A stretch of DNA of 46,347 nt. Source: Acidobacteriota bacterium (lineage in GTDB: Bacteria; Acidobacteriota; Terriglobia; Acidiferrales; UBA7541). Below are positions 1 through 46,347 of the stretch, piece by piece. The notes under the pieces are model-generated. The model saw only the letters and a program-made list of their open reading frames with translations. It was not told where the DNA came from and ran no database searches. Where the stretch lies: assembly GCA_003225315.1 (NCBI GenBank), contig QHZD01000006.1, positions 1 to 46,347 of the forward strand, read 5' to 3'. Positions within the stretch are counted from its first letter, which is position 1, and every line of letters begins with the position of its first letter. Made by a program: the position numbers and the translations under genes.

Positions 1-125
1 CGAAACCTCCGGCCTTTGCGAGATGCGAAGGGATGTCGTAAAAGTGCAGTAGCAGGTTAGACTTGCGCTACAGAATCGTGCCTCAAAGACCACCCGTATT
101 TTGACCCTGAAGAAGGCGGTGAGGA

Positions 126-446
126 GTGGGCCCCGAACGTCGTCGCGCTCCACGCTATTCCATCATCGCCGATGCCGAAGTAACGGAAATCGCGAGCGAA
201 ACAAAGCTTAGCGCCAGGACCAGCGACTTGAGCGCCGGGGGATGCTTTCTGGACATGATCAATCCTTCTCCAGAGGGAACAGAGATTGTGGTCAGAATCT
301 CACGCACCGATGCGACATTTGCAGCGCGCGGAAAAGTCGTGTTTCAATTCCCCAATATGGGAATGGGGGTTATGTTCACAAACGTCCCGACTAGTCAGCA
401 GGCCGTTCTGGAAAAATGGCTCGAAGAGTTGAGCGGCGGCGGATGA
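126..446 (+). CDS. PilZ domain protein
   Basis: A 106-residue single-domain protein. The N-terminal RRRAPRYSI segment and the downstream DLSAGGCFL segment match the two c-di-GMP-binding signatures of PilZ (RxxxR and D/NxSxxG). It is therefore likely a cytoplasmic c-di-GMP receptor that passes the signal to a partner not identifiable here. The start is a GTG with an AGAAGG-like ribosome site about 9 nt upstream. The gene stands alone. An HD-GYP phosphodiesterase elsewhere in the window could act on the same second messenger, but no direct link is shown. Confidence 0.85.
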   Translation: MGPERRRAPRYSIIADAEVTEIASETKLSARTSDLSAGGCFLDMINPSPEGTEIVVRISRTDATFAARGKVVFQFPNMGMGVMFTNVPTSQQAVLEKWLEELSGGG

Positions 447-681
447 AAGAGGGAGCCGGTATTGATCCCATTGCCAGCTCTCCCGTAGCAGGCCGACGGT
501 TTTTCGACCGGATCGGAATCTTCGATCGCCGGAGCGAAGCGCGAAGAAAAAAATAGCCCTACTACTCTTTCTCCCATTCGGAAAAGAGCGCGGCCGGGAG
601 TGGCTGCGGCACTGATGTGAAGACCGGACAATGAAGGCTAATTCTGTTGTATCCTTGGCGGGACGGAGTCCCCTAACCTTT

Positions 682-894
682 ATGGCCGATCAAGAGATCA
701 TCTTTACCGTCGAAGACGCGCCCGAAGGCGGTTACACGGCGCGAGCGCTGGGGTATGCCATCTTCACGCAGGGCGAGACACTCGAAGAATTGCGCCGAAT
801 GGTGCGAGACGCGGTCAACTGTCATTTTGAAAAAGAGAACAAGCCCCGACTAATCCGGCTGCACATGGTAAAGGACGAGATCATCGTTGCCTGA
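682..894 (+). CDS. hicB: HicB-family antitoxin
   Basis: About 70 residues from the ATG at 682; an in-frame ATG at 631 would add 17 residues that do not look like family sequence. The segment from FTVEDAPEGGYTARALGY through GETLEELRRMVRDAV is typical of the partial RNase H-like fold of HicB antitoxins. It lies 8 bp upstream of a HicA gene, in the antitoxin-first order common in environmental bacteria. It has no obvious C-terminal DNA-binding domain, so it probably neutralises HicA by direct binding. Autoregulation is not evident from the sequence. Confidence 0.8.
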   Translation: MADQEIIFTVEDAPEGGYTARALGYAIFTQGETLEELRRMVRDAVNCHFEKENKPRLIRLHMVKDEIIVA

Positions 895-902
895 GGTACG
901 GC

Positions 903-1148
903 GTGAAATTGCCGCGTGACCTTGCCGGCGCGGAATTGGCCAAGCTGCTTCGCCGATATGGTTACGAGGAGATCCGGCAGTCCGGAAGCCACATTCGTGT
1001 GAGATCCACGGCTAAAGGCTCAGAACACCAAGTCACCATTCCCGCGCACACGTCGCTAAAGGTCGGCACGCTCAGCGGCATCCTGCTAGAAATCGCCACG
1101 TACCTGGAAATTAGCAAAGAGACGCTTGCCCGAGAACTGTTCGACTAG
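903..1148 (+). CDS. hicA: HicA-family toxin (mRNA interferase)
   Basis: An 81-residue protein of the YcfA/HicA double-stranded-RNA-binding-fold family. The GSHIRVR segment carries the conserved catalytic histidine (about residue 30), followed by the VTIPAH strand and the L(K)xGTLxxIL helix typical of HicA. Members cleave mRNA and are neutralised by HicB, encoded just upstream with an 8-nt gap. The start is GTG at 903. The length is normal, the catalytic His is present and no frameshift is seen, so the module looks intact. Confidence 0.85.
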   Translation: MKLPRDLAGAELAKLLRRYGYEEIRQSGSHIRVRSTAKGSEHQVTIPAHTSLKVGTLSGILLEIATYLEISKETLARELFD

Positions 1149-1193
1149 GGGCACGAGCCGCAGGCTAGCCGAAGTGTTTCCGGGACACAAATG

Positions 1194-2522
1194 CTAAATG
1201 GTGTTCCAGGGTTTGCGGTACTGCTTGGTGAGCAGTTTGTTGGCTTCGGGGTCGTTCAGGAACTGCTCGTCGTCGCGGTTCCAGCGCAGTTTGCGCCCTA
1301 GTTTGAAAGCGATATTGGCCAGGTGGGGTGCGCTTGTGGAGCGGTGCGTGGTCTCAATGTCGGAGTTGGGCTTTTTGCGCGAACGCATGCATTCGAGGAA
1401 GTTGAGCACGTGTGGGTAGTGCTGCGCGGAGCCTTCGCTGCGGATGGTGGCGAACGCCGTGACGCTCTCGCCTCCGACGGGCTTGCGTTCTGGCCACACG
1501 GTGTAGCCTTCGCGGTCGATGAATAGCGTCCCCTCGGTGCCATAAAACTGGATGCCGTAGCCGTGACCGTCTGGCCCACGCGAGTTGGCGTGGCGATTGC
1601 TCCAGGTCACGATAAATTCCTTGCCGCTTACCGGCGATGCCGGATATTCGAAGACTACCTCGAGTGTGTCCGGAATTTCGCCGTTGTCCTGGATGACATA
1701 TTTTCCTCCGAAGGCACTGACTTCTTTTGGCGCATCAACGTCCATCGCCCAGTGCACGATGTCCAGCAAGTGCACGCCCCAGTCGGTGAGTGTTCCCCCG
1801 GAATAGTCCCAAAAAGAGCGGAAGCTTCCGATGCAACGATTGCGGTTGTAGGCATGATAAGGAGCTGGCCCAAGCCAAAGGTCCCAGTCTAGCCACGGGG
1901 GCGCATCGCCGTCAGGAGGATTGCCCATGCCTTCCGGCGAACTGTTGCTGTGAATCCACGTCTCGGCGCGCGTGACTTTTCCGATTTTCCCCCCGCGCAC
2001 AAGCTCGACGGCTTTTTGAAAATGTTCGCCGGAGCGTTGCTGCGTGCCTACCTGCACGACGCGGTTGTGCTTCGACGCGGCCTGCACCATCTTGCGGCCC
2101 TCAGCCAGCGCATGTGAGAGGGGCTTCTCGACGTAAACATCCTTGCTGGCTTCGCAAGCCATGATCATGGGGATGGCGTGCCAATGGTCAGGGGTGGCGA
2201 TGATTACCGCCTGGATGTCCTTGTTGTCGAGGATGGAGCGAAAATCCTTGAAGCCCTTGGCCTTGCCGTCGGTCAGTTCGAGAGCGCGGTCCAGATTGGG
2301 CTGGAAGGGATCGGCGATGGCGACGGCGTCGACCTGGCCGGAGCGGAGGAAGTCCCTCAGGTCGAATTGACCCATTCCGCCGGCGCCGATCAAGCCTACG
2401 CCGATGCGGTCGTTGGCCCCAAGGACGCTGCGAGCAAGCGGTCCGGCAGAGGCGACCACGCTTACGGCGGCGCCTGCGAGGCCCTTATTGAAGTGCCTAC
2501 GAGTTATCTCAAAGTCGGCCAT
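1194..2522 (-). CDS. Gfo/Idh/MocA-family oxidoreductase, Tat-exported
   Basis: A 442-residue NAD(P)-dependent oxidoreductase. The N-terminus TRRHFNKGLAGAAVSVVASAG is a twin-arginine signal, so the protein is probably exported folded. The Rossmann motif GLIGAGGMG follows, then the EKPL segment typical of the family and a C-terminal dimerisation domain. Such exported members are abundant in Acidobacteriota and Planctomycetota and act on sugars or inositols; the substrate here is unknown. The ATG at 2522 is preferred over 2591 because GGGAG lies just upstream and the Tat motif begins there. The gene stands alone. Confidence 0.85.
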   Translation of the reverse strand: MADFEITRRHFNKGLAGAAVSVVASAGPLARSVLGANDRIGVGLIGAGGMGQFDLRDFLRSGQVDAVAIADPFQPNLDRALELTDGKAKGFKDFRSILDNKDIQAVIIATPDHWHAIPMIMACEASKDVYVEKPLSHALAEGRKMVQAASKHNRVVQVGTQQRSGEHFQKAVELVRGGKIGKVTRAETWIHSNSSPEGMGNPPDGDAPPWLDWDLWLGPAPYHAYNRNRCIGSFRSFWDYSGGTLTDWGVHLLDIVHWAMDVDAPKEVSAFGGKYVIQDNGEIPDTLEVVFEYPASPVSGKEFIVTWSNRHANSRGPDGHGYGIQFYGTEGTLFIDREGYTVWPERKPVGGESVTAFATIRSEGSAQHYPHVLNFLECMRSRKKPNSDIETTHRSTSAPHLANIAFKLGRKLRWNRDDEQFLNDPEANKLLTKQYRKPWNTI

Positions 2523-2628
2523 TTTTCTCCCTACCTCCATTTCAGTCTTGCTAGCGACAGCGCCGAGCGTTCCGCCCGGCGGCCTGGACATTTTCGCGCA
2601 ATTTGCGATGCAGGAGGGAAGGAAAAAG

Positions 2629-2667
2629 ATTTAACACAGAGGTCACAGAGCTAGAGAGCACAGAGGC
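2629..2667. repeat. Dispersed CACAGAG-type repeat
   Basis: Three copies of CACAGAG (2635, 2644 and 2659) follow a TTTAA lead. Similar TTTAACRCAGAG stretches occur near 10344, 25891 and 38128 in this window. It lies between the oxidoreductase start and the end of the phosphate transporter. Function unknown. Confidence 0.5.
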
Positions 2668-2752
2668 CGGAGAGAAGAGAGAAAAATGAAATTCGAGGGA
2701 GCAGGAATGAAAATTGAGCGAAGAGGGGCGGCACGTTGCGCGGGACTCGTTT

Positions 2753-3748
2753 TTAGCGGAGCCAAAACGTGACGACGCGGAAGATGGTGGCACCGAAGAG
2801 GGCAGCTCCGGGAATGGTAAGAACCCAGGCGTAGACGATGCGGCGCGTGACGCCCCAGCGGACAGCGGAAAGGCGGCGAGTAGCGCCAACGCCAACGATG
2901 GCTCCGGTGACCGTGTGCGTGGTACTAACGGGAATGCCGAATTTTGCGGTGGCAAAGAGCGTGACGGCGCTGGCGGTTTCCGCCGCGAAGCCGCCGAACG
3001 AATTAAGCTTGGTGATGCGCTGGCCCATGGTTTTGATGATGCGCCAGCCTCCAGCCATGGTGCCGCCTGCCATAGCCAAGTGGCAACAGATGATGACCCA
3101 ATAGGGGACTTCGGAGGTCTTGAGCAGGCCACCAGTTACCAAGGCAGCGGTGATGATCCCCATGCCTTTCTGAGCGTCATTGGTGCCGTGGCCGAGGCTA
3201 TAGAGAGCAGCGGAAACGAGTTGCAACCGACGGAACCAGCGATCAACTCTCAACGGACGCTGCTTGCGGACGATCCAACTGGTCAGAACGGTGACGAGGA
3301 TGGCGACCAACATCCCGACCAAGGGAGAAAGAAAAATGAAAAGAACGGGCTTGAGCCAGCCGCCAAAGATAATGGCCTGGAAACCGGCGTGCGCGACAGC
3401 GGCGCCACCGTAACCGGCGATCAGCGCGTGCGACGAACTGGTGGGCAGGCCGAGAACAAGAGTGATCAGATTCCAGGTGATAGCGCCGAGAAGGCCGGCA
3501 AGGATCACTTTTTCGTCGACCATCTCGAGGCGAACCAGGCCCTTGGTGATGGTCTTGGCAACGGCCGTGCCGAACCAGAAGGCGGCCACAAAATTAAAGA
3601 ACGCGGCCCAAACGACGGCGCGGAAGGGTGTAAGGACGCGAGTGGATACGACGGTGGCGATGGAATTGGCGGCGTCATGCCAGCCATTGGAAAATTCAAA
3701 AGTAAGAGTGACGGCGATGACGACGAGGAGCAGAGTGAAGCTGTTCAC
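2753..3748 (-). CDS. pit: Inorganic phosphate transporter, PiT family
   Basis: A 331-residue polytopic membrane protein. The N-terminal FEFSNGWHDAANSIATVVSTR segment and the repeated GHGTNDAQKGMGII segment are the two inverted PiT signatures that bind phosphate. The protein imports phosphate, often as a metal-phosphate complex, coupled to H+ or Na+. It starts 3 bp after the DUF47 gene upstream, a pairing widely conserved between PiT carriers and PhoU-like accessory proteins. The length is at the short end for the family and no break is visible. Confidence 0.92.
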   Translation of the reverse strand: MNSFTLLLVVIAVTLTFEFSNGWHDAANSIATVVSTRVLTPFRAVVWAAFFNFVAAFWFGTAVAKTITKGLVRLEMVDEKVILAGLLGAITWNLITLVLGLPTSSSHALIAGYGGAAVAHAGFQAIIFGGWLKPVLFIFLSPLVGMLVAILVTVLTSWIVRKQRPLRVDRWFRRLQLVSAALYSLGHGTNDAQKGMGIITAALVTGGLLKTSEVPYWVIICCHLAMAGGTMAGGWRIIKTMGQRITKLNSFGGFAAETASAVTLFATAKFGIPVSTTHTVTGAIVGVGATRRLSAVRWGVTRRIVYAWVLTIPGAALFGATIFRVVTFWLR

Positions 3749-3751
3749 AGG

Positions 3752-4378
3752 TCAGGCGCTCTTGAGGATGACGCCTTCGATGACGTTGGCGACGTCTTCG
3801 CACTTGTCGACGGCGGTTTCGATGACTTCGAAGATTTCTTTCCACTTAATGATCTGGACGGAATCTTTCTCTTCGTCGAAGAGCTGGGCGATAAGCGTGC
3901 GGCAAAGGCGGTCGCTTTCGTTTTCGTAGCGATTGATCTCGATGCAGTGCTTGAGGGCTTCTTGCGAGGTTTCGAGTGCGCGGACGGCAGCCTCCACTTC
4001 GGCGGTGGCGGAGACGAGAACCTTGACGAGGTCCACAGTGCCGGTCCGAACAGTGTCCACGCGGTAAAGCACAAAACGGCTGGCGGCGGCATCGATGAGG
4101 TCGATCACATCGTCGAGGCGGCTGCAGAGCTCATAAATGTCTTCGCGGTCAAACGGAGTGATGAAGGTTTGATTGAGCTTGGTAAAGAGTGCGTGGGTAA
4201 GCTCGTCGCCTTCGTGCTCGATGGCTTTGACGATCTGCACCTGTTCTGGGACGCCGGTGTAGTGCGAGAGCATTTTCAGGAGGGCGTCGGCCCCCACATG
4301 GATATTCGCTGCTTGTTTGGCGAAGAGGTCAAAGAAGCCCTCTTCCCGCGGCAAGAACCGCTGCAAAAGTCCTGGCAT
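3752..4378 (-). CDS. DUF47 (PhoU-like) phosphate transport accessory protein
   Basis: A 208-residue, largely helical protein beginning MPGLLQRFLPREEGFFDLF, typical of DUF47/YkaA proteins. These have a PhoU-like helical-bundle fold and are encoded with PiT transporters, where they are thought to regulate or assist transport. It is cytoplasmic, with no signal peptide. It is the first gene of the two-gene unit with pit, 3 bp apart. No Pho box was identified in the 110 bp upstream; a CTCTCCCCT/AGGGGAGAG inverted repeat lies there, of uncertain meaning. Confidence 0.9.
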   Translation of the reverse strand: MPGLLQRFLPREEGFFDLFAKQAANIHVGADALLKMLSHYTGVPEQVQIVKAIEHEGDELTHALFTKLNQTFITPFDREDIYELCSRLDDVIDLIDAAASRFVLYRVDTVRTGTVDLVKVLVSATAEVEAAVRALETSQEALKHCIEINRYENESDRLCRTLIAQLFDEEKDSVQIIKWKEIFEVIETAVDKCEDVANVIEGVILKSA

Positions 4379-4489
4379 GGTGTGACTCTCCCCTGAAGAG
4401 TCTATGTCTTGAGGCTTACGGACGATAGCAGAGGGGAGAGAGGGTAGGCAAGTAAGGGGACCTAGGCTGGGGCATGGGGATAGGCAAAG

Positions 4490-4520
4490 AAAAAGGGCGG
4501 CCGTGAGGACCGCCCTTTTT
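4490..4520 (-). terminator. Rho-independent terminator of groES-groEL
   Basis: An 11-bp perfect stem (arms 4490-4500 and 4510-4520) with a 9-nt loop, and a T-run on the minus strand. It lies 30 bp beyond the groEL stop. The stem is flanked by A and T runs, so it could also work for plus-strand transcription. Confidence 0.85.
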
Positions 4521-4549
4521 GGATTGAGGTTACGGGCGAGCTGGAGAAC

Positions 4550-6205
<1,656 letters not shown>

Positions 6206-6345
6206 TCAATCCAAATGTTTCTTTTACTGCAAAAAACCCTCAGACTTGAAGGCCTGAGCTACAGATGCGGAGCGAACCTTCTTTTCTGCTTGCTCCGGCT
6301 GAAACCAAACTAATCACTAAGAACTGACAACAAGGAAGTGAAGAC

Positions 6346-6666
6346 TTACTTTCTGGACCCTGCCGCTTTGGCAGCGCCGCTGAGCTTGGCGAGGATCTCG
6401 TCCTCTTTTAAGATCAACAGCTCTTCGTCTTCGATTTTGATTTCCGTGCCGCTGTACTTGCCGAAGAGGACACGATCGCCGGCCTTGACATCCAGAGGCA
6501 CGCGCTCGCCCTTCTCGCGGCGGCCAGCGCCAACGGCGATGACTTCGCCTTCCTGCTGCTTTTCCTTGGCGGAGTCCGGAATGATGATGCCGCCCTTGAT
6601 GCTTTCTTTCTCTTCAATGCGCCTCACGACGACACGGTCGTGGAGCGGTGTAAGATTCACTGCCAT
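6346..6666 (-). CDS. groS: Co-chaperonin GroES (Hsp10)
   Basis: A 106-residue co-chaperonin. [16 protein letters not shown] at the N-terminus and the mobile-loop region [17 protein letters not shown] are typical. The ATG at 6666 is chosen because a full GGAGG lies 9 nt upstream; a longer reading frame back to 6732 would run through the operator. The C-terminus carries a short Ala/Lys-rich extension ([14 protein letters not shown]) beyond the usual end. It is the first gene of the groES-groEL operon. Confidence 0.97.
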
Positions 6667-6725
6667 CTTGAAAAACCTCCATAGGTGATGTTGCGGTTTG
6701 TAATGCGGCTGCAAGGAAAAGGCAA

Positions 6726-6752
6726 TTAGCACTCCTCGCAGCCGACTGCTAA
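6726..6752 (-). promoter_or_regulatory. CIRCE operator (HrcA site)
   Basis: TTAGCACTC, nine bases, then GACTGCTAA: the classic CIRCE inverted repeat with one mismatch in the second arm (C for G at the third base). It sits 60 bp upstream of groES and its outer arm touches the -10 box, so bound HrcA would block RNA polymerase. HrcA itself is not in this window. Confidence 0.92.
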
Positions 6753-6778
6753 TATAGCAGAAACTTCTGTCATGTCAA
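6751..6778 (-). promoter_or_regulatory. Vegetative promoter of groES-groEL
   Basis: On the minus strand a perfect TTGACA (-35, 6773-6778) and TATATT (-10, 6751-6756) are separated by 16 bp. The -10 box overlaps the CIRCE operator, fitting negative control of a housekeeping-sigma promoter by HrcA. Confidence 0.85.
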
Positions 6779-6933
6779 GGATTTAGCAGACTATTCGGGC
6801 GGTCTCCTGTGGAATTCTGGCCGAAGTTAAGTTGTTTAATTAGAGTAGTTTAGCTGGTGCAAGAAAAATATGGCACTTGGAGATTGTCCTGCAAGTCTGC
6901 CGGGCGTAGAATTTGGCACAACGGAGTCGTCGT

Positions 6934-8931
6934 ATGGGGTCACTGCTCTACATTCGGCTGATTGGCTACACAGCGGGGACACTGCTACAGCTTTTTTGGA
7001 TGGTAGTGATTCTGGGCTACCGTCGCCAGAGGAATTTTGAGCGAGTGTTCTTCTTTTTGTGCCTGGCGCTGTTCTTTTTTTATGGTGGGTCTCTTCTCGC
7101 GCTGAACGCGCAGATTCACTATGCGGTTCCGCCGCTCGCGCTGCAAGCATTTGCCGGAGCGCTACTATACATCGGGCTATGCACGCTGCCGCCGATTCTG
7201 ATTCATTTGCATCTTGAATACGCCGCCACCCGAGGGTTGCTGAAGAAACCAGACGCGAAACGCGTAATCCTGCTGGCAGCCTATGCGCCCATCGTGTTTT
7301 TTGCCCTGCGAGTCTATCCGTTGCTGGCCAACAATTCCGGATTGGATCTACTGGCACCGGGCAGAGCGCTGGGATTTGTCTACGGCGTGTGGTTAGCCGT
7401 CGCGTTCTTGATTTGCTTTTGGTGGCAGGGACGGTTCTCGGCAGAAGCCCCGGACGCGCCTCAGCGGACATTCCACAAGCAGCTCGCGAGGTTCTTTCTT
7501 GCGATCGGTGTGCTAGTCCTGTTGCTGCATGCCATGCCCGAAGGGCTGAGTCTTGCCGGAGCGGAAAAACTGAGCACCGCGCTAGCGTTCCTCGCCATGA
7601 TTCCTTTCACAGTGATGATGTGGATGGTGTTGAAGTTCAATTTTCTGAATATCGGCCGGCAGAAGAACCTTGTTTATGCGGTGTCTATCACTTTTTCGGC
7701 GTTGCTTTATCTGAGCCTGGTCCGCAGGGTGGGTACTTGGCTTGAGCCGGTGCTGCCGCCCGAGGCGACTGCCGCGGTGTTGTTGTTCGTCCTGGTTGTG
7801 TTCATCGAACCTATTCAGCGGGTTTTCGGAAGAAGGCTTCAGGCGACCGCCCAGCACGAGATGGACAGGGTGCAGCGGTTGACGAAGGAAATCCAGGGAG
7901 AAGCGCGGCAAGGCAATCTGGCGCAGCTTGAGAAATTCATCGAACGGCGAGTGAAGGAGCAATTTGAGCTTCGCGAGGTGCGACTGCAGTTGTGCACGAC
8001 GGGAAGTTCGCCACCGGACGCAAACATTTCTGCGGAACCACGGGCGGCACTCGCTTTCGATCCGAGGGAATTTTTTCTGATTCAAGGGAATCGGAGTCAA
8101 GGGGTACTCCGCGTGGAACCTCATGGAGCAATTATTTCTGGCGACACACGGGCGGCACTGGAATTCTTGTGCGAGCAACTGCCCGGGGCGCTGGATTTGT
8201 GCCGGCTGATCGAAGAAAAGTTGAGGCTGGAGAGGGAATTGGCGGAGCGCGAGAGATTGGCGCTGGTGGGGCAGATGGCGGCGAGCATCTCGCATAACTT
8301 GAAGAATCCGCTGGGGTCGATGAAGACAATTTTGCAAGTGCAGCTCGAGTATCCGGAGCTGCCGGAAACGATTCGCGGCGAAACCAAGATGGTGCTGGAC
8401 GAAATCAGCCGGCTTTCGACGAAGCTCAATCAGTTGCTCCAATTTAGCCGGCCTACGGTCCGAGGAGGCAGCGCCATTGGCAGTTGCGACGCTCGGGCAG
8501 CCGTTGAAGAGGTGGCCGGCGTCTTATCGCACGAGGCTGAGCGCCGGGGCGTAAAGATGGAAATCAAAGTTTCCGGCGGAAGGGCGATGGTGGCAGCCAG
8601 CGCGGAAGCGGTGAACGACATTGTGTCTAACCTGGTGGTGAATGCGTTGGAGGCCACTCCGCGCGGAGGGCAGGTCATCATTTGTGCTGCCTCGCGCGAC
8701 GGAGTTTGCACGCTGGCTGTGGAAGACGATGGCCCGGGAATTCCGGCGGGGCTGCGGGAAAAAATTCTCCAGCCTTTTTTTACGACCAAGTCGCAAGGAA
8801 CGGGATTGGGTCTGGCAATTGTGGCAAGGCGTGTCGCCGAGTTTGGCGGCAAGTTAGATTGGGAGAGTCCCGTGCGGAATGGAAATGGAACCAAATTTTA
8901 TGTGACGTTGCCAACGGGGGAAGGGAAGTAA
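6934..8931 (+). CDS. Membrane sensor histidine kinase
   Basis: A 665-residue kinase. The first ~300 residues form many hydrophobic segments (about eight), followed by a GAF-like linker, a HisKA domain and an HATPase domain. The phospho-accepting His (about residue 454) is in ASISHNLKNPLGS; the N box is NLVVNALEATPRGG and the G boxes are DDGPGIP and GTGLGLAI. The ATG at 6934 has GGAG seven bases upstream; a TTG at 6913 is also in frame. It lies 12 bp before an NtrC-type regulator, its likely partner. The multi-helix sensor suggests a membrane or lipophilic signal; the ligand is unknown. Confidence 0.9.
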   Translation: MGSLLYIRLIGYTAGTLLQLFWMVVILGYRRQRNFERVFFFLCLALFFFYGGSLLALNAQIHYAVPPLALQAFAGALLYIGLCTLPPILIHLHLEYAATRGLLKKPDAKRVILLAAYAPIVFFALRVYPLLANNSGLDLLAPGRALGFVYGVWLAVAFLICFWWQGRFSAEAPDAPQRTFHKQLARFFLAIGVLVLLLHAMPEGLSLAGAEKLSTALAFLAMIPFTVMMWMVLKFNFLNIGRQKNLVYAVSITFSALLYLSLVRRVGTWLEPVLPPEATAAVLLFVLVVFIEPIQRVFGRRLQATAQHEMDRVQRLTKEIQGEARQGNLAQLEKFIERRVKEQFELREVRLQLCTTGSSPPDANISAEPRAALAFDPREFFLIQGNRSQGVLRVEPHGAIISGDTRAALEFLCEQLPGALDLCRLIEEKLRLERELAERERLALVGQMAASISHNLKNPLGSMKTILQVQLEYPELPETIRGETKMVLDEISRLSTKLNQLLQFSRPTVRGGSAIGSCDARAAVEEVAGVLSHEAERRGVKMEIKVSGGRAMVAASAEAVNDIVSNLVVNALEATPRGGQVIICAASRDGVCTLAVEDDGPGIPAGLREKILQPFFTTKSQGTGLGLAIVARRVAEFGGKLDWESPVRNGNGTKFYVTLPTGEGK

Positions 8932-8943
8932 GGAATCGAAACC

Positions 8944-10344
8944 ATGAAGACGATTCTGATCGTTGATGACGAACCCGCGGCAAGATACGGCCTGCGAAAG
9001 GCGCTGGAGGCGAAGTATCGAATCGCGGAGGCGGACTCGGCGGAAGCAGCGCGAGAGGCGCTGCCTCGCGAACAACCGGACCTGGTGCTGCTGGACGTCG
9101 TGCTGCCGGGGCAGGATGGACTGTCGTTTTTGCGGTGGATACGCGAGCAGGGAAGCGAGGTGCCGGTGCTGATGGTTTCGGCGCTGGACACTGCGAAAAC
9201 GGCGGTCGAAGCGCTGCAGCTTGGAGCGGCGGATTACTTAGTGAAAGGATTCGAATTGGAAGAGCTGCGCCAGCGCGTTTCCACGCTACTGAAGCTGGCA
9301 ACACTTGAAAAAGAAAATGATGCGCTGCGGCGGCGATTGACCACCGAAGGACAGTTCGGCCAGATGATCGGCCGCTCGGCGGAGATGCGGCGCGCTTTCG
9401 AAATGGCGGACCGCGTGGCGCCTACAGATTCGACGGTACTGATCTTAGGAGAGAGCGGCACGGGAAAGGATTTGCTAGCACAGGAGATTCATGCGCGCTC
9501 GCCGCGAAGCGGCAAAGCCTATGTGGCGGTGAATTGCGCTGCACTCCCGGAAACGCTCATCGAATCGGAACTATTCGGCTACGAGCGCGGCGCATTTACG
9601 GGCGCGGCGCAGCAGAAAAAAGGAAAGTTCGAGCTGGCTTCGGGCGGCACGATTTTCCTGGATGAAATTGGGGACATGAATCCAGTGACGCAAGCTAAGG
9701 TTTTGCGGGTACTGGAAAATCGCACCATCGAGAGGCTGGGCGCGACGCAGTCGATTTCCGTGGATGTGCGGGTGATCAGCGCAACGCACCGCAATCTGCA
9801 GGCGGAGATTCGCGCAGGTAAGTTTCGCGAGGATTTGTTCTACCGGCTCCGCGTGGTGACGATTGAGCTGCCGCCGCTGCGGGCGCACAAAGAAGATATT
9901 GCGCTGCTGGCAGGAGGTTTCTTGCGATTGCATGGAGCGCGGCTGGGACGCAACGCGCGGCTGAAGCGCGAGGCGATGGCGGCGGTCGAGAAATACGATT
10001 GGCCGGGCAATGTGCGCGAATTGAAGAACGCTCTGGAGCGGAGCGTGGTGCTTTCCCGCGGCGACGAAATCGGCATCGAGGATTTGCCCGGCGAAGTCGT
10101 GCATGGCGAGGCCATCTCACGCAGACACAGCGGCGAGGAGCTGGACAATGGCATTGGCGAAAGGGATTTTCGCGAGGCCAAGCGAAAATTCGAGGTGGCC
10201 TACCTGACGAAACAATTGGCGAGTCATCGATGGAATGTTTCGCGAACGGCAGCGACGATCGGTTTGCACCGACAGAGCTTGCAGGAGAAGCTGCGGGAGC
10301 TTGGCATTCGGCGGCCAGGGCGTGAGCCACTTGAAGAGGAATAG
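8944..10344 (+). CDS. Sigma-54-dependent response regulator, NtrC family
   Basis: A 466-residue regulator with three domains. The receiver (1-120) has phospho-acceptor Asp51 in LVLLDVVLPG. The AAA+ sigma-54 activator domain has Walker A GESGTGKD at 169-176 and GAFTGA at 216-221, the loop that contacts sigma-54. A Fis-type helix-turn-helix near the C-terminus reads NVSRTAATIGLHRQSLQ. It would turn on sigma-54 promoters once phosphorylated by the adjacent kinase. No sigma-54 promoter with correct GG-N10-GC spacing was found nearby, so its targets probably lie elsewhere. Confidence 0.93.
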   Translation: MKTILIVDDEPAARYGLRKALEAKYRIAEADSAEAAREALPREQPDLVLLDVVLPGQDGLSFLRWIREQGSEVPVLMVSALDTAKTAVEALQLGAADYLVKGFELEELRQRVSTLLKLATLEKENDALRRRLTTEGQFGQMIGRSAEMRRAFEMADRVAPTDSTVLILGESGTGKDLLAQEIHARSPRSGKAYVAVNCAALPETLIESELFGYERGAFTGAAQQKKGKFELASGGTIFLDEIGDMNPVTQAKVLRVLENRTIERLGATQSISVDVRVISATHRNLQAEIRAGKFREDLFYRLRVVTIELPPLRAHKEDIALLAGGFLRLHGARLGRNARLKREAMAAVEKYDWPGNVRELKNALERSVVLSRGDEIGIEDLPGEVVHGEAISRRHSGEELDNGIGERDFREAKRKFEVAYLTKQLASHRWNVSRTAATIGLHRQSLQEKLRELGIRRPGREPLEEE

Positions 10345-10380
10345 GATTTAACGCAGAGAAGACAAAGAGCAGAGAAGAGA
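10344..10380 (+). repeat. Dispersed TTTAACGCAGAG repeat
   Basis: GGATTTAACGCAGAG followed by purine-rich AGACAAAGAGCAGAGAAG fills the gap between the regulator stop and mobA. It is related to stretches near 2629, 25891 and 38128. Confidence 0.45.
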
Positions 10381-11028
10381 ATGAAACAGCGAGTCAGAGG
10401 CGCGAAAGGCGAGACGGAAGTCACCGGATACGTTTTGGCGGGGGGCGCGAGCACGCGACTTGGGCGGGACAAGGCGCTTGTGGAAGTTGGCGGGACGCCA
10501 ATGCTGACGCGCATGATTGAACTTCTGGGAGGCGTCACAAAGCAAGTTAAATTAGTGGCGGCGCCAGGCAAGTATTCTGCATTTGGAGTGGAGACAATCG
10601 AGGACCAGTGGCCTGGAGAAGGGCCGCTCGGCGGAATCATCACGGCACTTGAAGATGCTGCGAAGAGTCCTACGAATGGCGAATGGAATTTAATCATAAG
10701 CTGCGACATGCCATTTCTGACGCGCGGATGGCTGGCCTTTGTTTGCGAACGTGCAGCAAAAAGCAAAGCGCATGTCGTGCTACCTCACTCGGCGTCCGGA
10801 CCCGAACCGCTCTGCGCTTGCTGGCAAACGGCCGCAGCGGCAGAGCTGGGCTCGGGATTCGAACGCGGCGTGCGCAAGGTAACTGAAGGGATTGCACTGC
10901 TTCGCGCGGAAGTTCTTGACGAGGCAGACTGGAAACGATTTGATAACGAAGGGCGATTGTTCTGGAACATGAATACAGGGGCGGATTATGAGGAAGCACG
11001 GCGAGTTCTGGAAGCGGAGCGCAAGTGA
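10381..11028 (+). CDS. mobA: Molybdenum cofactor guanylyltransferase
   Basis: A 215-residue nucleotidyltransferase. LAGGASTRLGRDKALVEVGG is the consensus nucleotide-binding loop and SCDMPFL the metal-binding strand of MobA/IspD-like enzymes. MobA transfers GMP from GTP to molybdopterin to make the guanine dinucleotide cofactor used by DMSO-reductase-type enzymes. The stop overlaps the GTG of the next gene (GTGA), suggesting translational coupling with a transporter ATPase of no obvious functional link. The first ~14 residues before the nucleotide strand are poorly conserved, so the start could be slightly downstream. Confidence 0.88.
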   Translation: MKQRVRGAKGETEVTGYVLAGGASTRLGRDKALVEVGGTPMLTRMIELLGGVTKQVKLVAAPGKYSAFGVETIEDQWPGEGPLGGIITALEDAAKSPTNGEWNLIISCDMPFLTRGWLAFVCERAAKSKAHVVLPHSASGPEPLCACWQTAAAAELGSGFERGVRKVTEGIALLRAEVLDEADWKRFDNEGRLFWNMNTGADYEEARRVLEAERK

Positions 11029-11801
11029 ACGAAGGGCCGGCGATTAATTACTTCGAGTTTCGCGACGTGTGCAAGAGCTTCGACGATCGCCTGGTGCTCG
11101 ATCACGTCAGCTTTACGGTAAAGCGCGGGGAGACGTGCGTCATCATGGGGCGCAGCGGCGTTGGCAAGTCTGTTTCGCTAAAACACATCATGGGTTTTCT
11201 GAAAGCGGATTCAGGCAGGATTTTCATCGACGGACAAGACGTCACCGATTTCAAAGAAGAGGAGTTCGAAGAAGTGCGGCGAAGAGTGACGATGGTTTTT
11301 CAGTCTGGCGCGCTCTTCGACTCACTGACGGTTGGGGAGAACATTGCCTTCCCGCTCGATGGGCAGCCGGGTCTGAGCCCCGAGGACATCGACGAGTACG
11401 TCATGAAAATCGCGCACATGGTGGAAGTTGAGGACGTTCTGGACAAGTTGCCGAGCGAACTCTCAACCGGAATGAAGCGCGCCGTGGCCATCGGGCGCAC
11501 GCTGGCGCAGAATCCCGAGGCAATTCTGTTCGATGAGCCGACGACCATGGTGGATCCCATCATGGCAGGGCACATGGGCGAATTGATTTTGCGGCTGAAG
11601 AAAACGTTTCAGAAGACATCGATCGTCGTAACTCACGACACGCACCTAGCCAAGAAGCTCGCGGACGTAGTCGTCTTTCTCCAGGAAGGCCGGGTAACGC
11701 TTTTTGGGCCTTGGGAAGAATTTGAAAATTCAGACGACCCCTTTATAAGGAATTTCCGCATTCAGGACGAATTGATCCCCGCGCTGGACGTAACTCTGTG
11801 A
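11025..11801 (+). CDS. MlaF/Ttg2A-like ABC transporter ATP-binding protein
   Basis: A 258-residue cytoplasmic ATPase. Walker A is GRSGVGKS, the Q-loop lies in MVFQSGALFDSLTV, Walker B is AILFDEP and the H-loop VTHD. The sequence most resembles MlaF, the ATPase of the Mla system that moves phospholipids between the two membranes. The signature motif reads LSTGMKR instead of LSGGM, and the D-loop region reads TTMVDP. No MlaE permease, MlaD or MlaC gene is in the window, so partners must be elsewhere. It is translationally coupled to mobA before it and to the permease after it through GTGA overlaps. Confidence 0.85.
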   Translation: MNEGPAINYFEFRDVCKSFDDRLVLDHVSFTVKRGETCVIMGRSGVGKSVSLKHIMGFLKADSGRIFIDGQDVTDFKEEEFEEVRRRVTMVFQSGALFDSLTVGENIAFPLDGQPGLSPEDIDEYVMKIAHMVEVEDVLDKLPSELSTGMKRAVAIGRTLAQNPEAILFDEPTTMVDPIMAGHMGELILRLKKTFQKTSIVVTHDTHLAKKLADVVVFLQEGRVTLFGPWEEFENSDDPFIRNFRIQDELIPALDVTL

Positions 11802-13246
11802 GCCAAACGGCAAACGGCTCTCCCGGCCCGATCAAGCAATTACGCAAAGAGATGGGCTTCTGGGATGTCCTGCTGTTCAACATCGCCACGGTGCTAGGCC
11901 CGCGCTGGGTGGCGGCCGCGGCGCACAACGGCACTTCGTCGATCAGTTTGTGGATTTTAGCGGGGTTGCTGTTTTTCGTGCCTTCGGCAATGGTGATCAA
12001 TGAATTGTCGTCACGATTCCCGGAAGAAGGCGGGCTGTACGTCTGGGCCAAGGAAGCGTTCGGAGATTTTCACGGCTTCGTGGCGGGATGGAACTACTGG
12101 ATCTATACGGTGTTTTATTTTCCGGGGCTGCTGCTGGCCAGCGCGGCGATGAGCGCTTACATCATCGGTGAAAACGGCGCGGCGCTTTCACAGAACCGAA
12201 CGTTCTTGCTTTCCGTGTCGGTCGGCATGCTCGTCGTGGCGGTCGGACTGAATATCATCGGATTGAACATCGACAAATGGCTGCAAAACGCGGGCGGCGT
12301 GTCCACGTATTTGCCGCTGCTGATGCTGTTGGGCGTCGCGGCAATACTGTGGATGAAGCATGGCCCGGTCACGCACTTCACGCCCGCTAACATGCTGCCG
12401 GTCTGGAATTGGGACACCGTAAACTTTTGGTCGCAGATTGCATTTGCGTTTAGCGGGCTGGAGCTCGTTTCCGCAATGAGCCAGGAAGTGCGCAACCCGC
12501 AGAAAACGCTGCCGCGGGCCGTATACGCATCGGGACTGCTGATTGCCGGGATGTACATCGTGGCGACAGTCGCGGTGCTGGCCTTGGTTCCAGCGGAGGA
12601 AGTATCCACGACCAGCGGCGTGTTTCATGCGATTACCGTGGGTTCTATCGCGCTGAAGATCGGTGCGCTGGGAATTATTGCAGTAGTGGTGGTGACCGTC
12701 GGCAACGCAGGTGGCGTAGGCAGCACGGTGGCCGGGATTGCGCGCGTGCCGTTCGTGGTTGGCATCGACCGATACTTGCCGGCAGCGTTCGGGAAGATTC
12801 ACCCGCGTTGGAAGACGCCGTACGTTTCGATTCTGGTGCAGGCCATTGCATCGTGCGCGATTCTGTTGATCAGCCAGATCAACGAGACGACGCGCGGCGC
12901 GTATCAATTTCTCGTGGATGCGACCATCATTCTTTACTTCATTCCATTCATCTATATGTTTGCGGCCGCGATCAAGCTGCATTCGCGGCCGGACCGGCGC
13001 GCAAATAGAGATGCTGTGCTTATCCCCGGAGGCAGAGCGGGCGTATGGATCGTGTCCGGAACGGGCCTGGCGATCGTGCTGATTGGCATTCTCGTTTCAC
13101 TGGTGCCGCCGGGAGACTCGTCGGACAAGCTGGGATTTGAATTGAAGCTTGTCGGCGGGACAGTGGCCGCGATTGTTCTGGGATTGACGCTGTATTGGCA
13201 CGGTGCGCGCGAGAAGAACCGCGAAGGCGTTGCAGCCGGTGACTAG
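11798..13246 (+). CDS. APC-superfamily amino acid permease
   Basis: A 482-residue protein with about twelve hydrophobic segments and an APC-type first helix region (FWDVLLFNIATVLGPRWVA), followed by INELSSRFPEEGGLYVWAKEAFG, a hallmark of amino acid/polyamine/organocation carriers. The substrate cannot be deduced. The GTG start overlaps the TGA of the preceding ATPase gene. The 3' end shares the palindrome CTAG with the convergent ribE gene, so the stop codons of both genes are the same four bases and no terminator fits between them. Confidence 0.87.
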   Translation: MSQTANGSPGPIKQLRKEMGFWDVLLFNIATVLGPRWVAAAAHNGTSSISLWILAGLLFFVPSAMVINELSSRFPEEGGLYVWAKEAFGDFHGFVAGWNYWIYTVFYFPGLLLASAAMSAYIIGENGAALSQNRTFLLSVSVGMLVVAVGLNIIGLNIDKWLQNAGGVSTYLPLLMLLGVAAILWMKHGPVTHFTPANMLPVWNWDTVNFWSQIAFAFSGLELVSAMSQEVRNPQKTLPRAVYASGLLIAGMYIVATVAVLALVPAEEVSTTSGVFHAITVGSIALKIGALGIIAVVVVTVGNAGGVGSTVAGIARVPFVVGIDRYLPAAFGKIHPRWKTPYVSILVQAIASCAILLISQINETTRGAYQFLVDATIILYFIPFIYMFAAAIKLHSRPDRRANRDAVLIPGGRAGVWIVSGTGLAIVLIGILVSLVPPGDSSDKLGFELKLVGGTVAAIVLGLTLYWHGAREKNREGVAAGD

Positions 13247-13905
13247 AACGCTTCTTCGATCAAACGTGCGACAGTGAGCGGCGATTCCGCCGGCGCCGCG
13301 ATGTCGCGTTGCTGCAGATAGCGTTCGACGTATTTTCCAAGCACATCGCCTTCGAGGTTGACCGCGTCGCCGGGCTTGCGGTCGCGGATGTTGGTGTGCT
13401 GGTAGGTATAGGGAATCACTGCGACTTCGGCGACGTTATCGTGCCAGCTTGCGAGGGTGAGGCTGATGCCGTCAATGGTGATCGAGCCTTTTGGCACGAG
13501 GTAACGCGCGAATTCTTCAGGAACTTCGACGCCAAACCACCAGTTTTCTCCTTCGGGCGTGAGACGCGTCACGCGGCCGATGGTGTCCACATGGCCGAGG
13601 ACGAAGTGTCCGCCGAATTCCTTGCCTGCAGTCAGCGGCTGCTCCAGATTTACGCGCGCGCCTTTTTTCAGCTCGCCGTTCTTTGCGCCGAAGGAAGTCT
13701 TACGAATCGTTTCGCCAGATAAATCCGCGGAGAGCCGGCCGTTGTGGAGATCGACGATGGTCAGACAGCATCCGTTGACGGCGATACTGTTCGAGACTGC
13801 CAACGACGGCGCGACAGACGGCGCGTGAATGGTGACGCGCCCGCCGTCGCCGTTCAAGACGAGCGTTTCGATCATGCCGGTGTGCTGGATAATCCCTGTG
13901 AACAT
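13243..13905 (-). CDS. ribE: Riboflavin synthase alpha chain
   Basis: A 220-residue protein beginning MFTGIIQHTG, the signature of riboflavin synthase. Two tandem lumazine-binding barrels are seen: the first with SIAVNGCCLTI and the second with GSITIDGISLTL. It converts two 6,7-dimethyl-8-ribityllumazine molecules into riboflavin and a pyrimidine. It lies near ribD but is separated from it by a divergent alcohol dehydrogenase gene. The 110-bp upstream region is too short for, and shows no sign of, an FMN riboswitch. Confidence 0.95.
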   Translation of the reverse strand: MFTGIIQHTGMIETLVLNGDGGRVTIHAPSVAPSLAVSNSIAVNGCCLTIVDLHNGRLSADLSGETIRKTSFGAKNGELKKGARVNLEQPLTAGKEFGGHFVLGHVDTIGRVTRLTPEGENWWFGVEVPEEFARYLVPKGSITIDGISLTLASWHDNVAEVAVIPYTYQHTNIRDRKPGDAVNLEGDVLGKYVERYLQQRDIAAPAESPLTVARLIEEAF

Positions 13906-14013
13906 AGTGATTACGATCGCTCTGGAATTCGAGTGTACAGTATTTCGCGCCGAAGGCGGAAAGCACTAGACTAGGGCGAATCGGATGGGCAGAGATAACG
14001 CCGAGGTTCCACG

Positions 14014-15015
14014 ATGAAAGCATGCGTGTTGCGCGCCCCGGCTGCGATTGGAACGAATCCGCTGGAATTCACGGAAGTTGCGACGCCACAGCCGAAGAGC
14101 GGGGAAGTGCTCGTGCGAGTGGGCGCCTGCGGCGTGTGCCGGACCGATTTGCACGTAATCGAAGGAGAATTGCCCCCGCGCAAATCGCCGGTGATCCCCG
14201 GGCACCAGGTGGTCGGCGTCGTTGAGAAACGAGGCGACGGTGCACAGCGATTCGCGGCCGGAGCGCGCGTTGGCATCGCCTGGCTGCATCGGACGGACGG
14301 AACCTGCGAATATTGCCGCGCTGGCGTGGAGAATCTCTGCGACAACCCGATGTTCACCGGTTACACCGTGGATGGCGGCTACGCCGAATTTATTGTCGCG
14401 CCCGAGGATTTCGCCTATGCCATTCCTGAAGGCTTTCCCGATGAACAAGCCGCGCCGCTCCTTTGCGCGGGAATCATCGGGTTCCGGTCACTGCGGCTCT
14501 CGGGCGTAAAACGTGGTTCGCGATTGGGTTTTTACGGCTTCGGCGCGGCGGGGCACATTGCGATTCAGGTGGCGCGGCACTGGGGCGTGGAGGTGTTTGC
14601 TTCTACGCGCGATGCCCGTCATCAGAAACTAGCGATGGAGTTGGGCGCGGCGTGGGTCGGCGGAACGTTCGATGAACCGCCAAAGAAACTCGACGCGGCA
14701 ATTGTCTTTGCCCCCGCTGGGGAGATTGTTCCGGCAGCACTGAAGGCGCTGAGAAAAGGCGGCACGCTTGTTCTCGGCGGAATTCATATGAGTCCGATCC
14801 CATCGTTCAGCTACGACTTGTTGTATCAGGAGCGAGTGATTCGCAGCGTGGCGAACAACACGCGGAAGGACGGCGAAGACTTTTTGTGCGTGGCGGCCGA
14901 GATTCCGATTCGAACGCGCGTCCAGATTTTTCCATTGTCTGAAGCGAACGGTGCCTTGAACACACTTAAGAATGACGCCATTCGCGGCGCTGCAGTCCTT
15001 CGCATTGGCGAGTAA
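14014..15015 (+). CDS. Zinc-dependent alcohol dehydrogenase
   Basis: A 333-residue medium-chain dehydrogenase. [15 protein letters not shown] carries the catalytic zinc Cys, [12 protein letters not shown] the zinc-binding GHE-like site (here GHQ), and [12 protein letters not shown] the structural zinc cysteines. The Rossmann region reads [16 protein letters not shown]. The Glu after the zinc His is replaced by Gln, which may alter zinc coordination dynamics. It sits alone on the plus strand between two riboflavin genes and ends 5 bp before the convergent ribD stop. The substrate is unknown; AdhP-type alcohols are likely. Confidence 0.88.
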
Positions 15016-15020
15016 CTTGT

Positions 15021-16163
15021 CTATTTCTTACAAGCACCTTGCAGATATGCTTCGATAGCGATGTCGGGACCGAACTGCTGTGTGCGAACGTTGCTCAGCG
15101 GAGAAAGATTCAGTTTCGAAGCAACGGCAAGAGGGACGCGATTGTCGCCGGCGATCTTCGGCGCGTAGAAGAGAAAAAGTCTGTGAACCATGCCGGCGGC
15201 GAGCGCCGCGCCATTGAGCGTCGGGCCGGCTTCCAAGAGCACACTCAAGATTTCGCGGCTGCCCAGTTCTGCAAGCACTGAAAGCAGATCGATACGGCCA
15301 TCTTTTGCCTTTGTGGGTACCAGTTCGATGCCTGCGTCTTGCAGTTTGCGTGCCTTCACAGAATTCAATGGACCGGCCGTGAAAACGAGGAGATCGTCGT
15401 CCGATGTTTTTACAATGCGCGATTTTGGCGAGAGCCGCAGCTTTGAATCGAGAACGACGCGTAGGAGTCGCTTACGGCGCGGAAGGCCGCTGCGATCGGT
15501 TAGCAGAGGATCATCAGCCAGGATCGTGCCGATGCCGGTCAGGAGCGCATCTGAAGTGTGGCGCATCCGATGAACTTCGGCTCGCGATTCTTCCGAGGTA
15601 ATCCAGGCGTCATGGCTGCGTTTGCCGCTTTTGCCGGATTTCTTTTTGGATTGCGGAAGAGCGAGCTGACCGTCAAGCGTCAGCGCGGATTTTAGCGTGA
15701 CGAATGGTCTCTTCGTGCGAATCCAGCAGGCAAAGGCTTCGTTGAGGCAGCGAGCCTCTTCTTCGCAGACGCCAGTGAAGACTTCGATGCCCGCTGCTCG
15801 CAGGCGCTCGAATCCGTGGCCGGAATTGACCGGGTTAGGGTCTTCCATCGCCGCGACGACACGCTGAACTCCCGCGGCGATAATCGCTTCCGTGCAAGGC
15901 CCGGTACGTCCGGTGTGATTGCAGGGTTCGAGCGTGACATAGAGCGTCGCGCAGCGCGCCTTCTCCTCGGCCGTTTTCAGCGCGACGATTTCCGCATGGT
16001 CGCGCCACTCGTACTGATGAAAACCCTCGCCAACAATCTGGCCCTCGCGAACGATGACGCAACCCACCATGGGATTCGGGCTGGCGAGGCCGGTGCCTTT
16101 GCGGGCCAGCGCCAGCGCGTGTTGCATGAAGTGTTGATCGTGAGATGAGAAAGAATTGGGCAT
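15021..16163 (-). CDS. ribD: Bifunctional riboflavin deaminase/reductase RibD
   Basis: A 380-residue, two-domain enzyme for the second and third steps of riboflavin synthesis. The N-terminal deaminase (1-145) has the zinc ligands in HAEIVAL and PCNHTGRTGPC. The C-terminal reductase (from about 165) begins at FVTLKSALTLDGQLALP, and a Lys/Ser-rich insert (SKKKSGKSGKRS) follows this strand, longer than usual. It lies 10 bp after the small barrel protein gene and so is probably transcribed with ftsY. Confidence 0.95.
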   Translation of the reverse strand: MPNSFSSHDQHFMQHALALARKGTGLASPNPMVGCVIVREGQIVGEGFHQYEWRDHAEIVALKTAEEKARCATLYVTLEPCNHTGRTGPCTEAIIAAGVQRVVAAMEDPNPVNSGHGFERLRAAGIEVFTGVCEEEARCLNEAFACWIRTKRPFVTLKSALTLDGQLALPQSKKKSGKSGKRSHDAWITSEESRAEVHRMRHTSDALLTGIGTILADDPLLTDRSGLPRRKRLLRVVLDSKLRLSPKSRIVKTSDDDLLVFTAGPLNSVKARKLQDAGIELVPTKAKDGRIDLLSVLAELGSREILSVLLEAGPTLNGAALAAGMVHRLFLFYAPKIAGDNRVPLAVASKLNLSPLSNVRTQQFGPDIAIEAYLQGACKK

Positions 16164-16173
16164 TATCTAGAAT

Positions 16174-16467
16174 TCATTTCGCTCCAGGTGCAACCCACCA
16201 GATTTCCGTTCCCGCCGGAACGTCGGCCTCCGTTACGTTCGGCGGCAGTCTAAGCGGCCAGTAACTCTTCCCATCTAGCCCTCTGGCATGTTCGATTCCG
16301 GCGAGATTTGTCTTGAGCACTGCTCCATCAGGGCGGCGCAATTCGATTTGATCTCCCATCCGAATGCGGTTTGGTGGTCCTTCTTTCGTAAGTCCGGGAA
16401 ATACGCAAAGAGGCCTGCCCGTAATCCGGACTATGTCTTCGACTTTGGAGATGAAGAAAGGCTCCAT
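16174..16467 (-). CDS. Free-standing EF-Tu domain II-like beta-barrel protein
   Basis: A 97-residue protein of no named family that I recognise. Its sequence follows the second domain of EF-Tu: PFFISKVEDIVRITGRP matches the PFLxPVEDVFxIxGRG strand, IRMGDQIELRRPDG the IKVGDEVEIVG turn, and NVTEADVPAGTEIWW the end of the barrel. It has no GTPase domain. It lies between ftsY (its ATG is 20 bp past the ftsY stop) and ribD. A TTG at 16494, overlapping the ftsY stop, would add nine residues. Fold assignment is inference from motif pattern; function is unknown. Confidence 0.6.
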   Translation of the reverse strand: MEPFFISKVEDIVRITGRPLCVFPGLTKEGPPNRIRMGDQIELRRPDGAVLKTNLAGIEHARGLDGKSYWPLRLPPNVTEADVPAGTEIWWVAPGAK

Positions 16468-16486
16468 AGAGGGATATTTGCGACTC

Positions 16487-17458
16487 CTAGTCAAACAGGG
16501 AATTGGCGTAGGTTTCCGCGTCGAAGGGAACCATGTCGTTGATCTGCTCGCCGGTGCCGACGAAACAGATCGGCAGGCTCAGCTCGCGCGAGATGGCGAC
16601 AACGATACCGCCCTTGGCCGTGCCATCGAGTTTGGTGAGGATGATTCCGGTGACGCCCACGGTGGAAGTGAATTCGCGCGCTTGCGCAAGACCGTTCTGC
16701 CCGGTGGTGGCGTCGAGAACGAGCAGCACGTCATGCGGCGCGCCGGGAATCACTTTTGCGGCAGTGCGCTTCATCTTTTCCAGCTCGGCCATGAGGTTGG
16801 ATTTGGTGTGGAGGCGTCCCGCGGTATCCACGATAACGACGTCAGACGAGCGCGCTTTGGCGGCGGCGACCGCGTCGTACACAACTGCGGCAGGGTCGGC
16901 GCCGGATTTCTGCTTGATGACCTCGATGCCGTTGCGCTGCGCCCAGATTTCCAATTGTTCGACGGCGGCGGCGCGAAACGTGTCCGCAGCGCAGAGCACC
17001 ACGCTGCGGCCCTCCTGGCGCAGGCGGTTTGCGAGCTTTCCGATGCTGGTGGTCTTGCCCGCCCCGTTGACGCCGACGATGAAAATCACGCGCGTGCCGC
17101 TGCCATTCTGTGACGTGGAAATGCCGCTCCCGGTGGCCACGTCGGGCCGGACGGGCGTGTTCAGAATTCGAATGATGTGCGACTTGATCTCTTGTTTGAG
17201 GTGCGCGGCATCGGCGAGCGCGTTGCGGTCCATTTTTTCGCGCACCGCATCCAGAATCTCGCGCGTTGGCTTCACGCCCAGGTCGGCGGAGAGCAGCGCC
17301 GTCTCCAGATCCTTCAGGATCGAGGGATCGATCTTCCGCTCGCCAAGAAAGATCGTATCGACAGTCTCGGAAAGCGCCGCCTTGGTCTTGCTGATGGAAT
17401 TCTTCAGCCGCTCGAGAAGCGTCGGCTCCGGTTCATTCTTGCCAAAAAGTGAAATCAT
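16487..17458 (-). CDS. ftsY: Signal recognition particle receptor FtsY
   Basis: A 323-residue SRP-type GTPase. An N helical domain (1-85) is followed by the G domain with P-loop GVNGAGKTTSIGKLA, DTAGRLHTKSNLMAEL and TKLDGTAKGG. It lacks the long acidic A domain of E. coli FtsY, as is common outside the gammaproteobacteria. It docks SRP-bound ribosomes at the membrane for co-translational insertion. It appears to head a unit ftsY - barrel protein - ribD. Confidence 0.96.
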   Translation of the reverse strand: MISLFGKNEPEPTLLERLKNSISKTKAALSETVDTIFLGERKIDPSILKDLETALLSADLGVKPTREILDAVREKMDRNALADAAHLKQEIKSHIIRILNTPVRPDVATGSGISTSQNGSGTRVIFIVGVNGAGKTTSIGKLANRLRQEGRSVVLCAADTFRAAAVEQLEIWAQRNGIEVIKQKSGADPAAVVYDAVAAAKARSSDVVIVDTAGRLHTKSNLMAELEKMKRTAAKVIPGAPHDVLLVLDATTGQNGLAQAREFTSTVGVTGIILTKLDGTAKGGIVVAISRELSLPICFVGTGEQINDMVPFDAETYANSLFD

Positions 17459-17556
17459 AAGGCTGCGCGCATAACGCTCGCTGCAACCTGAAATTGTAGC
17501 AGAAGGACCTGACGCGAGCTGCGGAGGCGTTAAGCGGCGCTGGCCTATCGAGACGA

Positions 17557-17988
17557 TTATTCCGTGAGAAAGCTGACTCTTTCTATCCCCGCCAGCCGGA
17601 TCTGACCCAGAACCGCAATGGTTTCGCCGTATTTTGCGCGCGCGTCCATGTTCAGGTAAATTCTGTTCTCTGCGCCATTCCGCAGTCCCTCACGAATTTT
17701 TTCCGGCAAGTCCTGGAGAATGACACGATGGTCGCGGAAGAAGATGCTGCCGTCACGCCTTATGCTGATACGCATGGCATCTTCTCTTAGAGCGCCGGGC
17801 ATTGAAGTGGAGTGGTAAACGGCAGGCCTATCTACAGATATCGGAAGGGGAGTGTCCGTTGTTGTGGGTAGGAAGATGAAAAGCATTGCTAGCATTACAC
17901 TCACAAAACCCCACATATCGATCCGGCAAAGAAGCTCATTTTTTCTTCTCAACGCAGATAGTTTGAATTGGGGTCGTGCGGATGGCAT
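17557..17988 (-). CDS. ExbD/TolR-like biopolymer transport protein
   Basis: About 143 residues from the ATG at 17988 (an in-frame start at 18030 is possible). A short cytoplasmic N-terminus is followed by one membrane helix with an acidic residue at its start (RIDMWGFVSVMLAMLFIFL), as in ExbD and TolR, where this Asp takes part in proton flow. A periplasmic domain ends with YLNMDARAKYGETIAVLGQ, the typical ExbD/TolR segment. No exbB/tolQ partner lies in the window, which is unusual for a functional unit. It begins 44 bp from the end of the HD-GYP gene. Confidence 0.8.
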   Translation of the reverse strand: MPSARPQFKLSALRRKNELLCRIDMWGFVSVMLAMLFIFLPTTTDTPLPISVDRPAVYHSTSMPGALREDAMRISIRRDGSIFFRDHRVILQDLPEKIREGLRNGAENRIYLNMDARAKYGETIAVLGQIRLAGIERVSFLTE

Positions 17989-18031
17989 TTGGGAATCTCG
18001 CTGCCTCGCGATCCGAATGTTCGTTATCAAG

Positions 18032-19828
18032 TTAAACGTGCACTTCGACGGCGCTGAGGCGGAGCTTGCCCGCGTTGACAGCGGATTCGAGAGCGGTCAC
18101 GACTATCGCGTCAAACTTGGAACCAGTCAGCGCGCGAATGCGATCCATGGCGTAGTCCAGTTCCATCGCCGTCTGATACGGGCGGTTGGTGGTCATGGCG
18201 TCGAGAGTATCGGCCACCCCGATGATGCGCGCCATCAGCGGAATCTGCTGGCCCTGCAATCCGTAAGGATAACCGCGGCCGTCCATGTGTTCGTGGTGCA
18301 GCTCGATGCCCGGGAGCATTTCCTTCAACTGCGAAACCGGGCGCATGATGTTCGCGCCTTTCACAGTGTGCTGCTTCATCAAGCCAAATTCTTCGGGTGT
18401 CAACGAGCCGGGCTTTTTCAGCACGCGGTCCTCGACGCCGATTTTCCCGACGTCATGCAACAGCGCCGCAATACGCAGCTTGTCCAATTCTTCCGTGCTG
18501 AGGCCGAGTTCCTGTCCGATCAGCCCAGAATACTTCGCCACGCGGCCGGAGTGACCGCGTGTGTACGGATCCTTTTCGTCGATGGCCGCGGCAAGCATTC
18601 GAATCGAGCCGATAAACAGCTCGCGGTTTTCTTCGGCGGCTTCCTTCAACCGCTCGATGTACTCTTCGATGTCGCCCGCCATCTTGTTGAAATTTTCGGC
18701 CAGTTCGCTGATCTCCGAAGCCCCGCGGACGGGCGAACGCTGGTGGAATTCGCCGCGGCTGATCGCGCGAGTGGATGCTGCCAAACCGCGAATCGGCCCG
18801 CTGATACCCACCGCGAAGAAATACCCCACGAGAATCGCGGCCAGGATAACCACGCTGACGAACGCGAGCGCCTGCCGGTTCAACTCGGTCACGCCGGTGT
18901 CGCTTTGCGCCTGATCGAGGCGCCGTTGCGCAATGACCGTCCAATTCAATTCCGGAATCGTGCTATACGTCCCGATCATTTCGACTTTGTGTTTTTTGAT
19001 CACTTCCGCGTAACGAACCGTTTCTGTGTTGCGAAGTTCTTGAGGCAGCGCCTTCACTTGCGTCACCAGAGAATTGCTGCTCACATCGGCGCCAGGGACA
19101 AAATTTTTCGTGTCCTGGTGCGCCACCAGGCGGCCGTTGTGGTCCACCAGAAAAACCGTGCGTTCCCGCACGCCGGCTTCCTGCAGGTGGTGCAAGATGG
19201 GTTCCAGGGAGACTACTGCAGCCAGCATGCCGGTGAAATTCTCGTTGACGTCTTTCAAGGGCACGGCCACCACAAAGCCTGGCCGGTTTCCCGGCGCCAG
19301 CGCTAGAGGATCGCTTCGGAATTTGACTACCTGGAGTTGCTGGGATTGCAGGCAGGTAACGAAGGCCCTGTTCAGCGCTTTCGCCACGAAGGGGTCCTGC
19401 TCGGCCCGGAAATTTCCCTGCGACGCGCTTGTGCCCTTTCCCGATTTGCCGACTGCCGTCAGATAGATGAACGTGCTGCGATTGGTCTCGACAAAGTTCT
19501 CAAGCAGGCGGGTGACTTTAGGTTCTGCCGCGGGATCTTCGACGTTGTCGATGAGGCCGGTCAGCGCCAGAATCTGGCGCTCGCTTAGAAGCTGTTGCGT
19601 CAAATTGGATTCGAATTGCTGAATATCCTGCGCCAGCGACCTGGTCAGATCCGTCTGCTGGACGCGCTCAGTATCCACCAGCTTTTCCTGGCTGAGCTCC
19701 AATACCTGGCGGTGGTAAAGGCCAATGGGAAGCGCGCTGACCAGCAAGAGCGCCCCCAAAACGAGCCACAGGATGCGCACGCGGCCTGCGCGCACACGTT
19801 CCCAACGGGCTTTGAAGGCCGGGTTCAT
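18032..19828 (-). CDS. Cache-HAMP-HD-GYP sensor phosphodiesterase
   Basis: A 598-residue membrane protein. An N-terminal helix, a large periplasmic Cache-type sensor (about 45-315), a second helix (AFVSVVILAAILVGYFFAVG), a HAMP linker and an HD-GYP domain (about 415-590) can be seen. HD motif ALLHDVGKIG and the HHEHMDGRGYPYGL region carry the metal ligands and the GYP motif, so it is probably an active c-di-GMP phosphodiesterase controlled by an external ligand. Position 4 of the usual HHERWDG segment differs (His for Arg, Met for Trp). It is encoded alone. Confidence 0.92.
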   Translation of the reverse strand: MNPAFKARWERVRAGRVRILWLVLGALLLVSALPIGLYHRQVLELSQEKLVDTERVQQTDLTRSLAQDIQQFESNLTQQLLSERQILALTGLIDNVEDPAAEPKVTRLLENFVETNRSTFIYLTAVGKSGKGTSASQGNFRAEQDPFVAKALNRAFVTCLQSQQLQVVKFRSDPLALAPGNRPGFVVAVPLKDVNENFTGMLAAVVSLEPILHHLQEAGVRERTVFLVDHNGRLVAHQDTKNFVPGADVSSNSLVTQVKALPQELRNTETVRYAEVIKKHKVEMIGTYSTIPELNWTVIAQRRLDQAQSDTGVTELNRQALAFVSVVILAAILVGYFFAVGISGPIRGLAASTRAISRGEFHQRSPVRGASEISELAENFNKMAGDIEEYIERLKEAAEENRELFIGSIRMLAAAIDEKDPYTRGHSGRVAKYSGLIGQELGLSTEELDKLRIAALLHDVGKIGVEDRVLKKPGSLTPEEFGLMKQHTVKGANIMRPVSQLKEMLPGIELHHEHMDGRGYPYGLQGQQIPLMARIIGVADTLDAMTTNRPYQTAMELDYAMDRIRALTGSKFDAIVVTALESAVNAGKLRLSAVEVHV

Positions 19829-19963
19829 CTCGATTATTCATTCTAGAAGAACCGGGGGGACTTAGGCGGTCGGCTCACGTCTCACGACGCGCATGTGCAA
19901 CTGGGACTTTAGTACTAGAGGCCTGAAATGTGGCGAACCAGGGATTTCCCCAGAGTCCGGCGC

Positions 19964-20968
19964 TTACTCCGGCTTCAAAGGCCGTTCCATGACGTCGCGA
20001 ATCGCATCTTTCGGTGACTTTCCGGCGTGCAGGATCGCGTCAACCTGCTCGGTGATCGGCATTTCGATCTGATGCTCGCCGGCCAGCGCCAGCAGCGGCT
20101 CGGTAGTGTAGACGCCTTCGGCAACCATGCGCATATTCGCCAGGATTTCGCGGAGGGTTCGTCCCTTGCCCAGCTCGATTCCTACGAAGCGATTCCGGCT
20201 GAGGGCGCCAGTGCAAGTGAGGACCAAATCGCCCAGCCCGGCCAAACCGCTGAGCGTCTCCGCTCGCGCCCCCAGCGCCATGGCCAAACGCGCCATTTCT
20301 GCGAGGCCTCGCGTAATCAAGGCTGCGAGAGCGTTCGAGCCAAGACCCAGCCCCTGGCACGCGCCGGCGGCAATGGCCATCACATTCTTCATCGCCCCGG
20401 CCAGCTCCACGCCCAGAACGTCGTCGTTGGTATAGAGCCGAAAGTTTGGGCCGGCAAACTCTTCCTGCAGTTCGGTGGCAAGCGCGGCGTCCCGCGAGGC
20501 CAGAACGACGGCCGTGGGTTCGCCGCGAGCAGCCTCCACTGCAAACGATGGTCCAGAAATCACCGCGATGCGCGGCGTGAATTTCGGCGGCGTGACTTGC
20601 GTGATTACCTCGCTCATCCGCAAGTGCGTCCCTGGCTCAAGCCCTTTTGTGGCGCTGACGAAAGTTGCCCCAGCGGCGGCGTGAGGAAGCGCCGAACCGT
20701 AAACGGCGCGTGCATGCGCCGACGGCATCGCGCCAAGAATGATCTGTGCGCCTGTCAGAGCGGCTTCCAGGTCAGCTCGCACACGAACGCTCTCCTGCAA
20801 TTTCAAGCCGGGAAGATACGCCGTATTTTCATGGTCGCGCTGGATCGATTCAGCAAGGCCTGCGTTGCGCACCCAAAGCGAAATCTCGTGTGGCTTGCGG
20901 CTGCGCGAAAGCACAATCGCCAGCGCCGTTCCCCAACTTCCAGCTCCCAAAATGGCGATCTTCGTCAT
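19964..20968 (-). CDS. gpsA: Glycerol-3-phosphate dehydrogenase [NAD(P)+]
   Basis: A 334-residue cytoplasmic enzyme that makes sn-glycerol-3-phosphate from dihydroxyacetone phosphate for phospholipid synthesis. GAGSWGTALA is the nucleotide-binding turn, SGPSFAVEAARGEPTA the conserved substrate region, and ELAGAMKNVMAIAAG holds the catalytic Lys. Its start overlaps the plsY stop by 4 bp, linking production of glycerol-3-phosphate with its first acylation. It is the last gene of the yacG-to-gpsA run. Confidence 0.96.
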   Translation of the reverse strand: MTKIAILGAGSWGTALAIVLSRSRKPHEISLWVRNAGLAESIQRDHENTAYLPGLKLQESVRVRADLEAALTGAQIILGAMPSAHARAVYGSALPHAAAGATFVSATKGLEPGTHLRMSEVITQVTPPKFTPRIAVISGPSFAVEAARGEPTAVVLASRDAALATELQEEFAGPNFRLYTNDDVLGVELAGAMKNVMAIAAGACQGLGLGSNALAALITRGLAEMARLAMALGARAETLSGLAGLGDLVLTCTGALSRNRFVGIELGKGRTLREILANMRMVAEGVYTTEPLLALAGEHQIEMPITEQVDAILHAGKSPKDAIRDVMERPLKPE

Positions 20969-21603
20969 TCCGCTTCTTTCTTTTTGTCAAAGGAAAAGCG
21001 CGGCTCGGTGCCTTCGACGAGGCGCTGGAGGTTCCTGTCATGTTTGTAAATCACGAGCAGAGCGATGGCCAGCGTCCCCGCGTCGACCATGATCGGCGGC
21101 GCATGGTGCGGCGCCCAAAGAAAATAAATAAGCAGCGGCATCGCCGCGGCCGCCGCCACCGAGCCCAGCGAGACATAGCGCCAATAGGCCACGCACAGCA
21201 AAAAGAGCAGTAGGGCGGCAAGCGCCGCAAGCGGGCAGAGCGCGAGGAATACGCCGAGAGCGGTAGCCACGCCTTTGCCGCCTTTAAATTTCAGCCATAC
21301 TGGAAAGCAATGTCCAAGCAGCACGGCGAACGCGGCGACCATCATCCACGTCGCGCTTTCCTCGGTGAACCGGCCTGCAAGCCACACCGCTGCCGCACCC
21401 TTCGCGGTGTCGAACACCAGCGTGAGAATTCCCGCCAGCGGGCCCGCAACACGCGTCACGTTGGTTGCGCCGATGTTGCCGCTGCCGGATTTGCGCACGT
21501 CCGCGGCACCAAACAGTTTTGCTAGCAGCAATCCAAAGGGAATCGAGCCAAGAAGATACGCGGCGAAAGGGATCAGAATGGCGGTGATCGAAATTGCTCG
21601 CAT
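20965..21603 (-). CDS. plsY: Glycerol-3-phosphate acyltransferase PlsY
   Basis: A 212-residue integral membrane enzyme with about six hydrophobic segments. The first PlsY motif GSGNIGATNV is present, as is the second (FKGGKGVATALGV), which binds the acyl-phosphate and glycerol-3-phosphate. It transfers an acyl chain from acyl-phosphate to make lysophosphatidic acid. It overlaps gpsA by 4 bp and follows thpR by 6 bp. Confidence 0.96.
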   Translation of the reverse strand: MRAISITAILIPFAAYLLGSIPFGLLLAKLFGAADVRKSGSGNIGATNVTRVAGPLAGILTLVFDTAKGAAAVWLAGRFTEESATWMMVAAFAVLLGHCFPVWLKFKGGKGVATALGVFLALCPLAALAALLLFLLCVAYWRYVSLGSVAAAAAMPLLIYFLWAPHHAPPIMVDAGTLAIALLVIYKHDRNLQRLVEGTEPRFSFDKKKEAE

Positions 21604-21609
21604 GCTCCG

Positions 21610-22173
21610 TCAAACCTCCGCCGCAGCGAACGAAAAACTTTCGACCGTAGTGTACTCCGCGCCGGACGGTTTTAGCTTGCTTTCGATGAGATGAAATTTG
21701 CCACTGTGCAGGGAACCGAAATCGCGCTCCGCGTTTTCCTGGATCGCCGCGCGAAGTTTTTCCGGCAGCCGGGGAGGCTCAAACCGCGCCAGCGTCAAAT
21801 GTGGTGAAAAAGGGCGCTGTTCACGCGGGATGCCCAGTTTTTCTGTGGCTCCGTCGATATCAGCCGCCAAAGTCTTCAGGTTCGGCGACGCAACAATGCC
21901 TGCCCAGAAAACGCGTGGATGTTTTTCGTTGGGAAAGAAACCGAGCCCGCGAAAATCCAGAGTGACGAGTTGCTTAGACCTCACACCTGAAAGTGCCTCG
22001 CGAATGCCGGCAAGTTTTGTTTGCGGCACTTCGCCGATGAATTTCAGCGTCACGTGCAGGTTTTCCAGCCGCACCCAGCGGGTTTGTGGTGAGACCGCGC
22101 GAAGCGTTTGCAGCAAGCTCGCGAGGTTTTCCCGCACCGCGGGGGGGACCTCCAGCGCGACGAACAATCGCAT
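21610..22173 (-). CDS. thpR: RNA 2',3'-cyclic phosphodiesterase (2H family)
   Basis: A 187-residue 2H phosphoesterase. Two HxT motifs are present: HVTLKFIGEVP and HLTLARFEPP, which form the symmetric active site. Members open 2',3'-cyclic ends of RNA and were first described as 2'-5' RNA ligases. It starts 6 bp after cinA and is followed by plsY, a compact arrangement. Its role in the lipid-gene run is not explained by its activity. Confidence 0.93.
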   Translation of the reverse strand: MRLFVALEVPPAVRENLASLLQTLRAVSPQTRWVRLENLHVTLKFIGEVPQTKLAGIREALSGVRSKQLVTLDFRGLGFFPNEKHPRVFWAGIVASPNLKTLAADIDGATEKLGIPREQRPFSPHLTLARFEPPRLPEKLRAAIQENAERDFGSLHSGKFHLIESKLKPSGAEYTTVESFSFAAAEV

Positions 22174-22179
22174 GAAACG

Positions 22180-23454
22180 TCACGCCCTTTTGGCGCTGAG
22201 TGATGGCGGTTCTCCGCCGTTGTAGAGGAAATGGATGCGCACCAGATCGAGCGCCAGTTGCGAGGCATGCCAGCGGATGGCTTCGCGATCGCCCGGGAAG
22301 ACCACGCCGCGTTCTTTGATGCCTCCTGCGTGCGACAGCGCGATGTGTACGGTGCCCACAGGTTTTTCCTCGCTGCCGCCACCCGGCCCGGCGATTCCGG
22401 TGATGCCCACGCCCAGTGTGCTGCCCACCTGCCGTCGAATGCCTTCCGCCAGCGCGATGGCCACTTCGCTGCTGACCGCGCCTTTCGTCTGGATGAGTTC
22501 CGCCGGCACATCCGCCCACGCCGTCTTGAGTTCGTTGCTGTAGCTCACCACGCCACCCAAAAAATAAGAAGAGCTGCCTGCGATGCTTGTCAGCCTCTGC
22601 GCAAGCAATCCGCCCGTGCAGCTTTCCGCTGCGGAGATCGTGGAGTTGTGCTGCGTCAGCAGGCTCGCCACCACTTCTTCCATCGAAGAGCCATCTTGCG
22701 AAAAGATGCGGTCGGCCAGCGCGATTTCGAAGCCCTGCGCGATTTCGTCCAGCGTTTTTTGCGCGTGCGCGGAGTCAGCGGTCCACATCCGCAGATGAAT
22801 CTGAATTTCGCCCGGCGCGGCGAGGATCGTGGTGTTCACATCCGAGTAGCGCGTGTAAATCGGCCGGATGCGTTGCTCGACGCCCGATTCACCCAAGCCT
22901 GCCACTCGCAATTCGCGGTGAAACATGCGAATGTTCGAACTGAGCCGCACCAGCCGCGGCAAAACCTGCTCCACGTACATGGGTTTCAATTCGCGAGGCG
23001 GGCCGGGTAGCAGTGCGATGAAGCGCCCCCCGTCTTTGAGCCACAACCCGGGCGCCGACCCGCGTGCATTTTCGAGCACCTCTGCGCCTTCCGGCACCAT
23101 CGCCTGCCGCACATTCACCGCGGGCATTTCCCGGCCAAGCTGCCGGAAGCGTCCTTCGATGTAACGGAGAATTTCATTGTTCAGATGCAGCTTGCGGCCC
23201 AGAAGGTCCGCGACGGTTTCCCGCGTCAAGTCATCTTCCGTGGGACCGAGCCCGCCCGACGCGATGATCAGCTCAACGCGTTCCAGCGCTTCCTTGAAGG
23301 CCGCGCTCAAAGTGTCGCGGTTGTCCCCGACAATCGATTTGCGCACTACCTCGATGCCGAGCTTGTTCAGTTCTTCGGTCAGGTAGAGCGAGTTGGTGTC
23401 CACGCGGTCCGGAGTCAGCAGTTCCGAACCAACCGCGATGATTTCTGCCTTCAT
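22180..23454 (-). CDS. cinA: CinA-like competence/damage-inducible protein
   Basis: A 424-residue fusion. The N-terminal COG1058 (MoaB/MogA-like) domain begins EIIAVGSELLTPDRVDTNS, and the C-terminal nicotinamide-nucleotide amidase (PncC) domain has AESCTGGLLAQRLTSIAG and GITGIAGPGGGSEEKPVGTV. It probably deamidates NMN in NAD salvage and hydrolyses ADP-ribose-type compounds. It lies 1 bp after the hypothetical gene and 6 bp before thpR, within the operon-like run. Length is normal. Confidence 0.95.
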   Translation of the reverse strand: MKAEIIAVGSELLTPDRVDTNSLYLTEELNKLGIEVVRKSIVGDNRDTLSAAFKEALERVELIIASGGLGPTEDDLTRETVADLLGRKLHLNNEILRYIEGRFRQLGREMPAVNVRQAMVPEGAEVLENARGSAPGLWLKDGGRFIALLPGPPRELKPMYVEQVLPRLVRLSSNIRMFHRELRVAGLGESGVEQRIRPIYTRYSDVNTTILAAPGEIQIHLRMWTADSAHAQKTLDEIAQGFEIALADRIFSQDGSSMEEVVASLLTQHNSTISAAESCTGGLLAQRLTSIAGSSSYFLGGVVSYSNELKTAWADVPAELIQTKGAVSSEVAIALAEGIRRQVGSTLGVGITGIAGPGGGSEEKPVGTVHIALSHAGGIKERGVVFPGDREAIRWHASQLALDLVRIHFLYNGGEPPSLSAKRA

Positions 23455-23455
23455 C

Positions 23456-23887
23456 TTAAGGAAGTCTCGCGAATCCGGGGATTTTCTTCTGTTCTTCGGC
23501 GGCGATCACCCAGCGCGAGAACTCTTCGAAGTTTCCATTCAGAAATGCAGTCGCAAAGTTTTCCAGGTCATACGCAAGCCCCCTGAACGCATCAAGAGGA
23601 TCCTCAGAAAAACCCGGATATTTATTGCCGCCGTTCGCGCCGAGTAACACGCGCATGTAGGACTCGTGGTCCAGGGAAGTCTGTCCGAAGTGATAGGTAA
23701 CCAAGCCTAACGAAAAGCGGAAATGAGTCTCGAGTTTCCGGTTTCCATTCACATATACCCCACTCGTGTAAGGGCCTCCGCTACTTGGCCCGGCCGGTCC
23801 AGGTTTGAAAGAGAAACCATGTCGAACCATCACCGGATCAAGGACGTTGCGTCCTTCGCGCAGGATCTCAACAGGTGTCATCTTCAT
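23456..23887 (-). CDS. Hypothetical protein in the cinA-gpsA run
   Basis: A 143-residue soluble protein that I do not recognise. It has no signal peptide or membrane helix. The first half has a Gly/Pro/Ser-rich stretch (FKPGPAGPSSGGPYTSGVY) followed by alternating strand-like sequence with aromatic residues (LETHFRFSLGLVTYHFG), and the C-terminal half is helical (LDAFRGLAYDLENFATAFL). The layout recalls small antitoxin or immunity-like proteins, but that is only an impression. It starts 3 bp after the NHL gene stop and ends 1 bp before cinA, so it is probably co-transcribed. Confidence 0.7.
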   Translation of the reverse strand: MKMTPVEILREGRNVLDPVMVRHGFSFKPGPAGPSSGGPYTSGVYVNGNRKLETHFRFSLGLVTYHFGQTSLDHESYMRVLLGANGGNKYPGFSEDPLDAFRGLAYDLENFATAFLNGNFEEFSRWVIAAEEQKKIPGFARLP

Positions 23888-23890
23888 GTT

Positions 23891-24958
23891 TCACCCTACG
23901 AGCGGCAAGCCGCGGACGTCCCAGTCGAGCGTAAAAAGCGCTCCTGAGGGCGGGTTAGACTCAGATGTGGCGAGAATTGCGCGGCCGGAGGGCTGCAGCG
24001 CCATGCCCACAATTCCGGACCCGCTGAGAACCACTTCCGCTTGAGCCTGCGGCGTAATCCGCACAATGCCGCGTCGTCCGCCATAAGAACCTGCCACATA
24101 AAGGTTTCCTTCGCGGTCCAGAGCAATCCCCTGCGGCCGTCCGACCCCGCGGAAGAACACGCTTACTTCGCCGCCTTGCGTGATTTTGTGGATGCGGTCA
24201 AAGCTGGAGGTCGTCGGCGCTGATACGTACAAATCACCGCTGGGATGAAACGCCAGGTGATACGCGGCAACGGAAGGCTCGAGCGTAGCAAAAACAAAAA
24301 TCTCGCGGCTCGGGCTGATCTTGAAAACTGTCCCGCTGCGGTCGCCGACGTAGAGATTGTCGTTCTGATCGAACGCGATGCCCGTGGCGATGCCCATCCC
24401 TTCGATCCACTGCTCGGCGCGGCCATCAGGCGTGATCCTGTGAATCGTGCCATCGTGCCGGCAGGAGACAAACAGATTGCCCACGCGGTCGAGTGCCAGT
24501 CCGCTGGGATTCATCAGCGAAGTGATGAACGGCTTCACGCTGTAGTTCGCAGTGATTTTGTAAAGCGAAACCGGCACGCGCTGGCCCCGCGGCCCTGAGA
24601 ACGTGACGTAAATGTTGCCGTCCAAATCCACGGCGGGATTCGCCACGGGATGAAGGTTGTCCGCGATTTGCAGGCCGATGTACACGGGATGCGGCCGACT
24701 TTCATGGCCAGACGTTGCCACGCGCACTACTCCGCCGTTTGCCCCTTCCGGGACGCGCGCCACGACGCGATTCTCGCTGGCCAGCGCCACGCTGGCTTCC
24801 GCTTCGCCGAAGCGAACCACCGGACGCGCCTGCACGCGCGAAACGAAACCGCGCCCGAGAATCGTCATCTCCCCGCCGGGAATCGCCGCGGCGGGCGCAA
24901 CTCTCTCAATGTGCGGAATCCCGTTCTTCTCTGCCGTCGAGCCGAACCCGAATTTCAT
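23891..24958 (-). CDS. IPT/TIG plus NHL beta-propeller protein
   Basis: A 355-residue protein. An immunoglobulin-like IPT/TIG domain (about 15-100; PAAAIPGGEMTILGRGF) precedes a six-bladed-propeller-like region with recurrent NLYVGDRSGTVFKI, GNLYVAGSYGGR and GNIYVTFSG blade motifs. Such proteins usually work outside the cytoplasm in binding, but no signal peptide is visible here. The start overlaps the pgpA stop by 4 bp. Ligand unknown. Confidence 0.85.
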   Translation of the reverse strand: MKFGFGSTAEKNGIPHIERVAPAAAIPGGEMTILGRGFVSRVQARPVVRFGEAEASVALASENRVVARVPEGANGGVVRVATSGHESRPHPVYIGLQIADNLHPVANPAVDLDGNIYVTFSGPRGQRVPVSLYKITANYSVKPFITSLMNPSGLALDRVGNLFVSCRHDGTIHRITPDGRAEQWIEGMGIATGIAFDQNDNLYVGDRSGTVFKISPSREIFVFATLEPSVAAYHLAFHPSGDLYVSAPTTSSFDRIHKITQGGEVSVFFRGVGRPQGIALDREGNLYVAGSYGGRRGIVRITPQAQAEVVLSGSGIVGMALQPSGRAILATSESNPPSGALFTLDWDVRGLPLVG

Positions 24959-25671
24959 ACCCAGCCAATGTGAAACGTGAGCAAACCAAAGTGTAACGCT
25001 ACACGCAGCAGAATTGCAGCGTAGACGCCCGCCATCCAGTCATCCGCCATGATTCCCCATCCGCCGGGCAGCTTTTCCAGCCGGCGGACCGGCCATGGCT
25101 TCCAGATGTCAAACACCCGGAAAAGTATAAAACCGAGCAGAAGATATTTCCAATTCACCAGGCTGAGCGCGAAGAAAATCGCGAAAAGGGAAAAGTCCAA
25201 GTGCGCCGCAAAGTGCGGCAGCGCAATGGGAATCAGTGGGAGCAGGAGGGCCAAGTGCTGTCCGGCCACTTCATCGATGACCACGAATTGTGGGTCTTCC
25301 ATTCCCGCGTGCTTAGCCGCTCGCGAAGCGCTCCACACTCCAATCGCCGCCAGCACGACCAGCAGAACCAAAGCACAAAACACCGGCAGCGCCAGGATGG
25401 CGTTGTGAATATCACTGCCTGGAACAAGGAAGTGCTTGTCCACCAGTACAGCGTCAGAGTTGGAGTGCAGCGAAAGCATTCCGCCAAGCGATGTGGGCCG
25501 CAGGAAAAAAACAGCCGAGAGGTAGGCCGTCGCAACTCCTACGAGCGAGCCGAAAGTCCCCGGCGCTTTGGGAAGGTAGCCCACTCCCAATGCGGTAGCG
25601 ATTGCAAGGGCCAGTCGCGGTTTCTTAAGACCTGCTTCGGGTGCGGTCGTTGCGTCAATGTTTGGGGTCAT
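24955..25671 (-). CDS. pgpA: Phosphatidylglycerophosphatase A
   Basis: A 238-residue membrane enzyme that removes the phosphate of phosphatidylglycerophosphate. GVGYLPKAPGTFGSLVGVA and VVIDEVAGQHLALLLP match the two catalytic regions of PgpA. A normal PgpA is about 160-170 residues: the extra length is mainly an insert of about 50 residues after the first helix (including LHSNSDAVLVDKHFLVPG), probably on the outer face. The ATG at 25671 lies inside yacG (17-bp overlap); longer starts would run deep into yacG. Confidence 0.88.
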   Translation of the reverse strand: MTPNIDATTAPEAGLKKPRLALAIATALGVGYLPKAPGTFGSLVGVATAYLSAVFFLRPTSLGGMLSLHSNSDAVLVDKHFLVPGSDIHNAILALPVFCALVLLVVLAAIGVWSASRAAKHAGMEDPQFVVIDEVAGQHLALLLPLIPIALPHFAAHLDFSLFAIFFALSLVNWKYLLLGFILFRVFDIWKPWPVRRLEKLPGGWGIMADDWMAGVYAAILLRVALHFGLLTFHIGWV

Positions 25672-25885
25672 TCGGGCTGTCCAAATCGTCGTCCAACGGC
25701 AGGACGATACTGTCTCTCTTGCCTTTGGCAAGCTCTTCCTCATCGAAGACCGGTTCGGAAACCACGTACTTTTCGCTGGCCCAGTTGCCCAGATCCCGAT
25801 CCCGGCAGCGTTCGCTGCAAAAAGGGAAGTCCGGATGGACCGCCGAGTCCGTCTCCGTTTTGCAGATGGGACATTTGTGCTTCAT
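25655..25885 (-). CDS. yacG: DNA gyrase inhibitor YacG-type zinc protein
   Basis: A 76-residue protein. CPICKTETD and FPFCSERCRDRDLGNW give the four-cysteine zinc site (CPxC...CSxRC) and the conserved DLGxW tail of YacG. YacG binds GyrB and inhibits gyrase in E. coli. The Asp-rich C-terminus (VLPLDDDLDSPNDPKH) is encoded in the overlap with the start of pgpA. It is the first gene of the tight run that extends to gpsA. Confidence 0.9.
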   Translation of the reverse strand: MKHKCPICKTETDSAVHPDFPFCSERCRDRDLGNWASEKYVVSEPVFDEEELAKGKRDSIVLPLDDDLDSPNDPKH

Positions 25886-25890
25886 CGCCT

Positions 25891-25926
25891 CTTTTTCTTC
25901 TCTACGAACTCTGCGTTAAAGGATTT
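25891..25926 (-). repeat. Dispersed TTTAACGCAGAG repeat
   Basis: On the minus strand CCTTTAACGCAGAGTTCGTAG lies just upstream of yacG. It shares the TTTAACGCAGAG core with the stretch at 10344 and TTAACACAGAGTTCG with that at 38128. Confidence 0.45.
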
Positions 25927-25989
25927 TGTCTGGTAGATGCAAAGATCGCAGAAGCTAAGGTAACGCTATTTTCGAGAGAAGAGTATATC

Positions 25990-27504
25990 TCAGCCGAGAA
26001 CGCGGAGGGGCGCACCGGTGGCAATGCGATGCAGCTTTTCAGCCGCGGCAACGGGCGGCATTGGCGCGACGCTCGCATCCGTCCGCGCTTCGGGCCGAGG
26101 CAGGATTTCCACCACGCGCCCAATCAAATCGTAAGCATCCGTCTTGGTAATCTCCACGCGCGCGACGTCCCCGGCCTCCGCGACTTCTCCGTCCTGCAGT
26201 TCAATATCCGTGAGGTATAGTTTTCCGTCGATCTCCGGAGCCATGCTTTCTAGCCGAGCTTCCCAAACGAGCGGATTATCCTTCGAAGGACCCTCAACCA
26301 GCGCCGTGAAAGTACGTTTGGAGCGCGGCAGCCTTGCTGCCGCTTTTCCGCCTGCCCTGGTTGCGCCTGTCTCTGGGTGCAAATATTTTGCGCGTAGATT
26401 CTCTCGCGAAATTTTCTTTTGAATCGCCATCAAGCGATTGCGGCGATCGCTGATGGTTTCTGCATCCACTTTTTCGTCAAGCGCGAAACTTCCCGCGTTG
26501 TCCACGTCGGAATACTCGAAAACGCCCATCCAATCGAGCTTCGCCGCCTTCACGAAATCGCACAGCTCCTTGAAGTCAGCTTCGGTTTCGCCAGGAAAAC
26601 CCACGATAAACGAAGTGCGTAGGGAAACTCCAGGAATCGTCGCGCGAATGCGCTCCAGCAATTTCAGGAACGCGTCGCCATTCGAGCCGCGCTTCATCCG
26701 CGCCAGCACGTTGCGGCTGGCGTGCTGTAGCGGCATGTCCATGTACTTGGCGAGCCGCGGACGCGCCGCAATGGTATCTAGCAGTTTCTGTGTGACCCGA
26801 TTCGGATACGCATACAAAAATCTCACCCACAGCAAATCATCAATCTGTGCCAGTCTTTCCAGAAGTTGCGCAAGGCCGTCCCGCAACCCCAGGTCTTCGC
26901 CGTAAGAAGTCGTGTCCTGCCCGATCAGCGTGATTTCCCGCGCACCGGCCTTCGCCAGGTTCTCCGCCTCACGAACTACCGATTCGAATCGCCGGCTGCG
27001 AAACGCGCCTCGAAGCTGTGGAATAATGCAAAACGTGCACGGGTGGTCGCAGCCTTCCGCGATTTTGATGTACGCGGCGTGCTTCGGCGTGGTGAGAATG
27101 CGCGGCGTCAGGTCGTGATAGAGAAACGCGGGCGGCTGCGCCGGCAGCACGCGAAGGCCGCCTTCCACCGCTTCCATGATGCGTTCGACTTCGCCGGTTC
27201 CCACGACCGCATCCACTTCCGGCACCTGCTCCAGAATCTGTGCGCGAAACCGTTCCACCAGGCAGCCCGCCACAATCAGTTTTTTCGCCGCGCCGAATTT
27301 TTTGTGCTCCGCCATTTCCAGAATGGCGTCCACGGACTCTTTTTGCGCCGCTTCAATGAAACTGCACGTGTTCACAACCAGCACTTCGGCTTCGTCCGCG
27401 CGGGGGGTCAATTCGTAGCCTTCGCGCGCAAGAATGCCCATCATCACCTCGCTGTCCACGAGGTTCTTCGGGCATCCCAGGCTGACGAATCCGACCTTAG
27501 TCAT
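25990..27504 (-). CDS. rimO: Ribosomal protein S12 methylthiotransferase RimO
   Basis: A 504-residue radical-SAM enzyme that adds a methylthio group to an Asp of ribosomal protein S12. The N-terminal UPF0004 domain begins VGFVSLGCPKNLVDSEVMMG, and the radical-SAM cluster motif is CDHPCTFC. The C-terminal TRAM region carries a Gly/Ala/Arg-rich insert (GATRAGGKAAARLPRSKRT) and a tail of ~40 residues, making it longer than the usual 430-450. The ATG at 27504 is used; a longer frame to 27531 adds nothing conserved. Confidence 0.95.
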   Translation of the reverse strand: MTKVGFVSLGCPKNLVDSEVMMGILAREGYELTPRADEAEVLVVNTCSFIEAAQKESVDAILEMAEHKKFGAAKKLIVAGCLVERFRAQILEQVPEVDAVVGTGEVERIMEAVEGGLRVLPAQPPAFLYHDLTPRILTTPKHAAYIKIAEGCDHPCTFCIIPQLRGAFRSRRFESVVREAENLAKAGAREITLIGQDTTSYGEDLGLRDGLAQLLERLAQIDDLLWVRFLYAYPNRVTQKLLDTIAARPRLAKYMDMPLQHASRNVLARMKRGSNGDAFLKLLERIRATIPGVSLRTSFIVGFPGETEADFKELCDFVKAAKLDWMGVFEYSDVDNAGSFALDEKVDAETISDRRNRLMAIQKKISRENLRAKYLHPETGATRAGGKAAARLPRSKRTFTALVEGPSKDNPLVWEARLESMAPEIDGKLYLTDIELQDGEVAEAGDVARVEITKTDAYDLIGRVVEILPRPEARTDASVAPMPPVAAAEKLHRIATGAPLRVLG

Positions 27505-27616
27505 AAGCGATGAATTTGCGCCTTTGCGCAATTTTAAATTGTAACACGAGCCATTGCCGTTGGTCTTTGTAGGGGTGCGGCACTGCTGCGTCCTCTTTGC
27601 AGGGTGTGTGGTAACT

Positions 27617-29863
27617 TCAGCGCCCTCGCAGGGCCGCGCGGACTTGATCCAGCAATTGCTTCAAGCGGGATGTATCGCAAGGTGCGCCGCCGAAGCGGGC
27701 ATGAGCGTAGAGCTGCGTGAATTCTCGGACGGGAGGCGCAAGGTTTGGCGAATCCACGGCCGCCGCGAATTCGAACGGTGTCTGCGTTTCCCCGCGCCGA
27801 AGCCCGCGCCGCGCCAGCATTCGAAGCAACTCGGCGTAGAGCCGCGACGCAAGCTGTGGATCGCTCCGGGCTCCTTTAGATCCGCGCAATTGAAAAAACA
27901 GCCGGACGCGGCGGATCAGCTCAGCAAGCAAATTGAAACGCACCGCCACCAGGAACAGCACCAGCGCAACCGGCGATAAATAGCCCAGGACGCCCTGCCG
28001 AAGTTGCCACGACTGCATCCATTTCTTGCCCGCGCGTTGCTTGCGATCGAACCAATCGCGCGCGGACTCGCCCCAATTCCGCGAGCCGCGTTGCAAATTC
28101 TGCGCCAGCGCCATCTGATGCCCGAAGTCGTAACCGATTACCCATTCGCTCCAGGTGATCGCCATCCAGTCCGCGTATTTTCCCAGGCGCGTGAGAAGGC
28201 TGGCTTCGGTTTCCGGGGCCGCCGGCGTGGGATCAAATGTTTGCCAATCCACGCCTGGGAAGTAAACCTCCACCCAACTATGCGCGTCACTGGCGCGGAC
28301 AATGTAATCGCCGCCCAGTTCGTTGTATTCGCCCGGCAGGAATCCGTTGACTTCGCGCGAAGGGATGCCGAGGGTGCGCAACATGATGATCATTGCTGAC
28401 GCAAAGTATTCGCAATGGCCCGCGCGGGTTTCGAAAAGAAAATGGGCAAGCGGATCGCCCCCCGGTTTCCCGGTGAGATTTAACGTGTACGCGAAGCGGC
28501 TGCGCAAGTGATTTTCAATCGCCACGGCCTTGTCAAAAGGAGTAGTAGCCTTTCTTGTGATTTCTCTGGCAAGCTCCGGGATGCGTGGGTCCAGCCCCGG
28601 AGGAAGCTGAAAGTACGTGGAACGGATATCGCTGGAGTATTCCGTCGGGGCGGCGCGCAGTTTACCAGCGTTCATTGGCGGCAAAAGAGAAAGACCCGCG
28701 TAGCGGATGCCCGTGAAATTGTGAAAGGGGTTCAGCAGGGTATCCGTGAAATCGCGGAGAATAAAATTGCGGCGAATCGCGCCGAACGAGCCGCTGTTTT
28801 CGCCGTTGAAATTTCCCCTGAGACGCATGACTTTCCCGGGTACGAAAATGGCGTCGGTGGCCAGCGGTTCGAGGTATACGGTGTAGATAATTCCTGCTTC
28901 GGGCGTATCCGATTTCTTCGGAGGACCTGCGGCGTGAATCCAGCCGTCTTCGCCCGTTAGCAATTTTTCCGGATCGCGTTCCGGGGCGCTCCACCGCCTG
29001 CCGTCGAAGGTCGTAAGCGCGATGCCTCTCCAGCGCAGGCGCTCATATCCAATCGGGCTTCCCGTCTGCACGCGCATGACGACAGTGGAGTTCTTTTTGA
29101 TCTCGCCGATCTGCCCAAGTTCGACATCTTCCGTGAAACCGGACATGAGCGAAGGGCTGAAACTGGCCCGGCCCAGATACCCGGCAGTGAAGCGTGGGAA
29201 AAAGAAAAACAGCACGCCGCCCAGGAGGATGGATCCAGTAGTCACGCTGAGGGCGGAAAGACTAAGCGCGCGGTTCAATTTTCGATCGCGCGCCGTGTGC
29301 GTGTGGAGCGCGGGCGAAACCGCGCCAACGGCTCCGCGGCGCAATTCCATTCCCACGAAAGTGGAAACACCGAATAGCACAAAGATGAAAAAAAGAATCA
29401 GGAAGGTGGTATCGACCGTAAGAACGGCTGCAGCAAGAATGCCGGCAAAAGACAGCATCGCCAGGAAAAACGCATCGCGGTCCGTAACCACGCTGTAGAA
29501 ACGGATGATGCTAACGAAAAGCAAAAAATGCACAGACGCCAGAAGCGCTGCGAAGAGCGGCGGATTGGCCGAACTCGCAACCGAGAGACGGGAGAGAAAC
29601 AAAGCGTCCAGCGGAAAGAATGCCAGGTAAGCGATCACGCAAAAGGTCGCGGCGCGGTGAGAAAGTTCGGCGGGGCGACCATGCCACCAGCGAAAGCCTT
29701 TGTACAGCACAATGAGCGGAGCGGCGAAGCTGGTGATGATGTCAAGCTCACCGGTGCTGACGAGCGTAACTGTCGACGTGAGGACGAGCAACGAGAGCGA
29801 CGTGCGGAAGAAACGCTCGGCGGGCAGAGCGGCCTCACACGGAGTTGCAATGGAAGCGGACAT
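27617..29863 (-). CDS. TgpA-type transglutaminase-like membrane protein
   Basis: A 748-residue protein: about seven membrane helices (DUF3488) to ~210, an extracytoplasmic transglutaminase core with Cys in TRAGHCEYFASAMI, His in DAHSWVEVYFP and Asp in FDPTPA, then one helix and a C-terminal cytoplasmic segment with a DUF4129-like end. It belongs with the MoxR-DUF58 genes upstream; such sets are common and the role is unclear, probably in cell envelope protein processing. Only mutY lies between it and DUF58. Confidence 0.92.
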   Translation of the reverse strand: MSASIATPCEAALPAERFFRTSLSLLVLTSTVTLVSTGELDIITSFAAPLIVLYKGFRWWHGRPAELSHRAATFCVIAYLAFFPLDALFLSRLSVASSANPPLFAALLASVHFLLFVSIIRFYSVVTDRDAFFLAMLSFAGILAAAVLTVDTTFLILFFIFVLFGVSTFVGMELRRGAVGAVSPALHTHTARDRKLNRALSLSALSVTTGSILLGGVLFFFFPRFTAGYLGRASFSPSLMSGFTEDVELGQIGEIKKNSTVVMRVQTGSPIGYERLRWRGIALTTFDGRRWSAPERDPEKLLTGEDGWIHAAGPPKKSDTPEAGIIYTVYLEPLATDAIFVPGKVMRLRGNFNGENSGSFGAIRRNFILRDFTDTLLNPFHNFTGIRYAGLSLLPPMNAGKLRAAPTEYSSDIRSTYFQLPPGLDPRIPELAREITRKATTPFDKAVAIENHLRSRFAYTLNLTGKPGGDPLAHFLFETRAGHCEYFASAMIIMLRTLGIPSREVNGFLPGEYNELGGDYIVRASDAHSWVEVYFPGVDWQTFDPTPAAPETEASLLTRLGKYADWMAITWSEWVIGYDFGHQMALAQNLQRGSRNWGESARDWFDRKQRAGKKWMQSWQLRQGVLGYLSPVALVLFLVAVRFNLLAELIRRVRLFFQLRGSKGARSDPQLASRLYAELLRMLARRGLRRGETQTPFEFAAAVDSPNLAPPVREFTQLYAHARFGGAPCDTSRLKQLLDQVRAALRGR

Positions 29864-29929
29864 AGCGGTCTTTTTTATCGTAGCACCGGCGGGACGCTAC
29901 AGGAATAAGGCTGGTCGAAAGGATAACTC

Positions 29930-31057
29930 TCAGCGTTCGGCTGTAGAGGAAACTGCTGCTGCCAGAGCGGCATGGGCCACTTTCCTGGTCAAGTTGGAGA
30001 CCGGCAGGCTCGAAATGTCATTCAATGGAACCTGCTTCGCGCCTTGAAGGAAAGGGATTTTTCTTGCTTCGACAAGGAAGGGCAAGAGAGTGATGGCGCG
30101 GTACGTTACCGCGTGACGGACCTTGCCTGCCGGGACCAAGCGCCATTTGCCGGTTTGAACTCGCGGCATAGTTTTTCCGAGGAATGAGGCTAGCGTCGCG
30201 GCCGGTTCGCCGGTCACGGAAACCGTCGGGAAATGCCACATTCTTGAAACCAGTGTTGGAATGTGATCGGCCGAGGCTTTCTCTTTTGCATTTTGGGGAG
30301 GTGGCAGCAGGACAGTCTCACCTTTTCCGTTCACGAGTACCGCCGCGGCCAGAATAATTTGAACCGTGGCGCGCTTGGTTTTCTTCTCTGGCAAGGATTC
30401 GGCGAAGCCCAGTTTGCGCCCTTCACAAAATTGCGCGATAGGGCAAAGCAAACATTGCGGCGATTTCGGAGTACACAGCGTTGCGCCCAGTTCCATCATG
30501 GCTTGATTCCAATCGCCGGGCGATTTCGCGTCGAGCAAACCATTCGCTGTTTCTTGCAATTGCACCCAACGCTGCGGTTCTCGGATGTCCCCGTGAATTG
30601 CGCCGAGGCGCGCAAGAACGCGCGCCACGTTGCCGTCGAGGACGGCAAGTTGTTTGCCGTATGCGATGCTCAAAATCGCAGCTGCCGTGTAATTTCCGAT
30701 ACCAGGCAAGGCGAGCGCATCCTCCAAGCGCGCTGGAAACTGTCCTCCGCCCTTCGTCATGATTTGTTGCGCGGCTTTTTGCAGGTTGCGCGCGCGGCTG
30801 TAATAGCCAAGCCCGGACCAGAGACGCAGTACTTCATCTTCCGGCGCTGCGGCAAGTGCGTGAACGTCCGGGAAATGTTGCACGAATCGTTCGTAGTAGG
30901 GAATCGCGGCCGCAACGCGGGTCTGCTGCAACATAATTTCGGACAGCCAGATGCGATAAGGATCCGTGGTTCGGCGCCAAGGCAGATCACGCTGAAACTG
31001 GCGGAACCAAACCAAAAGTTGTTTCCTAAATGCGGCGAGTTCTCGGCCGTTCAGCAT
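29930..31057 (-). CDS. mutY: A/G-specific adenine glycosylase MutY
   Basis: A 375-residue DNA repair glycosylase that removes A mispaired with 8-oxoguanine. The catalytic Glu is in SEIMLQQTRV, the HhH motif is LPGIGNYTAAAI with catalytic Asp in VLDGNVARVL, and the iron-sulfur cluster Cys spacing is C-x6-C-x2-C-x5-C (CTPKSPQCLLCPIAQFC). A MutT-like C-terminal domain follows. The ATG at 31057 is preferred: the frame extends to 31162 but that stretch is a hairpin repeat. Its position inside a moxR-DUF58-tgpA set is unusual. Confidence 0.95.
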   Translation of the reverse strand: MLNGRELAAFRKQLLVWFRQFQRDLPWRRTTDPYRIWLSEIMLQQTRVAAAIPYYERFVQHFPDVHALAAAPEDEVLRLWSGLGYYSRARNLQKAAQQIMTKGGGQFPARLEDALALPGIGNYTAAAILSIAYGKQLAVLDGNVARVLARLGAIHGDIREPQRWVQLQETANGLLDAKSPGDWNQAMMELGATLCTPKSPQCLLCPIAQFCEGRKLGFAESLPEKKTKRATVQIILAAAVLVNGKGETVLLPPPQNAKEKASADHIPTLVSRMWHFPTVSVTGEPAATLASFLGKTMPRVQTGKWRLVPAGKVRHAVTYRAITLLPFLVEARKIPFLQGAKQVPLNDISSLPVSNLTRKVAHAALAAAVSSTAER

Positions 31058-31088
31058 AGTGCTGGCACATTCTCGCACAGTTGAGTAG

Positions 31089-31156
31089 GACAGACATTCT
31101 TGTCTGTCAAGCCTCCGAGAATATTTGCTGAAAAAACGGACAGGCAGAAATGCCTG
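31089..31156. repeat. Double-hairpin intergenic repeat
   Basis: Two hairpins lie between the MutY start and DUF58: 31089-31108 with a perfect 8-bp stem (GACAGACA/TGTCTGTC, loop TTCT) and 31141-31156 with CAGGCA/TGCCTG (loop GAAA). The arms of the two hairpins are related (CAGACA versus CAGGCA). This looks like a REP-type element. Confidence 0.7.
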
Positions 31157-31162
31157 CCCCAC

Positions 31163-32515
31163 CTACACCATCTGGTCGTCGAGGAAGACGACGTAGGAGG
31201 AGCTCCAGACGGAGCCTGGGACGGAGCCGTGGGGCCGCGTGGTCACGATGATCTTGAAAAGCTCGGGCGAAGTTGCAAGATCGGCCATAAGCGATTGATC
31301 GGGATCGGCGGGGAGAGGTTGCGCGACCGCCAGATGCTCAAGGATAGGGAATATGATTTGGTCGGCGGGAGCGAGGGGAGTTTGCACGCCGGCGCTCCGG
31401 AATTGCAGCAAAGAATTATTTTCGTAAAAGTGCCAGGCCAAGCTGGCGCAGATGTTGACGGCGCGCTCAAAGCGCTCGTTAGCGGCCGACACTCCGGCTT
31501 TCAGATTCTCGGATTCTTCCGCGGACAGGTGAGGGTCGAGAACCAGCAGAATGCGGCAGTCGTCTTCGCGTGTGAATTCGCGGACCATCAGGGAACCGGA
31601 TCGCGCGGAAGCTTTCCAGTGAACGTGGCGCGCGCTGTCAGTTGGGATGTAATCGCGCAGCGCGTAAAGATCCTGGCCGCGGCCCTTGGTGAGGCTTTCG
31701 AGCGCTCCCTCCAAGCCAGGGAGAATTTCCAGGTATTCCGCGGTCGGCTCGACGGAAGGATAGACGAGCGCCTCGGTTTTCAAATTCAACTGGCGCGCTT
31801 TCCGAAGAAAACCGAAGGGGAAACGAGTGACGATGCGGAAAGCCTCCTGACAATAGACGCCCCGGCGCGGAAACGTCACAGGGATGACTTGCTGAACGCG
31901 GTCGCGCTTTGGGAGATAAGGAAAATAGACCGGCGTTTCCAGCATAGCGTTGGCTTGAGGCAGTTTTGTCTTGGCGGCTTCCACGCGCAGCGAGAACGAA
32001 GGCAGCGTCAGCTTTTCATTTTCAAGCTCGACCATGGCGCGAACCGGCTGGCCGGCGAAAATATGTTCGGGCAATACAAGCCGCAATTCGATTCCCGAAA
32101 GAGTGATGGAAGAAAGAACGCCGGATAACAAGACGATGGCGATGAGGCTGGCGAGAATCAGGAAAAGAAGATTGTTTCCGGTGTTCAACGCCGCGAGTGC
32201 GACAAGAATGATTCCGACGAGATAGATCCAGCCTTCGAGAGTGATGCGGTACTCGATTTTGTATCCAATCCAGCGGAGCGGTGTGCGCTTTGCGAGGATG
32301 GGAACGAGCGTTACGCCCACCCAGGCGGCAATGGCGAGCGCGGCGAGCGCTGTTGTACTGGCGAGCGTGCGTTGGCCAAGTTCAGCGGCAGCGCCGGAAT
32401 ACAGCGCGAGAAGCAGCGCGGCCGTGAGTGCAGTGATGGAGAGGAAAAATGCGCGCACAGCTGGGCGGTCAGCTTTGGCCCAGAGCCGTGCGATGGTGGA
32501 TTTTACAGCGCTCAT
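31163..32515 (-). CDS. DUF58 (von Willebrand-like) protein
   Basis: A 450-residue protein with two or three N-terminal membrane helices and a C-terminal DUF58 domain bearing DYIPTDSARHVHWKASARSG, the conserved DxxRxIxWxxSAR core of the family. It lies downstream of moxR; MoxR ATPases, DUF58 proteins and TgpA membrane transglutaminases form a common set thought to mature or assemble envelope proteins. The C-terminal 80 residues are a predicted DUF58 tail. Function within the set is inferred, not shown. Confidence 0.9.
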   Translation of the reverse strand: MSAVKSTIARLWAKADRPAVRAFFLSITALTAALLLALYSGAAAELGQRTLASTTALAALAIAAWVGVTLVPILAKRTPLRWIGYKIEYRITLEGWIYLVGIILVALAALNTGNNLLFLILASLIAIVLLSGVLSSITLSGIELRLVLPEHIFAGQPVRAMVELENEKLTLPSFSLRVEAAKTKLPQANAMLETPVYFPYLPKRDRVQQVIPVTFPRRGVYCQEAFRIVTRFPFGFLRKARQLNLKTEALVYPSVEPTAEYLEILPGLEGALESLTKGRGQDLYALRDYIPTDSARHVHWKASARSGSLMVREFTREDDCRILLVLDPHLSAEESENLKAGVSAANERFERAVNICASLAWHFYENNSLLQFRSAGVQTPLAPADQIIFPILEHLAVAQPLPADPDQSLMADLATSPELFKIIVTTRPHGSVPGSVWSSSYVVFLDDQMV

Positions 32516-32529
32516 TTTAGTGGCAATAG

Positions 32530-32625
32530 AAGGTAGAAACAGATTCCTCCCGATAAGACTCGGGACTCGCGCCGCTTGTCGGGCGCTCGTCGCTGCGCTC
32601 CGGATGACAATGCTTTTTGTGTTCG
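32530..32625. repeat. Intergenic repeat-like element
   Basis: The 150-bp gap between moxR and DUF58 holds CCCGATAAGACTCGGG (a CCCGA/TCGGG hairpin) and GCTCGTCGCTGCGCTCCGG, which look like mobile palindromic repeats. CCCGAC-AGGA-GTCGGG at 38158 is a close relative. No reading frame is present. Confidence 0.45.
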
Positions 32626-32666
32626 TTCAAGCATTGATGAAAGGCCGCCTTGTTACGCGGACTCGC

Positions 32667-33614
32667 TCACAAGGGAACGGGAACGGATTCCACGATATCG
32701 CGAAGGACAGAATCGGTGGTTTCCGATTTTTTCTGCAGCGAGGCGTGGCGCGAACTGGCGACGACGCGGTGCGAGAAAACGGAAACGGCAAGCTGCTTGA
32801 AATCATCGGGGAGGCAATAATCGCGGCCATCGAGGAAAGCGCGGGCTTGCGCGGCGCGCTGGAGCATGAGAGTGCCGCGGGGGCTGACACCGAGAGCAAG
32901 CTGTTCGCTCTTGCGCGTGCGATTAACGATCTCGAGAGCGTAATCGTGCAGGCTGGCGTCGACCTTGACGTGGGCCACGGAGTCCTGCATGGCAAGAACA
33001 TCGCTGACATCCGCGACCGGATCGAGCGAATCAAGAGGATTATCGCCGACGCGCTTGCGCAGAATTTCCTTTTCCGTTTCGTGCGAGGGGTAACCCATCT
33101 TGATGCGCATCAGGAAACGGTCGAGCTGTGATTCCGGAAGAGGATAGGTGCCGTGATGCTCGACGGGATTTTGCGTGGCGATGACGAGAAAGGGCTGCGG
33201 TAAAGGAAGCGTTTTGCCGTCCACGGTGACTTGCGCTTCGTTCATGGCTTCAAGAAGCGCGGACTGTGTGCGCGGCGTGGTGCGGTTGATTTCGTCGGCG
33301 AGGACCACGTTGGCGAAAATCGGCCCGGAGCGAAATTCAAATTCGCGTGATTCAGGGTTATAGACGCTCACGCCGAGAACGTCGCTGGGGAGCAGGTCCG
33401 AGGTGAACTGGATGCGCTGGAAGCTGCAATGAAAAGATTTTGCGAGCGCTTGCGCGAGAGTGGTCTTGCCGACTCCGGGAACGTCTTCAATGAGCAGGTG
33501 GCCGCGCGCAAGCAGCGTGATGAGCGCAAGCTGAATGGCGTCTTCCTTGCCGTAGATGGCGCGCGCGATGGAGCGCTGGAGTTGGGAGACGACTTGAGAG
33601 GTGGCAGTCGGCAT
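32667..33614 (-). CDS. MoxR-family AAA+ ATPase
   Basis: A 315-residue ATPase. Walker A is EDVPGVGKTTLAQALA (about 43-57), Walker B VVLADEINRTTPRTQSALLEAM (arginine finger region follows), and the lid domain holds SPRGTLMLQRAAQARAF. MoxR proteins act as chaperones in envelope or enzyme assembly, usually together with DUF58 proteins. It heads the minus-strand set moxR-DUF58-mutY-tgpA. A tRNA gene lies just upstream on the other strand. Confidence 0.93.
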   Translation of the reverse strand: MPTATSQVVSQLQRSIARAIYGKEDAIQLALITLLARGHLLIEDVPGVGKTTLAQALAKSFHCSFQRIQFTSDLLPSDVLGVSVYNPESREFEFRSGPIFANVVLADEINRTTPRTQSALLEAMNEAQVTVDGKTLPLPQPFLVIATQNPVEHHGTYPLPESQLDRFLMRIKMGYPSHETEKEILRKRVGDNPLDSLDPVADVSDVLAMQDSVAHVKVDASLHDYALEIVNRTRKSEQLALGVSPRGTLMLQRAAQARAFLDGRDYCLPDDFKQLAVSVFSHRVVASSRHASLQKKSETTDSVLRDIVESVPVPL

Positions 33615-33617
33615 CGG

Positions 33618-33646
33618 TTGAAAACCCGGGTCCTTCCTGTTACAAA
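33618..33646 (+). promoter_or_regulatory. Possible promoter of tRNA-Val
   Basis: TTGAAA (33618-33623) and TACAAA (33641-33646) are 17 bp apart, 37 bp before the tRNA gene. A weak match to a vegetative promoter. Confidence 0.35.
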
Positions 33647-33682
33647 TAGATGTCGGTATCGGCCGTCGCGGGTATACGCAAT

Positions 33683-33759
33683 GGGCGACTAGCTCAGTTG
33701 GTTAGAGCGCTCCCCTCACACGGGAGAGGTCAAAGGTTCAAGTCCTTTGTCGCCCACCA
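33683..33759 (+). tRNA. tRNA-Val (anticodon CAC)
   Basis: A 77-nt cloverleaf with encoded CCA. The acceptor stem pairs GGGCGAC with GTCGCCC, the D loop has AGCTCAGTTGG, the anticodon stem is CTCCC/GGGAG around CTCACAC (anticodon CAC), and the T arm carries GGTTCAAGTCC. It reads GUG Val codons. No neighbouring tRNA genes were found. Confidence 0.97.
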
Positions 33760-33929
33760 TTCTTCCACATTCTCCCATTATCAGTCAGGAACGTGCAGTC
33801 GTCGTGCGAAGCTTGTGTTGAATTTGCTATTTAGAAGCGGGAGCACGCTCGGCTGGCAGTTTTTTCCCGGACTGCAGCTGGAGTGCGACGCGGTGGCTGG
33901 AAGGGGAGTGGTCTTGTATAGTTGGCCCC

Positions 33930-34439
33930 ATGATGAATTTTCTTCGCACGATTGAATTCCTCGGGTTGAGCCTGTGGCTGGGGAGCGATGTGTTTTTGAG
34001 TTTCGTAGTGGCGCCTGGGGCGTTCCGGATATTGGCGAGCCGGGACCAGGCCGGGGCAATGGTCGGGTTCGGACTTTGGTGGATGCACATGATCGGGGTG
34101 ATTTGCGGCATCGTGATTCTGCTTGCACGGCTGGCGCGGACGCGGACGTTTGCGAGTCTGGCGACACCGACGGCGCTGTGCGTCGTGCTGATGATTTTGC
34201 TCACGGTCGTGTCGCAGCACGCCGTTAGCCCGAAGATGGCGGCGTTGCGAGTGCAGATGGGATCGATTGAGAGCGCGACCGCAAAGCGGTCGACTCAGGC
34301 GACGGCTCCAGACAATCCTTTGCTCGTGGAGTTCGGCAAACTGCATCGGATCTCGGTTTCACTCGAAAGTGGAGTGCTGGTGGCTGGATTAGCCGGTATG
34401 TATTTGATGGTGAAAGAATTAACAGTCGCAGTGCACTAG
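33930..34439 (+). CDS. DUF4149 membrane protein
   Basis: A 169-residue protein with about four membrane helices. The N-terminal IEFLGLSLWLGSDVFLSFVVAPGAF and mid-protein VVSQHAVSPKMAALRVQMG match the DUF4149 family, related to TMEM205. The family's function is unknown. The start could be either of two adjacent ATGs. The gene stands alone; the tRNA is 170 bp upstream and the next gene is convergent. Confidence 0.8.
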   Translation: MMNFLRTIEFLGLSLWLGSDVFLSFVVAPGAFRILASRDQAGAMVGFGLWWMHMIGVICGIVILLARLARTRTFASLATPTALCVVLMILLTVVSQHAVSPKMAALRVQMGSIESATAKRSTQATAPDNPLLVEFGKLHRISVSLESGVLVAGLAGMYLMVKELTVAVH

Positions 34440-34650
34440 ATACGGCGACCTCAGTCCTAGTTAACAATAACTGGCCCCCCCTCCCCCTGTTTTTGGTAAG
34501 TGTTCATTCTAAAGGTGGTTAAAGTTGTTTGTTTTGATGCACTTCTGTAAGTGTTGATTCTGAGGGATTTAGGATCCACTCAAATTGTGCAAGACTGTAT
34601 TCCGCAACAGCCAGTGGAATGAGCCCAAGGATGGCCGCAAGGAAGCACGC
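34440..34650. other. Noncoding stretch with C-rich tract and 20-nt direct repeats
   Basis: No gene is apparent between DUF4149 and the AlkA-like gene. A run of Cs broken by one T (34474-34487) is followed by two imperfect direct repeats, GTAAGTGTTCATTCTAAAGG (34496-34515) and GTAAGTGTTGATTCTGAGGG (34547-34566), 17 of 20 identical and 51 bp apart. Confidence 0.5.
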
Positions 34651-34652
34651 GC

Positions 34653-34684
34653 AAATAAAAAAATGCGGCAGAGAAGCCGCCGCA
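34653..34684 (-). terminator. Rho-independent terminator of the AlkA-like gene
   Basis: On the minus strand a 6-bp stem, TGCGGC/GCCGCA, with a 9-nt loop is followed by a T-run (ATTTTTTTATTT). It lies about 120 bp past the stop of the glycosylase gene. Confidence 0.7.
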
Positions 34685-34802
34685 ATCCAAACAGATGATT
34701 TCCTAGAAATTATATTACTCCGATTGGTCCGGGCGGTCAAGGAAAAATACGGTTGGGTTAAGCGAAAGTCGGAGTGTTCCCATGGTGTTCGCGCTAAAGG
34801 CG

Positions 34803-35540
34803 TTAGCGGCGAGGGCGCTTGGACGCGGCTCGACCAAGCTCGGCGTGTTGGCGAGGTTTGCGGACACGGGCGGGGCGGATTTTGCGCATGGCGGCGTTGC
34901 CCGCGCGCTGGCAGGCACGCCACATGTACCAACTGGCGACGGTACGGTAGGGGCGCCAACGTTCGCCGAAGGCGAGGAGTTCCTTGGGCTTGGGCATGTG
35001 CTTCTTGCCGTAGGTGATGGACCACCCTTTTTTGACGCCTAGATCGTGGATGGGAAGAACGTCGGGGCGGCCAAGGTGGAAGATCAAAAACATTTCGACG
35101 GTCCAGGCGCCGATGCCGCGGACGGAGACGAGACGCTTGACAAGTTCGTCATCGGAGAGGTTTTGGGCTTGTTCGAGCGTGGGAACGACGCCGTCGATGG
35201 TTTTTTGCGCGAGGTCTTTCATGGCGAGGATTTTTGCGCCGGATAGGCCGGCTTTGCGGAGCGAGGGCTTTCTGAGTTTTAGCATTTCTTGAGGAGTGGG
35301 GATGCCGCCGCTGGCGCTGAGAGCCTTGACGCGGGCGAAGATGGTGGCGGCAGCTTTGCCGGAGATGGATTGGTAGGTGACGGCTTCGAGAAGAGTTTCG
35401 TAGGGAGATTGTGCGGCTTCGGTCTTAAGTTGGAACGGGACAGTTTCTTCGATCAAGCGCTTCAGGTGCTCGTCGCGTTCAGCGAGATGCTTGGTGGCTT
35501 TGTCGAGATCCAATGCCGGGACGGCGCGTGTCTCTGTCAC
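34803..35540 (-). CDS. AlkA-like DNA-3-methyladenine glycosylase
   Basis: A 245-residue HhH-GPD superfamily glycosylase. EAVTYQSISGKAAATIFARV, the HhH motif SVRGIGAWTVEMFLI and the catalytic Asp in PIHDLGVKKG match the AlkA/MAG group that removes alkylated bases. The first ~40 residues have no AlkA-type N-terminal domain. The C-terminus is basic and Ala/Arg-rich (RKIRPARVRKPRQ), perhaps DNA-binding. A gap of about 100 bp separates it from the broken membrane gene upstream. Confidence 0.92.
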   Translation of the reverse strand: MTETRAVPALDLDKATKHLAERDEHLKRLIEETVPFQLKTEAAQSPYETLLEAVTYQSISGKAAATIFARVKALSASGGIPTPQEMLKLRKPSLRKAGLSGAKILAMKDLAQKTIDGVVPTLEQAQNLSDDELVKRLVSVRGIGAWTVEMFLIFHLGRPDVLPIHDLGVKKGWSITYGKKHMPKPKELLAFGERWRPYRTVASWYMWRACQRAGNAAMRKIRPARVRKPRQHAELGRAASKRPRR

Positions 35541-35641
35541 GATGGCTCCAATCTGGAAACGGAGAAATAGATTAGCAATTGGAAGGAGGAAATGCGAAGT
35601 TCGAAAATCGAAATACGAAAAACACGGCTGAAGACGCGCCG

Positions 35642-36257
35642 CTATAATGGCTCCGTTGAGGCAATGGTTTGGCGGGAGACTTGGCGGAGGCGGCTGGCCT
35701 TCTTGCGGGCATGGCGCAGGCGCAGCAAGCTAATGGCGGCGATGAAGAGCAAACAAGATTCGACGAAGAGCTTGCCGCCATCGAACCAATCCACAGACGC
35801 ATTTTTCAAGCCGGGATCAGTGAACAGGCCGTGCCAGAAAAGCCCGGCGGCGGCAAAGTAAATGGAGAAATGGAAAGACTTCCAAAGATGGCGGCCGAGA
35901 CGGATGCAAATAGGAAGTGAGAACGACAAATGCGATGAGGTACAGCGCGATAGCGCCGATGGTGTTGTCGAGGGGCTGTGACGGCGAATGGACAGGATAG
36001 ACGAGGTCAAAGATGAGGAAGCGCGGATTCTTGTTTAGGAGCAGAATTGCCGGGTGAAGGATCGATAGAGCGAGAACGAAGTAACCGGTCCAGTTGTGAA
36101 AACGGAAATAATTGAATCGATGATGCGGCCAGGAGCGGTGAGGACTGTACCGGAAGGCCATAAGTAACCCCAGAAAGACGTTGAGCGTTACGGCGCCGAC
36201 GGCGAGCAGTCCGACGTATGCGGAGAGGTCCAAGATGGTGATACGCGTAAGCGGCAT
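35642..36257 (-). pseudogene. Ferric reductase-like transmembrane gene, frameshifted
   Basis: Two overlapping minus-strand frames make one membrane protein. The N-terminal part (36257 onward) has SAYVGLLAVGAVTLNVFLGL and FRFHNWTGYFVLALSILHP, with His residues placed like the heme ligands of ferric reductase-like domains. The C-terminal part, in another frame, continues IRLGRHLWKSFHFSIYFAAA and ends at 35642. The switch lies near 35905-35925. Removing one T from a TTT run there would rejoin the frames (TSYCIRLGRHLWK). It is either a decayed gene or an assembly or base-calling error. Confidence 0.75.
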
Positions 36258-36390
36258 GAGCTAGAAATCTCGGCCCTTGTGCAATCCTCCAGTTTGACGC
36301 AAGGACGCGCGATTGTGTTTACAAGAAGCAGAAACGAAAAACAGAGAGGGTCTAATGTAGAGGCACCCCGACGGGGCCAGGGCAGGCGCC

Positions 36391-36416
36391 GCACACAGAG
36401 AAAGCGCAGAGAGGTC
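36391..36416 (+). repeat. CACAGAG-type repeat
   Basis: GCACACAGAGAAAGCGCAGAGAGG lies at the 3' end of the zinc-ribbon gene. It resembles the other CACAGAG stretches in the window. Confidence 0.35.
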
Positions 36417-36744
36417 AGGTGAGCTGGCCGCCCAAACGGCTCATGTTGCAGTGGGGACATCGCCAGAGACGGAAGTTGGGATGTTCCAGTTGCACTTCGA
36501 GCAAGTACATTGGATAGCGGTCATGCGCACAGTACTGATGGGGAGGAATCGGGCATCCCTTGATAACGAATGGATCTTGTGTGTTCAGGAAATAGCCATC
36601 TGATCCGCTGTAACTCACGAAACAATCAAGTTCCTGACAGGCGTAGCTCATTCCTTCACTTGCAGGAAACTTTCGAGGCGTCATCTCGGAATGGTGTTCG
36701 TAGCAGAGCGGATGGATTCTGTTTGCAGGCGCGATAGCAGGCAT
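36415..36744 (-). CDS. Small zinc-ribbon-like hypothetical protein
   Basis: A 109-residue protein without a recognised family. Two Cys pairs or clusters suggest a metal site: an N-terminal HPLCYEHHSEM and YACQELDC, and near the C-terminus WRCPHCNMSRLGG, which is a typical CxxC knuckle. A central QYCAHDRYPMYLLEVQ segment adds one Cys. No membrane helix is seen. The ATG at 36744 is chosen because a strong AGGAGG lies 8 bp upstream. The product is expected to be cytoplasmic, perhaps nucleic-acid or protein binding. Confidence 0.75.
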   Translation of the reverse strand: MPAIAPANRIHPLCYEHHSEMTPRKFPASEGMSYACQELDCFVSYSGSDGYFLNTQDPFVIKGCPIPPHQYCAHDRYPMYLLEVQLEHPNFRLWRCPHCNMSRLGGQLT

Positions 36745-37030
36745 GAGAATCACCTCCTCTCAATACCTGAGATTTCAGATCGATCACGATACCTACAGAA
36801 AGGGTTCCAGGTAAATACCCTAAGGAAGGTACCTGAACAAAGACCCTAACGCGTGGAAATGCGCGTGTCAACAGCAAATTCCCAAAATGGGACGTAGTTA
36901 TAACGGGCTCTGAGGAAAAAATGGGATTCGAGTCAAGCCCCATGACGGCCCGACAACGGGTACCTGGGACCGGGTGTGCTAGGATGATGGGTTTGTGCAG
37001 GCGAACAATTAGCGTATTGAAGGGGCTGGA

Positions 37031-38101
37031 GTGCAGACGGGAATCATTGGATTACCACAGGTAGGGAAGACGACGCTGTTTCGGATATTGACGAAAGCGC
37101 ACGTCGAAGGCAAGGGCGGGGCGTCGGCGACGCACGTGGGAGTGGCAAAGGTGCCGGAACCGCGGCTGGTGGAGCTGGCGAAGCTGTATAACCCGAAGAA
37201 AATCACGTACGCCACGGTGAATTACGTGGATTTGGGCGGGATGCAGAAGGAACGCATGCGCGATGCGCTGGCGCAACTGCGCGAAGTGGATGTGATTGCA
37301 CACGTGATTCGCGTGTTTGAGGATCCGTCCGTGCCGCATTCGGAGGGAAGCATCGATCCGCTGCGGGATGCGACGAATCTGGATTTGGAGCTGATGCTTT
37401 CCGACCACGACCAGATTGCGCGGCGGCTGGAGCGGCTGGACAAGGACTTGAAGAAGAAGCGCGACCCGGCGCTGGAGATTGAGAAAACGGCGCTGGAGAA
37501 ATGCAAGGCGCACGTGGAAGCGGAGAAGGCGTTGCGGGAATTGGAGTTGACGGCGGAGGAGAGAAAGTCGATCGGGGGATTCTTGTTTTTATCGGCACGG
37601 CCGGTGCTGTACGTGCTGAATCTGGGGGACGAGGAAGCGGACAAGCTGGACAGGGCCGTGGAGCGGCACAAGTTGAGCGCCCTGCAGGGACGGCCGAATG
37701 CCGCCGTGGTAGCGATTTGTGGGCGGCTGGAAGCGGAACTCTCGGAAATGGAAGAGAAAGAAGCGGTGGAGCTGCTAGCGTCGTACGGATTGAAAGAACC
37801 GGGGCTGAACCGCTTGATTCGCGCGACGTATGACTTGATGGGACTGATTCAGTTTTTCACTGCCGGGGAGCCAGAAGTGCGGGCCTGGACGATTCGAAAG
37901 GGTGCGACGGCAGTGAAGGCGGCAGGAGCGATCCACAGCGACATCGAAAAGGGATTCATTCGTGCAGAAGTGGTGCGATGGAATGATTTGCTGGCGGCGG
38001 GGAGTTTGGGCGCTGCGCGAGAGAAGGCGCACGTGCGGCTGGAGGGGAAAGAGTACGTAGTGCAGGAAGGGGATGTGATTCTGTTTCGGCATTCTGGATG
38101 A
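37031..38101 (+). CDS. ychF: Obg-like ATPase YchF
   Basis: A 356-residue P-loop NTPase of the Obg family that prefers ATP. The P-loop is GLPQVGKTTLF (Gln in place of the usual Asn), followed by DLGGMQ (G3). A C-terminal TGS domain reads TAGEPEVRAWTIRKGATAVKAAGAIH, IEKGFIRAEV and EGKEYVVQEGDVILFR. It binds ribosomes and is linked to stress responses. The start is GTG at 37031. The gene stands alone with a 3' gap to the ZIP gene. Confidence 0.95.
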   Translation: MQTGIIGLPQVGKTTLFRILTKAHVEGKGGASATHVGVAKVPEPRLVELAKLYNPKKITYATVNYVDLGGMQKERMRDALAQLREVDVIAHVIRVFEDPSVPHSEGSIDPLRDATNLDLELMLSDHDQIARRLERLDKDLKKKRDPALEIEKTALEKCKAHVEAEKALRELELTAEERKSIGGFLFLSARPVLYVLNLGDEEADKLDRAVERHKLSALQGRPNAAVVAICGRLEAELSEMEEKEAVELLASYGLKEPGLNRLIRATYDLMGLIQFFTAGEPEVRAWTIRKGATAVKAAGAIHSDIEKGFIRAEVVRWNDLLAAGSLGAAREKAHVRLEGKEYVVQEGDVILFRHSG

Positions 38102-38127
38102 GGAAAAGAAGTAAGGTAAAAACCTCA

Positions 38128-38174
38128 GAATTAACACAGAGTTCGCCTCGACGCGGTCCCGACAGGAGTCGGGA
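38128..38174. repeat. Repeat with TTAACACAGAG and CCCGAC hairpin
   Basis: TTAACACAGAGTTCG (38131-38145) is followed by a 7-bp-stem hairpin, TCCCGAC-AGGA-GTCGGGA (38157-38174). The first half is related to repeats at 2629 and 10344, the second to the hairpin at 32548. Confidence 0.5.
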
Positions 38175-38216
38175 TCTGCGATCGGAGTAAACGCCGGGCA
38201 CAAAGAAGACAGACGA

Positions 38217-38960
38217 ATGGGACATGATCTGGCATTTCGGACGGGGCTGGCGGCTGGGCTGGGACTTGTGGCCGCGGCGGGGAATTTGGTTGGCGGATAT
38301 TTTGTCGTTCGAAGGGACTGGCCGCGGAAATATCTGCAATACTTTCTGGCGCTGGGTGCCGGGTACATGCTAGCGGTGGCGTTTGTCGAAGTGATTCCGG
38401 AATCAGTTCGGCTGTCGGGCGAAAGCGCGCTGCTGTTTGTGTTGATCGGCTACTTCCTGGTGCATTTGTTCGAACACACGCTGGCGCCGCATTTTCACTT
38501 CGGCGAGGAGACGCATCTCGAAGAGATGAGCCATCAGCATGCGCGGACGAGCGTGCTGGTGGGGCTGACGATTCATACGTTTTTTGACGGTGTGGCGATC
38601 GCAGCGGGATTTCTGGTTTCGACGTGGCTGGGAGCCGTGATGTTTTTCGCTGTATTTTTGCACAAACTGCCTGAAGGGTTTACCGTGGCTTCGGTAGTGC
38701 TCGCGAGCGGGCAAGGGAAGCGGAACGCAATTCTTGCAGCGGGGTTATTAGGAGTGGCGACGGTGGCGGGCGTGGCGCTAACGACTTCGTTGCAAGGGCA
38801 ATTGAGGTACGCGCTACCGCTTTCGGGCGGAGTGACGTTGTATGTGGCGGCCACGGATTTGCTTCCGGAAGTGAACCGGGAGCCGAATTGGCGGATGGCG
38901 CTGCTGGTGTTTGCAGGAGTTGTCAGTTTGTTGATAATGCAGCACTTATTCCACGTCTAG
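38217..38960 (+). CDS. ZIP-family metal transporter
   Basis: A 247-residue membrane protein with about eight helices. The metal-site helices are seen as VGLTIHTFFDGVAIAAGF and FFAVFLHKLPEGFTVASVV, with the His/Asp/Glu ligands of the ZIP family. A His/Glu-rich loop (HFHFGEETHLEEMSHQHA) lies between helices 3 and 4 and probably binds metal on the cytoplasmic side. Likely substrate is zinc, with iron or manganese possible. It is the only transporter gene in this stretch. Confidence 0.9.
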   Translation: MGHDLAFRTGLAAGLGLVAAAGNLVGGYFVVRRDWPRKYLQYFLALGAGYMLAVAFVEVIPESVRLSGESALLFVLIGYFLVHLFEHTLAPHFHFGEETHLEEMSHQHARTSVLVGLTIHTFFDGVAIAAGFLVSTWLGAVMFFAVFLHKLPEGFTVASVVLASGQGKRNAILAAGLLGVATVAGVALTTSLQGQLRYALPLSGGVTLYVAATDLLPEVNREPNWRMALLVFAGVVSLLIMQHLFHV

Positions 38961-39041
38961 TTTCGTCGTACCTTCGCTTCCGATTGCCCCGGCCATTTGC
39001 AACTTTCTGAGACAACTAGGGTTTGATACAGTGTGGCGGCT

Positions 39042-39641
39042 ATGGCCAGGTCGGACGTCCAACTAATGCTGGACGTGAAGGCGGGCGATGAACAGTCGTT
39101 CGCGCTTCTACTCCATCGCTACAGGAGTCCACTGATCAATTTTCTGTACCGAATGGTTCGGAACCGGGAACAGGCGGAAGACCTGGCGCAGGAAGTTTTC
39201 ATACGAGTGTACCGAGCGCGGGGAGAGTATGTGCCGAGCGCGAAGTTCACTACCTGGCTCTTCCGGATCGCGACGAACCTGGCGTTGAACTCGCTGCGTG
39301 ACAATCGTTACCAGCGGATGGAAATTTCGCTTGATGCGCCGGTGACGGTGGATGCCGAGGACGGGGAAGAGAAGACGATCGATGTCGCCGAGAAGCATCC
39401 GAACATCGAGCAGCACCTGGTCGAGCAAACGCGGAAGAAAATGATCCGCCACGCGATCGACAAATTGCCGGAGAAACAGCGCGCCGCGGTGCTGCTGCAC
39501 AAGTATCAGGAGCTGGATTACGGGGAGATTTCGAAGATTCTGCAATGCTCGGAGAGCGCGCTGAAGTCGCTGCTCTTCCGGGCTTACGAAACGCTGCGAG
39601 TGGAACTAGCCCCCCTCGTAGCAAGCGGCAGGCATGCGTAA
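39042..39641 (+). CDS. ECF-type RNA polymerase sigma factor
   Basis: A 199-residue sigma-70-family protein with two domains. Region 2 (FLYRMVRNREQAEDLAQEVFIRVY) binds the core enzyme and the -10 element, and region 4 (KYQELDYGEISKILQCSESALKSLLFRAYETL) recognises the -35 element. No region 1 or 3 is present, as is typical for extracytoplasmic function sigma factors. The next gene encodes its probable zinc-finger anti-sigma factor. An in-frame GTG at 39033 is possible. Confidence 0.92.
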   Translation: MARSDVQLMLDVKAGDEQSFALLLHRYRSPLINFLYRMVRNREQAEDLAQEVFIRVYRARGEYVPSAKFTTWLFRIATNLALNSLRDNRYQRMEISLDAPVTVDAEDGEEKTIDVAEKHPNIEQHLVEQTRKKMIRHAIDKLPEKQRAAVLLHKYQELDYGEISKILQCSESALKSLLFRAYETLRVELAPLVASGRHA

Positions 39642-39643
39642 GG

Positions 39644-39661
39644 GCAGGGCTGAAGCCCTGC
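39644..39661. repeat. Short hairpin repeat between sigma and anti-sigma genes
   Basis: GCAGGGC-TGAA-GCCCTGC forms a 7-bp perfect stem just after the sigma stop. This is a common form of mobile palindrome; it could also slow transcription or processing of the two-gene message. Confidence 0.55.
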
Positions 39662-39725
39662 GACTACAAATGCTTGGCTGCTTGAGGCAAGGCAGTAGAG
39701 GTTGGGCCAGGAAGGGAAGGACATC

Positions 39726-40205
39726 ATGAGTTGTGGGCGGATGGAAAACCGAATTTTGCCGTACGTGGACGGGCGCCTGAAGGAAGGCGAACGGCGGGAT
39801 GTGGAGAAGCATCTCGCGACGTGCGCGGCGTGCCGGTTGCGCGTAAACGAATTTCGCGCGGTGAGCGGTTTGCTGGATGAACTGCCGGTGATCGAGCCGT
39901 CAGCGGCGTTTGATATTCGCATGCAAGCGCGCGTGGCGGCAGAGCCGGCAAAGCAAAGCTGGTTGGCATGGTTCGCGCCGTCACCGAGGGCGGTGCTGGC
40001 GGCGTCGATGCTGCTGCTGGCGACTGTGTGGCTGGGTTCACGGCCTCCGGATAGTGCGCTGAGCGCGGCGGACATCGACAAAATCAATCAGAACATACAA
40101 GTGCTGGAAAATTATGATGTGATTTCGGATTTTGCGCCGTTGAGCGAGTTGCCGCAACCGGTGCAGAACGACGACGCGAGCGACAATCAGAATCAACAGA
40201 TGTAA
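39726..40205 (+). CDS. Zinc-finger anti-sigma factor
   Basis: A 159-residue protein. The zf-HC2 motif HLATCAACR, with CGR upstream, gives the HxxxCxxC site of zinc-binding anti-sigma domains. It is followed by one membrane helix (SMLLLATVWLGS) and a Gln/Asn-rich tail on the outer side. It should hold the upstream ECF sigma factor at the membrane. The ATG at 39726 is used with AAGGA 6 bp upstream; an in-frame TTG is at 39702. Confidence 0.9.
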   Translation: MSCGRMENRILPYVDGRLKEGERRDVEKHLATCAACRLRVNEFRAVSGLLDELPVIEPSAAFDIRMQARVAAEPAKQSWLAWFAPSPRAVLAASMLLLATVWLGSRPPDSALSAADIDKINQNIQVLENYDVISDFAPLSELPQPVQNDDASDNQNQQM

Positions 40206-40210
40206 CTGGA

Positions 40211-40933
40211 ATGATGCGGAAACTCCAATTCGCCGGATGGCTGATAGCGCTGGGACTCAGCGCAACGCTGGCGATGCCAGCTTTCGCGCAGGGACCGCGC
40301 GCGAACTGGGCGCAGAATCGGCAGGACAATAAACCGCCTAAGCAGCAGAACCAGCCGCAACGACAGCAACCACCGAGACAACGGCAGAGACAAGAACAAA
40401 AGCGAGACAATCGACAGCAGCGGCAAGAAATCCGCAGAGCGCAAAACGAGCGGCAAAACTCCGGCGCGAATCGTCCCCCTAGTTCGAACCCCAATCGGGC
40501 TGACTTGATGGGGACGCCAAATATCAATCCGAACCGGCCGCCATCGGCGTACACTCCGCCGTCACAGAAGAAATTTAACCAACTGAGTCCGCAGGAACAG
40601 AGAAAGGTCGTCGAGAACTATAACAAGCAAAGAAATCTTTCTCCGGCGGACAGACAAGAAATCAAAAAGCGCGAGGAAATATTTGGCAGGTTGACGCCGG
40701 GACAGAAAGATCATGTTCGGAATGATTTGGCGCCGAAATGGAAGGAGCTTCCTCCGAACCGGCAGCGGGCGATTCAGCAACGGCTGGGTGTTTTACAGAA
40801 TATGCCGGAATCGGCGCGGAACCAGCACTTGAATGACCCGAATTTCACGCGGGGCATGAGCGAAGAAGATAAGGCAATGCTGCGCGACTTGAGCCACCTG
40901 CACGTGGGCGCGCCGGACCCGCCGAACGAATAG
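40211..40933 (+). CDS. DUF3106 secreted/periplasmic protein
   Basis: A 240-residue protein with a signal peptide ending around AMPAFAQG. A low-complexity Gln/Arg/Asn/Pro-rich region (about 28-100) follows, then two helical DUF3106 repeats (LSPQEQRKVVENYNKQRNLS, LTPGQKDHVRNDLAPKWKEL). Function unknown. It starts 5 bp after the anti-sigma gene and so is likely part of the same ECF operon, perhaps as an envelope-stress output. Basic, Gln-rich composition is unlike its neighbours. Confidence 0.85.
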   Translation: MMRKLQFAGWLIALGLSATLAMPAFAQGPRANWAQNRQDNKPPKQQNQPQRQQPPRQRQRQEQKRDNRQQRQEIRRAQNERQNSGANRPPSSNPNRADLMGTPNINPNRPPSAYTPPSQKKFNQLSPQEQRKVVENYNKQRNLSPADRQEIKKREEIFGRLTPGQKDHVRNDLAPKWKELPPNRQRAIQQRLGVLQNMPESARNQHLNDPNFTRGMSEEDKAMLRDLSHLHVGAPDPPNE

Positions 40934-41061
40934 CGCCGCCCTTTATCCAAGAGACAATCTGGATCGTTTCCTCCTTTTCGATTGCATTGACAACGCGTCG
41001 CGTCTCGCGGCATCGTGACTAGTTTGCAGCGTTGGCATCCAACGAGTGGAGGGAAATTCAT

Positions 41062-42342
41062 TTGAAGAGTGACCGCACAGCGGTCAACGCGACCGTGCCT
41101 GCGCGCCTGCGACCCTGTTCCACGCGCTTCCGCGCGATGCAGCACCGCAATTTTCAGCTATTTATCGCGGGACAACTCATTTCGCTGATTGGCACGTGGA
41201 TGCAGACCACGGCGCAACTCCAACTAGTCTACGAACTGACGCATTCCCCTGCGCTGCTAGGTGTATTCGGTTTCGCAAGCCAAGTGCCGATGCTCTTCCT
41301 TTCCTCGATCGGCGGCTATGTAGGCGACCGGTACAACCGGCACCGTGGGGTGATTGTCACTCAGTCCGTTTCCATGGTTCTAGCATTCGCTCTGGCGGCA
41401 CTGACGCTGACGAACGTGATTCGCGAGTGGGAAGTGATTGGCATCGCGTTTCTGGTAGGCATTGTGAATGCCTTCGATGTGCCCATCCGGCAGGCGTTTC
41501 TCGTGCAGATGGTTGGAAAGGAAGATCTGCCTAACGCGATTGCCTTGAATTCCTCCATTTTCAATGGAGCGAGAGTGGTAGGGCCTGCGATTGCGGGGTT
41601 TGCGATGGCGTGGATTGGAGAAGGCTGGTGTTTCTTTTTGAATGGGCTCAGCTTCTTGGCCGTCATCGTTGCCCTGCTTATGATGAGAATCGCAAAGACA
41701 GAAGGGAAGCCAAGCGATGAATCACCGCTGAGGAGTGTTATTCAGGGCTTCCAGTTTGCGATGGGCGATCTGCCAATGCGATCCGCGTTGCTGCTGCTCA
41801 GCACTCTGAGCCTGTTTGGATTGCAATACTCGGTTTTCATGCCGATCTACGCCAATGAAATCCTGAAGGGGGGCCGGCGCATGCTCGGCCTGCTTTTGAG
41901 TTTTGCGGGTGTGGGTGCATTTTTAGGTGCGCTGCAATTCGCGGCGCGCGAACACTACAAGGGGCTAGCCCGGTGGATAGCGGCAACGTCGATGACCTGC
42001 GCTGTCGGGCTGATTATTTTCTCCCAGGCGAAAACCTTTTGGTTATGCGCGGTTGTCTTGTTCGTGGTGGGTTTTGCGGCAACGTCGCAGATGGCGGCGA
42101 CGAATACCTTGATTCAAAACCGCGTTCCGGATGAGCTGCGCAGCCGCGTGATGGCCGTGTACGCAACGATGTTCATGGGTGTGCAGCCGATTGGCGCGCT
42201 GATGGCAGGAGGGGTGGCAAAGCGGATCGGGGCGCCATTTACGTTGACGGTGTTTGGATCGCTGGTGCTGCTGGGCAGCTTGATTTTCATCGTTCGCGTG
42301 GTGATGCGGCTCGGAGAAACGCAGACCGCGCGCGCGGATTAG
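41062..42342 (+). CDS. MFS transporter, EntS-like
   Basis: A 426-residue major facilitator protein of about twelve helices. FQLFIAGQLISLIGTWMQTTAQLQLVYELT is the usual start of EntS-type exporters, and GYVGDRYNRHRGVIVTQ is the loop 2-3 motif with GDRxxR. The TTG at 41062 is used because GGAGGG lies 8 bp upstream; the ATG at 41138 would lose part of the first helix. Its stop overlaps that of pqqE (TTAG). Exported substrate unknown. Confidence 0.87.
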   Translation: MKSDRTAVNATVPARLRPCSTRFRAMQHRNFQLFIAGQLISLIGTWMQTTAQLQLVYELTHSPALLGVFGFASQVPMLFLSSIGGYVGDRYNRHRGVIVTQSVSMVLAFALAALTLTNVIREWEVIGIAFLVGIVNAFDVPIRQAFLVQMVGKEDLPNAIALNSSIFNGARVVGPAIAGFAMAWIGEGWCFFLNGLSFLAVIVALLMMRIAKTEGKPSDESPLRSVIQGFQFAMGDLPMRSALLLLSTLSLFGLQYSVFMPIYANEILKGGRRMLGLLLSFAGVGAFLGALQFAAREHYKGLARWIAATSMTCAVGLIIFSQAKTFWLCAVVLFVVGFAATSQMAATNTLIQNRVPDELRSRVMAVYATMFMGVQPIGALMAGGVAKRIGAPFTLTVFGSLVLLGSLIFIVRVVMRLGETQTARAD

Positions 42343-43466
42343 CCGGCATTCGGCCGGTAGAGCCAGGAAGGCCGGGTGAGCGGCTCGTTGGGGGGCGGGG
42401 CCACGACAGAAACGGGAGCAAGATTCACGGCTGCAAGGATGGCGTCGACTTTGGGGCGCAGCGGCGCAAGTGAGCAGACGGGATCGGTGGCCGCGGCGTC
42501 TCCTGCGAGAAGCAACGCCTGGCAGCGGCAGCCGCCGAAATCCTGTTCGCGGCGGTCGCAGGTCTTGCAGGGCTCCTGCATCCAATCTTCTCCGCGGAAT
42601 TTCTGGAATGCGGCGGAGCGCTCCCAAATTTCCCGCAGACTGCGCTCTTTCACGTTTTCGAAAGAGAGGTCGGGGATCACTTGCGCCGCGTGGCAGGGAA
42701 GCGCATCGCCGGTTGGAGTGATGAGCATCAGCTTGCGACCCCAGCCTCCCATGCAGGGCTTGGGATATTTTGCGTAGTAATCCGGGACCACGTATTCGAC
42801 ACGAATCCTGCCTTCCAGCCGCTCCTGTTCGCGTTTAATGATCGCCATGGAGCGATCCAACTGCTCGCGTATGGGAAGAAGATTTTCCCGGTTCGCAAAG
42901 GCCCAGCCGTAATACTGGACGTTGGCGAATTCGATGCGTGTCGCGCTCGAAGATTCCGCGAGAGCCACCATTTCTTCGAGCTGATCGATGTTGCGGCGGT
43001 GAATGACAAAATTAAGCGTCAGCGCGACGCGATGCTGCTTGATCCATTCGAGGACGCGGAGTTTTTGCCCATGGGACTTCGTGCCGGAGATTTCATTGGA
43101 GATTCCTTCCTGCGCGCCCTGGAAGCTCAGTTGGATGTGGTCAAGTCCGGCAGCGATGAGGGCCGAGAGTCTCGTTTCATCGAGGGGCAAGCCGGAAGTG
43201 ATCAGATTGATGTACAGGCCGGCGGCGCGGGCCGCGCGCACAAGGTCGATAATGTCGGTACGTGCGAGAGGTTCGCCGCCGGTGAAATCGGCTTGGAGAA
43301 CGCCGAGTTGGGCGGCTTCCTGAAAGACGCGGGACCAGTCTTCGGTAGAGATCTCGAGGTTGCGGGCTTGCAGTTCGAGCGGGTTGGAACAATAGACGCA
43401 GTGCAACGGGCAGCGGTGGGTGAGTTCGGCGATTAGGGCTAACGGGTTGGAAAGTTCGTGTGGCAT
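42339..43466 (-). CDS. pqqE: PqqA peptide cyclase PqqE
   Basis: A 375-residue radical-SAM enzyme that makes the carbon-carbon link between Glu and Tyr in PqqA, with PqqD as peptide chaperone. The radical-SAM cluster is CPLHCVYC near the N-terminus. A SPASM domain at the C-terminus holds auxiliary clusters (CHAAQ, CKTCDRREQDFGGCRC). Length is normal. The last gene of the pqqABCDE operon, 57 bp from pqqD. Confidence 0.97.
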   Translation of the reverse strand: MPHELSNPLALIAELTHRCPLHCVYCSNPLELQARNLEISTEDWSRVFQEAAQLGVLQADFTGGEPLARTDIIDLVRAARAAGLYINLITSGLPLDETRLSALIAAGLDHIQLSFQGAQEGISNEISGTKSHGQKLRVLEWIKQHRVALTLNFVIHRRNIDQLEEMVALAESSSATRIEFANVQYYGWAFANRENLLPIREQLDRSMAIIKREQERLEGRIRVEYVVPDYYAKYPKPCMGGWGRKLMLITPTGDALPCHAAQVIPDLSFENVKERSLREIWERSAAFQKFRGEDWMQEPCKTCDRREQDFGGCRCQALLLAGDAAATDPVCSLAPLRPKVDAILAAVNLAPVSVVAPPPNEPLTRPSWLYRPNAG

Positions 43467-43523
43467 GAAGGTTAGGTTTCTAGGTTGACCGAAAAGCAGG
43501 AGCTGCGCTCCCGCACTCGAAAA

Positions 43524-43802
43524 TTACTGCTCGAAATCGAGAGCGCGTTCCTTTTGCAAGAGAGCCAGATAGCCAAGGATGTCCTCTTCCACTTTTCTTG
43601 GTTGCGCCTTGGAATAAATCTGCTGCAACTCGGAAACAATTTGCCGGACAGTGTGCTTGCCGTCGCAACGCGTGACGATTTCGAGGCTGGGTCCGTTCAG
43701 ACGCAATGCGCGCTCCGGCATTTGCAGGATGCGCTGTTGATTGTTCTCGCCCAGACGGCAACCGGCTGCCAGGAGCGGACGGCTGGTCAGTTCAATGGTC
43801 AT
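43524..43802 (-). CDS. pqqD: PQQ biosynthesis chaperone PqqD
   Basis: A 92-residue RiPP-recognition-type protein that binds PqqA and presents it to PqqE. The winged-helix core, with LNGPSLEIVTRCDGKHTVRQIV, is typical. It lies between pqqC and pqqE in the usual order A-B-C-D-E, 10 bp after pqqC. Confidence 0.95.
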   Translation of the reverse strand: MTIELTSRPLLAAGCRLGENNQQRILQMPERALRLNGPSLEIVTRCDGKHTVRQIVSELQQIYSKAQPRKVEEDILGYLALLQKERALDFEQ

Positions 43803-43812
43803 CCTAGACTCT

Positions 43813-44574
43813 TCACGATTCTTTCGCTGGCTGGAAGGCGCCCGGGGGCGGCCAGCCAGGATTCACATACGCAAAATAGAGCGCGTCGAGTTGCGCCCAT
43901 AGAATGTCGCATTTGGCGCGGAGGGCGGCGTGCGCCAAATCCTGCTGCTCGCGGGTGCGCGCGTGTTTGACGACCCAGGCGAGCGCGAAGTCGGCGTCTT
44001 CGGGAGCCTGCGTGAGGCGGCCAGTGAAATAATCGAGGCCGCCAGAAAGCCAAGGATAGTGTTCGCGTAGACGATCCATGCGCAGGACGATCAATTTTTT
44101 TGAGAATAATTCGGTGAGGGAAGAAGCGACGGCTTCGAGATGAGAATGGGTGGATACGAAATCAACGTAGGCTTGCACGGCGAAACGAGTCGCGGGAAGA
44201 ATGCCGTCGCCGCGGAGCGCGTGCTCGCGGGACAGGCCGGTAGCTTCGACAAGTCGCAGCCATTTTTCAATGCCGCCCGGCTCGGTACCGTCGCCATCAT
44301 GATCGAGGATGCGTTTGCGCCAAGCGAGGCGAAAGTCAGGATCTTCGCTGCGGGCCAGAATCGCCGCGTCTTTGATGGGTATTCTGCTTTGATAATAGTA
44401 GCGGTTCAATGCCCACGCCTGAAGCTGGCCGCGCGTGAGCTTGCCTTCGTGCATGAGCAAGTGAAACGGATGTTTATGGTGATAGCGCTCATCGCCAATG
44501 ACGTGAAAGCCGGCGATGAACGCGGCTTCCGAGAGCAACGGCTCTTCGCGCGAAGTTTGGATAGATGGAGTCAC
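43813..44574 (-). CDS. pqqC: Pyrroloquinoline-quinone synthase PqqC
   Basis: A 253-residue heme-oxygenase-fold oxidase that carries out the final ring closure and oxidation to PQQ. YHHKHPFHLLMHEGKLTRGQLQAWALNRYYYQ is the core with the substrate-contacting His/Tyr/Arg residues, written here in three parts: YHHKHPFHLLMHEG, KLTRGQLQAWALN, RYYYQSRIPIKD. The start overlaps the stop of pqqB by 4 bp. Length normal. Confidence 0.97.
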   Translation of the reverse strand: MTPSIQTSREEPLLSEAAFIAGFHVIGDERYHHKHPFHLLMHEGKLTRGQLQAWALNRYYYQSRIPIKDAAILARSEDPDFRLAWRKRILDHDGDGTEPGGIEKWLRLVEATGLSREHALRGDGILPATRFAVQAYVDFVSTHSHLEAVASSLTELFSKKLIVLRMDRLREHYPWLSGGLDYFTGRLTQAPEDADFALAWVVKHARTREQQDLAHAALRAKCDILWAQLDALYFAYVNPGWPPPGAFQPAKES

Positions 44575-45503
44575 AGGTTGAACTCCATCCCATCATAGGC
44601 GATTTCCCATCCGGCTTCACGCACCGCGCGGTGTTCTGGGCTCTCTTCGTTCAATATCGGATTCGTATTGTTGATGTGAATGAGGACACGCTTGGTCTTC
44701 CCGAGGCGGAAAGGCAGCCTGAGCATGCCGCGCTCACCCCAGAGCGGAAGATGCCCCATATCGCGCGCAGTTTTGCGGCTACGCTTGGCTTGAATCAGCT
44801 CGTCGTCTTTCCAGAATGTGCCGTCGAGGAGAGCCAGATCACTCTCATCCACGGAGTGCTGGGAGCTTTCTCCCAGGCCGGGAACGCTCGGCGCGTAGAA
44901 GAATCTCTTGTCTTTCTGGACGAGTTGCAGACCAATGACCGCTTCTTCCGGAGGAAAATTCCGTTTTAGCGAATCACTCACGTAGTCCGGAAAGCTACCG
45001 AGAAGAGGCACCGCTTTGCAAAAGAGGCCGTCTTTTGCTCCAGGTGAAGATGGCGGGGCAAGGGGAATGATACGACCCAGTGACAGAGTCTCCCATTGCA
45101 CCGGCGGACTCGAACGGCTGAGCACTCGGAAGAGGCTATTTTCTTCCGTGAGCGCACGACGCACAGACAATGTCGAATAAATGCGCAGTGGCTGAAACTC
45201 GCGAAGATGGAGCAAGCCCATCACCGAGTCCACGTCGGCGCTGGTGAGCAGAATGGTGGAAATCGGTGAACTTGCGGGAGAGGCCTTGACCGACAACTCG
45301 GGAGTCGCAAGGATTTGCTGACGGAGATCTGGAGAAGCGTTGAGAAGAAACCAGCGTGACGAGTCGGGAGAAACCGCGATCTGAGCCTGAGTGCGTGGAC
45401 GAACCTTGACGCTGCCACCGCGGAGGCCGCTACAGTTTGTACAGCCACAATTCCATTGGGGAAAACCGCCCCCGGCTGCGGAGCCGAGGACTTTTACGCG
45501 CAT
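44571..45503 (-). CDS. pqqB: PQQ biosynthesis hydroxylase PqqB
   Basis: A 310-residue metallo-beta-lactamase-fold protein. The N-terminus VLGSAAGGGFPQWNCGCTNC is characteristic of PqqB, which hydroxylates the Tyr ring of the cyclised peptide. It starts 43 bp after pqqA and overlaps pqqC by 4 bp. Length and order match the family. Confidence 0.97.
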   Translation of the reverse strand: MRVKVLGSAAGGGFPQWNCGCTNCSGLRGGSVKVRPRTQAQIAVSPDSSRWFLLNASPDLRQQILATPELSVKASPASSPISTILLTSADVDSVMGLLHLREFQPLRIYSTLSVRRALTEENSLFRVLSRSSPPVQWETLSLGRIIPLAPPSSPGAKDGLFCKAVPLLGSFPDYVSDSLKRNFPPEEAVIGLQLVQKDKRFFYAPSVPGLGESSQHSVDESDLALLDGTFWKDDELIQAKRSRKTARDMGHLPLWGERGMLRLPFRLGKTKRVLIHINNTNPILNEESPEHRAVREAGWEIAYDGMEFNL

Positions 45504-45545
45504 TCCTGCTCGATTGCCACTGACCGCTTCCTGCGGCCAGGAGGA

Positions 45546-45623
45546 TTAGAGCTCAGCGTTGGCGTACGAACTGACTTCACAGTTGAGGTTGATCTCTTCG
45601 TGCTGAGGGGCTACCCATTCCAT
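45546..45623 (-). CDS. pqqA: PQQ precursor peptide PqqA (25 residues)
   Basis: A 25-residue peptide gene that starts MEWVAPQHEEINL and ends EVSSYANAEL. Glu16 and Tyr20 keep the ExxxY spacing of all PqqA precursors, whose cross-linked Glu-Tyr become PQQ. AGGAG lies 8 bp upstream of the ATG, and pqqB follows at 43 bp, as expected. A long in-frame open stretch runs upstream to about 45980, but it lacks any family resemblance and crosses the mraZ promoter, so it is not the gene. It is easy to miss because of its length. Confidence 0.95.
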   Translation of the reverse strand: MEWVAPQHEEINLNCEVSSYANAEL

Positions 45624-45880
45624 GGTTGAGGCTCCTAGGCGGATCTGAAACTCTACGACCCCTGGTAGATTAGCATGAGTCAGTTTCAATTCAAATAAGG
45701 ATTTCGAGGCAGCAGAATCAGGGTCGAAGCCTTGGCGCGGAGAGGCAAAGATAGCAACCGCTAAATGTAGCGAGCAAACTTTCGCAAGACCACAGCCTGT
45801 GGCGTCAAAATCGGAGGCCGTCTGAGAGAGATAATTTGCACAACTCGCCTTAAAAAAACTTTCAGAAAACGAATTTTTCC
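45624..45880. other. Intergenic region between pqqA and the mraZ promoter
   Basis: I see no gene or RNA here. On the minus strand TTGAAT (-35-like) and TAATCT (-10-like), 16 bp apart, lie about 60-85 bp before the pqqA start and could be a weak promoter, but the match is poor. Confidence 0.3.
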
Positions 45881-45882
45881 TC

Positions 45883-45910
45883 TTGACAAGCAGGAAAAGC
45901 GGCGTAGGAT
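45883..45910 (+). promoter_or_regulatory. Promoter of mraZ (dcw cluster)
   Basis: A perfect TTGACA (45883-45888) and TAGGAT (45905-45910) are 16 bp apart, about 255 bp upstream of mraZ. The GTGGG boxes begin at the end of the -10 element, so MraZ bound there would block initiation. Confidence 0.8.
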
Positions 45911-45955
45911 GTGGGCAAAAGTGGTTAGATGTGGGCAGAAGTAGGGCAAAGTAGT
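45911..45955 (+). promoter_or_regulatory. Tandem GTGGG boxes, putative MraZ operator
   Basis: At exact 10-bp steps lie GTGGGC (45911), GTGGTT (45921), GTGGGC (45931), GTAGGG (45941) and GTAGTC (45951). The known MraZ site consists of several TGGGN direct repeats separated by 5 bp, i.e. 10-bp periodicity on one DNA face. Further GTGGC and GTGGGC copies lie at 46001 and 46010. Autoregulation of the dcw cluster is the expected role. Confidence 0.85.
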
Positions 45956-46055
45956 CAGCAGCAGGGTACTTTAAGAACAAAAAGACAGGTTCCCAGATCT
46001 GTGGCGAAAGTGGGCATTTTTGGCCATTCTAGACCAGATTTTGGTGTCTGACACC

Positions 46056-46163
46056 GGGAAAAACGGCGTCAACATCTTCTTGGGCAGCCGCAAGACGGTC
46101 AAGGTTTTGGGTGGCCGTAAAACGGTCGACATTTCAGGCAGCCGTAGGACGGCTGACAGCGGG
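46056..46163 (+). repeat. 27-nt tandem repeat in the mraZ leader
   Basis: Three imperfect copies of 27 nt (46083-46109, 46110-46136, 46137-46163), with a weaker fourth before them (46056-46082), end 4 bp before mraZ. Each contains GCCGY-NNN-ACGGY and can form a short hairpin; copies 2 and 3 pair six and seven bases. In frame they read as G-S-R-K-T-V-like nine-residue repeats. Confidence 0.7.
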
Positions 46164-46167
46164 GCGC

Positions 46168-46347
46168 ATGAAGCTGCGGGGCAACTGTCCGGCGAAGGTG
46201 GACGAGAAGGGTCGGTTGAAGATACCCGCCGTGTTTCTCGACGAATTGAAGGAGTACGGGAACCAGTTTTATATCACCAGCACGACCGGCGAAACGGCCA
46301 GGATTTATCCCATGAAGGTTTGGTCGGAAATTGAAGACAAGCTGGCG
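46168..46347 (+). CDS. mraZ: Transcriptional regulator MraZ (partial, runs off the window)
   Basis: The first 60 codons of MraZ run to the window edge. [20 protein letters not shown] matches the family N-terminus, whose DxKGRxxxP core forms part of the DNA-binding double AbrB-like domain, and [18 protein letters not shown] continues it. MraZ binds the tandem boxes upstream and represses the division and cell wall cluster. The ATG at 46168 fits the family start. A plus-strand frame from TTG 46020 overlaps it in another phase and is not used. Confidence 0.9.

Follow-up and report, generated by a model that had tools for sequence, protein, structure and literature searches.

A contig assigned to an Acidobacteriota bacterium (QHZD01000006.1) carries, between ftsY and ribD, a small open reading frame (ORF) whose product follows the strand order of a single domain of the elongation factor EF-Tu. 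The window analysed here is the whole stretch of 46,347 nucleotides in which this ORF lies. In EF-Tu, domain II is joined to a G domain and to domain III, whereas the small protein stands alone. What is such a barrel doing as a gene of its own, and does its place beside the gene of the SRP receptor say anything about its function?

The ftsY-ribD junction and the fold of its small protein

The ORF occupies positions 16174 to 16467 of the minus strand and encodes, in an intact frame from an ATG, 97 amino acids; the longest available start would give 106. We refer to the product as P0001 and describe it as a standalone EF-Tu domain II-like protein on the strength of its frame, of a structural model with its fold match, and of a hold-out profile. 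Its neighbours, both also on the minus strand, were identified by Pfam as ftsY upstream (16487 to 17458; SRP54 GTPase domain, E 2e-77) and ribD downstream (15021 to 16163; RibD_C and deaminase domains). The 97-residue ORF that a sequence-only reading of the window had placed between these two genes is real, and the length of its frame bears out the further statement of that reading that a GTPase domain and a domain III are absent; P0001 does not belong to the translation GTPases, that is, to EF-Tu proper. Three segments of the gene, all revealed by alignment, serve as landmarks below. Codons 9 to 18 (VEDIVRITGR; 16414 to 16443, minus strand) correspond to the VED-F-I-GRG strand of EF-Tu domain II, codons 43 to 48 (LRRPDG; 16324 to 16341, minus strand) form the second conserved block of the family, and codons 82 to 90 (DVPAGTEIW; 16198 to 16224, minus strand), also found by motif search, represent the family signature DVPxGTE[IVM]W that was used as bait for further members.

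RibD searches of 41 genomes yielded 30 loci, the window's included, and the other 29 were compared with it. None contains a copy of the ORF (tblastn, E 1e-4), while ftsY stands beside ribD in 28 of them, L034 showing none. The gap between the two genes is shorter than 40 nt in 25 loci, 145 to 201 nt in three (L021, L025 and L031) and 326 nt in the window. At 13 loci the junction DNA itself was inspected: in 12, ribD apparently starts about 20 nt or less past the end of ftsY, the spacer being longer in L025. The inserted stretch, absent at this junction in the relatives, spans 16164 to 16486 (minus strand). In the window, all the DNA that follows the ftsY stop is new until ribD reaches the first codons it shares with the relatives, so that the start of ribD has been replaced as well. 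Scans of the insert found no promoter or terminator on the strand of the gene and no direct repeats. The gene is a private insertion of about 320 bp, present as a standalone gene in one of 36 genomes of the genus, several of which are incomplete, and it was very probably acquired laterally. These counts do not support the functional tie to ftsY that had been suggested from gene order: linkage of the ORF to ftsY is not conserved in the relatives, and a conserved partnership with ftsY can be rejected.

An AlphaFold2 model of P0001 built from 33 sequences reached a pLDDT of 89.3 and a pTM of 0.80. Foldseek placed V/A-ATPase chains first with this model and EF-Tu at rank 8 (E 0.10), with nothing below E 0.001, and against viral models it again gave no row below that value. 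In a second look with VIA-align at 997 Foldseek chains, EF-Tu domain II came first (Z 9.7, rmsd 2.5, 81 residues, 27% identity); the top 29 rows were all EF-Tu, counting reconstructed ancestors and Q-beta replicase fusions, and IF2 and eEF1A ranked shortly after. A profile of the family described below, run against all PDB sequences, returned 60 rows to E 10 (best E 1.4e-5), 58 of which are EF-Tu or chains containing EF-Tu, matched at domain II, the other two being uteroglobin constructs. When the family without P0001 was compared, profile to profile, with 45 EF-Tu domains II drawn from the fetched genomes, the two aligned over 79 columns with a probability of 97.3 and an E value, for a single comparison, of 2.5e-11. 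With the EF-Tu profile alone, P0001 scored 10.5 bits (E 0.033); no shuffle out of 500 exceeded 5.4.

As a single sequence, P0001 drew only one row from Pfam, Peptidase_U32_C over residues 33 to 61 at E 0.26, and phmmer against the PDB gave EF-Tu at E 1.1, ranked below unrelated molecules; together with Foldseek alone, these searches would have missed the kinship to EF-Tu. The C-terminal domain of peptidase family U32 (PF16325) is a barrel of similar kind, but this identity was rejected for P0001, the match being weak and below cut-off and EF-Tu far better supported. The AlphaFold2 model, the VIA-align ranking and the profiles, by contrast, confirm the fold and strand order that the sequence-only reading had assigned, namely a translation-factor barrel, colinear with EF-Tu domain II and matching it best. 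P0001 and its family are almost certainly homologues of that domain.

A patchy family of standalone domain II proteins

No family was assigned to P0001 by NCBIfam, PHROGs or PADLOC, the latter two queried with the window protein only, and a protein search of 61 relative genomes returned the window alone at E 0.001. In the 36 genus genomes, single-sequence searches turned up four further rows (E 0.03 to 0.09), judged to be chance by inspection; in 396 genomes of the phylum the rows were weak, and two were recognisable as modules of EF-Tu domain II. The strongest of the phylum rows (G347, E 2.5e-5) was dropped, since its match is interrupted by two stops and its letters lack the barrel pattern. 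Early searches with P0001 of viral contigs, genome contigs, plasmids (E 1) and phages found no relative, and a two-row profile over 201 relatives had, beyond E 0.02, no match but the window. A Variovorax plasmid stretch from a loose tblastn search (E 1) is a true homologue, a small gene unannotated in that collection, whose product shares 39% identity with P0001 over 87 columns (E 2e-8 as a single comparison). Plasmid matches in Sinorhizobium and Allochromatium, the second of which sits in repeated sequence at a cas1f locus, had no member-like frame and were discarded.

The common end of these proteins, DVPxGTE[IVM]W, was recast as a DNA pattern and used to search for members. The window contains a single match to the pattern and 100 shuffles contain none; five stretches from viral contigs and 48 from genome contigs were retrieved with it. 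With all frames read, 32 of the 48 and two of the five proved to encode small proteins of one family. Thirteen genome stretches were unrelated or had no frame with the motif, and three viral stretches were not members; L112 (no usable start), L081 and L107 (partial match) fit the family profile and were left out of the alignment. Record titles of the members include Planctomycetes, Myxococcales, Bacteroidetes and Verrucomicrobia, as well as Cyanobacteriota or Melainabacteria, Armatimonadaceae, Acidobacteria and Proteobacteria. The resulting alignment of 36 sequences (32 genome-contig members, the two viral ones L068 and L069, Variovorax and the window) keeps VED-F-I-GRG, LRRPDG and DVPxGTE[IV]W.

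Since members had been picked by their end motif, membership was tested on sequences from which the motif had been cut off. A hold-out profile of the 34 other members scored the equally cut P0001 at 50.3 bits (E 2.2e-14), against 10.6 bits for the best of 2000 shuffles and 9.4 bits for the best unrelated frame of the window; with a score so far above the shuffles, the strand pattern of P0001 is more than chance. Searched against Pfam to E 1, none of the 36 members matched GTP_EFTU_D2 (PF03144) or reached its curated cut-off, and three families were each touched by one member (best E 0.0043). Against NCBIfam, 8 to 11 of them touch EF-Tu models at E up to 1, the best at 4e-4. The family is an unnamed, patchy set of standalone domain II proteins from many phyla, and the homologues of P0001 thus extend well beyond its close kin.

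Within its own genome, the family profile recovered the P0001 gene, two EF-Tu frames (400 and 397 aa) and one chance row at E 0.85. The other genus rows among the matches listed are frames of at least 262 aa matched at the place of domain II, as EF-Tu would be. The profile finds matches in 156 of the 396 genomes sampled from the phylum; among the matches listed there are at least three standalone members (G000, G255 and G253), and the other judgeable ones are EF-Tu or EF-Tu modules by frame length or reading. The 33 host genomes of the motif matches (L076 left out) mostly hold one copy, with three in G583 and four in G587. Around two of these hosts the sampling was widened. The phylum of G590 has matches at E 1e-6 in 12 of 386 genomes, only that of G590 being standalone and the others lying in frames of 410 to 419 aa, while the class of G583 has them in 12 of 382, ten with standalone members and two whose rows, 408 and 412 aa long, were regarded as EF-Tu.

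Several other settings of the domain were seen. Read by eye, a 220-aa frame at L125 (G427) begins like a signal peptide and continues with domains II and III of EF-Tu, the G domain being absent; it is possibly a secreted EF-Tu fragment, and G163 has a frame as long. At L054 (G440, about 1327-1767) a zinc ribbon is fused to an EF-Tu domain II barrel in about 147 aa (Pfam GTP_EFTU_D2, E 6.3e-6, slightly under cut-off), and at L040 (G356, 1060-1779) a stretch that is both lipoprotein-like and Ig-like shares its frame with an EF-Tu domain II, either through a true fusion or through a join made in assembly. At L089 (5465-7963) a family gene lies between trpB and trpA, like the ftsY-ribD insertion of the window, and at L082 one lies behind hpnH.

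Gene order and a toxin-like partner

An all-against-all comparison of neighbours over 36 loci brought out one adjacent gene common to several of them, namely to four loci from Cyanobacteriota, Melainabacteria and Obscuribacterales records. In the Obscuribacterales-like class to which G583 belongs, a toxin-like C-terminal domain directly precedes 13 of the 16 distinct family genes; outside the class it precedes none of 36 distinct members. The tally is of distinct member sequences of the fetched loci, with L207 counted in the class and with L125 and some second copies in host genomes left out, and at least 400 nt of upstream sequence was present for 37 of the 38 sequences tallied outside the class (L207 and L125 still being among the 38). 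As the genomes of the class are related, the 13 adjacencies are not independent events. The start of the family gene, taken as its first aligned base, falls between -22 and +45 nt from the end of the toxin-like frame.

The partner proteins measure from 426 to at least 500 aa, four frames running off the locus. Their N-terminal part is variable, and their common C-terminal domain bears KIAALEEFLHGTQ and VKDFM-RH--LLGL. Two of the 13 are short remnants (L093 and L095), and that of L108 is broken into frames. Scans of the partner frames gave only weak rows in Pfam and NCBIfam, and in PADLOC only a weak row at E 0.062. A model of the domain from three sequences is helical (pLDDT 73.9), with a best Z of 6.4 and no clear fold match. 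Viral contigs did not yield the domain and phages gave nothing beyond E 0.3; one viral contig with EEFLHGTQ was set aside as a chance match. Since the domain has neither a known family nor a clear fold match, its toxicity is something that we infer. Over 10 toxin-partner pairs, a Mantel test finds the distances correlated (r 0.78; 1 of 5000 permutations), which fits co-evolution and can also come from shared descent.

Three members of the class have no such domain directly upstream: L203, the second tandem gene of L095, and L207. At L203 (1-1493) the family gene comes third, after a different toxin-like protein and a 97-aa gene; this may be a second kind of pair, in which immunity genes are stacked. 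At L095 (7106-7869) two family genes stand in tandem behind the remnant of a toxin-like domain.

The domain of L098, used in tblastn against plasmid records, found three Escherichia coli records at 44 to 45% identity (best E 4e-20). The corresponding tip lies behind Rhs core sequence in L216 and L217 and behind a transposase-like stretch in L218; a 95-aa gene, P0003, comes next in all three, its start overlapping the stop of the tip. In a locus from one complete E. coli genome (L220), an RHS core protein is followed by the tip, encoded as a separate gene, and this by the small gene. At L216, L217 and L220 the partner domain is an Rhs C-terminal tip. The EEFLHGTQ tip there follows the Rhs core as a frame of its own and, where the locus is annotated, as a separate hypothetical protein, which makes it a displaced tip. 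Of 5426 complete E. coli genomes, 591 match some part of the 1-kb region and 532 contain 80% or more of it. P0003 looks EF-Tu-like by eye (ILPIKDIFIIAG). It scores an E of about 5 with the family model and 5.3 bits with that of EF-Tu, where the highest of 500 shuffles reached 4.4; its profile alignment covers only 14 columns of EF-Tu, with 1 of 150 shuffles as good, and 12 columns of the family, with 9 of 150 as good.

Variable N-termini, a common C-terminal domain, the Rhs tip and a coupled small gene together make up the layout of a polymorphic toxin/immunity system. In the Obscuribacterales-like class the family gene mostly takes the place expected of an immunity gene, directly 3' of the toxin-like domain. 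The window gene does not: its flanks are ftsY and ribD. The absence of a toxin neighbour there, like that of the toxin-like domain upstream of the 36 distinct members outside the class, speaks against the immunity reading.

Function and relation to known systems

For an immunity-type function of the family, argued from gene order, we see the case as evenly balanced. The members of the family, which derives from bacterial EF-Tu domain II and is freed of the GTPase domain and of domain III, would then be immunity proteins against contact or secretion toxins. How such a protein might work is more doubtful. Its fold, and the existence of toxins that bind EF-Tu domain II, tentatively suggest mimicry, in which the domain II-like protein would occupy the toxin surface used for EF-Tu; bacteria may have copied the part of EF-Tu gripped by incoming toxins and may now use it as a decoy or antidote. 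Solitary copies would have spread by lateral transfer, several of them into housekeeping operons. We infer the same function for the orphan P0001: encoded by a solitary gene carried along in the ftsY-ribD operon, it would guard the cell against a toxin from its neighbours. That P0001 is an orphan, laterally acquired immunity protein of an EF-Tu domain II-derived family seems to us plausible, if a little short of an even chance. The wider proposal, of a new immunity class from EF-Tu domain II that acts as decoy or antidote, has the unnamed E. coli Rhs tip as its partner and includes the solitary copies as laterally spread orphan shields, is speculative. An orphan immunity protein has been shown to protect against rivals (PMC10539506), and protective orphans of this kind suggest a possible role for toxin-less copies, P0001 included.

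The family might instead be a general protein-binding module in defence or regulation, for example an EF-Tu decoy against phage proteins, with immunity confined to the Obscuribacterales-like class, and to this we assign a minor share of the probability. It would accord with the missing upstream toxin-like domain in all 36 distinct members outside the class and with the comparison of 36 loci, which gave no other adjacent gene in common. Two members also sit amid housekeeping genes (L089 at trpB/trpA, L082 at hpnH), a third (L124) lies near a XerC/D-like recombinase, and L068 and L069 lie in contigs of the viral collection. Solitary genes, however, are also expected of orphan immunity, and nothing was found that points to a phage target, PADLOC having no match for P0001.

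Distinctly improbable is the proposal of the sequence-only reading that the free domain II, aided by its place beside the SRP receptor, serves a translation factor as partner or binds the ends of aminoacyl-tRNA. The VED-F-I-GRG strand of EF-Tu domain II lines the pocket for the CCA end. We take E226, D227, F229, E271 and N285 of EF-Tu to form this CCA/aminoacyl pocket, with E271 as its stacking glutamate and N285 as its asparagine, and G233 and R234 to lie in the same strand. In the family alignment the strand is largely kept (E226 and D227 in 25 of 36 each, F229 in 27, G233 in 23, R234 in 24), but the E271 glutamate is kept in only 9 of 36, and the place of the pocket asparagine is a gap in 31 of 36. 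P0001 has E, D, V, G, R, E and a gap at the places of E226, D227, F229, G233, R234, E271 and N285, and so retains the glutamate but carries V at the F229 place. Judged by its residues, the family keeps the pocket strand and not the full pocket, and with a pocket only partly kept P0001 does not fall among the aminoacyl-tRNA-binding domains II of EF-Tu. The kept strand and the glutamate of P0001 count in favour of the proposal, but the action on aminoacyl-tRNA that it assumes is weakened. The patchy spread (one of 36 genus genomes; at least three standalone members among the matches listed for 396 phylum genomes) and the unconserved link to ftsY argue against it too.

The reading of P0001 as a chance open frame or decayed relic could draw on the lack of any homologue found in the 35 other genus genomes and on its GC3, which is 0.53 where ftsY has 0.79 and ribD 0.64 (exbD next door has 0.55). 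As a chance frame it is refuted by the hold-out E of 2.2e-14 obtained without the signature motif, and given the intact frame and the high-confidence barrel the reading as a whole is extremely unlikely.

If P0001 and its relatives are immunity proteins, a host-derived fold would join the immunity repertoire, antidote action could be explained by imitation of the toxin's cofactor or target, and a partner toxin domain would be named at the Rhs loci of about one tenth of complete E. coli genomes. That EF-Tu domain II lives as a free module bears, besides, on how barrels turn into independent proteins. Among the papers listed by searches of the open-licence PMC literature, we recognised none that describes this family or presents a free domain II of EF-Tu in the role of immunity protein.

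With EF-Tu domain II (PF03144, GTP_EFTU_D2) the family has in common the fold, the strand order over most of the protein, the VED-F-I-GRG strand and a closing strand with DV.xG; it differs in its signature, DVPxGTE[IVM]W, where EF-Tu has EDVERGQV. PMC9071432 reports that the CDI toxins EC869 and NC101, CdiA-CT tRNases with a BECR fold, bind EF-Tu domain II, the fold that the family copies, whereas the toxin-like domain described here is predicted to be helical and has no sequence or clear fold match. The main text of the 2012 survey of polymorphic toxins (PMC3482391), in the form consulted, does not contain the terms EF-Tu, elongation factor or translation factor, and the present family is an EF-Tu-derived barrel. 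With the immunity proteins of polymorphic toxins (the Imm families; CdiI and RhsI) it shares the position of a small gene directly behind a toxin-like domain, as in 13 of the 16 class members, and it also has copies without such a domain outside that class.
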